Of a DNA stretch of 64,000 nucleotides, positions 1 to 64,000 are shown piece by piece. Location of the stretch: the NCBI GenBank assembly GCA_025782575.1, contig JALGYY010000028.1, positions 62,001 to 126,000 of the forward strand, given 5' to 3'. Under the pieces are notes generated by a model. It was not told where the DNA came from. It saw only the letters and a program-made list of their open reading frames with translations, and ran no database searches. This DNA comes from a bacterium. Lineage in GTDB: Bacteria > Orphanbacterota > Orphanbacteria > Orphanbacterales > Orphanbacteraceae. Numbering within the stretch: the stretch's first letter is position 1; every line of letters starts with the position of its first letter. Position numbers and translations under genes: made by a program.

Positions 1-2112
1 TGCATTGGAAAGATCGGTAAGCTCGTTCACATTCCATTTCTGCCATGACTTCGGGCCGACTGGCGTTCCGCCGCCCATGTTCGCTTCGATCGCTCCCTGT
101 ACGATGTCGGCCGTTACCCGAGCGCGGAACGGCACGGTACCCCGCGGTGTGCGCACCTCGACGAGATCGCCGTCATGAATCCCGCGCGCGGCCGCATCGT
201 CTTCGTTCAGCTCGACGCTCGGTTCAGGATTTTCCCGGGCAAGTTTCTTGATCCCGTGGTGCTGCGATCGAAAATCGCTCTGCGGCCGGGCGCCGGAGTT
301 AAAAACGAGCGGGTACGACGCGAATAGTTCGGGGGATCCGAGCGGTCCTTCCGTCGGCTCGGTGTAACGGGGGAGTTTTTCATAGCCGTAGTCATCGAGA
401 GTGGAAGACGCGATCTCGAACTTTCCGCTCGGCGTTTCGAAACCGGGTTTGCCGTCCGATCGCAAGCGACCCTTTTTCCATTTTTCATATTCCATCATAG
501 GTGACGGCAGTTTCACGCTTCCACCTGCGGCCCGGACTTGATCCGGATTGTAGCCGGAGCCTTCAAGCACGAAGCGGAGCAACTCTTCTTCGCTTTGGGG
601 AAAGAGCTCCCCATAACCGAGACGATTGGCAAGCTCTGCCATGATCAGGTAATCGTTTCGGGCCTCACCGACCGGTTCGATCATCTTCTCGCGGATTCGA
701 AAAATCGGTCCGTAGACCATGTATGATTCAATTTCAAACATCGTCGTCGCCGGCAGAATGATGTCGGCGTATGCGGAATCGGCGGTAAGCTGCCGGTCGA
801 TGGTTACGATGAAGTCAAGCTTCTCCAGCGTTTTCCGCCAGACCGGTGTCTGAGGCCACGATGTCAAAATGGATGCGCCGTGGATGATCAGTCCTCGAAT
901 CGAGTACGGATCCCCCTCGAGCACCGCATTTACAAGACCGCTTGCGTGCGATTCACCCCTGTACATGCTGTACAAGGGAAAAGTATCCCGCGCGACGGCG
1001 CGATCGAGGTCGGGGTTCGGGACATTGCATGAGCGGTTGATGGGAAAATGCGTGTCCGGCATGGCGAGGCCGATTCCGCCCGGAACGTCGAGTTGGCCGG
1101 CAAGCGCAAAAAGGGTGAGCACTCCGCGAATCGCCTGCAATCCGGAGTTGGAATACTCGAGGCCGGTGTACATCATCGGCGCGGCGCCCGTGGCCCCTGC
1201 GATCCGGCGGGCGAGATCGCGGATCGTCTCCGCGGGAATGCCGGTGATCGTTTCAGTCACTTCAGGAGTGAAGTGCTGCACGTATGTGGCGAGCTCGTCG
1301 AAGCCGAGGCACCAGTTGTCGGCGAAGTCCTCGTCGTAAATGTCTTCATCGATCATGACCTGGATCATGCTGAGTGCGAGGGCTCCGTCGGTGCCCGGCC
1401 GGATCGGTACCCACTGGGCGCCGGTGCGTGTGACGGTTTCTGTTCGACGGGGGTCGATCACGACGATTTGCGCGCCCCGCTGCGAGGCTGCTTCGAGCCG
1501 GTGCATGTCGAGCGGCGGCGAGTCGGTCGCCGGATTTGCCCCCCAGATGACGAGCATCTCGGCGCTCTCAATGTCGGTGAACATGTCCGTAAGGCGGCGG
1601 CCGAGCGTCAGGTCCGGTGCCATCATGGCGAACGATACGTAACAGAGGGCACCGACGCCCATTGTGTTGGGGGACCCGAAGGGGAAGAGCACATTGGATG
1701 CGGAGGAGACCGAGACTCCCGCCGGTTGATAGATATCACAAAGGGAATGCTCGAATGCGCCCCGGCCGGTATAGATCGCTACCGCCTCCGGCCCGGACTC
1801 CTTCTTGATCAACTGCAGTCGTTCGACGATCTCGTTGTATGCCTCGTCCCAGGTAATCGGCTCGAATTCCAGGCTTCCCTTCGGGCCGGTTCGGCGCATG
1901 GGTGTACGGAGCCGATGCTCGGAGTGGACGATCTCGGGGGCATGGGCGCCTCGCCGGCAGATCATCCCGAGGGGATGGCCGTCATCGGCTTCAATTGATA
2001 CGAGCCGGCCGTCGCTGACGCCCACTTTCACCCAGCAGCCGGCGGGACAGATCCCGCAGATGCCATGCTTGATAGTGATGTCCTCGTGATCTGTTTTGTC
2101 GCTGCCTGTCAT
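1..2112 (-). CDS. Molybdopterin-dependent oxidoreductase, large catalytic subunit (3' end missing)
   Basis: 704 codons are visible on the minus strand and the frame is still open at base 1, so the C-terminus lies outside the window. The start is ATG at 2112, with AGGAG eight bases upstream. The N-terminus has the [4Fe-4S] motif C19-x2-C22-x3-C26-x25-C52, followed by the bis-MGD fold of the DMSO reductase superfamily (WGANPATDSPP, IDPRRTETVTRTGAQWVPIRPGTD) and a C-terminal dinucleotide-binding domain (ELNEDDAAARGIHDGDLVEV). The family covers formate dehydrogenases, nitrate reductases and polysulfide/thiosulfate/arsenate reductases. I cannot choose the substrate: the candidate Mo-ligand region near residue 126 reads GRGAFEHSLCDIYQPAG. 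There is no Tat or Sec signal, which suggests a cytoplasmic enzyme or piggy-back export. modABC lies 4.5 kb away and may supply the metal. Confidence 0.9.
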   Translation of the reverse strand, partial: MTGSDKTDHEDITIKHGICGICPAGCWVKVGVSDGRLVSIEADDGHPLGMICRRGAHAPEIVHSEHRLRTPMRRTGPKGSLEFEPITWDEAYNEIVERLQLIKKESGPEAVAIYTGRGAFEHSLCDIYQPAGVSVSSASNVLFPFGSPNTMGVGALCYVSFAMMAPDLTLGRRLTDMFTDIESAEMLVIWGANPATDSPPLDMHRLEAASQRGAQIVVIDPRRTETVTRTGAQWVPIRPGTDGALALSMIQVMIDEDIYDEDFADNWCLGFDELATYVQHFTPEVTETITGIPAETIRDLARRIAGATGAAPMMYTGLEYSNSGLQAIRGVLTLFALAGQLDVPGGIGLAMPDTHFPINRSCNVPNPDLDRAVARDTFPLYSMYRGESHASGLVNAVLEGDPYSIRGLIIHGASILTSWPQTPVWRKTLEKLDFIVTIDRQLTADSAYADIILPATTMFEIESYMVYGPIFRIREKMIEPVGEARNDYLIMAELANRLGYGELFPQSEEELLRFVLEGSGYNPDQVRAAGGSVKLPSPMMEYEKWKKGRLRSDGKPGFETPSGKFEIASSTLDDYGYEKLPRYTEPTEGPLGSPELFASYPLVFNSGARPQSDFRSQHHGIKKLARENPEPSVELNEDDAAARGIHDGDLVEVRTPRGTVPFRARVTADIVQGAIEANMGGGTPVGPKSWQKWNVNELTDLSNA

Positions 2113-2228
2113 CTGTTGCTCCTGATTCACCTGAGCGTGGTACCGGGACGTCGGCGAATTCACCGCGACGACTGGCTGAGAGTTAATTGTAACCTCACAT
2201 GCTCAATCTGTCGAATTCGTCTGGAGAT

Positions 2229-2298
2229 CTGGGGACACAATACGGAATTCAAACCGTTGGGGTGTTCGTCGGTGTGGAGTTAAGTATTGTGTCCCCAG
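2229..2298. repeat. REP-like palindrome, copy A
   Basis: Two perfect 15-base inverted arms (2229-2243 and 2284-2298, CTGGGGACACAATAC and its complement) flank a 40-base centre. The 13-base core GGGGACACAATAC and its inverse also form the arms of the element at 52076-52139. Arms of this kind resemble REP/BIME elements mobilised by RAYT (Y1 HUH) transposases, though no transposase gene is in the window. It sits between the 5' end of the molybdoenzyme gene and the next gene. Confidence 0.75.
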
Positions 2299-2365
2299 AA
2301 CTCTAATTATGATAAACTTAAAGGGCTTACCCGGCGAAATGCGCACATATAAGGGGAGGCCGTCT

Positions 2366-3094
2366 ATGAAGACCCTGCTGCTGTTCAGCCTGGCCCTGCT
2401 TCTATCTTCCAATGTATCTGCCGATATCAACAAACCAAGTGAAAGTGTTCGTGACAGTGGATTGGAGCGCCCCGCCGGATCTGCAGGTGCCGGCTCATGC
2501 TCAATCATCTACTACAATTTTTGCTCGCAATGGATTCACATTATCGGGGGCTTTGCAGACGAGGAAGAGGCGGGCGTAATTTTTGATCTGGTTAATGACT
2601 GCGGTAAGTTACAAGGGGAGCATTGTGTGAATACGCGGTCATTCTGGTACTGGCGGTTCACGGTGCCCACGCGCGCGTTCAATGTCAGCTACAAGCTCTT
2701 CGAAGTTGACGCCAATGGATGCAAGGTCGGCCCTCCCCTGGGAACACTCGCCAATCAGGACCCGGCCGAACGGTGGAATCTACTCCCTGGGCTGGGAAGT
2801 ACGACCGGTGACCGTGTTGTCCTGATCGGCAGTCCGGATAACGGGACATTGCCCCGTTTCGCTACCGACAATAATGAAGCGAACGCGGTGGGCGGCCCGA
2901 ACTGCGCAGGCATCGGACCCGGTATCGGAAGCAGTGTCTTTTATGGTGGTCCGCTGACGACATTGTACTGCCCGCCGCTGGAGTTCACCGATGATCTCGG
3001 ACCGACGAATCTAATCGTAGACGCGAAATTCGTCTGTGCTTCCTCGGCAACCGAGAATTCATCATGGGGTGACGTGAAGAGCCTCTTTCGGTAG
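2366..3094 (+). CDS. Secreted protein of unknown function
   Basis: 242 residues. The ATG at 2366 is preferred over an upstream in-frame ATG at 2309 because GGAGG (2355-2359) lies seven bases before it and the protein then begins with a classic Sec signal peptide (MKTLLLFSLALLLSSNVSA). The mature part is rich in Gly, Asn and Cys (SCSIIYYNFCSQW, NDCGKLQGEHCVNTRSFWYW), which fits a disulfide-stabilised periplasmic or extracellular protein. I recognise no family. Its 3' end overlaps the convergent membrane-protein gene by 33 bases. Confidence 0.7.
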   Translation: MKTLLLFSLALLLSSNVSADINKPSESVRDSGLERPAGSAGAGSCSIIYYNFCSQWIHIIGGFADEEEAGVIFDLVNDCGKLQGEHCVNTRSFWYWRFTVPTRAFNVSYKLFEVDANGCKVGPPLGTLANQDPAERWNLLPGLGSTTGDRVVLIGSPDNGTLPRFATDNNEANAVGGPNCAGIGPGIGSSVFYGGPLTTLYCPPLEFTDDLGPTNLIVDAKFVCASSATENSSWGDVKSLFR

Positions 3095-3583
3095 AGATGC
3101 CGGGCGTCGCAGCCCGCGAACTAGTAGAGCGAATATATGAGCGTGGGTGACGAGTAGTAACGGTACAATCGTCGCCGGAATCCAGTAAGCCGCTCCCATC
3201 TGTCCATCTGCAGTGAAGAGCAGACCCCGAACGACCGCATTCAGCAGATCGCCTGCTCCCCAGATGTTGAAAATCCAGACGGCGCCGAGAGCCCAAGGCT
3301 TCTTGATCCGGAGAGCGCCGATCGCGACAAACGCCAGCACCGCCGCAATCAGATCGCCATAGGCGGCCGGATGGGCGAAACGGGCGTCCAGAACCTGGGA
3401 TGTCACACCCGGTATGAGAAACATGAGGCCCACATAGCGGAACGTATGGAGGAGAAGAAGGGGCTCGAGCGCCCGCCTGACCGGCCAGGAGCCGAGAGCC
3501 GGGTGAATGTATCTGAAGGCTATGTAAGCCCAGGTGGTGAGCGACAGTGCGATACTGGTGGGTAGCATGAGATCGACCGGCAT
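3062..3583 (-). CDS. Small integral membrane protein
   Basis: 173 residues with four or five hydrophobic segments (about residues 8-25, 38-58, 72-92, 98-115 and 132-155) and conserved-looking polar positions inside the membrane (LHTFRYVG, FNIWGAGDLLNAV, THAHIFALL). No enzymatic motif is visible and the family is unknown to me. The start ATG follows AAAGGACGAG. Its promoter (TTGACT, 17 bases, TAGGTT) overlaps two CTTG-N7-CAAG repeats shared with the divergent HxlR-type regulator, so it is probably that regulator's target. The 3' end overlaps the converging secreted-protein gene. Confidence 0.75.
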   Translation of the reverse strand: MPVDLMLPTSIALSLTTWAYIAFRYIHPALGSWPVRRALEPLLLLHTFRYVGLMFLIPGVTSQVLDARFAHPAAYGDLIAAVLAFVAIGALRIKKPWALGAVWIFNIWGAGDLLNAVVRGLLFTADGQMGAAYWIPATIVPLLLVTHAHIFALLVRGLRRPASLPKEALHVTP

Positions 3584-3609
3584 TTTCTCGTCCTTTGGGG
3601 TTTGAGTGA

Positions 3610-3659
3610 CTTGCTGTATGCAAGTAAGTTAACCTAGTCGCTTGCAAATTACAAGTCAA
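3610..3659. promoter_or_regulatory. Divergent promoter with two HxlR-type operators
   Basis: Two copies of CTTG-N7-CAAG lie at 3610-3624 and 3641-3655, 31 bases (three helical turns) apart. For the minus-strand membrane gene, a -35 TTGACT (3659-3654) and -10 TAGGTT (3636-3631) have a 17-base spacer. One repeat fills the spacer and the other falls near +1, the geometry of repression. On the plus strand, TTGCAA (3642-3647) and TATTTT (3665-3670) could drive the regulator gene with almost no leader. The repeats are seen directly; binding by the HxlR protein is inferred. Confidence 0.65.
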
Positions 3660-3676
3660 TTTGCTATTTTGGGGGT

Positions 3677-4036
3677 ATGGGAAAGCTGAAGAGGAACATT
3701 TCGAAAAGATCGCGCTGCCCGATCTCCACCACTCTCGATATTCTGGGTGATAAATGGACGCTGCTCATTGTCCGGGATATCGCCCTCTTCAAAAGGCACA
3801 GATACAAAGAGTTTCAGGAGGCGGGCGAAGGAATCCCGACGAATATACTGGCCGATCGCCTTAAGTCGCTCGTGGAGTATGGATTGGTGGAGAAGAAGGC
3901 GTATCAGGACAATCCTCCCCGGTACGAGTACCATCTGACGAGTGCGGGGAAGGGCTTGATTCCGGTTGTTCGATCGATGGCCTTGTGGGCGGAACAATTT
4001 GTTGCAGGAGTAAAGATCCCCCGAGGTGTAAGATAG
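3677..4036 (+). CDS. HxlR-family winged-helix transcriptional regulator
   Basis: 119 residues, the usual HxlR length. It has the family pattern: an N-terminal Cys (SRCPIS, C14), GDKWTLLIVRDIALFKRHRYKEF, then the recognition-helix region GIPTNILADRLKSLVEYGLVEK and the wing DNPPRYEYHLTSAGKGL. HxlR proteins are dimeric MarR-related repressors or activators that often respond to electrophiles through the N-terminal Cys. The gene diverges from a small membrane-protein gene, and the 93-base gap holds two identical-format inverted repeats, so autoregulation and control of the neighbour are likely. No good Shine-Dalgarno site precedes the ATG, and the transcript may be nearly leaderless. Confidence 0.92.
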   Translation: MGKLKRNISKRSRCPISTTLDILGDKWTLLIVRDIALFKRHRYKEFQEAGEGIPTNILADRLKSLVEYGLVEKKAYQDNPPRYEYHLTSAGKGLIPVVRSMALWAEQFVAGVKIPRGVR

Positions 4037-4080
4037 CGAGGGAGTGTTCGGGTAGAGCTGTATTTAACGGGGAGGAACGA

Positions 4081-4359
4081 ATGGCCTCAATTCCAAAAGT
4101 CATGCGCACGATTTTGCTCGGCATGTCGATTCTTTCGCTGGCAGCCCTACTACTTACAGGTTGCGGGCGGCATCATGCGAGAGCCCATGTGGTTCATCCT
4201 CGCGGTGCCAGAGTAGTAGTGATCGAGAAGGGACATAAACACAGCGTCTCCTGCGGGCATTATCGGCACGACAACAAGTGGTATCACGCAAAAGGCCACC
4301 ATCATAAAAAGGGATGCGGCCATCACAAGGTAAACGGCGTCTGGATCGTGAGACGCTAG
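4081..4359 (+). CDS. Histidine-rich small lipoprotein
   Basis: 92 residues. The ATG at 4081 follows GGGGAGGAACGA. A signal peptide ends in the lipobox LLTGC (Cys26). The mature part of about 66 residues carries roughly 14 His plus two further Cys (RHHARAHVVH, HKHSVSCGHYRH, GHHHKKGCGHH). This composition suggests binding of a transition metal (Ni, Zn, Cu) in the periplasm, but that is inference from composition and no named family is recognised. Confidence 0.72.
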   Translation: MASIPKVMRTILLGMSILSLAALLLTGCGRHHARAHVVHPRGARVVVIEKGHKHSVSCGHYRHDNKWYHAKGHHHKKGCGHHKVNGVWIVRR

Positions 4360-4450
4360 TAACGGACCTGATTCGCCCGGAGAGACCGTTCGGACTCTAC
4401 TCGAGTCGGGTGCCGTCGGGCTGAACATCGAGGAACTGCGATCCGGGAGT

Positions 4451-5215
4451 GTGGTCAAATTGTGGAAACGCGCTCCAGTCATTCTCGGAATCACATCCCT
4501 CTTGCTGGCTTGCGGAGGAGCGCCCGGGTCGCACAGCAGGAACGCCCTTGATTCGGGAGCGCATTATGCTGCCGCGCAGAAGTGGGCCGAGGCGGGAGAT
4601 GCGGTTGAAGCGCTCCGCTCTCTTGAAGCGTCTTTCGAGGGAGGTCTATCCTCACCTATGGGTGTCGTCACTGACGAGCGCCTATCCTCTCTTGTTGCTG
4701 ATCCGCTGACACGCCCCAGTGTACGGGAGCTGCTTTCCAGGTATGTCCGTGAAAGCGAGGCGATGCTGGTCACGGCAAAGGAGCCAGGCGATCAGATCAT
4801 AGTCGAAGGAGTGATCGTAGACGAATTGAGCGGAGCGCCGATCTCGGGGGCAGTCGTCGAACTTGTTCATACGGATCGGAATGGCAAGTACTTTTCAGAA
4901 GACGGCACCTGGAACCCCCGCCTGTTCGGCTATCTCAAGACAGCGGACGATGGCACGTTCCGGGTGACCACGATCAAACCGGGTGGGTACGAGGATGAAG
5001 AGGGGGTCGATGTCCCGACGCACATTCATTTTTCGATAGAGGCGACGGGGTACCGAGCCTACGGTAGTGAGTTTCTCTTCGACGACGACCCGATGTTAAT
5101 TGCGGATGCGTTACACCAGGCCGGGCTGGAGAGACTGAGAGTTGCAAAGCGACAGGCGGGATCGGGCGTCCCTGCCTATTTAGTGACGATTCCCTTGCAG
5201 CCGTTGACAAATTAA
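4451..5215 (+). CDS. Lipoprotein with intradiol-dioxygenase-like domain
   Basis: 254 residues, starting at GTG 4451. The signal peptide ends in the lipobox LLLAC (Cys21). Residues of about 30-110 form a helical N-terminal region. Residues of about 117-250 resemble the beta-sandwich of protocatechuate 3,4-dioxygenase-type proteins: VEGVIVDELSGAPISGAVVEL, HTDRNGKYFSEDGTWNPRLFGY, then PTHIHFSIEATGYRAYGSEF with the H-x-H pair that helps bind Fe(III) in that fold. Lipidated members of this fold occur widely in bacteria and their substrates are mostly unknown. Catabolism of a catechol is not supported by the neighbours. Confidence 0.7.
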   Translation: MVKLWKRAPVILGITSLLLACGGAPGSHSRNALDSGAHYAAAQKWAEAGDAVEALRSLEASFEGGLSSPMGVVTDERLSSLVADPLTRPSVRELLSRYVRESEAMLVTAKEPGDQIIVEGVIVDELSGAPISGAVVELVHTDRNGKYFSEDGTWNPRLFGYLKTADDGTFRVTTIKPGGYEDEEGVDVPTHIHFSIEATGYRAYGSEFLFDDDPMLIADALHQAGLERLRVAKRQAGSGVPAYLVTIPLQPLTN

Positions 5216-5347
5216 CAGGAGGAGACGAAAGAAAGTGCGCGGGTATCACGTCGAAAACTTAAATCCATGCAGAGTCTCGGCCTTTTCGAATGGGTCAGAG
5301 TCGGGACGGGATCAGAATCGAAGAGTCGATCTGGTGGAACACTGATA

Positions 5348-6151
5348 GTGCACTCGAATTGGAATCCCGATCAATACATGAAATTCTCTGATCATCGATT
5401 TCGCCCGGCCATGGAGCTGCTTGCCCGCATACCACAGGGCTCCCCGAAGAGTATAATTGATCTCGGTTGCGGCACCGGAAGCGTGACTCGTGTGCTGGCG
5501 GCGAGATGGCCGGGCTCAACGATATGCGGCATCGATCATTCCGATGAAATGCTGACAAAGGCGAGAGATGAAGACGCTGGCGGCGGTGCGACGCGCATCG
5601 AATGGATCAAAGGGGACATCGCCGACTGGAAGCCGTCCGGCGGCGCGGATATCATCTACTCGAACGCCGCGCTTCACTGGCTACCTGACCATGAACATCT
5701 CATTCCCCGACTGGCCGCCTGCGTGAATGAAGGTGGCGTTCTGGCGATCCAGATGCCGCTCAGCTGGCCCGCCCCTTCTCATAGAATCATGCGCGAGACG
5801 CTTGCCGATTCCGGGCCTGACGGCGGGACGCTCGGCACGGAAGAACTCCGCGCTAAGATGGCCCGCCGATGGGTCGAAAGCGCTGAGTTTTACCACGGTC
5901 TTCTCGCGGGAATCTCGCAATCCATCGATATCTGGGAGACGGAATATCTTCAGGTCCTAACGGGCGACGACCCCGTGTTCGAATGGGTGCGCGGGACAGG
6001 GCTCCGTCCTGTTCTGGATGGCCTGGGGGCCGACGATCTCGACCTCTATCTGAAAAACTACAAGGAACGACTGCGGAAAGCCTATCCGATGGGATCAAAG
6101 GGAGAAACGCTCTACCCGTTCCGGCGTATCTTCATGGTGGCAAGGTTCTAG
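5348..6151 (+). CDS. tam: Trans-aconitate 2-methyltransferase-like SAM methyltransferase
   Basis: Class I SAM-dependent methyltransferase. The GTG at 5348 gives SNWNPDQYMKFSDHRFRPAMELLARIP, which lines up with the N-terminus of E. coli Tam (WNP..Y..F....RPA.ELL). An ATG at 5267 would add 27 unrelated residues. Motif I is IIDLGCGTGSVTRVLA, the acidic residue after strand 2 is in GIDHSD, and motif IV is DIIYSNAALHWLPDH. Tam methylates trans-aconitate, a toxic by-product that inhibits the citric acid cycle. The length, about 267 residues, is close to the E. coli enzyme. The gene stands alone with its own leader. Confidence 0.8.
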   Translation: MHSNWNPDQYMKFSDHRFRPAMELLARIPQGSPKSIIDLGCGTGSVTRVLAARWPGSTICGIDHSDEMLTKARDEDAGGGATRIEWIKGDIADWKPSGGADIIYSNAALHWLPDHEHLIPRLAACVNEGGVLAIQMPLSWPAPSHRIMRETLADSGPDGGTLGTEELRAKMARRWVESAEFYHGLLAGISQSIDIWETEYLQVLTGDDPVFEWVRGTGLRPVLDGLGADDLDLYLKNYKERLRKAYPMGSKGETLYPFRRIFMVARF

Positions 6152-6235
6152 ATCTCTCCTGCTGCGGGAGGGTGTATCATGACGGGAGTGCGCCCGGCCA
6201 ACCCCGGCCAGAGGCCGAGTCAGGAGGATAAGACG

Positions 6236-6607
6236 ATGATCAAAGGTGCGCACACGATGTTCTACACATCGGAACCGGAGGCTCTCCGGGCATTCCTGAG
6301 AGACAAGTTAGGCTTTCCCCATACTGACGTGGGAGGTGGCTGGTTGATCTTCGATCTGCCTGAAGCGGATATGGGATGTCATCCTTCAGATGAATCGGGA
6401 GAGCACGGCAAGAGCAACGGAACTCACGATATCTCTTTCTATTGTGATGATATCGAGAAGACGGTGGAAGAGATGAAGGGAAAGGGTGTGATCTTCGATG
6501 GAGTGATCACGGACGAAGGATTCGGCAAAGTGATCCGCTTCATCATGCCGGGAGACTTGCGGGTTCAGCTCTACGAGCCGTTCTACACGAAGGGAACGAG
6601 CGGCTGA
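6236..6607 (+). CDS. VOC (glyoxalase/bleomycin-resistance) family protein
   Basis: 123 residues. The ATG at 6236 is fixed by AGGAGG at 6222-6227. The domain runs AHTMFYTSEPEALRAFLRDKLGFPHTDVGGGWLIFDLP and ends with GDLRVQLYEPFY. Possible metal ligands are the N-terminal His and the C-terminal Glu of YEPF. Members of this superfamily include dioxygenases, isomerases and resistance proteins; the substrate is not predictable here. It ends four bases before modA, so it may be co-transcribed with the transporter. Confidence 0.85.
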   Translation: MIKGAHTMFYTSEPEALRAFLRDKLGFPHTDVGGGWLIFDLPEADMGCHPSDESGEHGKSNGTHDISFYCDDIEKTVEEMKGKGVIFDGVITDEGFGKVIRFIMPGDLRVQLYEPFYTKGTSG

Positions 6608-6611
6608 TCTG

Positions 6612-7397
6612 ATGCGACTTGCTCCTCGACTTATTCTGCTTCTTGCTATGGTCATGGGCGCGAATCAAGCGCCCGCAGATGAAATTCGAATTGCGGTCGC
6701 CTCCAATTTTGCAGGTGCATGCAAGGCTCTCGCCGATTCATTCGAAGCGCAATCCGATCATGAGATCGAACTCTCATTCGGCTCTACGGGAAAGCACTAC
6801 GCCCAGATTGTGCACGGTGCCCCGTTTGATCTCTTTTTTGCCGCTGACACATTGAGGCCGAGCCTGCTCGAGGAGAGAGGGATTGCCGAATGGGAAAGCC
6901 GCCTCACATACGCCAAGGGACGGCTCGTACTCTGGAGTCCGAAAGAGGGCTATGTCGATTCAACAGGCGACGTGCTCGTGGATGGAGATTTTCGTTACCT
7001 CTCGATTGCTAATCCGAAACTTGCGCCATACGGCCGGGCGGCGAAGGAGGTTCTCGAACAGCTTGGACTATGGGAGAAATTCGAAAACAGGATCGTGCGA
7101 GGCGAAAACATCGGACAGGCCCACCAGTTTGTCATGAGCGGCAACGCGGAGCTCGGCTTTGTTTCCTATTCCCAGATTCTCCACCCTGATCATGCGCTCG
7201 AGGGATCTTACTGGATTGTTCCGCCCGAACTCTACGGACCGATCAACCAGCAGGTAGTGGCCGTCAGGGACAGTCCGGCGGTGCGCGATTTCTACAAGTT
7301 TTTGAGAGGCTCGCAGGCCCGCCGTATTATCGAAAGCTATGGCTATGAATTGCACCATGATACTCGGAATCGCTGCTGGCCGAGGTCCAGCCGGTGA
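6612..7397 (+). CDS. modA: Molybdate ABC transporter, periplasmic binding protein
   Basis: 261 residues with a signal peptide (about 1-22). The ModA signature follows at once: [53 protein letters not shown], then [11 protein letters not shown] and [24 protein letters not shown]. It captures molybdate or tungstate for ModBC. The last 15 or so residues ([12 protein letters not shown]) look unlike the family and overlap the modB start region. This could be a small end-of-gene alteration, since the protein is otherwise full length. Confidence 0.93.
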
Positions 7398-8071
7398 CTG
7401 AAGGTGACTGGGCCGCTCTCTGGGTGACGCTTCGCCTGGCCGGCCTCACTACGCTTATCCTGCTCACCCTCGGCACACCGCTCGCCTGGTGGCTGGCACA
7501 CACCCGCTGGCGCTTCAAGTTCGTGCTGGAGGCGCTGGTCGCGCTCCCTCTCGTTCTGCCGCCGACCGTTCTCGGATTCTATCTGCTGATCGCTCTCGGT
7601 CCGCGCGGCATGATCGGCGGGTTTCTGGAATCGATCGGCGGTCGTCCATTGGCGTTTACTTTCGCCGGCCTGGTCGTGGGTTCGGTCTTCTATTCACTGC
7701 CGTTCGTTGTGCAACCATTGCAGAACGCCTTTCAGGCGATGGGCCGCCGGCCACTCGAGGTGGCGGCTACCCTCGGTGCTTCACCTGTGGACCGTTTCTT
7801 CTCCGTGATTGTTCCAATTGCCCGCCCCGGTTTTCTAACGGCGGCGGTTCTCGGTTTTGCTCACACGGTTGGAGAATTCGGTGTGGTCCTCATGATCGGC
7901 GGTAATATACCGGGCAAAACCAAAGTTCTCTCGATCGCAATCTACGATCATGTGGATGCACTCGAATATGGTCATGCTCATCTGCTCTCAGGAGGATTGC
8001 TGGCGCTCTCTTTTCTGCTTCTGATCGCGGTGTTCGGCCTGAACAGAAAATTTCAGGTGGTGAAGACGTGA
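7394..8071 (+). CDS. modB: Molybdate ABC transporter, permease
   Basis: 225 residues with about five membrane segments. It carries the permease EAA-type loop ([25 protein letters not shown]) that docks to the ATPase, and the [20 protein letters not shown] stretch typical of ModB. The start is GTG 7394, in a four-base overlap with the modA stop, so the two are translationally coupled. It forms the membrane pore of the high-affinity molybdate importer in the inner membrane. Confidence 0.93.
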
Positions 8072-9132
8072 TTGAGTGCCGTTTTCAGATCACGAAGGGA
8101 AGTTTCAGACTCGACACCGAGATGACCTTGCCGGATCGTGGTATCTCCGCCCTGTTCGGCCGATCAGGTTGCGGCAAGACAACTTTTCTGCGGGCGATTG
8201 CCGGCCTGGAGAAAGACCCCCGGGGACGCTTCAAAATCGGGGATGCTATCTGGCAGGATGACAGTCTGTTTCTCCCGCCCCACGAACGCTCTCTGGGCTA
8301 CGTCTTTCAGGAGGCGAGTCTTTTCCCTCATCTATCTGTTCGGAGGAATCTGGAATACGGATACAAACGGGTGGGCGGAGCGAAACGTCGTGTCCGGTTC
8401 GACGACGCTGTCTCGCTTTTGGGCGTCGATCTTCTACTGGATCGCAGGCCGGGCGAGCTATCGGGAGGGGAACGCCAGCGAGTGGCGATTGCCCGCGCCC
8501 TTCTCCGAAGCCCGAAGATCCTGTTAATGGATGAACCTCTCGCATCCCTCGATGAAGAGAGCAAGCAGGAAATACTTCCCCATCTCGATCGACTCCGGGA
8601 TGAGCTCGACGTTCCCGTTCTCTACGTCAGCCATTCGACCGAAGAGGTCGCCCGGTTGGCCGATCATCTCGCTTTGATGGAGGAGGGGACCGTGCTCGCT
8701 TCAGGGCCGATCTCGGAAATGTTGACGCGGATCGACATGCCGCTTGCCCACCGGTTTGATGCCGAATCGATCATTGAAGCGACTGTGGAGAGTCACGATG
8801 AACGCTTTCAACTGACAGTGTTGAGAGGACCGGTGGGCTGTTTTTCGGTCCCACGAAACAACTTACCCACCGGCCACCCGGTCAGGCTCAAGATATTTGC
8901 GAGGGATGTCAGTTTGACGCTCACCGAACCTGTGAATACCAGTATTTTGAATATCGTTCCTGCCACAGTAGATTCATTAGTGGAGGAGGGCCCCGCGCAG
9001 ATGACTGTTCGGCTGGCGATCGGCTCCGCTCCTCTTCTTGCGCGTATCACGCGAAAGTCAGCGATTACTCTCAGACTTGAACCGGGCAGCAAGGTTTTTG
9101 CCCAGATCAAGAGTGTGGCGCTTCTCGCCTGA
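8068..9132 (+). CDS. modC: Molybdate ABC transporter, ATPase
   Basis: 354 residues. Walker A is GRSGCGKTT, the Q-loop region is [15 protein letters not shown], the ABC signature is [16 protein letters not shown], Walker B is [12 protein letters not shown] and the switch His is in [14 protein letters not shown]. The C-terminal 120 or so residues form a Mop/TOBE-type domain that in ModC binds oxyanion and gates transport. The start GTG 8068 overlaps the modB stop by four bases. No modE-type regulator is adjacent, and no molybdenum-cofactor riboswitch could be recognised by eye upstream of modA. Confidence 0.95.
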
Positions 9133-9148
9133 TGAAAGGACCCGGAAA

Positions 9149-9574
9149 GTGGCTGAACTCAAAACGAAGCGGAATCGAAAAAGTGTAAAGAAGTTCCTCG
9201 CCGGCGTGGAACACGGGGGAAGACGTAAAGATGCGCAGGAAGTCTGCGCGATCATGGAGGAGGTGACCGGACTGAAACCCGAAATGTGGGGAGACAGTAT
9301 GGTCGGTTTCGGCTCCTACACTTATGAGTACGCCAGCGGACGTGGGGGTGAGTGGTTTGTTTCGGGGTTCTCTCCGCGCAAGACGAGTCTCACTGTTTAC
9401 ATTATGGCGGGGTTCAAACCGTTTGGTGACCTGCTGGAGAAACTGGGAAAGCACAAAACGAGTCGAGGTTGTCTTTATATCAATCGGCTTGATCAGATCG
9501 ACAAGAGGGTGCTGCGGACGCTCATACGGAAATCGGTGGCGCTCATGAAGAAGAATGACAAGAAGAAGTGCTGA
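9149..9574 (+). CDS. DUF1801-family protein
   Basis: 141 residues from GTG 9149, chosen because AAAGGA lies upstream and because it clears the end of modC. A longer reading from 9038 would overlap modC. Family-like stretches are DAQEVCAIMEEVTGLKPEMWGDSMVGFGSYTYEYASGRGGEWFVSGFSPRKTSL, split around Trp/Gly positions, and RGCLYINRLDQIDKRVL. DUF1801 proteins are small cytoplasmic alpha/beta proteins of unknown biochemical role. The gene overlaps the next one. Confidence 0.8.
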   Translation: MAELKTKRNRKSVKKFLAGVEHGGRRKDAQEVCAIMEEVTGLKPEMWGDSMVGFGSYTYEYASGRGGEWFVSGFSPRKTSLTVYIMAGFKPFGDLLEKLGKHKTSRGCLYINRLDQIDKRVLRTLIRKSVALMKKNDKKKC

Positions 9575-10118
9575 GCGGATTCTTGATGACCTGTTTCGAG
9601 GGGTGACGGAGATGAGCCTCGAAGAAGCGATTCGATCGTGGGACGGTAAGGCTGTCGGCCCGATCGCCGGTGCGTACGCCGCCTACTCGGACTGGGACGA
9701 ATTCGTACCTATAGTCGTCGAATACCTCGAAAGAAAAGAAGGCGAAGTGGGCGCTTCGTGGCTACTGAAAAACTATCTTGAGAGTGGGAATGAGGTCGAC
9801 GGGAAAACAGCCACCGCAATCTATCGATTGCTGCCCGGGCTCGAGAAATGGGAAGCAAGACTTCAAGTTCTTCAGTGTATCCCCTATATCCCTATTTCGA
9901 AAGCAAGTCGCCTCGGGGTCGAAGCATTTCTGAGAGCGGGGATCCGGGATATAAACAAGTTTGTTCGTGCATGGAGCTACAATGGTTTTTGCGAACTCGC
10001 TCAGGCTTTCCCCGAATATCGAGCTGAGGTGAGACAGCTTTTTGATACCGCAATGAACGAGGAGACGGCCTCGGTAAGAGCCAGAATTCGTAACATACGA
10101 AAGAAGGGCGCCTGGTGA
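9555..10118 (+). CDS. HEAT-like helical repeat protein
   Basis: 187 residues, all alpha, with repeat-like helical pairs (DWDEFVPIVVEYLERKEGEVGASWLLKNYLES, KASRLGVEAFLRAGIRDINKFVRAWSYNGFCELAQAFPEYRAEVRQLFDTAM, read as consecutive helices). Function unknown, and protein-protein contact is the usual role of such repeats. The ATG at 9555 overlaps the previous gene by 20 bases. An alternative ATG at 9612, eight bases after GAGGGG, would give a protein 19 residues shorter. The stop overlaps the next start (GTGA). Confidence 0.7.
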   Translation: MTRRSAERILDDLFRGVTEMSLEEAIRSWDGKAVGPIAGAYAAYSDWDEFVPIVVEYLERKEGEVGASWLLKNYLESGNEVDGKTATAIYRLLPGLEKWEARLQVLQCIPYIPISKASRLGVEAFLRAGIRDINKFVRAWSYNGFCELAQAFPEYRAEVRQLFDTAMNEETASVRARIRNIRKKGAW

Positions 10119-10644
10119 CCGGCCTGACGAAAGAAGAGAAAGTAAAGCGCGACCTTCTTCGCCACTTTCTCGGTGCGCTCGCTTACCGTACGCAGAAAGC
10201 ACTTCGCGGGGCCCCCTCTTCGTTCGCCGATTTTCAGGCCGGCGAAAAGGTGCGAACCCCTCACAGGATTCTGGCCCATATGGACGGTGTCCTGGGATAT
10301 GCGATGACTCATTTTGAAGGTGGAGATTATGATGGCGGGGTTCTTGACGATCTCAGCTCCGAGATCGAGCGTTTCCACAAGAAACTGGAAGCTCTCGCGG
10401 GCCATCTGGAAAAAGGAACGCCGTTCATCGGCACGACGGCCGAGCAGATGATCCAGGGACCGTTCGCTGATGCCATGACCCATGCGGGCCAGCTGGCCAT
10501 GTTACGGCGGCTTGAAGGCTCACCCGTACCGCCGAAAATTTTATCGTGGCGCACGTCGACAAGACCAATCTCGGTTCGAATCAACCGGGGCCGGCCAGTC
10601 CTGATAAGAGATGGCTTGAGGCACCGGAGGGAGAATCGGAATGA
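10115..10644 (+). pseudogene. DinB-like DUF1993-type protein interrupted by a one-base frameshift
   Basis: The first 141 or so residues are a DinB four-helix fold (RILAHMDGVLGYAMTHFEGG, with FADAMTHAGQLAMLRRLEGSPVPP as the last helix and its HxGQ signature). After PVPP the starting frame turns into low-quality sequence to 10738. From 10537 another frame continues sensibly (NFIVAHVDKTNLGSNQP, then ASPDKRWLEAPEGESE) and stops at 10642-10644, in an ATGA overlap with the next gene. One base is therefore missing near 10534-10537 (CCGCCGAAAA). This could be a true mutation or an assembly error. Coordinates given are for the repaired gene. Confidence 0.75.
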
Positions 10645-11117
10645 AATCAAGTGTGACCGCGTCGTTCAGTTTCGGTACGAAGGTTACGGGGGCGGAATAT
10701 GTGTTTCGCCCGAGCGGGTACGCGATCATCGAAGATGACCATGGTCGAATCGCCGCGGCATGGACTCCGAAAGGACTTTTTCTTCTTGGCGGCGGCCAGG
10801 ACAAAGGGGAAAGTCTGGAAGCGACGGTAGCTCGGGAGGCGATGGAGGAATGCGGGCTGGAGGTCTGCGTTCAGGGCTATCTAGGCACCGCCGCCGAGTA
10901 TCTCTACGCTGCCGATGAAAAGACATACTATTACAAGAGGTGCGCATTCTATCGAGCGACCGTGCTGAAAGACCATGGCGGAGGCGAGGAAGATCATGAA
11001 TTGGTCTGGCTTCCACGGGAGGAGGAGATCCCCGACTTCCGGCACGAGAGTCACCGGTGGGCAGTCGACCGGTTTTCCGGCCGGTCACCGATCGATTCCG
11101 AGCGAAACGAGGGATAA
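10641..11117 (+). CDS. NUDIX hydrolase
   Basis: 158 residues with a complete Nudix box, G-x5-E-x7-REUxEExGU, seen as GQDKGESLEATVAREAMEEC followed by GL. These enzymes hydrolyse nucleoside diphosphates linked to another group with Mg2+ bound by the REUxEE glutamates; the substrate is not predictable. The start ATG overlaps the repaired stop of the DinB-like gene (ATGA), so the two were probably co-translated. Cytoplasmic. Confidence 0.9.
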   Translation: MKSSVTASFSFGTKVTGAEYVFRPSGYAIIEDDHGRIAAAWTPKGLFLLGGGQDKGESLEATVAREAMEECGLEVCVQGYLGTAAEYLYAADEKTYYYKRCAFYRATVLKDHGGGEEDHELVWLPREEEIPDFRHESHRWAVDRFSGRSPIDSERNEG

Positions 11118-11120
11118 GCC

Positions 11121-11438
11121 ATGCGGGAACAGTTCATAAGCGAACCGCTGAAACCGGTTACGGCCAGTTCCGACACGAGGAGCATGTCGACCGGAGAGCC
11201 CGGCCTGCCCGGTGAATTCAAGTGGAGGAAAGAACTGATCCGAGTGGAGAGCGTCGTTCGGAGATGGAAAGAGACATCTCCATGCCGTCATGGGAGCGGC
11301 GAGAAATATGTTCGGAAGCACTGGTACGAGATCAGGACCGATTCCGGTCGTCTCATGAAGATCTACTTCGAAAGACAAGCCCGGTCACGATTAGAAGTAA
11401 AGAAGCGCTGGTGGCTCTTCACGATCGTCGACTCGTAG
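11121..11438 (+). CDS. Small conserved cytoplasmic protein, DUF6504-like
   Basis: 105 residues, starting three bases after the NUDIX gene with GAGGG upstream. It has a dense run of aromatic and basic residues: GEFKWRKELIRVESVVRRWKE, split by charge, then GSGEKYVRKHWYEIRTDSG, RLMKIYFERQARS and KKRWWLFTIV. This pattern resembles small bacterial proteins grouped as DUF6504, but the assignment is from memory and uncertain. Function unknown. Confidence 0.6.
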   Translation: MREQFISEPLKPVTASSDTRSMSTGEPGLPGEFKWRKELIRVESVVRRWKETSPCRHGSGEKYVRKHWYEIRTDSGRLMKIYFERQARSRLEVKKRWWLFTIVDS

Positions 11439-11474
11439 AAAACACTACCCCCCCTCAGGGAGAAGGAGAGCGAA

Positions 11475-12038
11475 ATGATCGACAGATGTATGATTGCAGC
11501 CCTCCTGATTGCGCTGGCCGTCTGGCCGGTGCCGGCCGAATCCCAAAGCCGAAACACAGAACATACGTTGGAACTCGATGAGCCGGGGAAAAGTCCGCCG
11601 GCTGAAATTGCTGATTTTGCCTGGCTGACCGGATCGTGGAGAGGGGAAGCGTTCGGTGGAATCTGTGAAGAGACATGGTCGGCCCCATCCGCCGGAACGA
11701 TGGTAGGTACATTCAAGTTGATACATGACAAAAAGCCTTCGATGTACGAGATCTTCTGGATTGGCGAGCAACCGAGCGGGCTGGCAGTAATGGTCAAACA
11801 TTTCAATGATGATTACAGTGCGTGGGAAGAGAAGAGCGGATACGTTACCTTCCCGCTTGTATCGGTTTCAGAGGATGCTGCTCACTTTGCGGGACTGACC
11901 TACAAGAGAGACGGCGCGGACCGTCTTCTGGTCTATCTGGCGGTCGGCGGAAAAGATGGTGTTCACGAGGAGAAGATCGTCCTCGATCGAGTGATCGCCG
12001 AAGAGAGCGTCCGGGAGCGAAGTGAGGGATCACCTTGA
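11475..12038 (+). CDS. Secreted DUF6265-like protein
   Basis: 187 residues from ATG 11475 with AAGGAG upstream. A signal peptide (about 1-23, ending AES) is followed by the stretch IADFAWLTGSWRGEAFGGICEETWSAPSAGTMVGTF, read in parts, which is the hallmark of the DUF6265 / lipocalin-like group. Periplasmic, function unknown. The stop overlaps the next start (TTGA). Confidence 0.75.
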   Translation: MIDRCMIAALLIALAVWPVPAESQSRNTEHTLELDEPGKSPPAEIADFAWLTGSWRGEAFGGICEETWSAPSAGTMVGTFKLIHDKKPSMYEIFWIGEQPSGLAVMVKHFNDDYSAWEEKSGYVTFPLVSVSEDAAHFAGLTYKRDGADRLLVYLAVGGKDGVHEEKIVLDRVIAEESVRERSEGSP

Positions 12039-12502
12039 TTTCGCCGCTGTTCAAGAAATTGAATCTGAAGGATCGGGCAAAGCTTCATATCCTGAACGCT
12101 CCGGAGAGCTTCGAGCCTGAACTGAAGACGCTCGGATCGGTCGATCTGATTCAGGATGGCCGGGGCTCGGGTGAGATCCTGTTCTTTCTCGGATTTGTGA
12201 CGCAGTTGAAAGAGGTGGAACGATTCGCCGGGATGATCGGTAAGCGCGCCATGGGAGATGCCATTGTCTGGTTTGCCTACCCCAAGCAGAGCTCCAAAAA
12301 ATATAAGTGTGAGTTCAACAGAGATACCGGCTGGGCGTCTGTAGGGAAGGCGGGGTTCGAAGGGGTCCGGCAGGTGGCGATCGACGAGGACTGGTCGGCC
12401 GTCCGATTTCGCCGTGCGGAGTACATCCGTAAGATGATTCGCGACCCCGGGCGAGCGATGACGAAGCAGGGCCGATCGAAGGCGACCAAAGGGAAAAAGT
12501 GA
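12035..12502 (+). CDS. Conserved cytoplasmic protein of unknown function
   Basis: 155 residues from TTG 12035, coupled to the preceding stop by a TTGA overlap. It contains LHILNAPESFEPELKTL, LGFVTQLKEVERFA, GDAIVWFAYPKQSSKKYKCE and TGWASVGKAGFEGVRQVAID, a pattern I know from small uncharacterised bacterial proteins (possibly DUF3052-related) but cannot name with confidence. The basic, Lys-rich tail (KQGRSKATKGKK) might contact nucleic acid. Confidence 0.65.
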   Translation: MISPLFKKLNLKDRAKLHILNAPESFEPELKTLGSVDLIQDGRGSGEILFFLGFVTQLKEVERFAGMIGKRAMGDAIVWFAYPKQSSKKYKCEFNRDTGWASVGKAGFEGVRQVAIDEDWSAVRFRRAEYIRKMIRDPGRAMTKQGRSKATKGKK

Positions 12503-12518
12503 AGCCGGGAGAGAACGT

Positions 12519-13001
12519 ATGATTGATCCGGAAAACTACGATTGGACCCGTTTCGAAATCGTTCAGTATTACAACGCGTCGCCGGGTGATCTGTTTCGGG
12601 CCTGGGCGACCGGTGCCGGTCTCGAGTCATTCTTTATCGAGTCGGTGATCTTCCGGACGAAAGAGGGTGAACTCCGCAAGTCAGATCAGACGGTGGCCGC
12701 GGGGGATCAGTATGAATGGAAGTGGCGGCATGACGCCGGTTTGAGTGGTGAAATCCTCCGGGTCGAGCCTGATCACGAAGTCGCTATCTCCTTCGGAGGC
12801 ATGGAAGTTTCGGTCTCTCTCACTGCCTGCCAGGAGCAAACCGAACTCCATCTCGTCCAGACAGGTATTCCCGACAACGAAAGCGGTCGGGTTCTCGGGC
12901 ATTTGAATTGTCGCTCCTCGAGAATGGCCGCGAACTTCGTGATGCGGAACCCGACCGGGTTTCATCGATTGAGGTCGGATTCCAACCACTCTCCAAGTTA
13001 G
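12519..13001 (+). CDS. AHSA1/SRPBCC-domain protein with a disrupted C-terminus
   Basis: 160 residues. Residues 1 to about 128 are a normal START-like AHSA1 domain (IVQYYNASPGDLFRAWATGAGLESFF, GDQYEWKWRHDAGLSGEILRVEPDHEV, in sequence), reaching the family motif GHLNCRSS at about 12900-12920. Family members then continue W..FL.NLK..LE.G.DLRD. Here the frame gives unrelated RMAANFVMRNPTGF, whereas the +1 frame from 12909 gives SLLENGRELRDAEPDR. About a dozen codons and the frame seem lost at the junction. It may still fold, but the ligand pocket's lid helix would be altered. Confidence 0.7.
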   Translation: MIDPENYDWTRFEIVQYYNASPGDLFRAWATGAGLESFFIESVIFRTKEGELRKSDQTVAAGDQYEWKWRHDAGLSGEILRVEPDHEVAISFGGMEVSVSLTACQEQTELHLVQTGIPDNESGRVLGHLNCRSSRMAANFVMRNPTGFHRLRSDSNHSPS

Positions 13002-13010
13002 GAGCCGGAA

Positions 13011-13331
13011 ATGCAGACGAAGATCGGCTTTGCCGTCATCTATCGCTGGCGCCTGCTGGCCGGGAAGGAAGAGGGATTCCGGGAGGCGTGGGAAGTCATG
13101 ACTCGACTTTTGCGGGAGAGCTACGGGGCGCTCGGTTCCCGGCTCCATTCCGCGGAGGACGGCACCTGGGTAGCGTACGCGCAGTGGCCCGATCGAGACA
13201 CCTGGGAGCGTTCCGAGGTGACTGAACCGGAGGGCCTGGCGGCGATGACAAGGATGAAAGAGGGAGTGGAAGTGCGCTTTCCGCCGGTTCTCCTTGACCC
13301 GATCGCCGATTTTCTGGTCTACCAGGACTGA
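13011..13331 (+). CDS. Antibiotic-biosynthesis-monooxygenase-like (ABM) domain protein
   Basis: 106 residues from ATG 13011, GGAG upstream. A single ferredoxin-like ABM fold is suggested by IGFAVIYRWRLLAGKEEGFREAWEVMTRLL (first strand and helix), GSRLHSAEDGTWVAYAQWPDRDTWE (central strands) and the C-terminal FPPVLLDPIADFLV. Small ABM proteins include haem- or quinone-modifying monooxygenases, but most are uncharacterised. Confidence 0.7.
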   Translation: MQTKIGFAVIYRWRLLAGKEEGFREAWEVMTRLLRESYGALGSRLHSAEDGTWVAYAQWPDRDTWERSEVTEPEGLAAMTRMKEGVEVRFPPVLLDPIADFLVYQD

Positions 13332-13694
13332 TCCCAGTCCCTCGAAAAACGCCCCTGAAGGGCCCAGTGGAGCCCAGGGAGGCCCAAACAGGGCTTCTGT
13401 GGCGAATTTCTCCCCCCTACCTATCGATCTCAGCCAAAAATTGACGATATGTAGTATGATTAGGCATGAGGTCACTACCCGGTCCCTTCGGATAATCCCG
13501 GATGGGTAAAGAATAAACAGACAATTCTGCGGAATAGTGGCATCATTCTAGTGACACACTGATCGCGTTACCGGTCTCGGCGTATGACCAGCACAGGCAG
13601 GACCGATCGTGAGGTCAAAATGTTGCCGGCCTCTTAGAGTCACCGGCTGGTTGTAGCGCCAAGTTAGTTGGCAATTCCAAGTATGAGGGACGAA
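13332..13694 (+). promoter_or_regulatory. 363-base gene-free stretch: probable promoter and long leader of the cold shock gene
   Basis: No open frame of merit is present. The left part holds a GC-rich set of GGGCCC/GCCC half repeats (about 13350-13402). The right part holds several short stems close to the cold shock gene, for example GCCAA-N5-TTGGC at 13658-13672 and GCCGG...CCGGC at about 13625-13647. Long structured 5' leaders are typical of cspA-type mRNAs, where they act as temperature-sensitive switches. Assigning that role here is inference. No convincing sigma-70 promoter with correct spacing was found. Confidence 0.4.
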
Positions 13695-13904
13695 ATGTCA
13701 GAACAGGTTCACGGAACGGTTAAGTGGTTCAACGACGAGAAGGGTTTTGGTTTTATTGAGCAGGAGGGCGGAGGCGATGTCTTCGTTCACTACAGCAGCA
13801 TCGTCGGTTCGGGCCGCAAGACGCTCCACGAAGGCCAGAAGGTTACGATGGATGTAACCCAGGGGCAGAAGGGCCCTCAGGCCGAGAACGTCGTTCCCGA
13901 ATAG
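13695..13904 (+). CDS. Cold shock protein (CspA family)
   Basis: 69 residues, a single cold-shock domain with both RNA-binding motifs: RNP1 as KGFGFIEQ and RNP2 as VFVHYSSI. The start is ATG 13695 after GAGGG. CspA proteins melt mRNA secondary structure at low temperature or act as general RNA chaperones in the cytoplasm. The gene is monocistronic, with a long leader and its own strong terminator at 13961. Confidence 0.96.
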
Positions 13905-13960
13905 TACCGAAAAGATCAGGGCGATCAGCCCTATCCTTCCGAAATTCGACGACAGAAGAG

Positions 13961-13989
13961 AGCCCGGCTTCGGCCGGGCTTTCTCTTTT
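13961..13989 (+). terminator. Rho-independent terminator of the cold shock gene
   Basis: A perfect eight-base GC-rich stem, AGCCCGGC-TTCG-GCCGGGCT (13961-13980), closed by a UUCG tetraloop, is followed by TTCTCTTTT. It lies 57 bases after the stop codon. Confidence 0.92.
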
Positions 13990-14169
13990 GTACCGGTGCA
14001 CTGTGCGGATTGCAGGATATGATCCGCCTTGATCCTCTCCCCGACCTGCCCGCCGAATCGTGTGCCGATCTCCCCAGTGCACCCCTACATTATGAAAGAG
14101 CGCCGGGATGTGGCAGGCCCCTGCCCGCCGTAGGAGAGAGAAATTCGAACCCCGGAATAGGAGGACGTC

Positions 14170-14550
14170 ATGAAGTACGCCTGGTGTCTTATTCCGATTC
14201 TGTTGATCAGCTGCGCTTCAACGATCTCACCCTCCCGATTGAATCGTGTTCATGATATTCCCCGCGCTCTGGATGATGTCGTCGTGTCCGACGGAATCAA
14301 CGAAACAGAAGCGAAATTGATCGGAAAGAGCTACTATCTTCTCTATGCCCTGACAGGAACCGGGGGAGTCGGCGCTGCGAGAAAAGAGGGCGACTCCTGG
14401 TTGCTGAGCGTACTTGCAGATAGCGACGGGAATAAGATGGACGACATTCGAATCGACTCGCGTTCGGGTTCGGTCTCGTGGCCTCGCGGTCCCTATGTCG
14501 CCGATCCAAGGGAGATGAAGCTGCTTGCATCGAGTGTGCCGAGACGGTGA
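14170..14550 (+). CDS. Small lipoprotein of unknown function
   Basis: 126 residues from ATG 14170 with AGGAGG upstream. The signal peptide is short and ends in LLISC (Cys15). The mature part has a pair of strand-like segments (SWLLSVLADSDGNKMDDIRIDSRSG, in parts). No family recognised; probably anchored to the inner face of the outer membrane or the inner membrane. Confidence 0.7.
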   Translation: MKYAWCLIPILLISCASTISPSRLNRVHDIPRALDDVVVSDGINETEAKLIGKSYYLLYALTGTGGVGAARKEGDSWLLSVLADSDGNKMDDIRIDSRSGSVSWPRGPYVADPREMKLLASSVPRR

Positions 14551-14586
14551 ACCGGTCACCGGCCAGGCGAAATTGCGGGAGGCCTA

Positions 14587-15087
14587 GTGAAAGACGGAAT
14601 CCGAAACAGCATACGACTGAACCTCGGCTTCCTCCGCAACTTACTGTCCGTCGTTCCCGAAGACAAGATGACTACCCAGCCTCCCGGCCTTCCGAATCAC
14701 CCCGCATGGACATTGGGCCATCTGGTACACAGCTTTCAGGCGATCGGCGAGGAGTTGGGCGTCGAGCCTTGGCTGGATGACGGCTGGGAGACGAAATTCG
14801 GCACGGGAAGCAAGCCGGTGGAAGACGGTGCGAACTATCCGGCCCGGGACGAGTTGCTCGCCGCGGTGGAAGATGGTGCTGAAAGAATCGGCCGCCAACT
14901 CGACCTGATGTCATTCGAAGACTTTGCGGCTCCCCTGCCGGATGCCCGTTATCGCGAGGTCTTTCCCACTGTGGGAGAGGCGGCTACCCATATTCTCTGT
15001 GCCCACTTTTCATTCCACATCGGACAGTTGACCTGCTGGATACGCACGACGGATCTCCCCATTCACTCGGAAATGGACGAACGCTAG
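14587..15087 (+). CDS. DinB-like metal-binding four-helix protein
   Basis: 166 residues from GTG 14587 with GGGAGG six bases upstream. The three-His arrangement of the DinB/YfiT fold is visible: a His in the second helix (WTLGHLVHSFQAIGEEL) and the HxxxHxGQL motif in the last (CAHFSFHIGQLTCW). Such proteins bind a divalent metal, and some are thiol transferases or damage-inducible enzymes; the activity here is unknown. It is the intact counterpart in fold of the broken gene at 10115. A nine-base gap follows to the next gene. Confidence 0.82.
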   Translation: MKDGIRNSIRLNLGFLRNLLSVVPEDKMTTQPPGLPNHPAWTLGHLVHSFQAIGEELGVEPWLDDGWETKFGTGSKPVEDGANYPARDELLAAVEDGAERIGRQLDLMSFEDFAAPLPDARYREVFPTVGEAATHILCAHFSFHIGQLTCWIRTTDLPIHSEMDER

Positions 15088-15096
15088 GAGAAGAGC

Positions 15097-15660
15097 ATGC
15101 CGAAGAGCCCGGAAGAAATGGCGGATGCCATGATCAGTAACTATAAGGAAAAAACCGGCAAGACGTTGCCCCAGTGGATCAAGATCGCAAAAGCGAGTGG
15201 TTGCATCAAACATGGTGAGATCGTAAAGCATCTGAAGACAGAACACGGGATGACTCATGGCTTCGCGAATCTCGTGGCGATCAAGACGCGTGAGGGTGGT
15301 GGAAAGCCGCCCGCCGCGACAGACCTGGTGGACGGCCAATACTCCGGCGCCAAAGAGGCGCTCCGGCCGATCTACGAAGCGCTCATCAAGAAAGTGAGCC
15401 GGTTCGGGAAGGACATCGAGGTATCGCCGAAGAAGACCTATGTCAGCTTGAGAAGGAACAAGCAATTCGCGCTGATCCAGCCGTCAACAAAGACCAGGGT
15501 CGATGTGGGAATCAATATCAAAAGTGAGAAACCGACGGCGAGACTGGAAGCGTCCGGCAGTTTCAATTCGATGGTCAGTCATCGGGTAAGGCTCGAAAAA
15601 ACGAGCGATGTGAACGGGGAGCTTGTCGGCTGGCTCAAGAAGGCCTACGAGTCGGCTTAG
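15097..15660 (+). CDS. DUF4287 and DUF5655 domain protein
   Basis: 187 residues. Residues 1-60 match DUF4287 (YKEKTGKTLPQWIKIAKASG, KHGEIVKHLKTEHGMTHGFANLV). Residues of about 75-185 match DUF5655 (RPIYEALIKKVSRFGKDIEVSPKKTYVSLRR, FALIQPSTKTRVDVGINI, read as consecutive strands), a domain related to restriction-endonuclease-like or transport proteins. The two-domain arrangement is common in soil bacteria and uncharacterised. The start ATG follows AGGAGAAGAG. Confidence 0.82.
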   Translation: MPKSPEEMADAMISNYKEKTGKTLPQWIKIAKASGCIKHGEIVKHLKTEHGMTHGFANLVAIKTREGGGKPPAATDLVDGQYSGAKEALRPIYEALIKKVSRFGKDIEVSPKKTYVSLRRNKQFALIQPSTKTRVDVGINIKSEKPTARLEASGSFNSMVSHRVRLEKTSDVNGELVGWLKKAYESA

Positions 15661-15687
15661 CGTCGCCTGACGCGGGAAGCAGGTCTA

Positions 15688-16455
15688 TTGCGTACCGCTC
15701 TTACAAGGGAAGTAAGCGCCAATCTCGCACAGTGCGAGCTTTCTCATGTCGAACGCATGCCGATCGATGTCGAGAAAGCTCGTCTCCAGCATGGACTTTA
15801 TAAAGAGGCGCTCGCCGGCATGGGATGCCGGATCCGGTCTCTTCCTGCTGACGGTGATTATCCCGACGGCGTGTTTGTGGAAGACACGGCGATCGTGTTC
15901 GATGAAGTAGCCGTGATCACACGCCCCGGGGCGGTCTCCCGCCGGCCCGAGACGAGCTCGGTCAGAGATGTACTGAGCCGATTCCGAGAGACTGTCCCGA
16001 TCGAATCGCCTGGCACATTGGATGGGGGGGATGTACTCAGTTCCGGGCGGACCGTGCTCGTCGGATCATCGAGAAGAACGAATCAATCCGGCATTGATCA
16101 ATTGCGTTCTATATTAACGGGGCATGGCTACGATGTTCGGGCTGTACCGATTCGTCAATGTCTTCACCTGAAATCGGCTGTGACCTCTCTCCGCGACGGC
16201 CTGCTGCTCGTGAACAGGGAGTGGCTCGATTCGAGCTGCCTGAGAGGATTCGACATCTTGTCGGTCGATCCGCGGGAACCATTCGGAGCGAATGCTCTTC
16301 GTATCGGTGATCGGTTGATCTATTCCGACGCTTACCCCGAGACACGGGCACGCATGGAAAGTGCGGGCCTCTCGATCGTAACCGTCGATCTTTCCGAGCT
16401 TGCCAAAGCGGAAGGGGCGGTCACCTGTTGTAGTATTATCATAGACGAAAAGTAG
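15688..16455 (+). CDS. Dimethylargininase (DDAH)-like amidinotransferase-fold hydrolase
   Basis: 255 residues from TTG 15688. Guanidino-modifying enzyme signatures are present: DGVFVEDTAIV (substrate-binding Asp/Glu 65-66), GTLDGGDVL, the general-base His160 in CLHLKSAV, and the nucleophile Cys247 in GAVTCCS at the C-terminus. DDAH cleaves N-methylated arginines to citrulline and methylamine. The length matches bacterial DDAH (about 254). Alternatives within the fold (arginine deiminase, amidinotransferase) are much longer. Confidence 0.88.
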   Translation: MRTALTREVSANLAQCELSHVERMPIDVEKARLQHGLYKEALAGMGCRIRSLPADGDYPDGVFVEDTAIVFDEVAVITRPGAVSRRPETSSVRDVLSRFRETVPIESPGTLDGGDVLSSGRTVLVGSSRRTNQSGIDQLRSILTGHGYDVRAVPIRQCLHLKSAVTSLRDGLLLVNREWLDSSCLRGFDILSVDPREPFGANALRIGDRLIYSDAYPETRARMESAGLSIVTVDLSELAKAEGAVTCCSIIIDEK

Positions 16456-16476
16456 TGATCGGAGAGAGGAAGAGGC

Positions 16477-17070
16477 ATGGTGAACGATAAAGAGAAGACC
16501 GGACGGATCATGTCGGGGCGGACGTTTCGGGTTTTGACGGTAGGAGCCGTACTGCTTCTTTCCTGCGGCGGCGGGGGCGAAAAGAGTGTACCGGAAAGCG
16601 AACTGGTGCGTGCCCGGGATGCGCTGAAACCGCTGAAGCATGAGCTCGCCCGCGCGCTCAAGGGAGCTATGAAGGACGGGGGTCCTGAAGAGGCGATCGG
16701 CGTCTGCCGGCTCGAAGCGCCTGCAATTACAGCCGCGCTCATTACAGAGGAAATCGCAATCGGCCGGACAAGCGATCGCCTCCGAAACCCTGAAAATGCT
16801 CCCGAGCAGTGGATGGAAGGGCTGCTCAGCGAGTACGAAGCGGGCAGCCGGGGGATGAATGGGCGCGCTGTCTATCTGGAGGATGGTTCGATCGGCTACG
16901 TGGAGCCCATATACATGAAGCCCCTCTGCCTGACGTGCCACGGAAAGGAGATTGCCCCGTCGCTCATTTCTCTCCTCAACGAACTCTACCCGGAAGACAG
17001 TGCGACAGGCTATGAGACTAGCGATTTTCGAGGTCTTTTCTGGGTAAAGCTGAATGCGGGAGGCATCTAA
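16477..17070 (+). CDS. DUF3365 (Tll0287-like) monohaem lipoprotein
   Basis: 197 residues. The signal peptide ends in the lipobox LLLSC. The DUF3365 pattern follows: ARALKGAMKDGGPEEAIGVCRLEAPAI, IAIGRTSDRLRNPENAPEQWM, YVEPIYMKPLCLTCHGKEI with one CxxCH c-haem site, and a C-terminal GLFWVKL. In this family a Cys (here in GVCRLEAP) can be an axial haem ligand, giving a possible redox or gas-sensing haem. The next gene starts at the very next base. Confidence 0.82.
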   Translation: MVNDKEKTGRIMSGRTFRVLTVGAVLLLSCGGGGEKSVPESELVRARDALKPLKHELARALKGAMKDGGPEEAIGVCRLEAPAITAALITEEIAIGRTSDRLRNPENAPEQWMEGLLSEYEAGSRGMNGRAVYLEDGSIGYVEPIYMKPLCLTCHGKEIAPSLISLLNELYPEDSATGYETSDFRGLFWVKLNAGGI

Positions 17071-18696
17071 TTGAACAGGACCCCGCTTAATCTGTTGCTG
17101 GTGGCGTTATTCGCCTTTCTCGTTCTGGCACCGGGTTCCGCCTTTTCCCAGGATGAGGACGCCGCCGGCATCTATATTATTTTTGACGCATCGGGCTCGA
17201 TGTGGGGACAGTTATCCGATCGAACTCACAAGATCGAAGCGGCGCGCGAAGTGCTCAAGGAATTCGTGAAGAGTGATTTCGATGGGAAGGTACTCGCCCT
17301 TCGCGCTTACGGTCACAATCGAAAAGGGGACTGTTCGGATACGGAACTCATCGTTCCTTTCACGGACCCCGCAGGGGCGGCGAAGAAGATGGCTGCCTTT
17401 GCGGATCATGTGAATCCTAAAGGGAAGACTCCGATCAGCAGAAGTCTGCGCGCTGCTCTCGAGGACTTCGGTGACCGGAGCGGTGAGATCATCCTGATCA
17501 GTGACGGCATCGAGACCTGCGACGAAGACCCATGCGAACTGATGCGCCTCTGGATGGAGAAGGACGTCAAGATCAAGGTGCACGTGGTCGGCCTCGGCCT
17601 GAATGAGGAAGAGAAGGCCGCGATGGAATGCATCTCCGAGGCGGCCGGGACGGAATACCAGAATGCGGGGAGCGCCGCTGAACTGACCGAGGGACTTACG
17701 CGAATCCATGAGAAGACAAGAAGAGTGGCGCTCATTATCAAGGGGACAACGGACGAAGGTGAGCGCATGAAAGTGGAGGGGGTCGCCGTTCCGGCTGGTG
17801 AAGAGGGCGCGGGATTGATCGAGGTGAAGAGCCACTATCGAAACCAGGTCGCTGCCGGCGAGTATGAGGTCACGGTGGGCGTTCGAACGCGAAACGGCGA
17901 TCTCTACAAAACGGTCACGAAGTCGATCCGGGTGGCCGACTCGGGTGAGACTGTTCTCGATGTAGTCGTCGAGGAGCCGCCGTCGGTAAAAGCGAAGTTT
18001 CTTGAGCGGGGGGAAGAGAAGCGGGGCGCCATAGTCACCGCTTTCGAGAATGATCGCGAAGCTTTTTCGTTTCGATGGATGGACAGAGTTTATCTCAACC
18101 CCGGCACATACGAATTCAGGTGCTCACCGAATGACGAGAACGATCTGTCTGTGAGTGAGTCGTTCGGGGATGGCGACCACAAGGAGATCATCTTCGAGAT
18201 GATCCATACAGTACATGCCGTGATCAAGCTGGTGGCGGAAGGATCGGGCATCGACTTTCGGGAGAACTACGAACTCTGGCAGGACGGGGAGCGGAAGAGG
18301 AAAGTGCACTGGCGCAATGGAGTCCACGCTCTGCCTGGTACCTATGACCTTCACCTGGTTAATCCGCTGACCCCTTATGTAGTAACCGGATTCGTTCTCA
18401 CTGAGAAGGACAAGCAGGATTATCGGATCGAGGTGCCGGCCGGCCACGTCACCGTGATCTACCAGAAAGCTGACGGGAGTCGTGACAAGGACGATCGGTG
18501 CTGGATCACACGAAATTCGGGCGAGAAATGGGTCGGGAGCAAAACCCAGAGAGCCGGCGAGCCGATCCCGCTTATACCGGGCTCGTACCGGGTAAAAGGA
18601 TGGAGCCACAAGGGTACGTACGGGCTGATCGACTTCGAGGTCCGATCAGGAGATGAAAAGGAGATCGTACTCCGCGATCTGGGTGGGAACAACTAG
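17071..18696 (+). CDS. Secreted von Willebrand factor A domain protein
   Basis: 541 residues from TTG 17071, GGGAGG upstream. A signal peptide (about 1-26) is followed by a VWA domain with an intact MIDAS motif, D39-x-S41-x-S43 (FDASGSMWG), and a later SDGIETC. Residues of about 215-535 form several beta-rich repeats (VRTRNGDLYKTVTKSIRVADSGETVLDVVV, GTYDLHLVNPLTPYVV, GSYRVKGWSHKGTYG), perhaps Ig-like or carboxypeptidase-regulatory-like. The protein is periplasmic or extracellular, with a likely adhesion or scaffold role by family analogy only. It is directly coupled to the haem lipoprotein before it. Confidence 0.85.
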   Translation: MNRTPLNLLLVALFAFLVLAPGSAFSQDEDAAGIYIIFDASGSMWGQLSDRTHKIEAAREVLKEFVKSDFDGKVLALRAYGHNRKGDCSDTELIVPFTDPAGAAKKMAAFADHVNPKGKTPISRSLRAALEDFGDRSGEIILISDGIETCDEDPCELMRLWMEKDVKIKVHVVGLGLNEEEKAAMECISEAAGTEYQNAGSAAELTEGLTRIHEKTRRVALIIKGTTDEGERMKVEGVAVPAGEEGAGLIEVKSHYRNQVAAGEYEVTVGVRTRNGDLYKTVTKSIRVADSGETVLDVVVEEPPSVKAKFLERGEEKRGAIVTAFENDREAFSFRWMDRVYLNPGTYEFRCSPNDENDLSVSESFGDGDHKEIIFEMIHTVHAVIKLVAEGSGIDFRENYELWQDGERKRKVHWRNGVHALPGTYDLHLVNPLTPYVVTGFVLTEKDKQDYRIEVPAGHVTVIYQKADGSRDKDDRCWITRNSGEKWVGSKTQRAGEPIPLIPGSYRVKGWSHKGTYGLIDFEVRSGDEKEIVLRDLGGNN

Positions 18697-18716
18697 CTTC
18701 CCGGGAGTGAAAACGG

Positions 18717-19376
18717 ATGAAGGCAGAAATCAGAGGGACGGTCGCACAGATCGCTGAACTGACGATGAACGCCGGAGACTCGATTTGGGCGACTCGCGGA
18801 TCGATTGTTTCTTACTCGTCCCATATTGACTGGACGATGAAGATCCCCGGAGGGTTTTCGGGAGGCGCCAAGAGAATTCTTTCCGGCGAAGGGATGGCCC
18901 TTCTGCGGATTGAAGCCTCGAAGAGTGATCAACGAATCGTGCTCGGTGCGAATGCGCCGGGCCATATCGCCGAATGGGACCTGGAAAAGGATGGGCCCGT
19001 GCTCACAACGCGCGGGGCCTTTCTCGCCGCCTGGGGAGAGAGTATCGACATTTCCGTAGCCGTGGCGCGCCGAGTGGGGGCGTCCCTGTTCGGAGGGGCG
19101 GGCCTCGTTCTTCAGAAGGTGAGCGGAGCCGGCAGTGTGCTTGTCCATGGCCGGGGAGATTTCAAGCGGATCGACCTCAAAGAAGGTGAGAATATTTTCG
19201 TAAGTACCGGAAACCTTGCCGCATTCTCATCCGGCGTGGACTACGACATACAGAGCGTAGGAAGCGTCAGGAAGACTCTCTTCGGTAAGGAGGGATTTTT
19301 CATGACAAGGCTTGCCGGCCCAGGCACTGTTCTTCTTCAGACGTTGAAGAAACAGCCATCCTCTTCGTCGAGTTGA
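18717..19376 (+). CDS. AIM24-family protein
   Basis: 219 residues. The AIM24/TIGR00266 double-psi-like beta fold is indicated by repeated glycine-rich strands: IPGGFSGGAKRILSGEGMAL, GHIAEWDLEKDGPVLTTRGAFLAAW, SGAGSVLVHGRGDFKRIDLKEGENIFVSTGNLAAF (in parts) and GKEGFFMTRLAGPGTVLLQTL. No signal peptide. Function in bacteria unknown; the yeast relative is mitochondrial. It lies in a tight run with the VWA and CapA-like genes. Confidence 0.88.
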   Translation: MKAEIRGTVAQIAELTMNAGDSIWATRGSIVSYSSHIDWTMKIPGGFSGGAKRILSGEGMALLRIEASKSDQRIVLGANAPGHIAEWDLEKDGPVLTTRGAFLAAWGESIDISVAVARRVGASLFGGAGLVLQKVSGAGSVLVHGRGDFKRIDLKEGENIFVSTGNLAAFSSGVDYDIQSVGSVRKTLFGKEGFFMTRLAGPGTVLLQTLKKQPSSSSS

Positions 19377-19385
19377 CCTGAGAAA

Positions 19386-20597
19386 ATGAGTACCCCCCTC
19401 CTCCATCGGTTCTTCGCTCGCCTTCCTCCGGCTGTTCTTCTCCCGATCCTCTTTTGTCTGGCAGGTTGCGGTTGCTCCGGCCCCCATTCGTTCGACGAGG
19501 CGACTTCTTCTGACGTGATCGAGGGGGATATCCGGCTTCTTTTTGTGGGGGACTGGAGCTTTGGAGAGAACTACCAGGCCTCGCTCGGGCGGAACGGCGC
19601 GGAAAACATACTGGAATCGAGAGGATACGATGACTGCGTTCAAGGCCTCGCCCCATTGCTGCGGAGAGCCACCTGGACACTGGCCAATCTCGAAACGCCC
19701 CTGACCACGATGAGACGTTCGCCCCTTCAGGACAGGAAGCGGTACATTCATTGGGGAGACATGACGAAAACGCCCCGTGCCCTTCACCGCTACGGTGTGA
19801 CAGCTGTTTCACTCGCGAACAATCACTCGATGGATTACGGAGCACCCGGACTTGCCCATACAATTGAAGCGCTCGACGCTGCGGGCATCGAATGGTTGGG
19901 CGCCGGCCGAAGCGATGAAGAGGCTCGCCTCCCTCTTCTACTCGAATTTCCGATTGCAGGGGGAACGTTCCGGGTGGCGGTCGCCGCCGGATTCGAACAT
20001 CGATCGTCTTACGAGGATGAGTACGATTTTTATGCGCGTGAAGATCATTCCGGAGTGAACGGCTGGTCTCTCGAAGTGGTGGCCCGGCAGGTCCGTTCGA
20101 TTCGTGAGCGTGATCCGGATGCGTATGTCATCGCCTACCCCCATTGGGGCGGGACCTATGCAGGCAGGTCGGTCAATCAGAAGAAGATGGCTCACAGGAT
20201 GATTGATGCCGGCGCCGATCTCGTGCTCGGACATGGGGCGCACATTTTTCAGGAGATAGAACAGTATCGCGGCAAGTGGATCATTTATGGTCTCGGTAAC
20301 TTCATTTTTAATTCGCCCGGGCGCTATGAAGCGAAAGGGGCCGCCCCCTATAGCCTGGCGGCTTTTCTGGAAGTGACTTCAGCAGAGAGCGGCGTTCGCA
20401 TTCTTCTCCGTCTTTATCCTCTGTTCAGCGACAATCTACGCTCTGACTACCGCCCCTTCCTGGTTAACGGGGAGCAGTTCACCGAGATTCAGCAGATCGT
20501 TCTCGAGAACGGTCCGTCCCGGCGGGAGATTGCCAGGCATATCAGAACGGCGGAGGATGACAGGGGGCGCTTTTTCGTACTTGATGTAACGCCATGA
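19386..20597 (+). CDS. CapA-like metallophosphatase-fold lipoprotein
   Basis: 403 residues with a lipobox (FCLAGC). The CapA/PgsA pattern is complete: IRLLFVGDWSFGENY, TLANLETPLT, VSLANNHSMDYG, YVIAYPHWGGTY, MIDAGADLVLGHGAHIFQEIE and WIIYGLGNFIFN. CapA proteins take part in poly-gamma-glutamate capsule synthesis or export in Bacillus, but no capBC partner is near, so the substrate here is open. Nine bases separate it from the AIM24-family gene. Confidence 0.88.
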   Translation: MSTPLLHRFFARLPPAVLLPILFCLAGCGCSGPHSFDEATSSDVIEGDIRLLFVGDWSFGENYQASLGRNGAENILESRGYDDCVQGLAPLLRRATWTLANLETPLTTMRRSPLQDRKRYIHWGDMTKTPRALHRYGVTAVSLANNHSMDYGAPGLAHTIEALDAAGIEWLGAGRSDEEARLPLLLEFPIAGGTFRVAVAAGFEHRSSYEDEYDFYAREDHSGVNGWSLEVVARQVRSIRERDPDAYVIAYPHWGGTYAGRSVNQKKMAHRMIDAGADLVLGHGAHIFQEIEQYRGKWIIYGLGNFIFNSPGRYEAKGAAPYSLAAFLEVTSAESGVRILLRLYPLFSDNLRSDYRPFLVNGEQFTEIQQIVLENGPSRREIARHIRTAEDDRGRFFVLDVTP

Positions 20598-20707
20598 TCG
20601 TGCGAACGGATCATTTTCCTCACGGGCTGTCCGGAATGAACCAAAATGAAACGCATCAAGCGTGGCTGTCCGGTATTCGGGGTCTTTCAACCATAAGGAG
20701 ATCGAGG

Positions 20708-21427
20708 ATGACGGTGCGGAATCGAATCATGCGATGGGTTCTCCCGGTTGCGATCCTGTCCGTACCGGTACCGGCGTCGGCACAGGACGGGGGAGACGGA
20801 ACGATCCCCTCGACGGTCGATATAAACGCATTGATAGAGGAGACGCAAATCGTATCCGACAATCCGGACCTGATGGATCTGGTCTGGTGGCTACCGCCCG
20901 TCTTCTGGGCGGCCAGTCTCGCGGGTGACCAGACAACAGGTGCGGACGAACTCGAAGAGATCGAGAATGTAGTCGCTCCCTATACGATGGTCGCGGCATC
21001 TCAGGGGAGAATCGGCCCGTTCGGCGGTGTGGCCTGGCTCGAGCCGGATGTGCTTCGCTCGACGATCGTTCTGATTGACAGCAGGGGGGTGGAATACAAG
21101 CCGCTTGCCGATACCGACGTCTCTCCTGATGCCAGAAATCTGACTGCCATGATGAGTCCAATATTGGCGAGCGTGGCAGGGCCGATCGGCGCCAATCTCA
21201 ACTTCTTTTTCTTTCCCGCAACCGATCAATCGGGCCGGATGATCGCCGACCCTGCGTCCACCGGCAGTCTTTCGATCCGGATCGCATCGGAAACTTATGA
21301 CTGGCAGCTTCCTCTAGGTTCGGTACTCCCGCCCAAGGAGTGTCCTGTTGATCAGGTGCGGATGAAAGGCAATTGGGACTACTGCCCCTACCATGGTGAT
21401 AAGCTCGTTTTCATCGACCAAAGATGA
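20708..21427 (+). CDS. Secreted protein with a C-terminal Cys/His zinc-ribbon-like motif
   Basis: 239 residues from ATG 20708, chosen because AAGGAG sits nine bases upstream and a signal peptide follows (RIMRWVLPVAILSVPVPASA). A start at 20594 would place charged sequence before it. The middle is a mixed alpha/beta domain without recognised family. The C-terminus ends ECPVDQVRMKGNWDYCPYHG, with two Cys and a His that could bind a metal. It follows the CapA-like gene by 110 bases and converges with the aminotransferase gene. Confidence 0.7.
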   Translation: MTVRNRIMRWVLPVAILSVPVPASAQDGGDGTIPSTVDINALIEETQIVSDNPDLMDLVWWLPPVFWAASLAGDQTTGADELEEIENVVAPYTMVAASQGRIGPFGGVAWLEPDVLRSTIVLIDSRGVEYKPLADTDVSPDARNLTAMMSPILASVAGPIGANLNFFFFPATDQSGRMIADPASTGSLSIRIASETYDWQLPLGSVLPPKECPVDQVRMKGNWDYCPYHGDKLVFIDQR

Positions 21428-21485
21428 TCGCGACACTTCAGAAGCGGTTTCCGGAAGAAAGGGATGGGACTGCAATCCACGAGCG

Positions 21486-23237
21486 TCAATCGTCAAAGGC
21501 GACGACGTTGAAGTAGCTGAGATCTTCCAGTTCATCGGGAAGAGGTTGGTACTCTTGCTGCTGTCCGGCCCGAAGGTCGGCGGCCAGCTCCGCCGCTTGT
21601 GCGAGATAGCGGTCATATTCGGCTTTTCGATCCTGGTCGCTCAGATGGGGCATGTCACTCGGCTTCGACTGGAGGGCGCATTGTATTCCGAACTCAGGCC
21701 CACTTCCTTCTTCATCATCTACATGGGACCAGGTTCCTGACTCGAGATTAAAGCGATAGAGAGGAAGAAACGCGCTACCGTAGTCGGCAAGAAAGAGAAG
21801 TGCATCGAGCACATAGTCCACATCGATCTGATCCATGGCGTAGTGGAACCCGACCCGCACCCACCCTGGTTTGATGCCCTGGTAGCCACAGACGATCTGA
21901 TCGCGATAGCGAGAGGAGACGGCAACACCGATTTCGAGAAGCTGGTGACCGTAGGGACCGGCGCAGGAGCATCCGGCCCGCGACTGGATTCCGAAGAGAT
22001 CGTTGCAGAGTCGTGTCACGAGCTTGGGATGGATATATCGATCACCGTCACACAGATTGAATGAGAGAATCGCAATCTGATGATCAGGATCGGCCTTCCC
22101 CAGAATCTCGACATTCCGATGCGCGCTCAGGCGCTTGATCGCCTGTGAAATGTAGTCGTGTTCACGCTTCTCGATCTGATCGAGACCGATCGCCTGCTTC
22201 AGTTCCATGGCGAGTGCGGCCTTCATGAGCTGAAGCGTTCCCGGCGTTCCGGCTTTCTCCCGTTCTTCGATGTCTACGATGAAGTCGTGGACCGTGTGGC
22301 CTACATAGTCGACCGTGCCGCCCGCCGCAAAAGTCGGTGGCAGATCAGAACGGTAGATACGTTTGTTAAATAGAAGTACGCCACTCGACCCCGGACCGCC
22401 CAGGAACTTATGTGGAGAGAAGAAGACCGCATCGAAGAATGATTCCTCGTCCCGGTTCATATCGATTTCCACGTAGGGGGCGCTCGCGGCGAAATCGAAA
22501 CAGACCAGCGCGCCGTGACGATGAAGAATGCGAGCGACATCAAATACCGGCGTCTTCACTCCGGTCACGTTGGATGCGGCTGAGAACGATCCGATCTTTT
22601 TCCGGCCATCAAATCGGGGGTCGATCAGTTTCTTCTCCAGATCGTCGAGGTCGATGAGACCGTCCGAGCTGAGCGCGATTTCCACCACTTCGCCGAGCGA
22701 TTCGCGCCAGGAGATTTCATTCGAGTGGTGTTCATAGGGACCGACAAAAATGACCGGCCGCGATTGCTTCATGTATTCGAGAAAGTGCCGGCCTTCATCG
22801 GATCCTGCCTCCTCGTCATATCGTTCGGCCATTTCGTGCACCCAGGCACGTGTAGCCGGGGGCATGTAGACTCCGATGATTTCCTGCAGCTTCTGAATGG
22901 CGCCGGTAGTCCCGGTGCCGGCCGCGATAATGCATGTATCTTCATTGCCGTTCACGGCGCGCTTGAGCGTCGATTCCGCCTGATGGAGCAGCTCCGTCGT
23001 GCTTCGGCCTGTCTCATCATCTTCCGTGTGAGTATTGGCGTAGCTATCCTGGATCTTCATCAGATGATGCTCGATAAATCGAACGGTCCGGCCCGAAGCC
23101 GTATAGTCCGCATACACCATGAGCCGCGGCCCGAAGGGGGTAGGAAACCGAAGATTCATACCGACGATTTCCTCTCGAATCTTGCTGATGTCGATCGTGG
23201 TGAGTGGCGGGCTGGTTGTTGAGTTCGTTCTGTTCAT
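21486..23237 (-). CDS. Class V aminotransferase / cysteine-desulfurase-like PLP enzyme
   Basis: 583 residues from ATG 23237, after CGAGGA on the minus strand; an upstream in-frame ATG at 23420 lacks support. The PLP-lysine lies in VFFSPHKFLGGPGSSGVL, the cofactor Asp region in GALVCFDFAASAPYVEIDM, and a Cys loop in SRAGCSCAGPYGHQLL corresponds to the SufS/NifS active-site loop. The protein is about 170 residues longer than SufS, with a C-terminal extension of unknown role. Long class V enzymes like this are common in environmental genomes and their substrate is not known. No Fe-S assembly genes adjoin. Confidence 0.85.
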   Translation of the reverse strand: MNRTNSTTSPPLTTIDISKIREEIVGMNLRFPTPFGPRLMVYADYTASGRTVRFIEHHLMKIQDSYANTHTEDDETGRSTTELLHQAESTLKRAVNGNEDTCIIAAGTGTTGAIQKLQEIIGVYMPPATRAWVHEMAERYDEEAGSDEGRHFLEYMKQSRPVIFVGPYEHHSNEISWRESLGEVVEIALSSDGLIDLDDLEKKLIDPRFDGRKKIGSFSAASNVTGVKTPVFDVARILHRHGALVCFDFAASAPYVEIDMNRDEESFFDAVFFSPHKFLGGPGSSGVLLFNKRIYRSDLPPTFAAGGTVDYVGHTVHDFIVDIEEREKAGTPGTLQLMKAALAMELKQAIGLDQIEKREHDYISQAIKRLSAHRNVEILGKADPDHQIAILSFNLCDGDRYIHPKLVTRLCNDLFGIQSRAGCSCAGPYGHQLLEIGVAVSSRYRDQIVCGYQGIKPGWVRVGFHYAMDQIDVDYVLDALLFLADYGSAFLPLYRFNLESGTWSHVDDEEGSGPEFGIQCALQSKPSDMPHLSDQDRKAEYDRYLAQAAELAADLRAGQQQEYQPLPDELEDLSYFNVVAFDD

Positions 23238-23412
23238 GGCAGATCCTCGGCTCGGTTGGCGCGCTCTTACGGCGGAGCGAAACGCGCTCCGGTCTCTACG
23301 TCCGATGATAAGGCAGAAAGCCCTTTGCCGGAAGAGTCGTTCAACCAGCCACACTACTATACTATGGAAGTCAGCCGCCTCAGGGGGGCGATCGGACAGA
23401 TCGGGAGGGACC

Positions 23413-23772
23413 ATGGCCACTTTCGATATCTACAGGAAGATCTATCGACTGGCAAAAAGAATTCCACAGGGCCGTGTGGCGACCTACGGACAGCTGGCGG
23501 GGATCGTGCCGGGCTGTACAGCCCGGATGGTGGGCTACGCGATGGCCGGAATTCCCGATAACGAGCGCGTCCCCTGGCAACGGGTCGTCAACAGCAGGGG
23601 GGCGATCAGCCTCCGGGGTGGTTCGGACAGCGAGCTGGAGCAGAGGGTTATTCTCGAGAAGGAGGGTATCCCCTTCAATGATTCCGGCCGGATTGATCTG
23701 GCGAGATACCGCTGGAAGGGGCCGTCGTTGGGATGGCTCGAAAAAAACGGTTACCACACGGGGCCTGTGTGA
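23413..23772 (+). CDS. Alkyltransferase-like protein (ATL, MGMT family without active Cys)
   Basis: 119 residues from ATG 23413, GGGAGGG upstream. It has the DNA-binding domain of O6-alkylguanine-DNA alkyltransferase: IPQGRVATYGQLAG, ARMVGYAMAG, then PWQRVVNSRGAISL. In active MGMT the motif is PCHRV; here Trp replaces the acceptor Cys, the defining mark of ATL proteins. These bind O6-alkylguanine and flag it for nucleotide excision repair. The stop overlaps the possible GTG start of the next gene. Confidence 0.92.
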   Translation: MATFDIYRKIYRLAKRIPQGRVATYGQLAGIVPGCTARMVGYAMAGIPDNERVPWQRVVNSRGAISLRGGSDSELEQRVILEKEGIPFNDSGRIDLARYRWKGPSLGWLEKNGYHTGPV

Positions 23773-23777
23773 AGAAA

Positions 23778-24557
23778 ATGCCGAGCACAATGGATGAGAC
23801 GGGCACGTGGGGGATTGTGGATCGGCTGTTCGGCCCGGTACCGGATCTCCCGAATCCGGAAGGGCTCGGGGAGGATCGGCGGGCAACCGTCATTCTCTGG
23901 AGCGTTTCCGTTCTGCTTGTGCTCCTGATTTTCCGGGGAGGCTTTCCCACGCCGGGAAGCTTCAACCCCGAGTGGTCCTCGGTACGTTCGACCGACCTCG
24001 GCGGGCGGATCTACTGGGCGCTCTGGGGCTTCGTGTTTTATCTTGCCGTTCCGTTCGCCATTATCGGGTTGGTATTCCGCGAATCGCCCGCCCGTTACGG
24101 ATTCCGAATCTATCTTACGAAGAGGACGATTCTCATTTATGCCGGCCTGGTCATCATCATGTTGCCTGCTCTTTTCTGGGCGGGCACACAGGATGTGTTC
24201 CTGCGAAAGTACCCGTTCGTCAAGAACCTCACGGGCGACTGGGAAGTGATCGTCTTATGGGAGACGATCTATCTGGCTCGATTCATCGCCCTTGAATTCT
24301 TCTTTCGCGGGTATCTTCTTTTCGGGCTGGAGAAGAAGTTTGGTACCGCCAATGCGATCGCGATCAGCGTGATTCCCTACAGCATCATGCATTTCGCAAA
24401 ACCGTTTCCCGAAGCGATGGGAGCCATCGTGGCGGGCGCGGTGCTTGGCATTGTAGCGCTCCGCACCAGGAGTATTCTGGGCGGAGCGATCATCCACTGC
24501 ACGATCGCGCTTTCAATGGATCTTCTGGCGCTCTACAAGAAGGGCGTCATCGGCTGA
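23778..24557 (+). CDS. CPBP-family intramembrane metalloprotease
   Basis: 259 residues with six or so membrane segments. Abi/CPBP motifs are present: ALEFFFRGYLLFGLEKKF (motif 1; usually EExxxR, here LExxxR), YSIMHFAKP (motif 2, FxxxH type) and GGAIIHCTIA (motif 3). The loss of the first Glu may weaken activity. The ATG at 23778 is given. GTG 23769, overlapping the ATL stop, is an alternative and would couple the two genes. Bacterial members process or mature membrane proteins and bacteriocins; the role here is unknown. Confidence 0.8.
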   Translation: MPSTMDETGTWGIVDRLFGPVPDLPNPEGLGEDRRATVILWSVSVLLVLLIFRGGFPTPGSFNPEWSSVRSTDLGGRIYWALWGFVFYLAVPFAIIGLVFRESPARYGFRIYLTKRTILIYAGLVIIMLPALFWAGTQDVFLRKYPFVKNLTGDWEVIVLWETIYLARFIALEFFFRGYLLFGLEKKFGTANAIAISVIPYSIMHFAKPFPEAMGAIVAGAVLGIVALRTRSILGGAIIHCTIALSMDLLALYKKGVIG

Positions 24558-24575
24558 GCCCGTGAAGCGGGTCGG

Positions 24576-25181
24576 CTAGTCCGACAGCATCGCAGCCGGC
24601 TTCCCCCACTCGCCGCCGAACACGATTGTCTCAAGCGGCCTCCTGCTTCGCTTCGCCTGGTCCTTCTCGAGGAGGGCTTCCGGCGCATCTTTCGGATCGG
24701 CGCCGTGACCGATACAGAGGCCCGTAACCACTTCGAATTCATCGGGCAGGGAAAACGTCTCCCTCGCCTTGTCCGGAAAAATCCCCGCCATCTGATGGAC
24801 GACGAGACCACGGTTTACCGCTTCGAGTGCAAGAGTTGCCGAGGCTGCGCCGAGGTCGTGATGAGCATGGGCGTTCGGCTTCCCGTTCCTCTCGAATTGC
24901 TTACGCACGGCGCCGAGTGCCAGCGCATAACCCTCCTTCGCCCACGCCCGATTCGGCTCGACCAGGCATTGCAGAATGCGGTCAAAGGTTTCGGGGTCGT
25001 CCATTGTAGCTACGATGTAGCGCCACGGTTGTTCGTTGTAGCTGGAAGCCGCCCAGCGGGCCGCCTCGAAAAGGGAGCGAAGGTCCTCCGGCGGAATCGG
25101 ACGCCCGTCGATCGCGTAAGGGCTCTGCCGGCGGGCAACAAGGTCGCTCACAGGGTGCTTGACAGGTGCAGGGTTTGACAT
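24576..25181 (-). CDS. Nitroreductase-family FMN enzyme
   Basis: 201 residues from ATG 25181 after AAAGGA. The flavin-binding Arg/Ser region is SDLVARRQSPYAIDGRPIP, then FEAARWAASSYNEQPWRYIV, and the helix NAHAHHDLGAASATLALEAVNRGLVVHQM, read in parts. NAD(P)H-dependent reductases of this family act on nitroaromatics or quinones. It ends the marR-pirin-nitroreductase operon, 16 bases after the pirin gene. Reduction of electrophiles under MarR control is a plausible role. Confidence 0.9.
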   Translation of the reverse strand: MSNPAPVKHPVSDLVARRQSPYAIDGRPIPPEDLRSLFEAARWAASSYNEQPWRYIVATMDDPETFDRILQCLVEPNRAWAKEGYALALGAVRKQFERNGKPNAHAHHDLGAASATLALEAVNRGLVVHQMAGIFPDKARETFSLPDEFEVVTGLCIGHGADPKDAPEALLEKDQAKRSRRPLETIVFGGEWGKPAAMLSD

Positions 25182-25197
25182 GGTCAATTCCTTTCGA

Positions 25198-25896
25198 TCA
25201 GGCAAGGTCAAAGAGGAGGAATTCCGTCTCTTGCCTGCCGGTTATGGTAATCACTGTTTCTTCGGATAGAGATGCGCCGTCTCCCTCGGAGAGGAGCGTG
25301 CCGTTCATGTCGATCGCTCCTCGTACGATCTGTATCCACACATGACGGCCGGGGGTAATCGAATGAATGATCTCGGCCCCCTCCTCGATTATGGAGGAGT
25401 AGATCGAAGCGTCCTGGTGAATCCTCATCGAACCGTTCCGGCCGTCCGCCGATACCATCAGACAGAGCTGATTCCTCTTTGCATCGTCTGAAAAAGACTT
25501 CTCTTCATATTCCGGCGTGATTCCCCTCTCTTCGGGGAGAAGCCAGACCTGGATGAGCCGGAGACTCTCGCTCTTGGAGTGATTGAACTCGCTATGGGTA
25601 ATACCGGTTCCGGCGCTCATGCGCTGGACGTCCCCTGGCCGGAGAACCGAACCGGTACCCATACTGTCGCGATGTTCCAGTGCGCCTTCAATCACGTATG
25701 TGACGATTTCCATGTTGTCGTGGCCGTGGGTCGGGAAGCCGCCCGCCGGCCCGATCACATCGTCATTCAGTACGCGAAGTGACCGGAATCCCATGTGATC
25801 GGGGTCATGGTAATGGGCGAAGGAAAATGTGAAGTTCGTATTGAGCCAGCCGTGATCGGCTTGCCCTCTCTCATCGGCATGTCGAATTGTGATCAT
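25198..25896 (-). CDS. Pirin-family protein (YhhW-like bicupin)
   Basis: 232 residues from ATG 25896, with GGAGGTCGCGAA directly upstream. N-terminal cupin metal ligands are visible: the motif GGFPTHGHDNMEIVTYVIEG carries two His and a Glu, and GITHSEFNHS supplies a further His. E. coli YhhW has quercetinase activity in vitro; the physiological role is unclear. Pairing with a nitroreductase and a MarR repressor is typical of quinone or electrophile stress operons. Confidence 0.92.
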   Translation of the reverse strand: MITIRHADERGQADHGWLNTNFTFSFAHYHDPDHMGFRSLRVLNDDVIGPAGGFPTHGHDNMEIVTYVIEGALEHRDSMGTGSVLRPGDVQRMSAGTGITHSEFNHSKSESLRLIQVWLLPEERGITPEYEEKSFSDDAKRNQLCLMVSADGRNGSMRIHQDASIYSSIIEEGAEIIHSITPGRHVWIQIVRGAIDMNGTLLSEGDGASLSEETVITITGRQETEFLLFDLA

Positions 25897-25962
25897 TTCG
25901 CGACCTCCGGGATAATCGATCGTACCTCGAACAACGTTCATGAATCGTGATGGATGATGCCG

Positions 25963-26418
25963 CTATTCGGGATGCCGCACTTTTCTGAGGAGGCGGGCGA
26001 GATCCCGAAGCTCCCGCTCCGGCATATGGCCGAACTGATTTCGATGAAGTTGCAGTACGGGCTCGTCCAGACGATTGAGAAGCTCGACCCCTTTGGGCAG
26101 GATTGCCTGGAGAACGATGCGCCGCTCCTGCTCACTCCTCCACCTTCGGACGTAGCCCATCTGGCGAAGGCGATCGACGAGCCGCGTCACGTCGGGCACG
26201 CGGGTCAGCATGCGGGCGCCGATCTCTCCGCAGGGAAGGCCATCGGACCCGGCGCCGCGAAGAATCCGGAGGACATTGTACTGAGGCTCCGACACTCCAT
26301 GCTCCTTCAGCAGCATGGCCGCCTCACCGAAGAGATGATAACCGGTTTTGGCGATGGCAAGAAAAGCCCCGACCACGGCTCTGTCTTTTCTCGACGGATT
26401 GCTGATCTCGTTATGCAT
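25963..26418 (-). CDS. MarR-family transcriptional repressor
   Basis: 151 residues from ATG 26418, GAGGAG upstream on the minus strand. The winged helix is clear: GVSEPQYNVLRILRGAG, CGEIGARMLTRVPDVTRLVDRLRQMGYVRRWRSEQERRIVLQAILPKG (in parts). MarR proteins sense phenolics or oxidants. Two AT-rich palindromes just upstream (26438-26477) are its likely operators. It is the first gene of the operon with pirin and nitroreductase. Confidence 0.92.
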   Translation of the reverse strand: MHNEISNPSRKDRAVVGAFLAIAKTGYHLFGEAAMLLKEHGVSEPQYNVLRILRGAGSDGLPCGEIGARMLTRVPDVTRLVDRLRQMGYVRRWRSEQERRIVLQAILPKGVELLNRLDEPVLQLHRNQFGHMPERELRDLARLLRKVRHPE

Positions 26419-26437
26419 GGCACGCTCCTCACTCACA

Positions 26438-26477
26438 AACATATGTTAAAACAAAGATCGTTGCAACAAATATTTGT
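26438..26477. promoter_or_regulatory. Probable MarR operators
   Basis: Two perfect palindromes stand in the marR leader: AACATATGTT (26438-26447) and ACAAATATTTGT (26466-26477), centres 29 bases apart. Both fit the AT-rich ACAAA...TTTGT style common for MarR dimers. Binding is inferred. Confidence 0.55.
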
Positions 26478-26508
26478 GATGAGGTGGCAGGAGGGAGAGC
26501 AGGGTAAG

Positions 26509-29415
26509 CTAGCGAACGAGGATGATCTTTGTAGTTTCTTCGGATACGGGGGTTTCGAGGCGCAGGAAGTAGATGCCCTGGGCCGTTTCGTTACTTACCA
26601 GGGCGCGGAAATCGATCGGAATACGGCGAACGCCGGGGGCGAGTCGGATGTCGAGCAAAGTGCTCACTTCGCGGCCGGCCACATCATAGAGGCGAATTGT
26701 GGCTCTACCCTGAGCGGGCATGGAGAAACCGACTATCGCCTCCGCACCGTTCATAGGAACGGGATTCGGCCAGACGGCCAGCCGGGGCCGGCCCGATCCC
26801 CACGGATCGGAATTGGTCGAGCCGCCCGAATTCGACTTTCCCGGGGTGGGCTCGCTCGAGGTCACCCAGGATTCGCCGCCGTCCGCCCCTCGGCCGAACG
26901 AAAAATCCTCATCCACGAGCCCGTACTCATATTGATCAATCACCATGCTGCCGAATGCAGCCGGTGACCGAAGGACAAGAACTCCGCCATCCTGATCGAG
27001 CCGGAAATCGGCGTGGAGATCACCCTCGTCGGGCTCTCCGTCACACCAGATCACAAGGTAGCCCCCTGGTTCGATCAGAAGTGAGGGAAAGAGAAAGAGG
27101 TCGTTCACGTCGGGGTCGACGCTGAACGCATATCCCCCGAGATCGATAGATTTCGATGAACCGTTGAAAATCTCGACCCAACTCTCCGCTTCCCCCCGGT
27201 CGTCGGTCACCACACCGCTGTTCCGGGGCATGAACTCGTTCAGGAAGAGCGCGGGTGGTTGATAGTCCACCACGTACACCAGTGGCAAATCGGCACCCAT
27301 TGAAGGCTCAAAAGAGGTCGCGCCGCTGTCATCGGTCGCTTCAAAATAATAGGCGATCCGCGTTCCCTCCGGCGCCCCGGCCAGCTCGGCGCGGAACAAG
27401 CGACCATTCGAAAGGGCACCCCCTGTTTCTGTCACTTCATCAAGCAAAGTCGCTTCGAAGCCGTTTCCCCGGTCTACATGGAGTTTGACGCCGGCCAGAA
27501 TACCGTCGAGCTCGATAACTCTGGCCGAAATCGTAACGGGTGTGTCGTCGGTGGGAAGGAGCGGATCGAGCGAGATATCGATGATCTGGGGCGGGAGGTT
27601 CCCTGCGTACGAGTTGGCCTCACCGGGTGTCGGTTCCGCAGAGTAGACACGAGGATAGATGTCGTCTTCACGCCTGATATAAGAGACGTCGGGGCCGATC
27701 GCAGGAAACTCAACATAGTCGATCAACACGTTTCGATGATTATCAGTGTGCCAGATACCGATCCGCCCACCGGTCTCGTCAAGATCGACATCCGCGTGCA
27801 GACGGCCTTCATCGGTTTCGCCGTCACACCAGATTCGAAGATACTCCCGCGCTTCGATCACCGTACCGTCAGGGATACGCCACTTTTTGGGGGCGTTCGG
27901 GTTGTCACTCAGGTACATCCCTCCGAGAGGAACACGTGCCGGCCAATCGTTGAACAGCTCGATCCAGTCGTCCCGGTCCCCCTCTTCATCTCGATCGCCG
28001 TGGCGGTTATGGGCGACAATTTCGCTGATGGACAGGCTGCTCAGGATCTCCTGCGTCGCGACGTTCGTGAGAATGTGGTTGGTCCGAATCGTATGGAACG
28101 GCTTGATGCCGTAATCCCATGGCCCGCGAGCGTCACCAAACGAAGTCGGGGAGTCGAACGACATCATGAACGCCGACCAGTCCCACCCCCAATCCATGTG
28201 ATTGTCCGAAAATGACCCGAGAAAGATATAGGGCTGGAGCATCGCTTGCAGCTGGTCGATGCGATCCTCGTTCAGGCTGAGGCGGAGCGGCCCTTCGGCT
28301 ACATCCCGCACGTAACTCTTCAAAAGGCTTGTCCAGTCGGGGATGGCGAGAATGCGCCGGATCAGTGGGGGAAGATCCAGAAAAAGCGAGCCGAAACCAC
28401 CCGAGCCCCAGTTGTTCACATTCCTCCTCGCCCAATCGGTGCCGAAGAAATCGACACCGTAAGTGTTGTCCAGGTCCCACGGTACGTATTCAAATCGATT
28501 CGTCTCTTCGTTCATATAGAGGTAATAGTTATTGGCGCCGTACCAGTAATTGTCCCAGTTCCCGATGGCGACATCGACCGCCATGGCACGCAAGAAATCA
28601 TCGAGATGGAACCACTGGTTCAACTCTGATGCGAATGTCTCGTTGTCGCTGAAATTGATAAAGTTGATGAATGCGGCCAGGTCTTCATAGTCCGAATCTT
28701 CGTCGAAACGTTTTTCGTCGTAGGTCTGCCGGTCGGCCAGGTTGCTGTAGGCGGCCCCGTCACCCGGCGCAACCCAGCGAAGGTCGGACCGTGAACCGCG
28801 GTAGCGGCATTTGTAGAGTGTGCCGTTCTTGTTGCCGAAACGGGACTCCGCGAACTCCTCGTCCACCTGCTCGATGTTGATGTAGATTCCCTCTACGAAC
28901 CGGCCGTCATTGATGGTGAGATGAACATGATGTGCCCGTGGCGCAGGCACGCCCATCTTGCGGTGCATCTCGAAACCGAGTTCCGTTCGGATCGCGGAGG
29001 GGTCATTCCGCTCTCCATTCATATTGAACCGTTCGAGTCCGTGGAATTGCCCCCCCTCGACAAACTCGTTGAAGCTCAATTTCCAGGATTTCTTGATGCC
29101 TGCTCGGGAGGTGTTCCCACGAACGCGTATTCCGATATCGGAAACGGTTTCGTCTATCAGCGAGTTCCGGAATCGTACGGTGCACCGCTTATAGTCATTC
29201 AACCATGGCTGATTCAGTAGATCGGCGAAGTCGGTGGAGTCGAGGGTCACCTCGATGAAGAGGAGTTCGTCGTCGAGGAAGATGTGTTTCCGTGAATCCT
29301 CGTAGTCGGCATCGCCCCCAGGCGCGGGGGTCACCGCATGAGACGGCGTCGCCGGCAGAAACCCGAGTAACGCAGACAGCAGGAGAGCGGGGTGTACGAG
29401 TCGCGGAATGGTCAT
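26509..29415 (-). CDS. Large secreted CotH-kinase protein with lamin-tail domains and FlgD/T9SS-like C-terminus
   Basis: 968 residues. Signal peptide about 1-27. Residues of about 45-440 are a CotH domain: MNGERNDPSAIRTELGFEMH, VEGIYINIEQVDEEF, NGTLYKCRYRG and the probable catalytic segment FEYVPWDLDNTYGVDFF. Two lamin-tail domains follow (SLSISEIVAHNR...DWIELFN and LFLNEFMPRNSG...SWVEIFNGS), with an Ig-like segment between them. The last 85 or so residues (RLAVWPNPVPMNG, ATIRLYDVAGREVSTLLD, GIYFLRLETP) match FlgD-Ig / type IX sorting-like domains, suggesting cell-surface attachment. CotH is a protein kinase in Bacillus spore coats; elsewhere targets are unknown. Confidence 0.88.
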   Translation of the reverse strand: MTIPRLVHPALLLSALLGFLPATPSHAVTPAPGGDADYEDSRKHIFLDDELLFIEVTLDSTDFADLLNQPWLNDYKRCTVRFRNSLIDETVSDIGIRVRGNTSRAGIKKSWKLSFNEFVEGGQFHGLERFNMNGERNDPSAIRTELGFEMHRKMGVPAPRAHHVHLTINDGRFVEGIYINIEQVDEEFAESRFGNKNGTLYKCRYRGSRSDLRWVAPGDGAAYSNLADRQTYDEKRFDEDSDYEDLAAFINFINFSDNETFASELNQWFHLDDFLRAMAVDVAIGNWDNYWYGANNYYLYMNEETNRFEYVPWDLDNTYGVDFFGTDWARRNVNNWGSGGFGSLFLDLPPLIRRILAIPDWTSLLKSYVRDVAEGPLRLSLNEDRIDQLQAMLQPYIFLGSFSDNHMDWGWDWSAFMMSFDSPTSFGDARGPWDYGIKPFHTIRTNHILTNVATQEILSSLSISEIVAHNRHGDRDEEGDRDDWIELFNDWPARVPLGGMYLSDNPNAPKKWRIPDGTVIEAREYLRIWCDGETDEGRLHADVDLDETGGRIGIWHTDNHRNVLIDYVEFPAIGPDVSYIRREDDIYPRVYSAEPTPGEANSYAGNLPPQIIDISLDPLLPTDDTPVTISARVIELDGILAGVKLHVDRGNGFEATLLDEVTETGGALSNGRLFRAELAGAPEGTRIAYYFEATDDSGATSFEPSMGADLPLVYVVDYQPPALFLNEFMPRNSGVVTDDRGEAESWVEIFNGSSKSIDLGGYAFSVDPDVNDLFLFPSLLIEPGGYLVIWCDGEPDEGDLHADFRLDQDGGVLVLRSPAAFGSMVIDQYEYGLVDEDFSFGRGADGGESWVTSSEPTPGKSNSGGSTNSDPWGSGRPRLAVWPNPVPMNGAEAIVGFSMPAQGRATIRLYDVAGREVSTLLDIRLAPGVRRIPIDFRALVSNETAQGIYFLRLETPVSEETTKIILVR

Positions 29416-29494
29416 TGTCTCCAGGGGCGAGGGGACAGACGGGTTGGAGTTTGACTCTCAATACGAGCCAGTATCCCCCATTATCGACCGGGCC

Positions 29495-29968
29495 TCAAGG
29501 GGTCTCTCGCCGCTCCTTCTCGAGTTCATCGATTCTTCTCGCCTGCCGGAGAATGAGCGTCGCCAGACTTCGGATGATTTCGATGGCGAATTCTGTGTGT
29601 TCCGAAATCGCGTCGAGAAAATCCCGTCTCGACAGGACAATTCCGTGAGTCGGTTCTCTGACCTCGATAATGTGGTCATCAGGTTCATCGATACCCATGA
29701 GGGCCATGAGGCCGGTCGCCATTCCCTTGCGGGCTTCTCTCACAATAGAATTCTCCCGGCGGTGTTCGATCAGACCGTCGACCACCAGGATAAAACTATC
29801 GGCATAGTCCGCGTCCCGATTCAGTATCTCACCCGGTTCGAATTGTACCTCGGTTGTTTTGGAGGCGATGAGGGCCACTTCATCGGTCGGTGTATTGCGG
29901 AGAAAGTCGGTCGCCATGAGTTGAACGGCCCGCTCCATGATGCTCATCGTCTGAATGACTTTTGCCAT
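29495..29968 (-). CDS. Stand-alone cyclic-nucleotide-binding-like domain protein
   Basis: 157 residues from ATG 29968 after GAGGT. The beta-roll is recognisable (VQFEPGEILNRDADYADSFILVVDGLIEHRR, IIEVREPTHGIVLSRRDFLDAISEHTEFAIEIIRSLA, in parts). The phosphate-binding cassette of true cNMP binders (FGExxLxxxxxRxA) is replaced by GLMALMGIDEPDD, so cAMP binding is doubtful. It lies seven bases after the NTT-HEAT transporter gene. In some bacteria cNMP-like and HEAT modules are fused to NTT transporters, so this is probably a partner subunit. Confidence 0.82.
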   Translation of the reverse strand: MAKVIQTMSIMERAVQLMATDFLRNTPTDEVALIASKTTEVQFEPGEILNRDADYADSFILVVDGLIEHRRENSIVREARKGMATGLMALMGIDEPDDHIIEVREPTHGIVLSRRDFLDAISEHTEFAIEIIRSLATLILRQARRIDELEKERRETP

Positions 29969-29975
29969 GATTACC

Positions 29976-32546
29976 TCAGGCGGCGTCGAGCTGCCGCAAC
30001 GCCCAGCCGGCTGTATCCCGAACGAGAAGATCTTTCGAGCGCATGGCTCCATAGACCTGATCAAGGTGCAGATCGAGCTTTAACGAACCGACCGTGTAGA
30101 GCGCCACAGTGTTGAGCCAGGTCTCGCGGCTCTCCAGCAGTTCCATGATTGTACCGTAAGACGAAGGTGACCCGCGATCAAGTGCATCCGAAGCGAGGCG
30201 CACCTGGTCATCCGGCGATCGCGCTTCCAGCACGGGGATCAGTCTTCGCCTGTGAGTCGGCTCGAGGATTGAATCGAGATATTCCAGGGCGTTCGCTCGG
30301 AGCCTCGCATTGGATCCCAGGTAGCCGCGGTGAGCGAGCAGGGTCTCCTCTGTCGGGTAGACGAGGGCGAGCCTCCTGAAGATTCGCTCGAGGGATTGCT
30401 CCATCCTCTCCTGAAGGACTCGAACGAGAAGACCGCGCACACATTCGTGTTCAAGCGCACGCACCGAGCGAACCTGCACGATACGGGTGAGGTATCTGAT
30501 GATCTCCTGATCGAGGCGTGCGCGCACATCTTCCATCGGGAGATTGACGGATGGGTCTTTCAGGCGAATCTGATTCAGCGCTTCCAGGACGTGATTAACG
30601 ATCAGGCGGTCGATGGAGAGATGGCCCGCTCGAAACAGCGAAAGCGCCGCCTCCTGCGTCCCGATAACGGCGAGAACGCGAGTAATGCCGATTCGACCAC
30701 CGATAGATACTTCGGGATCGAGCAGGTAATCACCGAGTGTGCCGACGATTCGGTTGCCGTATCGTGTGAGTGCCTGCCTCGCGTCTTTCCTGTCGACCGG
30801 ACTGCCGAGCTTCTTGACGAACGTCGGAACAAACTCCCGATCTCCGAGAATGGAGGCGCTCCGGAACGCGGCGACACGAACGTCCTTTTCGGGATCCTCG
30901 AGGAGTTCAGGAAGCCGGCTGCGGGGGATGTCAGATCCGTATTTGCGGGCCGCCGCGGCGGCGACAGCTACACGATCTGCGGCAGATTCAGCCAGCGAAA
31001 TTTCAGCGGTAGCCTCTCCGTCCATCGGACCCCGGTCGACAAGTGTTTCCCATTCGAGATCGTCGACGCTATCGCCCCGTGAGATCAGAAGTGAGAGCGC
31101 CTTGGCGCGCACACGGGGCGAACGATGACTCAACAGTTCCTTCCGTCTGGATCGAACCGTTTCGAAGTCACTCGATCCGAGTGCCTCGAGGGCGAGAAGA
31201 ATGCGCGACTCATCTTCGCTTTCCAGAAATTGAATCCAGTCTTCCCGTTGTTCAGTCAGGGGGAGCGATCCCTCTCTCGTTCTGGCGAGCGCGATCGCCC
31301 TTCGAAGGGGGCGGGAAGTCTGGGCCCGATAGGCGCGGCTCACGACGAACTCGAGCATCATCCAGGCGCTCGCGAGGATAAGAACCAGAAACGAAATCTG
31401 CCGAATCGTTCCTTCGGCGACGGCGTTCAGACCGAGGACCAGAAGCCCGGCGCCCGCGTCCGCCGATCGACTGACAGCCACTTCAATCAAGCGTTTCGCC
31501 GGTCGCCTGATCTGATCGGGCAGGGGAAAATAGAGGAATTCCCATGACGTGCGGGCAAGGGAGACGCGGAGCGTGGCGTCATAGAGTCGCGTGGAGAGGA
31601 CGACCCGAAACAGGATCAAGAGGGGGGCCATCACGGTGACGGCGGCGCCGAGGATGATCCCGCCGGGCAATAGCATCGATGCGGATCGAGGGCCGACACG
31701 GGAAAGAATGAACCCTGCGAGACCGAGCTGTGCAATCAGGGCGACCACATTTTGTGCGCCGTAGAAGAGCCCGAGGACACGTGTGATCGCGCCCCCTTCC
31801 ACAAACTTCTGCTGAAGGAAATATTTGAACTCGTAGTCGAGAACGGCCGATGTGATGCCGGCCACAAGAAAGAGCATCGCCAATAACCGAACGTACGGCT
31901 CGGAGAGGGCTGATCGCAGGCCGAGTCCGGTGTCCGCTCTGGCGCTCTTCAATACGGGAGCGGTTTCGTCGGCACGCACACCACTCTTCATGGCAACCCA
32001 CGCAGCGACGACATGGAGGGCGGCCGCCATTACCAGAATCCAGTGTGTGGCGATCAGGTCGCCTATCATGGTCGCTGTGCCACCGCCGAAGAGCCCTCCC
32101 ATGATCCCGGCCGCGCCGATCAATCCGAAAAGGCGTTTGGCCTGTCTCGAGTTCACCCTGTCACTCGTGAGAATCCAGAACTGGGATACGAGGATCAGGC
32201 CATAGGCGCCGCTCCAGAGATAGAAGATGACCGCCGCAATCCGAGGTGCCTGAGCGAACCAGAACGAGAAAACGAGAAGGGAGGCGCTGGTCCAAATCAG
32301 TCCGCGTGCGAGTGTGATGTGGGACGCCCGGCGTGCCGACAGCCGGCCGAAAGCCCACACGGCGAAGCCGGTCCAGATGGCGACCATGACGTAGACATAA
32401 GGAAGCATCTGTACGGGAAGCTCGCCGAGGAAGAGGCCGTCCCGGGCGATCCGTGCCAGAGTGAACGAGGCGATTACAAGAAAGTGGAGTACCGCCAGTG
32501 AGACGACGAGGGGGACTTCACTCTTCTGAATATTGAACCAACGCAT
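29976..32546 (-). CDS. NTT-family nucleotide transporter-like protein fused to HEAT repeats
   Basis: 856 residues. Residues 1 to about 430 carry some 11-12 membrane helices with the NTT/ATP-ADP-translocase layout (SQFWILTSDRVNSRQAKRLFGLIGAAGIMGGLFGG, RTSWEFLYFPLPDQIRRPAKRLIEVAVSRSADAGAG, in parts). Residues of about 440-856 are HEAT-like repeats (DFETVRSRRKELLSHRSPRVRAKALSLL, PRSRLPELLEDPEKDVRVAAFRSA). NTT proteins exchange nucleotides. HEAT-fused forms occur in free-living bacteria, where the substrate is unproven. It forms an operon with VOC (seven bases before) and the cNMP-like gene (seven bases after). Confidence 0.85.
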   Translation of the reverse strand: MRWFNIQKSEVPLVVSLAVLHFLVIASFTLARIARDGLFLGELPVQMLPYVYVMVAIWTGFAVWAFGRLSARRASHITLARGLIWTSASLLVFSFWFAQAPRIAAVIFYLWSGAYGLILVSQFWILTSDRVNSRQAKRLFGLIGAAGIMGGLFGGGTATMIGDLIATHWILVMAAALHVVAAWVAMKSGVRADETAPVLKSARADTGLGLRSALSEPYVRLLAMLFLVAGITSAVLDYEFKYFLQQKFVEGGAITRVLGLFYGAQNVVALIAQLGLAGFILSRVGPRSASMLLPGGIILGAAVTVMAPLLILFRVVLSTRLYDATLRVSLARTSWEFLYFPLPDQIRRPAKRLIEVAVSRSADAGAGLLVLGLNAVAEGTIRQISFLVLILASAWMMLEFVVSRAYRAQTSRPLRRAIALARTREGSLPLTEQREDWIQFLESEDESRILLALEALGSSDFETVRSRRKELLSHRSPRVRAKALSLLISRGDSVDDLEWETLVDRGPMDGEATAEISLAESAADRVAVAAAAARKYGSDIPRSRLPELLEDPEKDVRVAAFRSASILGDREFVPTFVKKLGSPVDRKDARQALTRYGNRIVGTLGDYLLDPEVSIGGRIGITRVLAVIGTQEAALSLFRAGHLSIDRLIVNHVLEALNQIRLKDPSVNLPMEDVRARLDQEIIRYLTRIVQVRSVRALEHECVRGLLVRVLQERMEQSLERIFRRLALVYPTEETLLAHRGYLGSNARLRANALEYLDSILEPTHRRRLIPVLEARSPDDQVRLASDALDRGSPSSYGTIMELLESRETWLNTVALYTVGSLKLDLHLDQVYGAMRSKDLLVRDTAGWALRQLDAA

Positions 32547-32553
32547 ATGACCG

Positions 32554-32988
32554 TCAACTTTCAGACATATGGGGAGGCGGATCCCGGTCGTCGGGAAGGT
32601 CCCACGTGGCCGGTGTTACGAACTCGAGAGAATTGCCGGAGGGATCGCGAAAGTAAATCGATCTGCCGCCGCCCGGCCAATCGACATCACGTTCGATCGC
32701 GATTCCTTCGCCGATGAGCTTGTCGCGCCACTGGTCGATCGTACGGTCGGTCGCGCCGAAAGCCACATGGCCCGGTCCGTCGGCGCCGTGGCCCGGGACG
32801 TTGTCGCTTCCCCGGCGGACACCGTCGACCGAAAACAGCAGTAACATCGATTCGCCGCAGCGCATGAACACGTGTCGCCCTTTCTGGCGGGAGTGCAGGT
32901 CAAGCCCGAGCACACGGGAGTAAAAATCGGCGGCCTCATCGAGGTCGTCGACATAAAGGCAGGTTTCCAGAACACGATCAGCTTTCAT
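32554..32988 (-). CDS. VOC (glyoxalase-like) family protein
   Basis: 144 residues from ATG 32988, AGGA upstream. Full VOC pattern: VLETCLYVDDLDEAADFYSRVLGLDLHSR, HVFMRCGESMLLLF, GHVAFGATDRTIDQWRDKL and IYFRDPSGNSLEFVTP, with possible metal ligands His (GHVAF) and Glu (SLEF). Family members include glyoxalase I, dioxygenases and resistance proteins. First gene of the operon with the NTT-HEAT transporter; the substrate is unknown. Confidence 0.9.
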   Translation of the reverse strand: MKADRVLETCLYVDDLDEAADFYSRVLGLDLHSRQKGRHVFMRCGESMLLLFSVDGVRRGSDNVPGHGADGPGHVAFGATDRTIDQWRDKLIGEGIAIERDVDWPGGGRSIYFRDPSGNSLEFVTPATWDLPDDRDPPPHMSES

Positions 32989-33118
32989 GACATCCTGATC
33001 TTAATGGCGAACAGTCCGGAAATCCCGGACAAAAAGTGCCTGACCCCTTACGCGCGACCGGGACAGGCTGTCAAGTTTTCATGGGACCGCCCGGGGAATC
33101 CGCTATAAGTAAGGGATC

Positions 33119-34648
33119 ATGGGAAAGGGAATCTTACCTGGAAACAGCTCAAAGAGCATCGCTGCGGTCGATCTCGGCTCGAACAGCTTTCACATGGTGA
33201 TTGCCCGTTTTGATGGTCACGATCTTCATGTTCTTGACCGTCTTCGTGAGCCGGTCCGTCTGGCGGATCGTCTTGACCAGACCGGGCGGGTGGCGGAATC
33301 GGCACAGCAGCGTGCCCTCGAGTGCCTCGAACGGTTCGGCCAGAGGCTGATCGGAATTCCCTCCGCTCAGGTGGGAGCAGTAGGTACCAATACATTCCGG
33401 CTCGCTCAAAACCTGGCCGGTTTCCGGGGGAAAGCGGAAAAGGCCCTCGGTCATCCTATCGAGGTCATTTCGGGGCACGAGGAAGCCAGGCTCATCTATC
33501 TCGGCGTCGCCCACACCCATTCCTATGACGCACACAATCGCCTCGTTGTCGATATCGGTGGGGGAAGTACGGAACTGATTATTGGAGAAGGATTCAACAT
33601 CGTTCGATCTCAGAGCAGGCCGATGGGGTGCGTGTCGTTCAGCAATCGCTATTTCCCGGGAGGGGTGTTCACCCCTAACGGGTTTCGCGAGGCGGAACTC
33701 GCCGCCGCACTCGAACTCCGGGCTCTGCGAAAGGAGTTTCGACAGATCGGGTGGGATGCAAGCGTCGGTGCGTCGGGCACGATTAATGGGATAGCGGAAA
33801 TCATCTCTCTCAATGGGGGGGACTCCGGCGGGATCAGACTCTCCTCTCTGAAAACACTTCGCCGCATGATCGTCGACAAAGGGCGCGTGGAGGATCTCGA
33901 CATCATAGGCCTCAAGGCCGACCGTCGTCCCGTAATCGCGGGAGGACTTGCCGTGCTTATTTCGGTGTTCAAGAGTCTCAAGCTTGATGAGATGACTGTG
34001 TCACCCGGCGCTCTTCGTGAAGGCCTGCTGTACGATCTCGTCGGCCGGATGGAGAAACGGGACGTCCGGGATCGTACGATCGCCAGGCTCTCCGATCAGT
34101 ACAGTGTGGATGAAGATCAGGCGAAACGGGTCGAAACCGGCGCGCTCCGTCTCCTCGATCAAGTGCGTGGTTCATGGGATCTGAATGAGGTGTGGCATGA
34201 TCAGTTGTTGCGTTGGTCCGCCCGGCTCCATGAAATCGGCCTCGCCGTATCTCATGCCGGCCACCACAAGCATGGAGAATATCTCGTTCAGAACTCTCAC
34301 ATGCCCGGTTTTTCCTCAGATGATCAGCGCATGATCGCCGCCCTCGTGCGCGCCCATAGACGAAAGATCCCCCGAACGATTTTTGAGGCGGAAGGAGTCA
34401 ATCGCCGCCGTACCGGTCTTCGTCTGATGGTGTTGCTCCGGTTGGCGGCGCTCTTTTACAGGAGTCGCGTGGAGGGGCGGTTTCCCGCCATCCGGATCAA
34501 GGCTGCGGGAGAAAGGATCACATTGGAATTCGGTCCGGGCTGGCTCGGCGAACATCCGCTGACAAGGGCGGATCTTGTGAGGGAGTCACAATTCCTCGAT
34601 GGGATCGGTTTCGATCTGGAAGTGGAAAGTGGAGAGCCGGCCGCCTAA
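33119..34648 (+). CDS. ppx: Exopolyphosphatase (Ppx/GppA family)
   Basis: 509 residues. The actin-like phosphate-1 motif is IAAVDLGSNSFHMVIARFDG and the second is LVVDIGGGSTELIIGEG. The C-terminal HD-like helical part includes LHEIGLAVSHAGHHKHGEYLVQNS, the pattern of long Ppx proteins. It releases orthophosphate from polyphosphate ends and may also hydrolyse pppGpp. It runs tail-to-tail with ppk1 with a four-base overlap, so synthesis and breakdown genes are physically paired. Confidence 0.93.
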   Translation: MGKGILPGNSSKSIAAVDLGSNSFHMVIARFDGHDLHVLDRLREPVRLADRLDQTGRVAESAQQRALECLERFGQRLIGIPSAQVGAVGTNTFRLAQNLAGFRGKAEKALGHPIEVISGHEEARLIYLGVAHTHSYDAHNRLVVDIGGGSTELIIGEGFNIVRSQSRPMGCVSFSNRYFPGGVFTPNGFREAELAAALELRALRKEFRQIGWDASVGASGTINGIAEIISLNGGDSGGIRLSSLKTLRRMIVDKGRVEDLDIIGLKADRRPVIAGGLAVLISVFKSLKLDEMTVSPGALREGLLYDLVGRMEKRDVRDRTIARLSDQYSVDEDQAKRVETGALRLLDQVRGSWDLNEVWHDQLLRWSARLHEIGLAVSHAGHHKHGEYLVQNSHMPGFSSDDQRMIAALVRAHRRKIPRTIFEAEGVNRRRTGLRLMVLLRLAALFYRSRVEGRFPAIRIKAAGERITLEFGPGWLGEHPLTRADLVRESQFLDGIGFDLEVESGEPAA

Positions 34649-36798
34649 CCCGGCTTCTTTGCAAGCGACTGCAATAGCTGTTCCTGCCCCGACCGATTCT
34701 CGGCGCTTCCAGGCTGGAGCCGGGTGTAGCTTCCGTCCGGATTCATCTCCCAGGCCTCGCAATTGTCTTCGAGCAATTCAGAAAGGCATTCTCTAATCAC
34801 CCGGTTACGAGGGCCCTTTCCTTCAACAGGAAATGAAACTTCGACGCGCCGGAAAAAATTGCGGGGCATCCAGTCGGCACTCGAACAGAAGGTGACTTTT
34901 TCGCCGTCCGCGTGGAAGTGCATGACACGGTGGTGTTCCAGAAAACGGCCTACGATCGACCGGACGCGGATATTGTCGGAGATTCCCGGAATGCCGGGTC
35001 GCAGGCAACAGATCCCCCTGATAATCAAGTCAATCGGAACGCCCGCCTGAGAGGCACGGTAAAGAGCCTGGATCACTTTCGGTTCCACCAGGGAATTCAT
35101 TTTGGTGATGATGCGCGCCTCTTTCCCCTGGCGAGCGTTTTCCGCCTCCTCTTCGATGAGCCTGATTACGGTCTCGTGCAGGCCGAACGGGGTCTGCACG
35201 AGCTTCTTCAGTTTGTCGTCGCGGCTGAGGCCGGTGAGCTGCTGGAAGAGGGCGTGCACATCTTCGCCGATATCTTCGCGACATGTGAGGTAACCGATGT
35301 CGGTGTAGGCACGAGCCGTTTTAGGATGGTAATTCCCGGTACCGAGATGCACGTAGCGTTGCAGCTTTTTCCCTTCACGCCGGACGATGAGCAACATCTT
35401 GGCGTGTGCCTTGAAACCGACGACGCCATAAACAACTTTGGCGCCGGCTTCCTGAAGACTGGACGCGAGGTCGATGTTCGCGGCTTCGTCGAAGCGGGCG
35501 CGAAGCTCGACCACGGCCGTTACTTCTTTTCCTGCACGCGCTGCAGCGAGCAACGCCGCGCCGAGAGTGGAGTCGGCACCCGTCCGATAAACAGTCAATT
35601 TTATGGCGAGTACATCCGGGTCGACGGCTGCCTGGCGAATGAGATCGACCACCGGAGAGAAACTCTGATACGGATGGTGCAGTAGAATATCCCCGCTCCG
35701 AATGACCGAAAAGATATCCGAACCGGTGCCGAGTTTTTTCGGAACACCCGGCACGAAGGATGTGTATTTGAGAGCGGGCCGGTCCACGAGACCGTAGAGC
35801 GCCTCGAGACGATGAAGATTGACCGGCCCGTTGACTCGATACAGGTCTTCTTCAGAAAGCTCGAACTGGCGAAGCAGGAAGGAAGTCATCTCCTCTGAAA
35901 TGGTATCAGAAACTTCGAGCCGGACGGCCTGTGCGAAATTCCGGCGGGTAAGCTCTCCTTTCAGGGCGAGAAGAAAATCCTGCACCTCCTCCTCGTCGAT
36001 CCAGAGATCGCTGTTTCTTGTTACGCGGAACTGATCGCAGCCCCGGATTTTCATTCCGGGAAAGAGCTTGTCCACGTTGGCGTGAATAACAGATGAGAGA
36101 AGAACGAATCCGTGCCGGACATCGGCAACCTCCGGCGGAATCGGAATGAGCCGCGGGAGGATTCGTGGTGCCTGAACGACAGCTGCTTTCGTTCGTCGGC
36201 CGAATGCGTCCTTCCCATCGAGCGACACGATGAAGTTGAGCGACTTGTTCAGGATACGAGGAAAAGGGTGGGCGGGGTCAAGCCCGACCGGCGTGAGTAC
36301 GGGCAACACTTCGCTCACAAAATATTCTTTGATCCATTCGGCCTGTACGTCGCTCCATTCACCCCGACGGAAGACGACGATGCCTTCCTCTTCGAAGTCG
36401 CGGAGAAAGCCTTCGTTCAAAACGCGATACTGTTCCGCAACAAGCCTGAGGATCATTTCCCGGCACCGGTGAAGTGTTTCCTGTGGTCCGAGTCCATCCG
36501 CGCCCGGCTTGACAAGACCGTAGGAGATCTGTTCTTTCAGCCCGCCCATGCGGATTTCGAAGAACTCATCGAGAATCGAACAGGAGATCGTCAGGAAGCG
36601 CAGCCGCTCCAGGAGGGGTACGCGAGGGTCTTTTGCCTGGCTCAATACGCGCTCGTGGAATTCCAGCAGACCGACTTCTCGGTTGATGAAGAGAGCAGGG
36701 GCTTCGAGATCGCTCGGATCGAGAGTGTGGGGCTCCTCAGGCCGGACCGTACTGTCCGGTTCACTCGGATTCAGCGGTGTGATATTCGAATCGTTCAT
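34645..36798 (-). CDS. ppk1: Polyphosphate kinase 1
   Basis: 717 residues, standard length. N-terminal domain LEAPALFINREVGLLEFHERVLSQA. Catalytic His regions are GFKAHAKMLLIVRR (equivalent of E. coli His435) and FLEHHRVMHFHADGEKV (equivalent of His592). HLGTGNYHPKTARAYTDIG and SSADWMPRNFFRRVE are also present. It polymerises the gamma phosphate of ATP into polyphosphate, reversibly, at the membrane. It is three bases downstream of ppk2 in the same direction, so the two are almost surely co-transcribed. Confidence 0.97.
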   Translation of the reverse strand: MNDSNITPLNPSEPDSTVRPEEPHTLDPSDLEAPALFINREVGLLEFHERVLSQAKDPRVPLLERLRFLTISCSILDEFFEIRMGGLKEQISYGLVKPGADGLGPQETLHRCREMILRLVAEQYRVLNEGFLRDFEEEGIVVFRRGEWSDVQAEWIKEYFVSEVLPVLTPVGLDPAHPFPRILNKSLNFIVSLDGKDAFGRRTKAAVVQAPRILPRLIPIPPEVADVRHGFVLLSSVIHANVDKLFPGMKIRGCDQFRVTRNSDLWIDEEEVQDFLLALKGELTRRNFAQAVRLEVSDTISEEMTSFLLRQFELSEEDLYRVNGPVNLHRLEALYGLVDRPALKYTSFVPGVPKKLGTGSDIFSVIRSGDILLHHPYQSFSPVVDLIRQAAVDPDVLAIKLTVYRTGADSTLGAALLAAARAGKEVTAVVELRARFDEAANIDLASSLQEAGAKVVYGVVGFKAHAKMLLIVRREGKKLQRYVHLGTGNYHPKTARAYTDIGYLTCREDIGEDVHALFQQLTGLSRDDKLKKLVQTPFGLHETVIRLIEEEAENARQGKEARIITKMNSLVEPKVIQALYRASQAGVPIDLIIRGICCLRPGIPGISDNIRVRSIVGRFLEHHRVMHFHADGEKVTFCSSADWMPRNFFRRVEVSFPVEGKGPRNRVIRECLSELLEDNCEAWEMNPDGSYTRLQPGSAENRSGQEQLLQSLAKKPG

Positions 36799-36801
36799 CG
36801 C

Positions 36802-37605
36802 TCAATACGCTTCCGGTACGAAATTCTGGCTCGCCATCGGCGGCCGAACATATCCTGTATCTTCCTGTCTGGGCGGGAGGACGAGTTTGTCGATGTCGTT
36901 CGCCCGGTATGGTATGAGGCTGAGCAGGTGGCGGATGCAGTTGAGCCGGGCCCGCCTCTTGTCATCGGCGTTTACCACATACCATGGCGCTTCGGGAATG
37001 TCAGTCCTTTCGAACATGATGTCCTTAGCTTTCGAGTACTCCACCCAGCGGTTTCGTGATTCGAGATCCATCATACTCAGCTTCCACTGTTTGCGGGGAT
37101 CATTGATTCTATCCTGGAAGCGGTGCTCCTGTTCCTCGTCACTTACTGAGAACCAATATTTGATCAACCGGATGCCGGACCGCACGAGCATGCGCTCGAA
37201 CTCAGGGCAGGACCTCATGAAGTCCTCGTATTCCTCGTCCGTGCAGAACTGCATCACTCTTTCAACGCCGGCCCTGTTGTACCAGCTTCGATCGAAGAGG
37301 ACGATTTCTCCGGCGGAGGGGAGATGCTGCACGTAACGCTGGAAGTACCATTGTGTCTTCTCACGCTCGGTCGGTGTGGGAAGAGCGACTACGCGGACGA
37401 CACGAGGGTTGAGGCGTTGCATGATCCGCTTGATTACGCCTCCCTTGCCGGCGGCATCCCGTCCTTCGAAAGCGACGACAACACGGAGGCCTTTTAAAAT
37501 GACCCAGTCCTGCAGGAGGGCCAATTCAGTCTGCAGTTTGCGGAGTTCGCTTTCAAAGTATCCTTTTTTCAGTCGTTCGATGTGGGCTTTTGAGTTCTCT
37601 GCCAT
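36802..37605 (-). CDS. ppk2: Polyphosphate kinase 2
   Basis: 267 residues from ATG 37605; a longer frame from 37719 would add an unrelated N-terminus. P-loop FEGRDAAGKGGVIKRIMQRL, then ALPTPTEREKTQWYFQRYVQHLP, the Walker B / lid motif FDRSWYNRAGVERVMQFC, and RINDPRKQWKLS. Single-domain PPK2 enzymes use polyphosphate to phosphorylate GDP or ADP (or the reverse). Operon with ppk1, convergent with ppx. Confidence 0.95.
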   Translation of the reverse strand: MAENSKAHIERLKKGYFESELRKLQTELALLQDWVILKGLRVVVAFEGRDAAGKGGVIKRIMQRLNPRVVRVVALPTPTEREKTQWYFQRYVQHLPSAGEIVLFDRSWYNRAGVERVMQFCTDEEYEDFMRSCPEFERMLVRSGIRLIKYWFSVSDEEQEHRFQDRINDPRKQWKLSMMDLESRNRWVEYSKAKDIMFERTDIPEAPWYVVNADDKRRARLNCIRHLLSLIPYRANDIDKLVLPPRQEDTGYVRPPMASQNFVPEAY

Positions 37606-37690
37606 CTGGTATCCATATCCCGGCCGAAGGGGTAACAACAACACTGATATTATCGTCCATTCGGTGGAACTCTTCCAGTCCGAAATGAGA

Positions 37691-39460
37691 TCAGCAGTTA
37701 GGAGAGGGTGCACTACCATGCGCGATCCGCTCGGCTTCCTCGCGCGGAGGGGGAGGGCGCCTGAAAGCGGCGATAGCCTGGGTCAGTAGTACTGCAGCGA
37801 GAACGAAGAGCACGACGGAGATGGAACGGACGATTCCGCTGGTCTGGTCGGAAAGGACAAGCAGGACGAGTGCCCAGAGTGTCATGACAATCATGAAAAC
37901 CATCGGAACAAATGTAAACATGGTGGGGCGGCCGCTCTGCCGGAGCCAGAGCGTGATGACGAGCAACGCGAGGCCGGCAAGCAGTTGATTCGTGGCGCCG
38001 AAAACGGGCCAGATGGCGCGCCATACCGGTATGGGATTGCCGTTGCCGTCTGTAAGAGTCACGAACACGAAAAGCGCGGGAAGCGCAAGCGAGGCGATGG
38101 TCCCTGCGAATCGGGAGACCGCTCCGGATACGCCGAAGATCTCCTGGAAGATGTAACGGGAAAGACGGGTACATGTGTCGAGCGTGGTCAGTAGAAATGT
38201 GGAGACCGCAAGAAGACCGAAATGAAACCCCGCTTCCGGCGGGAGCCCGACGGCCGACAGAAATCGCCCCATACCCGAAGCGAATACGATGGTGGGATGG
38301 GAGTTCGTCAGATCGGCGCCCGGCGTGAGTACCATGACGGTGGCGAGTGCGATGACGGCGAGGACTCCCTCGATCAGCATGGCACCATAACCGATCGGTT
38401 TGGCGTCGGTTTCACATTTTAACTGCTTGGACGACGTGCCGGACGCGACGATGGAGTGAAAACCGGAGCAGGCGCCGCACGCCACCGTGATAAACAGGAT
38501 GGGAAACAGGGGCCCGATCTTCGCATCGAAAGAAGTAAACGCGGGATAGTCGATCGAGACGCCGCCGAAGACAATCCCGAGAAAGCCGCCGAGAATCGAA
38601 CCATAGAGAAGAAACGATGACAGGAAATCGCGTGGCTGAAGCAGTGCCCAGACAGGAACAACCGAAGCGATCAGGCAATAGAGAAGCAGAACAAGATCCC
38701 ATGTGTGCTTGGCTGACCCGGCCACGGCAAACGGCGTGATCGGAATCTTCGGACCGAGAAGAAGAACGCCGATTAGTAACGGGACGAACAGGAGCGTCGC
38801 CCTTCCGAGCGCCACTTTCCCCTTGTTGAGAACCAGGCCGAGGATAATGGCGAGAACGATGAAGAGAAGCGATGAAGTCGCGACGCCTCCGTCCTGGGCG
38901 AATGTGCCCGAGGTGAGATCGAGAAAGACGGCGAGCACATAGATCATGGCAAGCCAGATGAATAGAAGAAAGAGGATATAGCCGGTTCGGGACATGTGGA
39001 GGTTCACGATTTCGGCGATGGATCGAGCTTTGTGCCTGATCGATGCCACAAGCGATCCGAAGTCGTGAACGCCGCCGATGAAGATCGACCCGATCACCAC
39101 CCAGAGAATGGCGGGAAGCCAGCCGAATGCGAGTCCCGCGATTATCGGACCGACTATGGGCCCCGCGCCGGCGATCGACGAGAAATGATGACCCAGCAGG
39201 AGAGGCGCTTTGGTGGGGATGTAGTCGACGCCGTCGTACATCGTTTCTGAGGGGACCTTGTTGTCGTTGTCCAGACGAAACCGGCGGGAGAGAAACGAGC
39301 CGTAGAAGCGATAAGCGAGGGCGAAACCGGCTATGCAGACGATGAAGATGATCGCGAGCACCAGGGTACCTCTGCGAGAGAGAGGAAAAACTCGTTTGCA
39401 CGGGACAGGTCCCGATTCTTTCCCTGTAAGTATAGCGAGTGCGGGCACTCTTATGTACAC
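37691..39460 (-). CDS. cstA: Carbon starvation protein CstA-like pyruvate/peptide transporter
   Basis: Up to 589 residues with about 15-16 membrane helices. CstA motifs: AYRFYGSFLSRRF, DYIPTKAPLLLGHHFSSIAGAGPIVGPIIAG (in parts), IGGVHDFGSLVASIRHKARSIAEI, ACGACSGFHSIVASGTSSKQL, and FGATNQLLAGLAL. Family members import pyruvate or peptides during starvation. The start is uncertain: ATG 39460 adds an atypical N-terminus, while GTG 39361, six bases after AGAGGT, matches the family start (..LAYRFYG) better. It is upstream of ppk2 in the same direction with an 85-base gap. Confidence 0.92.
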   Translation of the reverse strand: MYIRVPALAILTGKESGPVPCKRVFPLSRRGTLVLAIIFIVCIAGFALAYRFYGSFLSRRFRLDNDNKVPSETMYDGVDYIPTKAPLLLGHHFSSIAGAGPIVGPIIAGLAFGWLPAILWVVIGSIFIGGVHDFGSLVASIRHKARSIAEIVNLHMSRTGYILFLLFIWLAMIYVLAVFLDLTSGTFAQDGGVATSSLLFIVLAIILGLVLNKGKVALGRATLLFVPLLIGVLLLGPKIPITPFAVAGSAKHTWDLVLLLYCLIASVVPVWALLQPRDFLSSFLLYGSILGGFLGIVFGGVSIDYPAFTSFDAKIGPLFPILFITVACGACSGFHSIVASGTSSKQLKCETDAKPIGYGAMLIEGVLAVIALATVMVLTPGADLTNSHPTIVFASGMGRFLSAVGLPPEAGFHFGLLAVSTFLLTTLDTCTRLSRYIFQEIFGVSGAVSRFAGTIASLALPALFVFVTLTDGNGNPIPVWRAIWPVFGATNQLLAGLALLVITLWLRQSGRPTMFTFVPMVFMIVMTLWALVLLVLSDQTSGIVRSISVVLFVLAAVLLTQAIAAFRRPPPPREEAERIAHGSAPSPNC

Positions 39461-39521
39461 TGAAAGGCGCGGGACCCGTCAGTCGCACCGAGCTACATGA
39501 ATCAGGGAGGATAATACCGGA

Positions 39522-40814
39522 ATGCCAGGCAGTGATCGAATCGTAGACCGGGTAGCTACCGTTATTCTCGGCGGTGGCCGTGGCACACGGCTCTTCCCCC
39601 TCACTCAGGATCGGGCGAAACCGGCTATCAATTTTGGTGCGAAGTATCGGCTGATCGATATCCCGATCTCCAACAGCATCAATTCGGGTATCCGTAAGAT
39701 CTTCGTCCTGACTCAGTTCCTCTCCGCCGGCCTTCATCGCCACATCACGCGAACCTACCGGCTTGACAATTTCAGTGACGGCTTCGTCGAGATTCTCGCG
39801 GCCGAGCAGACCCATACGAAGATGGAGTGGTTTCAGGGGACGGCCGATGCTGTGCGGCGGAGTCTGCGCTACCTGCTGCGCGCGCCGGTCCAGCACTATC
39901 TGATTCTGGCGGGAGATCAGCTGTATCGATTCGACTTTCGAAGCATGCTGGCGTCCCATCTCTATCACGATGCCGACGTAACTCTCGCAGCGACGCTCAT
40001 TCCACGGGCGGACGTACCCCGCATGGGGATCCTGCGATGCGATCCGGAGGGGCGTGTGATAGAGGCGGTTGAAAAGCCGGAAGACCCCGAGGTGATCGGC
40101 GCGTTGGAAGCGCCTCTCGATGCCTGCGCCAGATTTACCGATGAAGATCCTGGAGATCGCCGGCACATCGGGTCGATGGGGATCTATATTTTCCGGCGGC
40201 GGGCGCTGATCTCGCTCCTTGAGGAGTCAGTGAGCCAGAGCTTCGCGGCTGAGATCATCCCATCCGCTATCGAGTCCCTTCGCGTTTTTTCCCATCCGTT
40301 TGACGGGTACTGGGTTGACGTGGGAACCATTCGAAGCTACTACGATGCGAATCTGGAGCTGACGGATCCTGCGCCACGACTGAATCTCTACCAGGGAGAA
40401 TCGCCGATTTTCACCCGTCACCGATCGTTACCGGCGTCCAAAATAGTCGACTGCCATGTCGAACGCGCGATTGTCGGCGAAGGATCGATTGTCGAGGGGG
40501 CGACACTTTCTCGGGCGCTCATCGGTCTTCGTTCGGTTGTCGGTCGGGGTAGTGTGATTCGAAACTCAATCCTTCTGGGCAATGATCATATGGAAGGGGA
40601 ACTCGATTCGAGCGGTTCCCGGCCGGAAATCGGCGAGAATGTAACGATCGAAAACGCGATTATCGATAAGAACGTCTCAATCGGAAATAACGTACGCATC
40701 GCGAGTCACCAGGGCGTTCCCGACCAGGATCATGAGCTCTATCATGTTCGTGACGGGCTCGTAATCGTGCTCCAGGGAGTAAAGCTTCCGGAAGGAATGG
40801 TAATCGAGCCCTGA
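39522..40814 (+). CDS. glgC: Glucose-1-phosphate adenylyltransferase
   Basis: 430 residues, the usual length. Nucleotidyltransferase signature VILGGGRGTRLFPLTQDRAKPA, substrate loops FGAKYRLIDIPISNSINSG and WFQGTADAVRRSLRYL, glucose-1-P site VEKPEDP, and a left-handed beta-helix C-terminus (IVGEGSIVEGATLSRALIG, IDKNVSIGNNVRI). It makes ADP-glucose for glycogen, the committed step. The start ATG follows GGGAGG. No glgA/B/P genes are nearby. Confidence 0.97.
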   Translation: MPGSDRIVDRVATVILGGGRGTRLFPLTQDRAKPAINFGAKYRLIDIPISNSINSGIRKIFVLTQFLSAGLHRHITRTYRLDNFSDGFVEILAAEQTHTKMEWFQGTADAVRRSLRYLLRAPVQHYLILAGDQLYRFDFRSMLASHLYHDADVTLAATLIPRADVPRMGILRCDPEGRVIEAVEKPEDPEVIGALEAPLDACARFTDEDPGDRRHIGSMGIYIFRRRALISLLEESVSQSFAAEIIPSAIESLRVFSHPFDGYWVDVGTIRSYYDANLELTDPAPRLNLYQGESPIFTRHRSLPASKIVDCHVERAIVGEGSIVEGATLSRALIGLRSVVGRGSVIRNSILLGNDHMEGELDSSGSRPEIGENVTIENAIIDKNVSIGNNVRIASHQGVPDQDHELYHVRDGLVIVLQGVKLPEGMVIEP

Positions 40815-40923
40815 GGGGAGGCTCAGTAGTGAAACTTCTCCCCCCCCTGATCCGCACTCCTCCCCCCCACGCCTCAACTGACTTCCTGTGGTATCATCTG
40901 CGCTCATCCGGAGGCTGAAAACG

Positions 40924-41673
40924 ATGGGATTTACGGGTACGATTCTCGGTGGATTGATCGGCGGTGCGATGGGCGGGCCGCTCGGAGCAATCGTCGGGGC
41001 CATGTTGGGCGGCAACATACAGCGGGGAATCAGCGGTGCCGGACAGGCGCCCGGTCCCGGATCGTACCGTGCCGCCCGTGCCGTCGGTGCGGGTCCGAGC
41101 CAGTCAGCCGCCGTCTCACTTGTTGTACTCATGGCGGCAGTCACCAAAGTGGATCAGCGTGTCACCCGGGGCGAAGTAACGTATGTTCGCGATTTTCTGG
41201 TGCGCTCATTCGGCCCGGACAATGCAGCCGACCTGATGCAGATCTACAAAGAAGCGCTTGATCGGGATCTCGACATTTCGGCCATCTGCAGACAGATCAC
41301 GCAGGTGCTCGATCACCCGACTGCAGTCCAGATCATCCATACACTCATCGGTCTCGTGCAGGCCGATGAAGGGACCGATGAAGACGAGATTCGGGTGATT
41401 CGCGACATTGCGGGCCGGATCGGTCTTTCTCAGGAAGAGTCCCGCGCGATCGAGGCCATGTACTGGAATGACAGCGAGCATGCCTATCAGGTGCTCGGCG
41501 CATCTCAGTCCGACTCGATGGATGAAATCAAGAAGAAGTACCGCACGCTGGTGAAGCAGTACCATCCGGACAAGGTTTCCCATCTCGGCATCGAGTTCAA
41601 AGAACTGGCGAAGCAGAAATTCGTACAGATTCAGCAGGCGTACGAGTCGATCGAGAAGAGCCGGGCGGGCTAG
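40924..41673 (+). CDS. TerB and J-domain co-chaperone (DjlA-like)
   Basis: 249 residues from ATG 40924, nine bases after GGAGG (40910-40914). A glycine-rich hydrophobic N-terminus (TILGGLIGGAMGGPLGAIVGAMLGG, in parts) probably sits in or on the membrane. Residues of about 65-180 are a TerB-like helical domain (SLVVLMAAVTKVDQRVTRGEVTYVRDFL, in parts). Residues of about 185-247 form a J-domain with the HPD signature (VKQYHPDKVSHL). It would stimulate DnaK, as DjlA does. It ends three bases before the esterase gene. Confidence 0.88.
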   Translation: MGFTGTILGGLIGGAMGGPLGAIVGAMLGGNIQRGISGAGQAPGPGSYRAARAVGAGPSQSAAVSLVVLMAAVTKVDQRVTRGEVTYVRDFLVRSFGPDNAADLMQIYKEALDRDLDISAICRQITQVLDHPTAVQIIHTLIGLVQADEGTDEDEIRVIRDIAGRIGLSQEESRAIEAMYWNDSEHAYQVLGASQSDSMDEIKKKYRTLVKQYHPDKVSHLGIEFKELAKQKFVQIQQAYESIEKSRAG

Positions 41674-41675
41674 CA

Positions 41676-43010
41676 GTGAGCCCGGCCATCCCGCTTTCGA
41701 AATCCTCCCTCACCAATCTCGGACTGCTCCTGCATCTTTTCCTGCTCATCATCATTTCCCTTCTTCTCCTGACCTCATCCGCCTGTGGAGACAGCAACAC
41801 GTCAGGGCCGCCGGCCGGTGCCGGTGCCGGTGCCGGTGACGATGACGACGACAACAATAATGATAACAATGACAGCGCCCCCTCCGGCGAAGTGATCATC
41901 TCCTTCATTGTCGACACTCCGCCTGACACGCCGTTCGATGCATCCGTGTTCATTGCGGGCGGCTTTCAGGGATGGAATCCGGGTGACCCGGCATTCGAAT
42001 TGACACGGTTCGACTCGTCCCTCTTTTCGATCGATCTGACTTTCTCCGCAGGGGACAGTTTGCAGTTCAAGTTTACCCGTGGTGACTGGGCACGTGTGGA
42101 GAAGGGTCCGTCGGGCGAAGAAATCGCCAACCGGACTCTGCGTGCCGATTCGAGCGGAACACATCACTTCACCGTGGCAAGCTGGGCGGATCATACACAG
42201 GCGGAACCGACGATCACGGGGGATGTGCGGGAGATCGAGGTGCCCCGTTTTCTCGCCGGTCGCCCGGTATGGATCTATCTCCCTCCCGGATACGATGACA
42301 GCGAGTCGGATTACTCCGTGCTCTATATGCTGGACGGCCAGAATATTTTCGACGAAACGACGAGCTTTGCCGGAGAGTGGATGGTCGATGAGATGTGTGA
42401 AGAACTGATCGGGAGAGGTGAGATCGAGCCGATTATTGTCGTGGCGATCGAAAATGGGGGTGAAAACCGGGCGTTCGAATACACGCCATGGCGGGACGAC
42501 GACTTCAGAGGTGGCATGGGGGGTGGAGGGATGGAGCATCTGGCGGCGATTAACTCCACACTGATTCCCTATGTAGAAGAACATTATCGAGCCCGGCCCG
42601 GAGCCGAGGAGCGGGCGTTTGCCGGTTCATCGCTCGGCGGCTTGATGGCGCTCTACGCCGCTTACGCGGAAAGCGACATGTTCGGCGCCGTGGCGGGTCT
42701 ATCCCCTTCACTCTGGTGGGACTCGGAGCATCTGACGGCGTTCGCCGATTCGTCGACATTCCCGATGGTCCTCGTATACGCAGACATGGGGACGGAGGAA
42801 GATAGCGGGCCGAACGATGACGACGGTAACGGGATCGACGATAATATCGATCAGCTTCGCCGGTTTCGTGATGTGCTCCTGGAAGATGGATTTATTGCGG
42901 GTGAGGATCTTTTTATCGTGGAGGACGAAGGGGGGCGCCACAATGAATCGTCCTGGGCGGCGCGCTTTCCGGAGGTGCTTCGTATTCTGTTTCCACCGAC
43001 TGATCAGTAG
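41676..43010 (+). CDS. Lipoprotein esterase with starch-binding-like N-terminal domain
   Basis: 444 residues from GTG 41676. A long hydrophobic signal ends in a lipobox (SSAC). An Ala-Gly then Asp/Asn low-complexity linker (residues of about 47-67) follows. Residues of about 75-165 look like a CBM20/48-type module (FIAGGFQGWNPGDPAFELTRF, QFKFTRGDWARVEKG). Residues of about 185-440 are an esterase-D/Fes-like hydrolase: WIYLPPGYD, nucleophile Ser in FAGSSLGGLMALYAAY, and a C-terminal His in EGGRHNESSWAARFPE. Such enzymes hydrolyse siderophore, feruloyl or acyl esters. Confidence 0.85.
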   Translation: MSPAIPLSKSSLTNLGLLLHLFLLIIISLLLLTSSACGDSNTSGPPAGAGAGAGDDDDDNNNDNNDSAPSGEVIISFIVDTPPDTPFDASVFIAGGFQGWNPGDPAFELTRFDSSLFSIDLTFSAGDSLQFKFTRGDWARVEKGPSGEEIANRTLRADSSGTHHFTVASWADHTQAEPTITGDVREIEVPRFLAGRPVWIYLPPGYDDSESDYSVLYMLDGQNIFDETTSFAGEWMVDEMCEELIGRGEIEPIIVVAIENGGENRAFEYTPWRDDDFRGGMGGGGMEHLAAINSTLIPYVEEHYRARPGAEERAFAGSSLGGLMALYAAYAESDMFGAVAGLSPSLWWDSEHLTAFADSSTFPMVLVYADMGTEEDSGPNDDDGNGIDDNIDQLRRFRDVLLEDGFIAGEDLFIVEDEGGRHNESSWAARFPEVLRILFPPTDQ

Positions 43011-43570
43011 CAGACATCCCGTCTTCCACAACCCTCGCAGAGAGATGTACTCCATATAGTCTCGAAGTAATCGGCGTACGTACGAATGAGATCGGGTTGG
43101 CGAGTTACGATTCCGGCTTCATGATTCCTGCGGGTCCTGTTCTTGACACCCAGTCCGGCGCCTGTGAAGTTCGCGCTTCCCACATAAAGAAAGCCCCCGT
43201 CAACGAGTACCATTTTGAAATGCGTGCGGGGGCAATACATCATCTCGAAGCGGGAATTCGTGCTTAGCCCCGGCCGCTTTTCGAGGGACTCGAGAAACGG
43301 GCGGGACGGCGGAGCCCCATGGAGGATCCTGATGGACACCCCCCGTTCCACAAGCGCCTGGAACTCCACCAGGATCGATCGATACCGTCCCCGGCGCTTG
43401 ACATGCAGATCCTTGACGTTTGCAGTGGCGATCACGATCGATTGTTCGGCGTGGAGCACCTGCTCTTCGATCACGATCGAGTAGTGCTCGTCATCCGTGA
43501 TGATTCGAACAGGAAGGGGGCTCTCTAAGCCAGTCTTCGAATCACCAGCACAGTCGCGTCGTCTTCCCAT
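43004..43570 (-). CDS. Phospholipase D-like protein with a C-terminal Cys cluster
   Basis: 188 residues from ATG 43570 (GAGGGGAA just upstream); no later start exists in the frame. One HKD motif, H-x-K-x4-D, is seen in THFKMVLVDGGFLYVGSANFTGAG; single-HKD members act as dimers. A strand and helix before it (QVLHAEQSIVIATANVKDLHV) fit the PLD fold. The C-terminus CEGCGRRDVCY has three clustered Cys. The 5' end overlaps the phosphatase gene by 46 bases and the 3' end overlaps the esterase gene by seven. Confidence 0.8.
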   Translation of the reverse strand: MGRRRDCAGDSKTGLESPLPVRIITDDEHYSIVIEEQVLHAEQSIVIATANVKDLHVKRRGRYRSILVEFQALVERGVSIRILHGAPPSRPFLESLEKRPGLSTNSRFEMMYCPRTHFKMVLVDGGFLYVGSANFTGAGLGVKNRTRRNHEAGIVTRQPDLIRTYADYFETIWSTSLCEGCGRRDVCY

Positions 43571-44727
43571 TTCCCCTCACCGCCGAACATGTAGGCTCTC
43601 TCGAAAATCGTTTCCAGAACGATCTGGGCCGGCGCGTCCCGAAGTTCCTTCATGATTTCGGGTATCGGCTCCTCGCCGAACATTTCGCCGTTCGGTGAGA
43701 GCCGTTCCAGGATCCCGTCCGATACTGTAACCATCAGGCTGCCACGGTCGAGGTGAATATAGCCCCGTTTGAATTTGAGCTCCGGAAGAGGGCCGAGAAC
43801 GGAGCCACCCACTTCGAGACGGAACCACCCCCGGTCCATCATGACAAACGGTGGAACATGACCTGCGTTGACATACATCAGGTTCCCGTTAGCTTCCAGC
43901 TCACCATAGAACATCGACACGAATTTCGTAGAGAGATTGCTCCTGTGAATCACGCGATTCAACCTGGCGATTGTGGGCGAGATCTTGGTGTCTTTATCGA
44001 TTCCCATCCGAAGCCCGGTTACCACATCCCGAACGAGGAGGGCAGCCGGAAGGCCATGGCCGCTCGCATCGCCAAGGGCGAAACCCATGAATTCCTCGGC
44101 GGTCATGATGAAATCGTAAAAGTCCCCCCCGACGTCATCCGCGGAAATCGACTTCCCTGCAAATTCGTAGCCGGGAAACTCGGGCAGACGCCGAGGAAAG
44201 AGGCTCCGTTGAATCAGGCGAGTCTCCTCAAGATCCTCCTCGAGGCCCTCGGTATCGAAACGGTGATTCAGAAAGTGGCGGATGGTGTTCAGCGCAAACT
44301 CGATCTGCTCCCGTTCCCAGCCCGGTGCAAGACCGAACGCGAGAACGGCGACTCTCTCGCGACCGACCATGATCGCCGCTGACTCGGTACCCCCGAGGAT
44401 TTCCTGCTCAAAGTCAGGGTCGATACCAGGGGTTGTGGAATCGAAGATGTATCCGCGATGTTCGAAGAGAAGTTTGACAGGCGGATAGTCTAGCGAAATC
44501 TCGGTTCCTTCGACGTTTTGCGGGCTGTTGAGGTCTACTCTCAGTACGAGCTTGGAATCGACAACTTCATACAGCCGGCCGTTCGAGATCGAGAGATCGG
44601 GCCCGAAGCTCTCTACGAGCTGGTGCAGGACGGACGAGAGCACTTCGGTCCGGTCTCCTCCCCCCGCGATTCGGGAGAGAAGATCGTCGAGCTTGCGATA
44701 GAATACTTTGGGGTCTGTGATCGGCAA
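43525..44727 (-). CDS. PP2C-type (SpoIIE/RsbU) serine phosphatase with GAF-like sensor domain
   Basis: 400 residues from TTG 44727 after AAGGGAC. Residues of about 15-165 are a GAF-like sensor. A helical linker (EGLEEDLEETRLIQRSLFPRRLPEFPGYEFAG, in parts) precedes the phosphatase core with metal-binding Asp residues in ISADDVGGDFYDF, ALGDASGHGLPAALL, VTVSDGILERL and KWEDDATVLVI. Such enzymes dephosphorylate anti-anti-sigma factors in partner-switching circuits. No sigma, RsbW or RsbV gene is adjacent. Translation is coupled to the PLD gene by overlap. Confidence 0.92.
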   Translation of the reverse strand: MPITDPKVFYRKLDDLLSRIAGGGDRTEVLSSVLHQLVESFGPDLSISNGRLYEVVDSKLVLRVDLNSPQNVEGTEISLDYPPVKLLFEHRGYIFDSTTPGIDPDFEQEILGGTESAAIMVGRERVAVLAFGLAPGWEREQIEFALNTIRHFLNHRFDTEGLEEDLEETRLIQRSLFPRRLPEFPGYEFAGKSISADDVGGDFYDFIMTAEEFMGFALGDASGHGLPAALLVRDVVTGLRMGIDKDTKISPTIARLNRVIHRSNLSTKFVSMFYGELEANGNLMYVNAGHVPPFVMMDRGWFRLEVGGSVLGPLPELKFKRGYIHLDRGSLMVTVSDGILERLSPNGEMFGEEPIPEIMKELRDAPAQIVLETIFERAYMFGGEGKWEDDATVLVIRRLA

Positions 44728-44811
44728 TGTACTGTCCCTTCCTGAGATGTATAGTCGTGGAGCCGGTCCCCCCGATCAAGCGACATATTGAGCTCAAAGC
44801 TGATTTTTTTG

Positions 44812-44840
44812 TTGCCCCCCCCTGAACCCCCCTGTAAAAT
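44812..44840 (+). promoter_or_regulatory. Possible promoter of the ATP synthase operon
   Basis: TTGCCC (44812-44817), a 17-base spacer made largely of two C-tracts, and TAAAAT (44835-44840). Transcription would begin near 44847, giving a leader of under 20 bases before the ATG at 44865. The -35 is imperfect, so this is tentative. Confidence 0.4.
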
Positions 44841-44864
44841 ACTAATCTTTTGAGCAGCGAAAAA

Positions 44865-45170
44865 ATGGAAAAGAGAAGAAAAGCGATCAAGCGCCTCAAA
44901 AAGGGGCTCGATGCGGTTCATCGAACGGTCCGAAAGGAAGCCTCGATCGGCCGCTATCTCCATCTCGGGGTGACTTTTGCCCTGTCGGCTCTTCTCTTTT
45001 TTTTCGTGGGCTACCGGCTCGACCTCTGGCTTGGAACGCTTCCGGTCTTCACGCTGGTCGGGACGTTTCTCGGCGGTACCGGCGGTTTCATCTATCTCTA
45101 CCAGGATCTGACCGCGGGAGACCGCGAAAAGGCCGCCGGAAAGCGCAGGAACAAGAGGTCCGGATCGTGA
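44865..45170 (+). CDS. AtpZ/AtpI-like ATP synthase accessory membrane protein
   Basis: 101 residues from ATG 44865 (TTG 44850 would add five residues). A basic N-terminus (MEKRRKAIKRLKKGLDAVHR) is followed by two membrane helices (LHLGVTFALSALLFFFVGYRLD, in part, and TLVGTFLGGTGGFIYLYQ), the AtpZ/ATPase_gene1 pattern. Proteins of this kind help c-ring assembly or Mg2+ supply. First gene of the atp operon; the stop overlaps the next start (GTGA). Confidence 0.82.
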   Translation: MEKRRKAIKRLKKGLDAVHRTVRKEASIGRYLHLGVTFALSALLFFFVGYRLDLWLGTLPVFTLVGTFLGGTGGFIYLYQDLTAGDREKAAGKRRNKRSGS

Positions 45171-45604
45171 ATGCGGGGATTACCCGTCTCTTTCTCATCG
45201 GGTCGGTGACGATTACGGCGCTGCTCTTCCTGGTGCTCCGGCCGATCTACGCCGCCCGAATGGATGGCGACCCGACGGGGAGCCTTCTGGCCGGCCTCGG
45301 GACCGGCCTGCTGGTGATAGCGGGAAGTTTTTTTGTGCAGCGATGGGCGTTTCGCGCCTCCACGAGCTCTTTTTTCGTGGTGTTTCTGGGGGGCATGCTC
45401 GTCCGGCTCATATTGTTTGGCGCTCTGATCGGATTTGCGTATCTTGTCCCTGTGTTGCACGGGCAAGGTGTTGCCGTGGCGCTTCTCACAGCGTTTTTTC
45501 CCCTGACCCTCCTCGAGGTACTCTGCCTCGTCCGATGGGCTGACGGGGTGGCTCGGAACGAAGCTCCAGCCGGCTCTGAAGGCGCTTCTTCCGGGAACGA
45601 ATAA
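45167..45604 (+). CDS. atpI: ATP synthase subunit I-like membrane protein
   Basis: 145 residues from GTG 45167, coupled to the preceding stop. Four hydrophobic helices (LIGSVTITALLFLVL, GLGTGLLVIAGSFFVQRW, FFVVFLGGMLVRLILFGALIGFAYL in parts, VALLTAFFPLTLLEVLCLV) match the ATP-synt_I layout. Position between the AtpZ-like gene and atpB supports a role in assembly of the Fo c-ring. Confidence 0.8.
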   Translation: MNAGITRLFLIGSVTITALLFLVLRPIYAARMDGDPTGSLLAGLGTGLLVIAGSFFVQRWAFRASTSSFFVVFLGGMLVRLILFGALIGFAYLVPVLHGQGVAVALLTAFFPLTLLEVLCLVRWADGVARNEAPAGSEGASSGNE

Positions 45605-45619
45605 AGGGTTTCGAGCAGA

Positions 45620-46507
45620 ATGGAAGAAATAATCCTGGCCCAGACCGGTCATGGTGAAGAAGCGGAACACGCCGTGGAAGCGGTGAATGGCGCGGCGGCC
45701 GAAGCGGCGCACGGTGCAGCAGGCCATGGCGACGTATTTGAGTTCAGCCAGCTGTTCCACCATATGGAAGACACGGTCCTGCTTCAGCTTCCGAGCTTTT
45801 CAATCGGGAGCCTGACGATCGACCTCTCGATCACCAAGCTCGTTCTCATGATGATTCTGTCGGGGGGAATCACGCTGCTCGCGTTCGGCGCTCTCGCCCG
45901 CAAAATCCGTGGCGGTGCCGCTCCCCGCGGGATACTCGCCAACCTGACCGAAGCGCTCTTCGATTTCGTCAATCGAGATATGATCATCGGCATGATGGGC
46001 GAAAAAGCGGGCCGGCAATTCGCGCCCTACTTCACCAGCCTGTTCTTCTTTATTTTATTCGCGAATCTTATCGGACTCATTCCCTTCATGGGAACGGCAA
46101 CCAGTAATATCGCCGTCACGGCTTCTCTAGCTGTACTCACGTTTTTCATCACCCAGGTAAGCGCCGTTCGCGTGCAGGGGATCGTTCCCTATATGAAGCA
46201 TCATGTTCCACCGGGTATGCCCATCTTCCTGATTCCGATCATGGTGCCGATCGAGATACTCGGGCACTTCATCAAACCGTTCGCGCTCACCATCCGTCTC
46301 TTCGCGAACATGACCGGCGGACATGTGGTCATTCTTTCGGTAATCGGCATGCTGTTTCTCTTTAAATCATTGATGCTCGCTCCACTGGTTGTGGGATTCG
46401 TCCTGTTTATCGATTTCCTGGAGCTGCTCGTTGCCTTCATACAGGCATATGTATTCGTTCTACTGTCGATCTTGTTTGTCAACGCCGCGATCCAACCCGA
46501 GCATTGA
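45620..46507 (+). CDS. atpB: F-type ATP synthase subunit a
   Basis: 295 residues. About 55 N-terminal residues are Ala/Glu/His-rich (HGEEAEHAVEAVNGAAAEAA) and precede the conserved core. Proton-channel features: the essential Arg in PFALTIRLFANMTGGHVV and the following polar helix LLVAFIQAYVFVLLSILFV. It forms the half-channels that carry protons to the c-ring in the inner membrane. The start is ATG 45620. Confidence 0.96.
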   Translation: MEEIILAQTGHGEEAEHAVEAVNGAAAEAAHGAAGHGDVFEFSQLFHHMEDTVLLQLPSFSIGSLTIDLSITKLVLMMILSGGITLLAFGALARKIRGGAAPRGILANLTEALFDFVNRDMIIGMMGEKAGRQFAPYFTSLFFFILFANLIGLIPFMGTATSNIAVTASLAVLTFFITQVSAVRVQGIVPYMKHHVPPGMPIFLIPIMVPIEILGHFIKPFALTIRLFANMTGGHVVILSVIGMLFLFKSLMLAPLVVGFVLFIDFLELLVAFIQAYVFVLLSILFVNAAIQPEH

Positions 46508-46577
46508 GGCAAGGTCACTTATCTTGCTGTACCCGGATGAAAAAGGCCGGGGAACGGCGAAGGAAGAAGGAGGATAG

Positions 46578-46805
<228 letters not shown>

Positions 46806-46844
46806 GAACGAGAGGAAGAACCACTCTCTGAATCGAGGGAACGT

Positions 46845-47345
46845 ATGGACATATTGAGCATTGAACCGGGACTCATGTTCTGGACTGTGCTGATCTTCCT
46901 GATCTTTGTCTTCCTGCTGCGGAAGTTCGCGTGGGGGCCGATTGTTACCGCGCTCGATGAGCGTGAGAAGAACATCCTCGATTCGATCGAGTCGGCGGAG
47001 CGGTCCCGGGATGACGGGATAAAGATTCTCGCCGAGCAGAAGGATACGCTGCGGAAGAGCCGCGAGGAGGCGAAGAGCATCATCGCGGAAGCACGTGCGG
47101 TCGCGGGCAAGGAAGGCGAAAAAGTCCTTGCAAAGACCCGCGCAGAAGCGGACCAGGTGCTCGAGCGGGCCAAGGCTGAAATCCGGAACGAGGAAGCGCA
47201 GGCGGTGAACAGGGTGCGGGAGGAAGCTGTCGATATCGCGATGAGCGCCGCCGCCAAACTGATCCAGCGTACGCTGGGTGAACCCGATCAGCGCCGCCTT
47301 GTGGAAGAGTTCATCAGCCAGGTCAGTACAGGAAAGAAGTCGTGA
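46845..47345 (+). CDS. atpF: F-type ATP synthase subunit b
   Basis: 166 residues. One N-terminal membrane helix (GLMFWTVLIFLIFVFLLRKFA) and then a long, charged, nearly uninterrupted helix (residues 35-150, Ala/Glu/Arg-rich) that forms the peripheral stalk dimer. Typical length. The stop overlaps the atpH start by four bases. Confidence 0.96.
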   Translation: MDILSIEPGLMFWTVLIFLIFVFLLRKFAWGPIVTALDEREKNILDSIESAERSRDDGIKILAEQKDTLRKSREEAKSIIAEARAVAGKEGEKVLAKTRAEADQVLERAKAEIRNEEAQAVNRVREEAVDIAMSAAAKLIQRTLGEPDQRRLVEEFISQVSTGKKS

Positions 47346-47905
47346 TAGCGACCGGAGGGGCGATTTCACGCGTCTATGCTACGGCTCTCTTCGAGCTGGC
47401 GGAGCAGGGCGGACAACAAGAAGAGACCCTCGCGGAAGTGCGCACACTTCTGGAAGTATTCGATAAGGAAGATCGTTTCCGGGCCGTTCTGGAATCACCC
47501 AGAGTTGAGGTGGCCCAAAAGGGGAAGCTTTTCGCCGACGTCTTCGGCGATGAGGTGTCGCCCCATGTGAGAAACCTCTTCTCCTTGCTGCTCCGGACAA
47601 ACAGGCACTTCTTTTTTCGGCAGATTCTCTCGGTGTTCATCGAGCTCTACGAGGAATCGAAGGGACGGATCCACGCGGCGGTGACAACGGCCACACCACT
47701 TACCGATGACGAGACGGATCGGCTCGTACAGGCACTTTCCAAGAGAATCGGCAGGGAAGTGTTGCTCGAAAAGGAAGTCAACCCCGAGATGATGGGCGGA
47801 GCGATCCTTCGGTACGGCGATTACATCGTGGACGGTAGTCTTCAAACTCGTATGAGACAGATGAAAGAAAACCTTCTCAAGAATACGGACTCACAAGGGA
47901 GCTAG
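47342..47905 (+). CDS. atpH: F-type ATP synthase subunit delta
   Basis: 187 residues from GTG 47342. OSCP/delta pattern: GGAISRVYATALFELAEQGG, LLLRTNRHFFFRQILSVFIELYEESKG, ending in VNPEMMGGAILRYGDYIVDGSLQTRMRQMKENL, read in parts. It joins the peripheral stalk to the alpha subunits. Overlaps atpF by four bases and precedes atpA by seven. Confidence 0.96.
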   Translation: MIATGGAISRVYATALFELAEQGGQQEETLAEVRTLLEVFDKEDRFRAVLESPRVEVAQKGKLFADVFGDEVSPHVRNLFSLLLRTNRHFFFRQILSVFIELYEESKGRIHAAVTTATPLTDDETDRLVQALSKRIGREVLLEKEVNPEMMGGAILRYGDYIVDGSLQTRMRQMKENLLKNTDSQGS

Positions 47906-47912
47906 GCGTTAG

Positions 47913-49436
47913 ATGGCGATCAAACTTCGACCTGACGAGATTACTTCCGTCATCAAGCAGCGGCTCGAGATGTTCGAGTCAGATCTCGCCGTAGAGGAAG
48001 TCGGGACGGTTCTCGAGGTGGGCGACGGTATCGCCCGCATCTACGGTCTCGATTCCGCGATGGCGGGAGAGATGCTCGATTTCGGCAAAGACATTTTCGG
48101 TATCGCACTGAACCTCGAGGAAGACTCGATCGGTGCGGTGATTCTGGGCGACTACCTGCACATTTCCGAGGGTGACGAAGTCCGGCGGACCGGCCGGGTC
48201 ATTCAAGTGCCGGTAGGTGAGGCGCTGGTGGGCCGTGTGGTAAACCCTCTGGGGCAGCCGCTCGACGGCAAGGGTCCGGTGCAGACCGACAAGTACCGCC
48301 CTCTCGAATTCAAAGCCCCGGGCGTGATCGACCGCCAGCCGGTGAAAGAACCTCTCCAGACCGGAGTGAAGGCGATCGATTCGATGATCCCGATCGGCCG
48401 TGGCCAGCGGGAGCTGATCATCGGCGACAGGAGCACCGGCAAGACTGCGGTGGCGATCGACGCGATCATCAATCAAAAGGGTAACGGCGTGAAGTGCGTT
48501 TACGTGGCGATCGGGCAGAAAGCCTCGACCGTTGCGGGTGTCGTGGAGAGGCTGACTGAACACGGCGCGATGGGCTACACCATTGTCGTTCTCGCGGGCG
48601 CGAGTGACCCGGCGCCCCTCCAGTACATCGCCCCTTACTCAGGCTGCGCCATGGCCGAGTATTTCATGTACGAGAAAAATGAGCATACCCTCGTTATTTA
48701 TGACGATCTTTCGAAGCAGGCGCAGGCCTATCGCCAGCTTTCGCTTCTTCTGCGCCGGCCGCCGGGACGCGAGGCGTACCCGGGTGACGTGTTCTATCTT
48801 CACTCACGGCTCCTGGAGCGCGCGGTAAAGCTGAGCGATGAGCTCGGCGCCGGATCACTCACGGCACTGCCGATCATCGAAACGCAGGCGGGTGACGTTT
48901 CCGCCTATATCCCGACCAACGTGATTTCAATCACAGACGGTCAGATTTACCTGCAGCCGGACCTCTTCTTCTCCGGTGTGCGTCCCGCCGTGAATGTGGG
49001 AATCTCCGTCTCGCGAGTAGGTGGTAACGCGCAGATCAAGGCGATGCGGCAGGTTGCCGGTTCGCTCCGACTCGATCTCGCTCAGTTCCGAGAGCTGGAA
49101 GCGTTCGCTTCGCTCGGAACGGAGCTCGACAAGTCGTCCCAGGCCCAGCTCGATCGGGGTATGAGGATGGTGGAGCTGCTGAAGCAGCCCCAATACAAGC
49201 CGATGTCGGTGTCGGAGCAGGTAGCGATCATCTTCGCCGGTTCCAGAGGTCTGCTGGACGATGTCCCGGTCAATCGGATTCGCGCATTCGAAAAGCAGTG
49301 TCTCGAACACATGCATGCGAGCCACTCCGATCTGCTCGACAAGATCGCGAGCGAAGGGACGATCTCCGATGAGTTGGAGAAAGCTCTCTCTACGGCAATC
49401 CAAGAGTTCAAGCAGTCGGTGTTCACCGAGGAGTAG
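47913..49436 (+). CDS. atpA: F-type ATP synthase subunit alpha
   Basis: 507 residues. P-loop [15 protein letters not shown], the arginine-finger segment [18 protein letters not shown], and the N-terminal [35 protein letters not shown] (in parts). Non-catalytic nucleotide-binding subunit of F1. Standard length and position. Confidence 0.98.
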
Positions 49437-49445
49437 CGCCGGATC

Positions 49446-50315
49446 ATGGCCAACGCCAGAGAAATTGAAAAACGGATCACGAGCTTCGGGAAGACGAAGC
49501 AGATCACGCGGACCATGGAGCTCGTCGCCACGTCGCGAATGAAGAAGACCCAGGACCGTCTGTTTGCGGCGAAGCCGTACGCCGAGAAGATGCAGGACAT
49601 TCTCTCCTCGGTTAATCTCGAGGAGCACAGCGAGGCGTTCCCACTTCTCCAGTCTCGCGAGAAGGTGTGTCGCTCCGGTCTATTGCTCATCACGACGAAC
49701 CGGGGTCTGTGCGGCGGATTCAATGCGAATCTCATTCGCCTGGCCCGGCAGAAGATGGATGAATTGAAAGCGGCCGGGACCGAGTTCGAACTTCACGTGG
49801 TCGGCAAGAAGGGATCGAATGCTCTCCGCTATCTTGGTTACGAGATCGTCACTGCCCGGACAGACATAGGCGACTATCCTTCCTACGAAGAAGGAGCGGA
49901 GATCGCAGCCATGTTTATCGAGAAATTCGTAAAGGGCACGATCGATGAACTGCACATGGTGTATGCCGAATTCAGGAATGTGGCGTCTCAGCCGGCGGCG
50001 ATCGAAACGGTCCTTCCTCTCCAGGTCGAGGAGGAGGGGGGCGGCGATGGTCCGCAGGCGGAGTTCATTCTCGAGCCGTCACCTGCGGAAATTCTGGAAA
50101 ACCTCCTTCCCCGCATTGTGGAGAACCGTATCTTCAAGGCTCTCCTCGAAAGTGCAGCCGGCGAACAGGCGGCGCGACGGGTGGCTATGAAGAATGCCAC
50201 GGACAATGCGGAGGAACTGATACGTTTGCTGACCCGTTCGTACAACCGCGCGCGTCAGGCGCAGATCACCCAGGAACTCGCCGAAATCGTCGGCGGAGCG
50301 GAAGCGCTCGCCTAG
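49446..50315 (+). CDS. atpG: F-type ATP synthase subunit gamma
   Basis: 289 residues. Coiled-coil N-terminus MANAREIEKRITSFGKTKQI with TRTMELVATSRMKK, the Rossmann-like middle (GLLLITTNRGLCGGFNANLI), and the C-terminal helix (RVAMKNATDNAEELIRLLTR, then YNRARQAQITQELAEIVGGA). It is the rotating central shaft. Confidence 0.97.
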   Translation: MANAREIEKRITSFGKTKQITRTMELVATSRMKKTQDRLFAAKPYAEKMQDILSSVNLEEHSEAFPLLQSREKVCRSGLLLITTNRGLCGGFNANLIRLARQKMDELKAAGTEFELHVVGKKGSNALRYLGYEIVTARTDIGDYPSYEEGAEIAAMFIEKFVKGTIDELHMVYAEFRNVASQPAAIETVLPLQVEEEGGGDGPQAEFILEPSPAEILENLLPRIVENRIFKALLESAAGEQAARRVAMKNATDNAEELIRLLTRSYNRARQAQITQELAEIVGGAEALA

Positions 50316-51761
<1,446 letters not shown>

Positions 51762-51781
51762 GGGCGTAGGGAGCAGCAAGT

Positions 51782-52051
51782 ATGGCGACGAAGACATTGC
51801 AATGCGAAATTCTCTCACCCGAGGGAAGTGTCTATCGGGGAGAGGCGACCATGGTAGTCGCCACCGCGGTCGACGGCGAACTCGGGGTTCTCTACAATCA
51901 CGCGCCGCTGGTAACCGCTCTTGGATCGGGCTCTCTCCGCACTACGTCTGAGGACGGCACTGTGAAAGAATGGACCGCCGAGGGTGGGTTTCTGGAAGTT
52001 CACAAGAATCACGTGACCATTCTGTCCGATAAGATCAGCGAGAAGGCGTAA
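51782..52051 (+). CDS. atpC: F-type ATP synthase subunit epsilon, short form
   Basis: 89 residues only. The beta-sandwich is complete (LQCEILSPEGSVYRGEAT, TAVDGELGVLYNHAPLVTAL, WTAEGGFLEVHKNHVTILSD). The two C-terminal helices found in 130-140-residue homologues, which lock rotation in the auto-inhibited state, are absent; the stop is clean and no matching frame continues beyond it. A natural short epsilon is likely, as known in some other bacteria. Last gene of the atp operon; the REP-like palindrome follows 24 bases later. Confidence 0.93.
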   Translation: MATKTLQCEILSPEGSVYRGEATMVVATAVDGELGVLYNHAPLVTALGSGSLRTTSEDGTVKEWTAEGGFLEVHKNHVTILSDKISEKA

Positions 52052-52075
52052 GCCGTCTGATCGATCTGACCGGAA

Positions 52076-52139
52076 TATGGGGACACAATACGCAATTTCT
52101 TCGCCGGGTGCAGGCGGAGATGCGTATTGTGTCCCCATA
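52076..52139. repeat. REP-like palindrome, copy B
   Basis: Perfect 19-base inverted arms at 52076-52094 and 52121-52139 (outer part TATGGGGACACAATACGCA) flank a 26-base centre. The core GGGGACACAATAC is shared exactly with copy A at 2229-2298. It follows atpC directly, so a strong hairpin would form at the 3' end of the atp mRNA, where REP elements are known to protect transcripts or end transcription. Confidence 0.78.
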
Positions 52140-52341
52140 ATTAAGATGGTCCGGTCGCACATGAAAGCCCTAAAAGATCATTTCATCCTCTACAAAACCA
52201 GAGCCTCCGGGATACCAGGATCGTATCTGAGCATTGCGCGCGTGGCTGTAAATCCGTAGCTTATGTCGGGTGTCAAATATGACGGCCTTGGTAAAGTCGC
52301 CGATTCCGCATATTTTCGACAGAGAAGAAGGAGGTACGGTC

Positions 52342-52866
52342 ATTAGCAAGCGACATGAATTCAACCGGGTGTTGAAGTTCTTTGCGGTTGGGCTGCAGGT
52401 CATCATGTTTTCTGCGATCCTATTCGGATGTGGAGAAGACAAGAAGACCACGGCCCCGACCGCGTCGACCCTGACTCTGAGCAAAGCAGATGTTCTGGTG
52501 GATGGGGAGTCCGTGAATGGTAAGATCCTCCCCCGTGATCATGGAATGAAAGTCAGTACGCGCTTCGAGGCCGTATTGACAGTTCCGGATGGTGTCATCG
52601 AGTCCGGCGCGGTCTGGATCCACTACGAGCGCCCCGGAAGAATGAGCATGATGCACGATACGGGAACGTTCATGCTTCATGACGACGGCACACACGGAGA
52701 TCTGATTCCGAACGATGGTGAATACTGCTACGAAGACTCAGTGGGCACCTACGGCTGTCATGGAATGGAGAATCCGGAAGGTGAATATCAATACAATTGC
52801 TACGGTGTCGATGAAGACGGGCATGAAACCAATCACATCAATCTCCGTGTGACTCTCGTAGAGTAG
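52342..52866 (+). CDS. Lipoprotein of unknown function, possibly started at an ATT codon
   Basis: About 174 residues. The only strong ribosome site, AAGGAGGT (52328-52335), stands six bases before ATT at 52342. From there the protein begins SKRHEFNRVLKFFAVGLQ and reaches the lipobox LFGC, a textbook lipoprotein signal. The in-frame GTG 52270 and ATG 52279 lack such sites and would add an odd N-terminus. The mature part has a beta-rich domain with metal-suited His/Met/Asp clusters (RMSMMHDTGTFMLHDDGTHG). Family unknown. Confidence 0.6.
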   Translation: MSKRHEFNRVLKFFAVGLQVIMFSAILFGCGEDKKTTAPTASTLTLSKADVLVDGESVNGKILPRDHGMKVSTRFEAVLTVPDGVIESGAVWIHYERPGRMSMMHDTGTFMLHDDGTHGDLIPNDGEYCYEDSVGTYGCHGMENPEGEYQYNCYGVDEDGHETNHINLRVTLVE

Positions 52867-52922
52867 ATAGTTGCCTCCCCAAAGATTGAGTCCTTTCCCT
52901 CATTAATCGGTTGTGGCCGTAA

Positions 52923-52952
52923 GCGGGTGCTCCAGGCGAGCGGAGCACCCGC
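52923..52952 (+). terminator. Strong hairpin after the lipoprotein gene
   Basis: Perfect 11-base stem GCGGGTGCTCC / GGAGCACCCGC (52923-52933 and 52942-52952) with an eight-base loop, followed at once by a small GCCCT/AGGGC stem. No T-run follows, so it may be a terminator with a poor tail or an mRNA-stabilising hairpin. Confidence 0.5.
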
Positions 52953-53059
52953 GCCCTCAGGGCGTAATAAGCGTCACGTCGACCAATCTCCGTCCCATGA
53001 CCCACTTCTGAATCATATTCACTTGTTGCGAGCAGCGAATTAGAATAGGAATATACTAT

Positions 53060-53704
53060 ATGGATCCTCTGGAAATTATCGCTGCCACGGCGGACCCTTC
53101 GTTTGCGACAGACGAAGGTGGTCGCGTTGTAATCTGGAACCCGGCGGTAGAACGTCTGCTCGGCTACAGAGCCCAGGACGTCCTGGGCCGGTCTTGTCAT
53201 GAGGTCATCTGCGGCCGGGATATATTCGGAAACCGCTTCTGTGTCGAACTCTGCACGATCATGAGCATGGTTCAGCGTGGTGAAGGGATCCGCCGGTTCG
53301 AACTGGATGTCCGAAAGTCATCAAGCGAGGTCTTTCGCGCGTCAATCACAATTGTTGTGATACCGGGGCCGCGAGAATCACAGTTCACCATCGTTCACAT
53401 CATCCTCCCTCTTGAAGGGGATTCGGCCCGATCGGCCGTTCCGGTCGTTGGTCCTGAACCCGGGTTGTCCATTCCGATTCCTGACGAAGGCGAGTCGCTT
53501 ACTGAGCCGGTCTCGCCGCTGACGGCACGAGAACTCGAGGTACTTCGTCTGATGGCCAAAGGGACGAGTACCCGCGAGATCGCTGACGCCCTGTTCATCA
53601 GTATTGCCACCGTCCGGAACCACGTTCAGCACATTCTGAGCAAGCTCGATGCTCACAGCAAACTCGAAGCAGTAGCCCTCGCTCTTCAGAATCGCCTCAT
53701 CTGA
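53060..53704 (+). CDS. PAS-LuxR transcriptional regulator with four clustered cysteines
   Basis: 214 residues. Residues of about 5-115 are a PAS domain (ATADPSFATDEGGRVVIWNP, AVERLLGYRAQDVLGRSC). Inside it, C46-x4-C51-x9-C61-x3-C65 (CHEVICGRDIFGNRFCVELC) could bind a metal or Fe-S cluster or act as a thiol switch. Residues of about 150-208 are a LuxR/GerE helix-turn-helix (LTARELEVLRLMAKGTSTRE, VRNHVQHILSKLDAHSKLEA). No receiver domain. It stands just upstream of the electron-transfer operon, in the same direction, with a palindrome between them, and is its probable regulator. Confidence 0.88.
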   Translation: MDPLEIIAATADPSFATDEGGRVVIWNPAVERLLGYRAQDVLGRSCHEVICGRDIFGNRFCVELCTIMSMVQRGEGIRRFELDVRKSSSEVFRASITIVVIPGPRESQFTIVHIILPLEGDSARSAVPVVGPEPGLSIPIPDEGESLTEPVSPLTARELEVLRLMAKGTSTREIADALFISIATVRNHVQHILSKLDAHSKLEAVALALQNRLI

Positions 53705-53719
53705 CACTATTTCCTGGGA

Positions 53720-53737
53720 ATGATGCATTTGCATCAT
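53720..53737. promoter_or_regulatory. Palindrome upstream of the cytochrome-porin operon
   Basis: A perfect 18-base inverted repeat, ATGATGCA-TT-TGCATCAT, lies 16 bases after the PAS-LuxR stop codon and 94 bases before the cytochrome-porin start. Size and symmetry suit a dimeric LuxR-type regulator. It is followed by AT-rich DNA in which no clear sigma-70 boxes stand out. Operator function is inferred. Confidence 0.5.
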
Positions 53738-53831
53738 GATTTTGATTGATTTGGCGGATGGTAATGGTGTCAAACACCCCCGATATTGGATACAGGAGCA
53801 ATGCGATGTATCCAGAACCGAGGGAGTAAAA

Positions 53832-55343
53832 ATGAGTTATTCGCGACGCTTGAAATACAACGCTTTCGCCGGATTCCACCTGTGGGGGATGGCCTTCATT
53901 CTTGTCTGTACCGCGCTCTGGACGAGTCCCGCCGAAGCCACTCCGGCGTTTGCCCGGAAGTACGGAACCAGTTGTCTGACGTGCCACATCGTCTATCCTA
54001 AGCTGAACGCCTACGGAAATGCCTTCCGGCTCCTTGGTTACCAATTACCTGATGAGACCGAGGACATGATCAAGCAGCCCGATACCAAATTGGGGGCCGA
54101 GGCGTACAAAAGAGTTTGGCCGGATGCCGTCTGGCCGAACTCCATCCCCTCCAGCCTCCCCTTCGCCCTCGCGACTGAATTCTTGGTGCGAAGCAGCTCT
54201 GAAGCTGAGGGCGGACCCGATGTCAACAGTGACTTCCTCTTTCCCTCGGGCACGGAAATAATCGCTGCCGGCACAGCGGGCGACAATATCGCCTACTTCG
54301 GAGAGATCGCTTTTGAAACCGAAGTCGAAGAGGGGAGTTTCGAGAGCAAAGCATTTATCCCGCATATCGATATTCGTTTTGTTCGACTGATCAAGAATTC
54401 GCCCGTCCTGAACGTCAAAGTCGGCCTGTTCCAACCTGAGATGGTAGTTGCCTTTGACCATGCACGGCGGCTGACGATCGCCAACTACGACGCCATGTTC
54501 GGTGTATCTACTGCCCAGCCGGGTGGCGGTTCTGAGGTTGGTGGTGGCGGGCACCACGGCGGGGGAGGAGGCATATCACTTCCAGCTGTCGCCCGCGGGT
54601 TAGAGTTCTATGGCGTCGCTGCCCAACGTTTCCAGTGGTCCGCTGCCGTCGTAAACGGTTTCGAACCGGGCGTGGAGACATTCGACGCTAATTCAGGTAA
54701 GGACCTGATGGGGAGGATCGCCTACAAGTATGGCGGTATGGCTCTCGACGGGTCGAATGCAACAACGTATACGACGAGCTCGAAGAACTGGCGAGAGCGC
54801 TCCATTCAGGTCGGCATATTCGGTTATCGCGGAGACGGCAAGGGGGTGCTTCTCAACGCTCCGGCGGCTCATGAAGACGAACACGATCTCAAGCTCGCCG
54901 CCGATGACCCCCCGACGGTTGTGGAAGACGAAGATTTCACCCGAGTCGGAATCGATTTCAATCTCTTCTTCGGCGATCTCAATCTTTTTGGTGCCTATGT
55001 CCACGGCGAAGACGACCTTCGTGATCCGACGGCGGGATCGGGGGACGACCACGAGGATGATCATGTTGAGAAGGTCAGCAACGAGGACGAATTCTTCGGG
55101 ACATTTGAATACGATGCGTTCTTCCTCGAGGCTGACGCCGTTCTGCACTATCCGTGGCTGCAAGGAATTCTGCGATACGAAATGGTCGATTTCCCCGACA
55201 GAGACATCGACAAATACGAGAAGGGTATTTTCTCCGTCGTGGCCCTGGTCAGGGCAAACGTCAAAGCGATCTTTGAGCATGACAGGGATCTGAATGAGTC
55301 AGAGAACTGGGACCTGTGGTGGGGAACCGCGATCGCCTTCTAA
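53832..55343 (+). CDS. Cyc2-like monohaem cytochrome c / outer-membrane porin fusion
   Basis: 503 residues from ATG 53832, five bases after AGGGAG. The signal peptide ends near AEA (residue 36). One c-haem site follows at C48-x2-C51-H52 in ATPAFARKYGTSCLTCH, then YPKLNAYGNAFRLLGYQLP, close to the N-terminal pattern of Cyc2-type iron oxidases. The remaining 400 or so residues are alternating beta-strands ending in WWGTAIAF, with the C-terminal Phe expected for BAM insertion. Three loops are unusually rich in Gly/His or Asp/Glu/His. It would carry electrons across the outer membrane. Electron donor and direction are unknown. Confidence 0.78.
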   Translation: MSYSRRLKYNAFAGFHLWGMAFILVCTALWTSPAEATPAFARKYGTSCLTCHIVYPKLNAYGNAFRLLGYQLPDETEDMIKQPDTKLGAEAYKRVWPDAVWPNSIPSSLPFALATEFLVRSSSEAEGGPDVNSDFLFPSGTEIIAAGTAGDNIAYFGEIAFETEVEEGSFESKAFIPHIDIRFVRLIKNSPVLNVKVGLFQPEMVVAFDHARRLTIANYDAMFGVSTAQPGGGSEVGGGGHHGGGGGISLPAVARGLEFYGVAAQRFQWSAAVVNGFEPGVETFDANSGKDLMGRIAYKYGGMALDGSNATTYTTSSKNWRERSIQVGIFGYRGDGKGVLLNAPAAHEDEHDLKLAADDPPTVVEDEDFTRVGIDFNLFFGDLNLFGAYVHGEDDLRDPTAGSGDDHEDDHVEKVSNEDEFFGTFEYDAFFLEADAVLHYPWLQGILRYEMVDFPDRDIDKYEKGIFSVVALVRANVKAIFEHDRDLNESENWDLWWGTAIAF

Positions 55344-55359
55344 GGAGAGGAACAAAAAC

Positions 55360-55956
55360 ATGAAACCCAACATCAAACTCGGCTTGACCGTACTTGTTGC
55401 TGCTCTGGCGCTGGCATCAGGGGCCAGCGCGGGCTCCCTTGTCGGAAAGGTGATCTGCAAAGGTCTTCGCAGCAGTGCGAACGCCATTGTCTACGTTGAC
55501 GTAATCCCCGGAAGGACATACGAAGCACCGGAAGCCCACGCCCTCGTGGACCAGAAGAATATGGTGTTCGAACCTCATGTTCTGCCGGTAATCGAGGGTA
55601 CATCAGTCGACTTCCTGAACAGTGATCCGGTGTTACACAATGTTTTTTCGCCCGACAAATGTGCTCAGAAATTCAATCTGGGGAGCTGGCCGCAGGATGA
55701 GAAGCGCAGCTTCACTTTCGAAGAGCGGTGTGTTTCTACCATTCTTTGCAGGGTACATCCCGAAATGGAGGCCTATATCCTTGTCGTCCCGACGCCCTTT
55801 TATGCGGTAACGGCAGAGGATGGAACGTTCTTCATTGCGGACGTTCCCGACACGGTTCTGACAGTGAAGGCCTGGCACCCGAAGCTCAAGGAACAGGATC
55901 TCGAGGTTCTGGTCGCGGGAGATAGCGTCTCGGTGGAGTTCGTACTGAAACGCTAG
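55360..55956 (+). CDS. Secreted cupredoxin (MauL-like blue copper protein)
   Basis: 198 residues from ATG 55360; the ribosome site AAGGAGAGG overlaps the preceding stop. Signal peptide about 1-24. Type I copper ligands are visible: His93 (DPVLHNVFS) and Cys130-x2-His133-x2-Met136 (TILCRVHPEMEAYILV). The C-terminal 60 or so residues form a carboxypeptidase-regulatory-like beta domain (FYAVTAEDGTFFIADVPDTV). MauL-like cupredoxins are periplasmic one-electron carriers. Its place right after the cytochrome-porin suggests it shuttles electrons between that protein and inner-membrane cytochromes. Confidence 0.85.
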   Translation: MKPNIKLGLTVLVAALALASGASAGSLVGKVICKGLRSSANAIVYVDVIPGRTYEAPEAHALVDQKNMVFEPHVLPVIEGTSVDFLNSDPVLHNVFSPDKCAQKFNLGSWPQDEKRSFTFEERCVSTILCRVHPEMEAYILVVPTPFYAVTAEDGTFFIADVPDTVLTVKAWHPKLKEQDLEVLVAGDSVSVEFVLKR

Positions 55957-55965
55957 TGGAGACGT

Positions 55966-57837
55966 ATGATGGGGGAGCGGGTTAATCGCGAATGGCTCAA
56001 GAGCAATTTCCCTTGCCACGCTGCGTGTCCGGTAGGGACCGAAGCGGGACGGTATGTCGCTCTCATCGCGGAAGGACGATACCGGGAGGCGTACGCCGTC
56101 GCCCGCCGCCCCAATCCGCTGGCGTCCATATGCGGCCGTATCTGCTCTGCTCCGTGTGAGAGCGTCTGCCGGCGGAGCGAGGTCGATTCGCCGGTAGCGA
56201 TTCGAGCGCTGAAGCGGTTCATCACCGAACGGTTCGGGGTGGAAAGCATGATCGACCTGGAGGTTCTTCGCGAGATTTATGGAAAGCGCGGGGTGCAGCA
56301 TCCAGACGACAGAGTCGCCGTCATCGGAGCCGGCCCCGCAGGACTTTCCGCCGCCCATGACCTTGCCTTGCGCGGTTATCCTGTCACTCTTTTTGAAGCC
56401 CAACCGGTTGCCGGAGGCATGCTCCGGCTCGGCATTCCCGAGTACCGCCTCCCTAGAGAGCTTATCAAACTCGAGGTCAACGCGATTCTCTCCCTCGGCG
56501 TCGATCTGCTCGTCGGTCAGCGGCTCGGGCGCGACTTTTCCATCAGCAGTCTTCGGGAGCAGGGTTATAAGGCGATCTTTCTCGCAGTGGGCGCGCAACG
56601 CAGCCGGGACCTCCAGCTACCAGGTGTCGACCTGGACGGTGTCATGAAGGGTGTCGAATTTCTTCTGAATGCCAATATGGGCTACCGGGTGGAACTGGGG
56701 GATAAGGTCGTCATCCTCGGCGGAGGCAATGTCGCCATTGATGTAGCTCGTATGGCGTTACGCTCCAATCTACCGGAGGACGCGATCAATCCCAGTATCA
56801 ACATCGTAACGGCGCTCGACGTCGCCCGTTCGGCCGTTCGATTCGGCGCCAAGGAGATTCACGTCGTCTGTCTCGAGTCACAGGAGGAAATGCCGGCGGC
56901 TCCGGAAGAGATCGAAGAAGCAGGTCGCGAGGGAATCATCTTTCATCATCGCCGTGGTCCGTCTCGCATCCTGGGGCAGAATGGCCGCGTCACCGGTCTC
57001 GAGACAGTAGAATGCGTTTCTGTCTTCGACCAGCATGGCAAGTTCAATCCCCGTTTCGCGGAAGGGAGCGAGCTTTCCATGGCCGCTGACACCGTTATCA
57101 TGGCGATCGGACAGGTCGCCGATCTCTCATTCCTGGAACCGGATGACGGGATCGAGATCACCCCCATGAAGACGATCGGCATAAACCACGAGACATTGGC
57201 GACGAGTGCTCCCGGGGTCTATGCGGGTGGCGACGCCGCTTTCGGGCCGCGGATCGCCATCGAAGCTGTTGCCGACGGTCGCCGTGCCGCAACCTCAATT
57301 CATGAGTATCTGCGAGGATCGACTGAGCCGGCAGAGGCGGTGGAGGTCATTCTGCGGCCCCTTCCAGGGTTCAAGCGCGAACTCGACTATGAGGCCCTCC
57401 CCCGGCAGAACCCTCCGAAGCTCCCTATCGCCCGGAGAGTCGGCATCGCCGAGGTGGAGCAATGTTACACCGAGGAAACGGCGCGACGCGAAGCCTCACG
57501 CTGCTTCCGCTGCTGGATCAACACCACTTTCCGCGAAGATTTCGTGACGGGAAGCGAGTGCATCCTATGCGGGGGGTGTGCTGACGTTTGCCCGGAAGAC
57601 TGCATCGAGTTCGTCCCGGTTTCGGAAGTGTCTGCGGATCCTCTCTTGCTGGAGGATGCCGTCGCGGAATTCGGAGAAGCTGCGAATTCGCTCTTCGAGG
57701 AGAACGCTGTCGGCACGGTTCTAGTCAAGGACGAGACGGCGTGCATTCGATGCGGCCTCTGTGCCGCACGTTGTCCGGCCTCGATCATCACAATGGAGGA
57801 GTTTATTCTGGAGGATCGATCGTATGGAACCGCATGA
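55966..57837 (+). CDS. GltD/NfnB-like FAD oxidoreductase with added 2[4Fe-4S] ferredoxin domain
   Basis: 623 residues. The N-terminal Cys pattern of GltD-type Fe-S domains is present (FPCHAACPVG, SICGRICSAPCESVCRR). FAD site VAVIGAGPAGLSAAHDLALRG at about residue 117; second nucleotide site VVILGGGNVAIDVARMALR at about 248; FAD C-terminal motif GVYAGGDAAFGPRIAIEAVADG. Two ferredoxin motifs follow: CILCGGCADVCPEDC and CIRCGLCAARCPASI. It lacks a signal, so it is cytoplasmic. The gene overlaps the Rieske gene by 14 bases, which implies a functional tie to the quinol:cytochrome c complex, perhaps linking NAD(P)H to it. Confidence 0.9.
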   Translation: MMGERVNREWLKSNFPCHAACPVGTEAGRYVALIAEGRYREAYAVARRPNPLASICGRICSAPCESVCRRSEVDSPVAIRALKRFITERFGVESMIDLEVLREIYGKRGVQHPDDRVAVIGAGPAGLSAAHDLALRGYPVTLFEAQPVAGGMLRLGIPEYRLPRELIKLEVNAILSLGVDLLVGQRLGRDFSISSLREQGYKAIFLAVGAQRSRDLQLPGVDLDGVMKGVEFLLNANMGYRVELGDKVVILGGGNVAIDVARMALRSNLPEDAINPSINIVTALDVARSAVRFGAKEIHVVCLESQEEMPAAPEEIEEAGREGIIFHHRRGPSRILGQNGRVTGLETVECVSVFDQHGKFNPRFAEGSELSMAADTVIMAIGQVADLSFLEPDDGIEITPMKTIGINHETLATSAPGVYAGGDAAFGPRIAIEAVADGRRAATSIHEYLRGSTEPAEAVEVILRPLPGFKRELDYEALPRQNPPKLPIARRVGIAEVEQCYTEETARREASRCFRCWINTTFREDFVTGSECILCGGCADVCPEDCIEFVPVSEVSADPLLLEDAVAEFGEAANSLFEENAVGTVLVKDETACIRCGLCAARCPASIITMEEFILEDRSYGTA

Positions 57838-58303
57838 AGATAAGAACAAAGGCGATCTTTCGCGACGGAAGTTCTTCCAGACGGCGGGAATCACGGCTTG
57901 CGCGCTTGTCTCAGGGGGAGCATCGATCCTGGGATTTGATTTCCTTCGCCCCCGCGTGCTCTTTGAACTTCCGACCAAGTTCACCCTTACTCGCCCTGAT
58001 GCCATCGAAGTCGGATCGGTCATAACGGACGAGCCGCACCACGTCTATGTGGCCCGCTCTTCCCATGGTTTTCGAGCCCTCTCTTCTGTATGCACACACC
58101 TCGGTTGCATTACGCGCTACAGCCCGGATGAGGGGATCATCGCGTGCCCCTGCCACGGCAGCAAATTCGCGCTCGACGGGGAAGTGATCGCCGGTCCGGC
58201 GCCTCGGCCGCTCCCCTGTCTCCAACTGGATCTCTCCCCGAGCGGGTTGATAGTCGTGGATACATCGATCGAAGTGCCGCAGGAAACGGTATTCAAGCTC
58301 TAA
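57824..58303 (+). CDS. Rieske [2Fe-2S] protein
   Basis: 159 residues from ATG 57824, GGAGG upstream, within the 3' end of the flavoprotein gene. A Tat-like signal ([20 protein letters not shown]) doubles as membrane anchor. Cluster ligands: CTHLGC and CPCHGS. The residue that is Tyr in high-potential Rieske proteins (CPCHGSxY) is Phe here (CPCHGSKF), which lowers potential and fits a menaquinol-oxidising complex. It transfers electrons from quinol at the Qo site to cytochrome c. Confidence 0.94.
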
Positions 58304-58313
58304 GGAGCATGAT

Positions 58314-59045
58314 GTGAAATTGGAAAAAATGATCACAGGTAGCCGCGTGTGGCGCTCGATCGTACGCCACGGGGTGGAGCCGACGAACAGGAATCGTGTT
58401 CTGACAGTAGTTCAGAATGTTTTCCTTCACCTTCATTCCGCCAAGGTGCGTCGAAGAAATCTGGAGTTCTCCAGCACATACTATCTCGGGGCCGTCTCGC
58501 TGATCCTCTTCGCGATTCTTGTCGGTACCGGGATCGTTCTGATGATTTACTATCACCCTTCTGTACCACAAGCCTACAATGACATGAAGGAACTCAAGTT
58601 CGTCGTAGGCAGCGGTATGTTCCTTCGCAATATGCACAGGTGGGCTGCTCACGGTATGGTGATCGTCGTCTTCCTCCACCTTCTTCGTGTTTTCTATCAC
58701 AGAGCGTACAAACCGCCGCGGGAGTTCAACTGGGTTGTCGGCATTGTCCTGCTGCTCATGACTCTGCTCCTCAGCTATACCGGCTATCTTCTTCCGTGGG
58801 ATCAGCTCGCGTTCTGGGCGGTATCGGTCGGCACGAACATGGTGAAAGCTGTGCCCGTACTCGGGGACAGGATCCGCTATCTCCTTCTCGGAGGGAACGT
58901 CGTCGGGGAGAGCGCGCTTCTTCGTTTCTATGTGCTTCATTGCGTGATCCTTCCCCTTGCGCTCACTATCGGAGTGGGGGTTCATCTCTGGCGCGTACGG
59001 AAGGATGGTAGCGTGGCCGGATCGTCCGGGAGGAAGCGAGGATGA
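58314..59045 (+). CDS. petB: Cytochrome b6-type subunit (N-terminal half of cytochrome b)
   Basis: 243 residues from GTG 58314. Four membrane helices. Haem b ligands are in [20 protein letters not shown] (helix B) and in [20 protein letters not shown] (helix D), where 14 residues separate the two His, as in b6f rather than bc1 proteins. [20 protein letters not shown] is the Qo-side cd region. It binds two b haems and quinones in the inner membrane. The stop overlaps the next start by four bases. Confidence 0.93.
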
Positions 59046-59755
59046 GAAAGGAACCGTCATCGAGCCAGGAACTCCGGAAGTCTGACGATGCAAGAGGGAT
59101 GCCGCGCCGGATCGCACTCGTCCGGCGGGAAGCCCCCGCCCAATTGCTCGAAGATCGGAGCGAACTCGTCACGACCGCACCGCACCTGCTGCTCCGTGAG
59201 GTCATCGTCTTCCAGATATGCGTGATCGTTCTCGCGATCGTCTCGATATTATTTGACGCTCCTCTCGAGGGTATCGCCGATCCCGAACACACGCCGAACC
59301 CGGCGAAAGCCCCGTGGTATTTCCTCGGACTTCAAGAGCTGCTCCACTACTTCCCCCCCATCGTTGCCGGAGTGCTGATTCCCGGTCTCGTCGTCCTCGC
59401 AATAGGTGTGATGCCCTACTTCCGGGTGAACTGGGAGTCAACAGGGCTCTACGAGCAACCGTGGAAGAAAACCATTGCCCTGGTAAGTGGTATCGTCGCC
59501 GTCTCCGTGGTGATCTTCGTCATATTCCACACCTGGGTGGTGCTCGTGCCCACGCTGGTTATTTATGGGTTGATGATTCTGCCCGGCCTCCCGTTCTGCC
59601 CCGCTCGCTTGAGGGGCGTTCTCGGACGTGTTCACCTGGCCGATTGGATCATGACCTGGTTCGTCATCGTTGCAATTCTCCTGACGTTGACGGGTGTTTT
59701 CTTCCGTGGCCCCGGATGGAGCTTTGTCTGGCCGTGGCAGGGAGGTACCCAGTGA
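59042..59755 (+). CDS. petD: Cytochrome b C-terminal half (subunit IV-like)
   Basis: 237 residues. A charged N-terminal 50 residues precede the conserved DPLE-like segment ([20 protein letters not shown], then [14 protein letters not shown]), the Qo-site ef loop. The usual PEWY motif is APWY here, lacking the Glu. Three to five membrane helices follow, more than the three of chloroplast subunit IV. With the preceding gene it makes a complete split cytochrome b. Its stop (59753-59755) overlaps the start of the octahaem cytochrome. Confidence 0.88.
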
Positions 59756-61752
59756 TGAGGAACGACGGGGGTGGTCTCGATCGGATCTGGTTCTGGTTCG
59801 CGGCGATGAGCTTTGTCTTCCTGGTGGTGCTCGCCATCTCTCCCATCAAAGATTATTTTCGAGAGTATCGGAAGTATCAGATTGACTATCGGGATCAATT
59901 ACTCGAACGAGCCGGCACATCGAGGGAGCTTCGCGACGCCAATCGTGAGGGTGTGCGAATTCGACAGATCTGGAATCCTGACTATCCCAACCGCGTCGAC
60001 CGATGCACCTCGTGCCATCTGGGTGTCGAAAACCCAGGCATGGCGGATGCATCTCCGCCGCTTCGCACTCACCCGATGACGCCGCACACGCCAGAGCAAT
60101 TCGCATCCTTTGGCTGTGTCACATGTCATCGCGGTCAGGGGCGTGCAACGACAATGATGGATGCACATGGGCTCGCTTCCGACTGGGCGACACCCATGCT
60201 TCCGCTCCGTTATACGGAAGCTTCCTGCGGCACCTGCCATATGGACGAGGAAGTGCCCGAAGCAAACCTTCTCTCTCGAGGCCGGACGTTAATGGCGGAA
60301 CTCGGGTGCTATGCGTGCCACGAGGTCGATGGACATGAGGCGTGGGAAAGTGACGCCCCCGATCTGGACGGTCTGTCCCGAAAGACGTCTCCCGAGTGGC
60401 TGAGAACATGGATTGCTGACCCGCAGAGCGTCCGTCCGACAACGAAAATGCCATACATCCAACTCGGGCAGAGCGAAATCGATTCTCTCGTCGCGTTCCT
60501 CTGGACGCGGCCGGCCGGTGAAGACGATTTTCTGCAGGACGAGGAAAACCCGGCCGGCGATCCTGACCGGGGGGAGACGCTGTTTCGGGAATCACGATGC
60601 ATCTCCTGTCACACCGTTGATGGTCGAGGAAACGGAAGCGCGGCGGAGCTTTCCGGCATCGCTTCCAAGGTCAACAGGCGCTGGCTCATAGAATACCTCG
60701 AAAACCCGCACGCGCTTCAGCCGGAAACCAAGATGCCGCGCTACTATTTCACGCGGCAGGATCTCCTCGATCTAAGCCAATATTTGATGGACGAACTCTG
60801 GGATCCGGAAGCACCTCCTCCTGTAGAGCAAGCATTCCGCCCGCCCCAGAAGATGGTGGAAGGGGGGATGCGCACCTTCCGGAAATACGGGTGCTCCGGT
60901 TGCCATCAGATCTCCGGATTGACCGATCGATCGAGGATCGGTCCTGAACTGACCGGTATCGGCCGAAAGCCTGTGGATCAGCTTGACTTCGGACGGCGCG
61001 ACGATCTTCCGCGAACGCTTCACGACTGGATCGGGGCGAAGGTCTCGAGTCCTCGATCATTTCGGGATGGTCTCAAGATGCCGCAGTTCATACTGGAGGG
61101 GGAGGATCTGACTGCTGTGATTACTGCGCTCCTCTCGAACACGGGGGAAGTCATCCCCGAGGAATACCGGGTAGAGAGGGTGATCGCGAACTATGATCCT
61201 CCCGGTCGTTTCGGTGAGCTGGTCGATCGCTACCGGTGTCTCTCCTGCCATGAGGTGGAGGGTGTCGGGGGGGACATCTCGACCGCACCACTTACTGTCG
61301 AGGGAAGCCGCGTCCAGGAATCGTGGCTGAAGAATTACCTTCTCCGACCTTCGACGATTCGTCCGATCCTGACGGATCGCATGATTCCTCTCCGGATGCC
61401 TGAGGAAGACGCGGCATTCCTCGCGAATTTCATGCAGAACGTCTATGTGGATGACGACATCCCCGCCCGCCTCTTTTCAGAAGAACCCGATCCTGCGAAT
61501 GTTCGCCGGGGTAGTCACCTCTTCTACGAGAGGTACGGTTGCCAGGCGTGTCACATGATCGATGGGCGAGGTGGCTATTTCGGGCCACTCCTCGATGAAG
61601 CGGGGGTTCGTCTGAAGCCGGGATGGGTCTACTGGTGGGTTCTCGGCTCACAGAGATGGCGCGACGATGTCCGGTGCCCCGACTACGGAGTACCAGATAG
61701 AGACGCCTTGGATCTTGCGGCCTTCATTTCATCACTAGGGAGAACCCCATGA
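59755..61752 (+). CDS. Membrane-anchored octahaem c-type cytochrome
   Basis: 665 residues from ATG 59755, nine bases after GGAGG (GTG 59752 is an alternative). One N-terminal membrane helix (WFWFAAMSFVFLVVLAI). Eight CxxCH sites: CTSCH, CVTCH, CGTCH, CYACH, CISCH, CSGCH, CLSCH and CQACH. Four or five repeated class I cytochrome c units (GxxLFxxxxCxxCHxxxG...TKMPxxxL) make up the rest, separated by Pro-rich linkers. It replaces cytochrome f or c1 as electron acceptor of the complex and could act as a periplasmic wire. Overlaps the next gene (ATGA). Confidence 0.9.
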   Translation: MRNDGGGLDRIWFWFAAMSFVFLVVLAISPIKDYFREYRKYQIDYRDQLLERAGTSRELRDANREGVRIRQIWNPDYPNRVDRCTSCHLGVENPGMADASPPLRTHPMTPHTPEQFASFGCVTCHRGQGRATTMMDAHGLASDWATPMLPLRYTEASCGTCHMDEEVPEANLLSRGRTLMAELGCYACHEVDGHEAWESDAPDLDGLSRKTSPEWLRTWIADPQSVRPTTKMPYIQLGQSEIDSLVAFLWTRPAGEDDFLQDEENPAGDPDRGETLFRESRCISCHTVDGRGNGSAAELSGIASKVNRRWLIEYLENPHALQPETKMPRYYFTRQDLLDLSQYLMDELWDPEAPPPVEQAFRPPQKMVEGGMRTFRKYGCSGCHQISGLTDRSRIGPELTGIGRKPVDQLDFGRRDDLPRTLHDWIGAKVSSPRSFRDGLKMPQFILEGEDLTAVITALLSNTGEVIPEEYRVERVIANYDPPGRFGELVDRYRCLSCHEVEGVGGDISTAPLTVEGSRVQESWLKNYLLRPSTIRPILTDRMIPLRMPEEDAAFLANFMQNVYVDDDIPARLFSEEPDPANVRRGSHLFYERYGCQACHMIDGRGGYFGPLLDEAGVRLKPGWVYWWVLGSQRWRDDVRCPDYGVPDRDALDLAAFISSLGRTP

Positions 61753-62237
61753 GGAAGACCACCAGGATCCTCGTCTATCTCGCTGTCGGGTTCGGTTTTG
61801 TGTTGGCCTGGCTCCCGGCAGGACGAAGTCTTCTCTTCGGAAGCGATCCGACAGACATAGACATGAACGACTCTCTTCAGACTGAAGACATTATTACGGA
61901 TGATGCCTGGAGAACGCCCATTCCGGACTTAGGTTACCGCGAGCGGGAAGGCCGGGCTCTCTTTCGCCACTATTGTGCCCTGTGCCACGGGCAGAGCGGC
62001 GAGGGGGACGGGTTCAACGCCTACAACCTCGATCCTAAGCCGCGTGATCTCTCCGACCATGAGTTCCAGACGGCACAAACAGACGAGGACCTTGCGGAAG
62101 TCATCGGGGGTGGTGGTGGCGATGCCGGTCTCTCGAACGCCATGCCCCCTTGGGGAAAGGTCCTTGGTGAGCGGAAGATCGGCTATGTCATCGCCTACTT
62201 GAGGACGCTGGCGGACTCGTTGCCGGAGACCGACTAG
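61749..62237 (+). CDS. Monohaem class I cytochrome c
   Basis: 162 residues from ATG 61749. A signal or anchor helix (ILVYLAVGFGFVLAWLPAG) is followed by one c-haem site, GRALFRHYCALCHGQSGEGDGFNAYNLDPKPRDLSD in parts, and the likely Met ligand in NAMPPWGKVLG near the C-terminus. It is a probable periplasmic electron carrier, the last gene of the operon. Confidence 0.92.
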   Translation: MRKTTRILVYLAVGFGFVLAWLPAGRSLLFGSDPTDIDMNDSLQTEDIITDDAWRTPIPDLGYREREGRALFRHYCALCHGQSGEGDGFNAYNLDPKPRDLSDHEFQTAQTDEDLAEVIGGGGGDAGLSNAMPPWGKVLGERKIGYVIAYLRTLADSLPETD

Positions 62238-62305
62238 AGAAGAGGAACCGCGAAAACGGAGCCTCAGCCGACTGAATATTCTAATGGAACGCCTGTCGTT
62301 CGTGG

Positions 62306-62335
62306 TTGACAGATACTATACTGGGGTATTATATT
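62306..62335 (+). promoter_or_regulatory. Promoter with embedded RcnR/FrmR-type operator
   Basis: A consensus -35 TTGACA (62306-62311) and a -10 read as TTATAT (62329-62334, 17-base spacer) or TATATT (62330-62335) flank ATACTATA-CTGGGG-TATTATAT (62313-62334). AT-rich inverted arms around a G-tract are the known operator form of RcnR, FrmR and InrS repressors. Its place inside the promoter supports autorepression relieved by metal. Binding is inferred. Confidence 0.72.
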
Positions 62336-62372
62336 ATCCCGTGCATGCAGGCTATCCAAAGGGGAAAGACAA

Positions 62373-62651
62373 ATGGCACACCTCATTCGCGACAAGAAGA
62401 AGCTTCTCAATCGAGTACATCGAATTCGGGGCCAGCTCGATGCCATTGAGCGAGATCTGGAAGAAGGGCGCGACTGCACATCGACACTGCAGACGATCGC
62501 GGCCTGCCGTGGAGCGATGAACGGCCTCATGTCGCAGGTACTGGAAGGGCACATCCGGTTCCACGTAGTAGATCCGGACTTGAAGCCCACTTCTGAGCAG
62601 GCAAAAGCCGCACAGGAATTGATCGACGTGATCCGGACCTACCTGAGGTAG
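62373..62651 (+). CDS. RcnR-like metal-responsive repressor (CsoR/RcnR family)
   Basis: 92 residues, all helical. The family core is RVHRIRGQLDAIERDL and AACRGAMNGLMSQVLEGHI. The four Ni/Co ligands of E. coli RcnR are all in place: His3, Cys35, His60 and His64. That set argues for nickel/cobalt sensing rather than Cu (CsoR) or formaldehyde (FrmR). The start follows AAGGGG. The gene has an operator-like site in its promoter and heads the efflux genes that follow, six bases to the next ATG. Confidence 0.9.
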   Translation: MAHLIRDKKKLLNRVHRIRGQLDAIERDLEEGRDCTSTLQTIAACRGAMNGLMSQVLEGHIRFHVVDPDLKPTSEQAKAAQELIDVIRTYLR

Positions 62652-62657
62652 TTGAAT

Positions 62658-63860
62658 ATGAAGCACTGCATTTGGTTCGCAATCGCAATCGCCACAGCCC
62701 TGCCGGCTGAGGCCAACGAAGGACGATTCTCTGAGGAGCGGTTCCTGGCGCCGTTAACAGAGGGGCACCCGGCGATCGTAGCGCTCACGGAGCGCCTTGC
62801 GGGCGCGGAGGGTGAGCGACGGGAGGCAAGGGTGATGAACCCGGAGTTCGGATTTGACCGAGAGGCGCCGGACGGAGCGGCCAATCAGTCAGTTTTCCGG
62901 TTGAGCTGGAAGCCGCCGTTGGATGGACGTAGCGGGTTGCGGAAGCGTGCGGCAGACGCCGGTGTGCGTGCGGCCACAAGTGAGTTCGACTGGGCAAAGT
63001 TGCAATTACGGGAAGAGCTTCGAAGCGCATACGCCGAGTGGGCGCAGGCGGCAGAGCGGCGCGATCTCTTGTCCGCGCATGTGACCGTGATGAAGCGGTT
63101 AGCCGAGCGGGCAAGAGTGCGGGCGGAAACCGGGGAAGAGTCGGGGCTCGGTGCGCGGAGGCTCGCGCTTGCCGCTACCGAGGTGCAGAGCAAATTCGCT
63201 CAGGCCGAAGCAATGTTCGTTCTCGGAGAAGCAAAAGTACGGGTTGTTTACCCGGAGCTCCGACAGGGCGTTCAGCCGATTCGGCCTGCACTGCCTGTGG
63301 TGCCACCGAAACTAGACTGGTCGAATCGGCCGGACATTGAAGTGAGGCGTTTCGAAGTGCAACAAGCGGAGTTGAAGAAGCGGTTGAGTGGCCGATATTT
63401 GGAATTTCCAGAGCTCACCGCGGGATGGACTCGTTTTGACGAGGCACCCGGCATAGTTGAAGGTCCCGTGCTCGGAGTGAGCTGGAGTGTACCGATTTTT
63501 GATCGTAATCAGGGTAGACGCCAACAGGACGCTCGAAAAGTAGTTATCGCTGAGGCCAGACTCGAGCTTGCAATCGCTACAGCGCAGGCAGAGTTGGAAG
63601 CGGCGCATGGCGCCTACGCGCTGCTCCGGGCGGCGGCCACCGAGGTGACGACCGTTACGGAAGACGCAGACGGACTTGTGGAGAGCGCAACGGCCTCTTT
63701 TCAGGTCGGTGAGAACACGCTGACGGATCTGATGGAGACACTTCGCTCCGTTCTAAGCAGTCAGATTACTGCAATGGAACTTCACTACAACGCACTTGAG
63801 GCGCACCGTCACTTGGAACTGAGCGCGGGAAGGTCTCTGAGTACCGGAGGTATGGAATGA
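62658..63860 (+). CDS. TolC/CzcC-family outer-membrane efflux protein
   Basis: 400 residues from ATG 62658, nine bases after GAGG (TTG 62652 is an alternative). Signal peptide about 1-20. Two OEP repeats of long coiled helices (LREELRSAYAEWAQAAERRD, and LELAIATAQAELEAAHGAYALLRAA in parts) alternate with beta segments (VLGVSWSVPIFDRNQGRRQQDARKV in parts). It forms the outer-membrane tunnel of an RND metal pump. Overlaps the adaptor gene by four bases. Confidence 0.9.
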   Translation: MKHCIWFAIAIATALPAEANEGRFSEERFLAPLTEGHPAIVALTERLAGAEGERREARVMNPEFGFDREAPDGAANQSVFRLSWKPPLDGRSGLRKRAADAGVRAATSEFDWAKLQLREELRSAYAEWAQAAERRDLLSAHVTVMKRLAERARVRAETGEESGLGARRLALAATEVQSKFAQAEAMFVLGEAKVRVVYPELRQGVQPIRPALPVVPPKLDWSNRPDIEVRRFEVQQAELKKRLSGRYLEFPELTAGWTRFDEAPGIVEGPVLGVSWSVPIFDRNQGRRQQDARKVVIAEARLELAIATAQAELEAAHGAYALLRAAATEVTTVTEDADGLVESATASFQVGENTLTDLMETLRSVLSSQITAMELHYNALEAHRHLELSAGRSLSTGGME

Positions 63861-64000
63861 TAAGGCTTCCCGTGGTGCTAGTACCGATGCTGCTACTTGT
63901 CTGGGGGTGTGGCGGACAGAGTGGGTCTCAGAACGACGTCCACGAAGAAGATGAGGGTTGGGCAGTGACGGCGTGGGGCGAGCACTTCGAAATCTTCGCT
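63857..64000 (+). CDS. Efflux RND adaptor lipoprotein, CzcB/CusB-like (5' part only)
   Basis: 48 codons are visible before the window ends. A signal peptide ends in the lipobox VWGC. The next residues include WAVTAWGEHFEIFA, the pattern that opens CzcB-type periplasmic adaptors (VTxWxxxxELFxE). The start ATG overlaps the preceding stop. It would link the TolC-type channel to an RND pump expected just beyond the window. Confidence 0.8.
   Translation, partial: MIRLPVVLVPMLLLVWGCGGQSGSQNDVHEEDEGWAVTAWGEHFEIFA

Follow-up and report, generated by a model that had tools for sequence, protein, structure and literature searches.

On the inner-membrane side, the nearest described counterparts of the locus reported here are the anammox complexes Kuste4569-4574 and Kustd1480-1485 of Kuenenia stuttgartiensis, which, like it, combine a Rieske protein, a b6-like cytochrome b, a separate subunit IV and an NAD(P) oxidoreductase, and in which a hexa- or octahaem cytochrome c likewise takes the place of cytochrome f (PMC12954380). 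On the outer-membrane side, the counterparts are the Cyc2 proteins of iron oxidisers, which have an AxPxFAR[QK][TY] motif, one CxxCH haem site, a PxL motif, a length of more than 365 aa and a 16-strand barrel of OprP/OprO-like fold (PMC8406198, PMC7029218). The PxFAR[QK][TY]-type motif is unique to Cyc2 according to Keffer et al., and the Cyc2-type proteins tested by experiment are Fe(II) oxidisers (PMC8406198). In Acidithiobacillus, the rus operon unites Cyc2 with Cyc1, cupredoxins and a cytochrome oxidase (PMC10654088). The extHIJKLMNOPQS cluster of Geobacter holds an outer-membrane porin, multihaem cytochromes, a Rieske protein (ExtO) and a cytochrome b (ExtP), with the porin-like ExtI beside the rhodanese ExtH and the pentahaem ExtKL (PMC5877670, PMC6148476). 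Deletion of extHIJKL lowers Fe(III) citrate reduction (PMC5877670, PMC6148476), and ExtI affects the reduction of selenite and tellurite (PMC5877670).

The locus lies in a 64,000-nucleotide stretch of a bacterial contig (the window), where the plus strand from 53832 to 62237 encodes, in this order, a monohaem porin, a cupredoxin, an FAD/Fe-S NAD(P) oxidoreductase, a Rieske protein, a cytochrome b6, a subunit IV, an octahaem cytochrome and a monohaem cytochrome. From the porin to the last cytochrome no intergenic gap exceeds 16 nt, and the genes overlap at four junctions. After correction, the porin starts at ATG 53832, the cupredoxin at ATG 55360, the Rieske protein at ATG 57824 and the octahaem protein at either GTG 59752 or ATG 59755; the porin and the last cytochrome each have a single CxxCH motif, and the octahaem protein has eight. 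The search for a cytochrome oxidase gene within the operon found none. The operon begins 127 nt after the end of a PAS-LuxR (GerE) gene on the same strand (53060..53704; PF00196 9e-20, PAS 7e-11), probably its regulator, and a regulator homologue also stands directly 5' of the porin in locus L078 and in the Holophagae loci L084, L086-L089 and L098. Between regulator and porin, a near-perfect palindrome (ATGATGCATTTGCATCAT, 53720..53737) is a putative operator, for which no matching counterpart was found in L078. The first-pass annotation had described this near-gapless, unidirectional gene set behind a PAS-LuxR regulator, and every gene that it named is present on the plus strand.

Its identification of the porin as Cyc2-like has likewise held. 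The 503-aa protein (53832..55343, plus strand) is a monohaem cytochrome-porin fusion by motif, AF2 model and Foldseek comparison. Its string ATPAFARKY-GTS-CLTCH-IVY-PKL (53943..53996, plus strand, with the haem site CLTCH at 53973-53987) places the PxFAR[QK][TY] motif, in its full AxPxFAR[QK][TY] form, upstream of the single CxxCH and PxL downstream (ATPAFARKYGTSCLTCHIVYPKL), as in Cyc2. The N-terminus is hydrophobic, and the length exceeds the minimum of 365 aa, signal peptide included, that is given for Cyc2. The AF2 model (pTM 0.81; loops of low confidence, haem absent from the model) has 16 long strands, and a Foldseek search with it ranked OprP (2o4v) first and OprO (4rjw) tenth; the porin profile gave no matches when searched against PDB sequences. 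In predicted structure the protein is thus an OprP/OprO-like 16-strand barrel, and by motif and model it agrees with Cyc2 in each published sequence and fold feature that was compared: motif, single CxxCH, barrel and OprP/OprO-like fold. The possibility that the porin falls outside Cyc2 or lacks a barrel was rejected on the motif, the modelled barrel and the Foldseek matches. It shares 56% identity with the porin of L078. The A3 consensus also has a conserved segment, EAYKxVxPxAIWP, C-terminal to the haem domain.

The cupredoxin (55360..55956, plus strand; 198 aa) is predicted to be periplasmic and to carry a C-terminal beta-sandwich (AF2 pLDDT 95), with amicyanin and plastocyanin as Foldseek matches. 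Its probable copper ligands, H93, C130, H133 and M136, are invariant or at least 90% conserved among 62 sequences, and this predicted His, Cys, His and Met set together with the modelled cupredoxin fold is as expected of a type-1 copper site.

The inner half resembles the anammox complexes in several respects. The Rieske 2Fe-2S protein (57824..58303, plus strand; PF00355), which has a Tat-like SRRKFF motif, is by top PDB match related to Kuste4569 (9rk4, 4e-28), with the best b6f Rieske reaching only 5e-16. The putatively cytoplasmic FAD/4Fe-4S NAD(P) oxidoreductase (55966..57837, plus strand; 623 aa; Pyr_redox_2, Fer4_20, Fer4_7) is of the GltD/NfnB type that also belongs to the anammox cluster. 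Its top PDB match, NfnABC (9bov/9bp5, 2e-94), is the reported structural match of Kuste4570 (PMC12954380), and its C-terminal cluster cysteines are invariant across 37 homologues. The split cytochrome b that had been proposed earlier is borne out by matches to PF00033 and PF00032, and corresponds to the four-helix b6-like protein and separate subunit IV of the anammox complexes. The b6-type subunit (58314..59045, plus strand; PF00033 3e-44; NCBIfam ExtP 2e-76, under the cut-off) has its haem ligands at H108, H122, H209 and H224 by alignment to b6. The subunit IV-like protein (59042..59755, plus strand; PF00032 4e-5; NCBIfam ExtQ 4e-16, under the cut-off) has about five hydrophobic segments: hydropathy places transmembrane segments at 53-71, 108-125 and 204-217, and a broad stretch at 150-177 could fit two. 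The anammox subunit IV is described with five transmembrane helices instead of three (PMC12954380). Two c-type cytochromes complete the operon: an octahaem protein (59755..61752, plus strand) with eight CxxCH and one predicted N-terminal transmembrane segment as a membrane anchor, and a monohaem class-I protein (61749..62237, plus strand; PF13442 7e-10) with one CxxCH.

The locus also departs from the anammox clusters. It adds the Cyc2-like porin, the cupredoxin and the monohaem cytochrome, its gene order differs, and its open reading frames include no HAO-like octahaem protein; an HAO-type enzyme reading of its own octahaem protein is unsupported, the domain matches being to Cytochrom_C/CBB3. 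Whereas the anammox models contain haem cN, Tyr57 of the window's cytochrome b occupies the position of its cysteine (Cys35-equivalent), and, judged from the alignment, the complex is on that point a variant rather than a plain member of the anammox type. A cysteine stands at this position in 1 of 36 FAD-linked but 10 of 14 FAD-less cytochrome b rows. As independent evidence for an NAD(P) link its loss nevertheless carries little weight: about two changes of FAD label suffice to explain the tree, which leaves only two independent pairs. The pre-helix-A histidine (H39), considered as a marker of the additional haem b that has been suggested in Kuenenia, does not discriminate, since it is present in 49 of 50 cytochrome b rows, with or without the flavoenzyme.

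The other two clusters are more distant. The rus operon shares the path from porin haem through cupredoxin to an inner-membrane complex, but contains an aa3 oxidase, with bc1 (the pet operon) and the NAD link in other operons. Its Cyc2 is thus partnered by Cyc1 and cytochrome oxidase, where the window's porin is partnered by a Rieske/b-NAD(P) complex; moreover, Acidithiobacillus has a bc1-type complex and the window a b6-type one. Against the NCBIfam models, window proteins score 256 bits for ExtP (cut-off 290), 60 for ExtQ (150) and 88 for ExtS (100), all below threshold, and the ext cluster as described lacks the NAD(P) flavoenzyme and the cupredoxin that the window has. The ext analogy is also loose because a Geobacter extI mutant is not clearly impaired with Fe(III) citrate (PMC5877670).

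When named genomes were scanned with the porin as the starting point, 80 loci were obtained, 78 of which have a cupredoxin near the porin, a feature that played no part in their selection. In 22 loci from eight phyla all eight genes recur in identical order, with protein identities of 25-74% and eight CxxCH in every one of the 22 octahaem proteins; among the carriers are three named, cultured Geothrix strains, G. terrae SG184, G. oryzisoli SG189 and G. campi SG10. The co-occurrence in relatives that had been put forward as a check is therefore found in full, and the contrary pattern, Rieske and cytochrome b kept but never with porin and cupredoxin, does not hold, since relatives have them all together. 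This recurrence of exact order and content rules out chance adjacency. In a cytochrome b tree that takes in six non-porin FAD loci, 26 of the FAD-plus-porin sequences form one clade (support 99/95). The core and the porin-cupredoxin pair are nonetheless separable, since seven loci have the core without the porin and the pair also occurs without the core. Some relatives exchange the Rieske/b module for a molybdopterin (Mo/FeS/NrfD) module, so that porin and cupredoxin appear to be a transferable outer half, and this replacement is consistent with electron input at the level of quinone.

Gene content, folds, cofactor motifs and the conserved set and order are direct observations; from them we infer that the products form a single chain, as well as its carrier order, outward direction, quinone type and coupling to NAD(P). 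On balance we lean, if narrowly, towards a single trans-envelope system that passes electrons from menaquinol to an external oxidant, with a possible coupling, through the flavoenzyme, to NAD(P) reduction. Menaquinol would be oxidised at the inner membrane by the Rieske/b6-type complex. One electron would pass from the Rieske protein through the anchored octahaem cytochrome and the monohaem cytochrome to the cupredoxin, and on to the porin haem on the periplasmic side and an oxidant outside the cell, for which Fe(III), Mn(IV), oxidised humics or another cell are candidates. The second would be exchanged with NAD(P) by the flavoenzyme, docked on the cytoplasmic face of cytochrome b. A stronger form of this scheme, which we think unlikely, is quinol bifurcation common to at least eight phyla, the exergonic exit of one electron via the haem-porin driving the other uphill to NAD(P)+.

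The first-pass annotation's proposal of an outer-membrane-to-quinone system stands as a well-supported inference, since neither the relatives nor the porin refuted it; the equal weight that it gave to import and export looks less well founded. Somewhat unlikely, in our estimate, is an inward flow in which Fe(II), Mn(II), reduced humics or another cell would donate electrons to the haem of the porin, and the cupredoxin and cytochromes would pass them to oxygen reductases and also, at the expense of the proton motive force, uphill via the Rieske/b complex to quinone and NAD(P). Such a flow would agree with the Cyc2 motif and fold of the porin, the tested Cyc2 proteins being Fe(II) oxidases (PMC8406198), and has a precedent in A. 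ferrooxidans, whose uphill branch brings together Cyc2, a cupredoxin and bc1 (PMC10654088). Uptake towards O2 is made possible by this Fe(II) oxidation and by the haem-copper oxidases (COX1) in 22 of the 23 carrier genomes. However, a cytochrome oxidase gene was not identified in the operon, and RuBisCO was found in none of the 23 carriers, the window's genome included, with ACS in three and an ATP-citrate-lyase domain above the cut-off in one, so uphill production of NAD(P)H would hardly be required. Because the carriers lack RuBisCO and include members of Geothrix, for which Fe(III) reduction is described (the listed species being G. fermentans, PMC6295460, and the carriers here other Geothrix species), we favour export to an external oxidant over Fe(II) uptake. 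The likeness, loose as it is, of cytochrome b and subunit IV to ExtP and ExtQ, whose cluster contributes to Fe(III) citrate reduction in Geobacter, points the same way.

More doubtful is a role in which the porin admits a small soluble substrate, a periplasmic oxidant or metal oxyanion, with its haem as a docking site, in the manner of ExtI, which influences selenite and tellurite reduction but is not itself a wire. Within NCBIfam, cytochrome b and subunit IV do come closest to ExtP and ExtQ, from the selenite/tellurite cluster, which itself holds porin, Rieske protein and cytochrome b (PMC5877670), but ExtI is described as porin-like with no haem reported, whereas in the window's porin a haem motif is conserved and a cupredoxin gene lies next to it. 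Very improbable is the adjacency of two independent modules, a porin-cupredoxin pair with a role of its own (for example, in the sensing of metals or of redox state) and a distinct Rieske/b-NAD(P) complex: either half does occur without the other, and large open reading frames beside the pair in L092 and L099 resemble membrane sensors in sequence appearance, yet the exact order in eight phyla, the near-gapless spacing and the single cytochrome b clade speak against it.

The earlier statement that no system with this gene set had been described is thus upheld in part: a search of the open-licence literature found no description of the full combination, but the inner half is already described in anammox bacteria (PMC12954380). 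Both halves are of known kinds, and what is new, as far as the open-access literature shows, is their combination. It connects a Cyc2-like porin, a common marker of Fe(II) oxidation, with a complex that is linked to quinol and NAD(P), in carriers where signs of CO2 fixation are few, and for this reason the reading of every Cyc2-like gene as an iron oxidase may be wrong. The operon also suggests what the exergonic branch of Rieske/b-NAD(P) complexes might be, a branch for which no proposal has so far been made in the case of Kustd1480-1485 (PMC12954380). If true, the bifurcating scheme would amount to a form of extracellular respiration in which NAD(P)H is made directly. More broadly, the operon provides a candidate extracellular electron-transfer pathway for eight phyla, many of them known here from metagenome-assembled genomes only, with Geothrix strains among the carriers.

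The gene list that the first-pass annotation gave for 53060-62237 (G000:C5:115060-124237 in the window's own genome, a 4.88-Mb draft of 49 contigs that is 95% complete) is borne out by the ORFs and domain searches. A gap of 127 nt follows the PAS-LuxR gene, after which the forward strand encodes, at corrected coordinates, a porin (53832-55343), a cupredoxin (55360-55956), a flavoenzyme (55966-57837), a Rieske protein (57824-58303), cytochrome b (58314-59045), subunit IV (59042-59755), and octahaem (59755-61752) and monohaem (61749-62237) cytochromes, with successive intergenic gaps of 16, 9, -14, 10, -4, -1 (or -4), and -4 nt. Position 62237 is probably the end of the operon, since a separate promoter-like match (TTGACA-18-TATATT at 62306) precedes the next genes. 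These (62373-63860; L015:1-4599) encode a CsoR/RcnR-type metal-sensitive repressor (PF02583) and an outer membrane efflux protein (PF02321), and are followed just beyond the window by ORFs of ~482 and ~1042 aa, sizes like those of an RND metal-efflux pair. Upstream, ATP synthase epsilon and the regulator flank a gene (52270-52866) whose 198-aa product has a signal like that of lipoproteins and weakly matches choice-of-anchor X. Cys residues in the regulator's PAS domain (53194-53265) recur in its homologues (CxxxxxG.D..GN.[YF]C...C), which may reflect cofactor binding or redox sensing. The palindrome ATGATGCATTTGCATCAT upstream of the porin (53720-53737) and the TGATGCATTC...AGAATGATGC-like repeats upstream of the porin in Geothrix (L088, L089, L098) are a possible common operator.

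The porin carries ATPAFARKY-GTS-CLTCH-IVY-PKL. Cyc2 proteins are characterized by AxPxFAR[QK][TY], a motif described as unique to them, together with one CxxCH, PxL, and a 16-strand barrel of OprP/OprO-like fold (Keffer et al., PMC8406198). An AlphaFold2 model built from 73 aligned relatives (pTM 0.81, mean pLDDT 79) has 16 long strands, and Foldseek ranks OprP first with OprO among the matches, upholding the earlier reading of a Cyc2-like barrel. Loops rich in Gly/His and Asp/Glu/His (GGGGHHGGGG, HEDEHD, DDHEDDH; residues about 217-247, 345-356, and 400-420, the first two being low-confidence parts of the model) are possible metal-binding surface loops.

We searched for relatives by a profile scan of genome contigs with an alignment of the porins from the window and from its same-family relative G001 and with the peptide patterns [TI]PAFARKY and [AS]EAYKRVW; motif conservation among the matches is thus partly by construction, while neighboring genes were not selected for. 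Among the best 80 porin loci, 78 have the cupredoxin, 30 the flavoenzyme and Rieske/b genes, and at least 22 the exact order of all eight genes, a lower bound rather than a prevalence because many contigs end inside the set. The co-occurrence named beforehand as a check is thereby found in Acidobacteriota (11), Ignavibacteriota (3), Bacteroidota (3), and, with one locus each, Calditrichota, Zixiibacteriota, Gemmatimonadota, Eiseniibacteriota, and Nitrospirota; Myxococcota have a rearranged version (L128). Eight CxxCH motifs are present in the octahaem protein of all 22. The closest set overall, that of Candidatus Polarisedimenticola svalbardensis (L078; 54-72% over six compared proteins), also has the PAS-LuxR gene; no CsoR/RcnR-efflux genes were seen next to its operon. 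In the Eiseniibacteriota locus L125, flavoenzyme (70%) and cytochrome b (74%) are equally close, yet porin identity is just 30%; therefore, the outer part either evolves faster or is exchanged.

The cupredoxin model (pLDDT 95) matches amicyanin and plastocyanin in Foldseek and retains H93, C130, H133, and M136 as probable ligands. The flavoenzyme combines a GltD/NfnB architecture with C-terminal [4Fe-4S] motifs, has no predicted TM segment, and finds NfnABC as its top PDB match. The top match of the Rieske protein is 9rk4 (E 4e-28), ahead of a b6f Rieske (5e-16); 9rk4 is Kuste4569 and 9rk3 Kustd1480, both of anammox complexes (data table of PMC12954380). Cytochrome b retains the haem ligands of b6, with Tyr57 aligned to the position of b6's haem cN cysteine. 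Among 50 cytochromes b, this cysteine occurs in 1/36 flavoenzyme-linked versus 10/14 flavoenzyme-less rows, a correlation rather than independent repeats in these sequences because the trait clusters on the tree. In that tree, 26 sequences linked to both flavoenzyme and porin form one clade (support 99/95); L140 and L081 lie outside this clade, where resolution is poor. L115_8085, a flavoenzyme-linked row, represents a distantly related second cytochrome b close to the L115 locus; in this Bacteroidota MAG another Rieske/cytochrome b pair, which is highly divergent (L115:7596-8400), lies upstream of the porin operon at a distance of ~2 kb. Elsewhere in the window's genome, two more cytochrome b genes occur in longer ORFs (G000:C7:72917, G000:C13:538854), which means that the complex of the operon does not hold the genome's sole cytochrome b; two COX1 genes are present as well.

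In G001 (L017, G001:C27) the cupredoxin is followed by pentahaem, molybdopterin oxidoreductase, FeS, NrfD, small TM, tetrahaem, octahaem, and monohaem proteins, with the porin on the opposite strand; the octahaem-monohaem-porin-cupredoxin set is thus accompanied by a molybdopterin/FeS/NrfD module replacing Rieske/b. Porin and cupredoxin accompany this pentahaem-Mo type of module in 9/80 loci, most also with FeS and NrfD, mainly in Myxococcota, including Anaeromyxobacter terrae. Rieske/b without the flavoenzyme occurs in 3/80 loci, and seven loci, including the same-family G004, have the flavoenzyme-Rieske-b-multihaem core without an identified porin. Because the pair is found with either Mo or Rieske/b modules and the core without the porin, gene content indicates that the porin-cupredoxin pair is an outer half joining alternative quinone-level modules. 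At L092 and L099 the pair precedes large ORFs that by appearance resemble membrane sensors or chemoreceptors, which suggests a sensing use there.

As kinds, neither Cyc2-like porins nor Rieske/b-NAD(P) complexes are new; we found no description of their union in the open-licence literature, though an earlier one elsewhere is possible. What appears new is a Cyc2-like outer half with an anammox-type inner half, whose Rieske is closest in the PDB to Kuste4569 but which, unlike the anammox complexes, is without the haem cN cysteine.

Judging from this anatomy, the carriers would be ordered as cytoplasmic flavoenzyme, cytochrome b, Rieske, octahaem, monohaem/cupredoxin, and porin haem. In the anammox relatives, with measured Rieske potentials of +303 and +335 mV (PMC12954380), the proposal is that quinol oxidation sends electrons partly into a high-potential branch and partly to NAD(P)+ (Kartal and colleagues; Hauser et al., 2025, PMC12954380), while the driving reaction of Kustd1480-1485 is without any proposal (PMC12954380). 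The first-pass annotation held both directions of flow equally possible. Inward flow is plausible, as the Cyc2 proteins tested so far oxidize Fe(II) and 22/23 carrier genomes have haem-copper oxidases, but it appears less likely than export. We favor outward flow because RuBisCO was found in 0/23 carriers (ACS in 3/23, an ATP-citrate-lyase domain above cut-off in 1/23; a non-exhaustive check of autotrophy markers, whose lack in drafts is weak evidence on direction), descriptions of Geothrix have it reducing Fe(III) (PMC6295460), and the Geobacter ext cluster, the nearest porin/Rieske/b cluster to the operon, serves reduction (PMC5877670, PMC6148476). With electrons flowing outward, the porin and cupredoxin would constitute the high-potential branch, ending in an acceptor outside the cell.

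What the first reader, a model, noticed from the sequence alone, without database searches (positions are those of the whole stretch)
55966..58303. GltD-like flavoprotein translationally overlapped with a Rieske gene
A NAD(P)H-type FAD/Fe-S enzyme with two extra ferredoxin clusters overlaps the Rieske gene by 14 bases. This suggests a subunit relation between a cytoplasmic pyridine-nucleotide module and a quinol:cytochrome c complex. It might form an NAD(P)H-linked or bifurcating partner of the complex.
Basis: inference. Interest (0 to 1): 0.62.

Follow-up and report, generated by a model that had tools for sequence, protein, structure and literature searches.

The report
NAD-linked Rieske/cytochrome b respiratory complex
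The flavoprotein is almost certainly a subunit of an unusual membrane respiratory complex that links quinol, cytochromes and NAD(H); a similar complex is known from ammonium-oxidising anammox bacteria, but this version is a separate, widespread lineage that sits next to a gene for a possible outer-membrane electron-uptake protein.

Summary
A 623-aa GltD/NfnB-like FAD/Fe-S protein (55966-57837) overlaps a Rieske gene (57824-58303) by 14 bases. Split b6-type cytochrome b, subunit IV, an octahaem c and a monohaem c follow; a cupredoxin and a Cyc2-like porin-cytochrome precede. The kind is known: Kuenenia Kustd1480-1485 and Kuste4569-4574 have the same anatomy, and NAD(P)+ reduction by quinol bifurcation has been proposed for them (PMC12954380). 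The window is not a copy of those. Its flavoprotein belongs to a separate clade (single origin rejected, p = 0.0017). It carries an NAD-type Glu304 where Kuenenia's carry NADP-type Arg-Arg. Its cytochrome b keeps the His proposed to bind an extra haem b but lacks the haem cN Cys. The Cyc2-like porin and cupredoxin suggest a route to the cell surface. Most likely: an NAD-linked Rieske/b complex, probably reducing NAD+ by bifurcating quinol electrons. Direction, stoichiometry and physical assembly are inferred, not shown.

The parts
53832..55343 (+). Cyc2-like fused monohaem cytochrome-porin (503 aa incl. signal peptide); probable outer-membrane electron conduit
   Evidence: Matches the published Cyc2 motif AXPXFAR[Q/K][T/Y]...CXXCH...PXL (regex). 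AlphaFold2 model (pLDDT 64) has 16 beta strands and resembles OmpF/OprP/OprO porins, E to 3e-10. Start codon is my choice (signal peptide).
55360..55956 (+). Cupredoxin (type-1 copper protein) with a carboxypeptidase-regulatory-like C-terminus; probable periplasmic electron carrier
   Evidence: His115, Cys152, His155, Met158 (numbered from the ORF start 55294) invariant in 42/42 relatives, amicyanin-type CxxHxxM spacing; weak Pfam Copper-bind and amicyanin hits.
55966..57837 (+). GltD/NfnB-like FAD + NAD-binding + Fe-S flavoprotein; putative cytoplasmic NAD(H) module. Glu304 codon 56875-56877
   Evidence: Pfam, AF2 model pLDDT 86.6 with top PDB matches Nfn-ABC/StnABC; conserved Cys set in 40 relatives, enough for four clusters.
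57824..58303 (+). Rieske [2Fe-2S] protein with SRRKFF Tat motif; overlaps the flavoprotein gene by 14 bases
   Evidence: Pfam Rieske; best PDB hit 9rk4, E 4e-28, next 5e-16; 9rk4 identified as Kuste4569.
58314..59045 (+). Cytochrome b6-type subunit (243 aa); His39 codon 58428-58430 = Kuste4571 His43; Tyr57 codon 58482-58484 at the position of b6 Cys35
   Evidence: Pfam Cytochrome_B, alignment with Kuenenia and b6.
59042..59755 (+). Subunit IV-like protein (237 aa), hydropathy consistent with five membrane helices (one segment long enough for two)
   Evidence: Pfam Cytochrom_B_C; hydropathy.
59755..61752 (+). Octahaem c-type cytochrome with N-terminal membrane helix (8 CXXCH, 665 aa); putative acceptor of the Rieske protein
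   Evidence: Eight CXXCH, membrane segment 11-29; same family as the octahaem Kustd1485.
61749..62237 (+). Monohaem cytochrome c with N-terminal anchor/signal
   Evidence: One CXXCH, Pfam Cytochrome_CBB3; conserved in the same place in most octahaem-type loci.

Best explanation
The flavoprotein is the cytoplasmic NAD(H)-binding subunit of a membrane Rieske/cytochrome b complex with a b6-type b, a subunit IV and an octahaem c. Quinol is oxidised at the periplasmic side; one electron goes through Rieske to the octahaem/monohaem c and cupredoxin, the other is pushed through haems bP and bN, probably a haem b held between two cytochrome b subunits by His39, into the four Fe-S clusters and FAD of the flavoprotein, to reduce NAD+ to NADH. 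It works like the complex proposed for Kuenenia Kustd1480-1485, but in a separate lineage. Shown: gene set, conserved linkage, cofactor ligand residues, motifs, phylogeny. Inferred: physical assembly, NAD rather than NADP, the inter-subunit haem b, direction of flow and bifurcation.
For: Linkage in 77/80 relatives across about 15 phyla. Same subunit anatomy as two Kuenenia complexes located here by their crystallised Rieske sequences 9rk3/9rk4; for those, co-migration of the subunits of Kuste4569-4574, Rieske potentials of +303/+335 mV and a modelled cofactor wire are published. The window Rieske has the same Ser/Phe pair (CPCHGSKF) as Kustd1480, +335 mV. Conserved Cys set for four Fe-S clusters. 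Cytochrome b His39 = Kuste4571 His43, the proposed extra haem b ligand, present in essentially all FAD-linked relatives of this type. Glu304 at the end of the second Rossmann strand in all 38 non-Kuenenia rows, versus YRR in Kuenenia and nearly all other homologues. Flavoprotein recruited to such complexes at least twice (AU p = 0.0017), which argues that the coupling is functional.
Against: No biochemistry for any window-type member. His39 is also kept in relatives with no flavoprotein gene within several kb (L192-L198, L200-L206), so it is a marker of the clade, not proof of a wire; one FAD-linked subgroup (L149, L150, L154) lacks it. FAD-less relatives show that the b/c part can work alone. 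The host has two other cytochrome b loci, two haem-copper oxidases, two NuoF and no RuBisCO, so a need for uphill NADH production is not evident.
Confidence: 0.55

Rival explanations
1. Same complex, opposite or different flow: electrons from NADH enter through the flavoprotein into the b haems and leave through quinone or the octahaem c (NADH-fed quinol:cytochrome c reductase, without bifurcation).
For: All parts are compatible with either direction. The host has haem-copper oxidases and no RuBisCO, as expected of a heterotroph with ample NADH. A solitary window-type flavoprotein sits directly after nuoD-nuoG in a Methylomirabilota MAG (L063), where an NADH-oxidising role is plausible.
Against: The anammox authors argue that it would waste the energy that complex I conserves; the host has two NuoF genes.
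Confidence: 0.25
2. Reverse electron transport from the cell surface: the Cyc2-like porin takes electrons from Fe(II) or another outside donor, passes them through cupredoxin and c haems to the Rieske/b complex, which uses the proton-motive force to reduce quinone and NAD+.
For: Exact Cyc2 motif and 16-stranded barrel model in the gene two upstream; cupredoxin with full type-1 Cu ligands; both genes present together in 33 of 80 loci. The porin gene is single-copy in this genome.
Against: The strict motif occurs in only 5 of 33 relatives (32 fit a relaxed form), so Fe(II) oxidation is unsafe to assume; 42 of 80 loci show no cupredoxin and 44 no porin (some are cut by contig ends); no RuBisCO in the host.
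Confidence: 0.12
3. Not a subunit: a co-regulated soluble enzyme (glutamate synthase-like or Nfn-like) that happens to share the operon.
For: The fold family contains many soluble oxidoreductases; no membrane helix in the flavoprotein.
Against: Adjacency conserved across about 15 phyla and two independent recruitments; no gltB or Nfn partner recognised in the clusters; a Kuenenia counterpart is reported to co-migrate with its complex.
Confidence: 0.08

Closest known systems
Kuenenia stuttgartiensis Kustd1480-1485 Rieske/cytochrome b complex (proposed NAD(P)+-reducing)
   Same: Rieske, four-helix b6-type b, separate SUIV, octahaem c with 8 CXXCH, GltD-like flavoprotein with two extra ferredoxin motifs, His ligand of the proposed extra haem b, Ser/Phe pair in the Rieske protein
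   Different: Gene order (flavoprotein first here, between b and SUIV there); flavoprotein from a different clade (AU p 0.0017); Glu304 instead of YRR; no haem cN Cys (Tyr57); adjacent cupredoxin and Cyc2-like porin
Kuenenia Kuste4569-4574 complex
   Same: Closest solved Rieske protein (9rk4, E 4e-28); b, SUIV and flavoprotein present; conserved HLHP motif with His43
   Different: Hexahaem c plus HAO-like octahaem there; flavoprotein lineage and NADP-type motif differ
Octahaem Rieske/b6-type complexes of Nitrospina and Methylomirabilis; canonical b6f
   Same: Split b6 + SUIV and an octahaem c in the same operon type
   Different: No flavoprotein subunit described there; b6f has haem cN Cys35 and cytochrome f
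Flavin-based bifurcating transhydrogenases NfnI, Nfn-ABC, StnABC
   Same: Homologous FAD/NAD(P)/Fe-S subunit; best fold matches
   Different: Soluble, no cytochrome b or Rieske; bifurcation at a flavin rather than at quinol
Geobacter ext cluster (ExtO Rieske, ExtP b, ExtQ, ExtI porin)
   Same: Cytochrome b and SUIV resemble ExtP/ExtQ below the curated cut-offs; porin and multihaem c nearby
   Different: No flavoprotein described in the cluster

Membership tests
Anammox-type NAD(P)-oxidoreductase-containing Rieske/cytochrome b complex | Flavoprotein with N-terminal and C-terminal Fe-S clusters encoded with Rieske, b6-type b and SUIV | tested here: met
   same gene set located in Kuenenia
Anammox-type NAD(P)-oxidoreductase-containing Rieske/cytochrome b complex | Multihaem (hexa- or octahaem) c subunit instead of cytochrome c1/f | tested here: met
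   8 CXXCH
Anammox-type NAD(P)-oxidoreductase-containing Rieske/cytochrome b complex | SUIV with five membrane helices | tested here: inconclusive
   Four hydropathy peaks, one 29 windows long and able to hold two helices
Anammox-type NAD(P)-oxidoreductase-containing Rieske/cytochrome b complex | His ligand of the proposed inter-monomer haem b (Kuste4571 His43 / Kustd1481 His62) | tested here: met
   Window His39 aligns
Anammox-type NAD(P)-oxidoreductase-containing Rieske/cytochrome b complex | Haem cN attached to the Cys at the position of b6 Cys35 | tested here: not met
   Tyr57 in window, Cys in both Kuenenia proteins
Anammox-type NAD(P)-oxidoreductase-containing Rieske/cytochrome b complex | Flavoprotein of common descent with the Kuenenia ones as bc-linked proteins | tested here: not met
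   AU test p 0.0017; so it is filed as a separate variant that works alike, not as a member of the same lineage
Anammox-type NAD(P)-oxidoreductase-containing Rieske/cytochrome b complex | NAD(P)+ reduction by quinol bifurcation; subunits form one complex | not testable with these tools
   Needs purification and assay; the reaction is only proposed for Kuenenia too
Glutamate synthase small subunit (GltD) | Scores as GltD and is encoded with gltB | tested here: not met
   TIGR01317/01318 far below cut-off (205.6 of 447.7 and 239.3 of 482.95 bits); neighbours are bc genes, not gltB
NfnB-type bifurcating transhydrogenase subunit | NADP-binding YRR motif and NfnA partner | tested here: not met
   CLES at 302-305; neighbours are bc genes
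Cyc2 fused cytochrome-porin (gene two upstream) | AXPXFAR[Q/K][T/Y] motif, CXXCH, PXL, length above 365 aa | tested here: met
Cyc2 fused cytochrome-porin (gene two upstream) | 16-stranded porin barrel | tested here: met
   16 strands in a moderate-confidence model (pLDDT 64), porin matches
Cyc2 fused cytochrome-porin (gene two upstream) | Match to the FeGenie Cyc2 HMMs and Fe(II) oxidation | not testable with these tools
   HMMs and assays not available here

The most novel reading that the evidence does not exclude
A phylum-spanning, so far undescribed class of b6-type complexes that reduce NAD+ directly by quinol bifurcation (or by reverse flow from an outer-membrane Cyc2-like cytochrome), with an extra haem b rather than haem cN as the exit to the cytoplasm, evolved separately from the anammox complexes. 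It would be a membrane route to NADH that bypasses complex I.
Probability: 0.3. Interest if true: 0.85.

Novelty: new variant of a known kind. Interest (0 to 1): 0.6.

Why it matters
Quinol-driven NAD(P)+ reduction by a Rieske/b complex has been proposed from anammox bacteria, which are hard to grow. The survey shows that the same coupling arose at least twice and, in the window-type lineage, is present in about 15 phyla including Anaeromyxobacter sp. PSR-1 (L085), a named strain rather than a MAG. That makes the hypothesis testable by ordinary genetics and biochemistry. It also separates proposed features that persist (His of the extra haem b, four Fe-S clusters) from those that do not (haem cN Cys, NADP-type motif).

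Tried and rejected
GltD/gltB reading: rejected (family scores far below cut-off, bc neighbours). The 14-base overlap as special evidence: rejected, not conserved. Extra-haem His as a strict marker of the flavoprotein: rejected, also in FAD-less relatives. Loss of the haem cN Cys as a consequence of FAD coupling: the raw association is strong, but independent pairs on the tree gave no significance, so it is only a clade trait; the raw table also holds duplicate loci and a few loci whose flavoprotein is cut (L159, L170). RNA features: none at Rfam gathering thresholds. Autotrophy by RuBisCO: no gene found. Distances between clusters could not be measured because model coordinates are not exposed. 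Literature searches for this cluster outside anammox/Nitrospina/Methylomirabilis found none in the open-access library; Kartal 2013, ten Brink 2013 and de Almeida 2016 were read only as cited in PMC12954380.

Full report
Observation. The flavoprotein (55966-57837) and the Rieske gene (57824-58303) overlap by 14 bases as stated, with a GGAGG ahead of the Rieske ATG. The flavoprotein has a Fer4_20 domain, a pyridine-nucleotide/FAD domain and two C-terminal ferredoxin motifs. C17, C21, C60, C64, C68, C513, C516 and the eight ferredoxin Cys are among the columns invariant in 40 relatives, with C56 and C546 nearly so, enough for four clusters. Its AlphaFold2 model (pLDDT 86.6) matches the GltD-like subunits of bifurcating Nfn-ABC and StnABC best.

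Surroundings. Downstream on the same strand lie b6-type cytochrome b, SUIV, an octahaem c and a monohaem c; upstream a cupredoxin and a Cyc2-like porin-cytochrome. The closest named relative for flavoprotein (71%) and cytochrome b (75%) is a Candidatus Eisenbacteria MAG with the same eight genes, so the host is probably of that phylum. The genome also holds two COX1, two NuoF, two further Rieske/b loci and no detected RuBisCO.

Neighbourhood survey. Of the 80 best genome loci, 77 have flavoprotein, Rieske and cytochrome b on one strand (70 in the window's order, 7 with b before Rieske, mainly Chloroflexota and Actinomycetota); one is cut off after Rieske; two (L063, L068) lack them. Record titles of linked loci name Eisenbacteria, Neomarinimicrobiota, Bacteroidota, Acidobacteriota, Ignavibacteriota, Zixibacteria, KSB1, Verrucomicrobiota, Binatota, Planctomycetota, Chlorobiota, Actinomycetota, Chloroflexota, Myxococcota and Armatimonadota; MAG mis-binning could trim this list. 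In a relatives search the top hits above 330 bits are all linked and the weaker hits examined are fused or linked to other systems. The set is biased to close relatives, so the linkage figure applies to this subfamily only.

Known counterpart. Hauser et al. 2025 (PMC12954380) describe Kuenenia Kustd1480-1485 and Kuste4569-4574, with Rieske potentials +335 and +303 mV, a putative NAD(P) oxidoreductase, and an AlphaFold3-proposed extra haem b on His62/His43. I found both loci by their crystallised Rieske sequences. The window Rieske's best PDB match is 9rk4, which by its Ser-Lys-Tyr motif is Kuste4569 (E 4e-28), and the window has the Ser/Phe pair of Kustd1480.

What is the same and what differs. 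Window His39 is Kuste4571 His43; the motif is present in essentially all window-type relatives and absent from the canonical b/b6 proteins compared. It is also kept in relatives without a nearby flavoprotein (L192-L198, L200-L206) and lost in one FAD-linked Planctomycetota subgroup, so it is not proof of a wire. The haem cN Cys of b6 is Tyr57 in the window and absent in nearly all window-type members, but present in both Kuenenia proteins and most FAD-less relatives; on the tree this is a clade trait without significant independent association. At the end of the second Rossmann strand all 38 non-Kuenenia rows of the alignment have Glu (window Glu304), while Kuenenia's two have YRR like nearly all other homologues (L007 is an exception outside that alignment). 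By the usual Rossmann rule an acid here favours NAD and Arg favours NADP; this step is inference from established knowledge.

Phylogeny. Window-type flavoproteins form one group (91/97), and the Kuenenia ones fall with NfnB/NuoG/Fdh-type homologues (100/100); a single clade of all bc-linked flavoproteins is rejected (AU p 0.0017). The test was set after the first tree was seen, so the p-value is somewhat optimistic. The flavoprotein was thus probably coupled to b6-type complexes at least twice.

Mechanism. I commit to an NAD(H)-linked Rieske/b complex in which the flavoprotein is the cytoplasmic subunit (about 0.9 that it is a subunit, 0.75 that NAD(H) is the partner, 0.55 overall with bifurcating NAD+ reduction; these are judgements). 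Rivals are NADH oxidation into the complex, and reverse flow from the Cyc2-like protein. The Cyc2 reading rests on the published motif and a moderate-confidence 16-strand model; only 5 of 33 relatives carry the strict motif.

Verdict. The kind is known from anammox; this is a distinct and widespread variant.

Noticed in passing
L063:6110-11022: In a Methylomirabilota MAG a window-type flavoprotein lies directly after nuoD- and nuoG-like genes and away from bc genes, as if the module had been moved to complex I.
   Followed up: partly
L149, L150, L154: Planctomycetota complexes with flavoprotein, hexahaem c and HAO-like octahaem c whose cytochrome b lacks the N-terminal HLHP segment, beside near relatives (L144-L148, L157) with no flavoprotein and Gln at that His.
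   Followed up: partly
L207, L208 (own genome C13 and C7): Two further Rieske/cytochrome b loci next to 8- and 9-haem cytochromes in the same genome.
   Followed up: no
window 53060-53704: PAS-LuxR type regulator just upstream of the porin-cytochrome; possible regulator of the cluster.
   Followed up: no
window 62373-63860: FrmR/RcnR-like repressor followed by a TolC-like outer-membrane efflux protein downstream of the cluster.
   Followed up: no
L031, L033, L050 and similar Acidobacteriota loci: In some loci a second kind of porin-cytochrome (LPSYARQTG..C..CH..PPELN) replaces the upstream one, sometimes downstream of the monohaem c gene.
   Followed up: no
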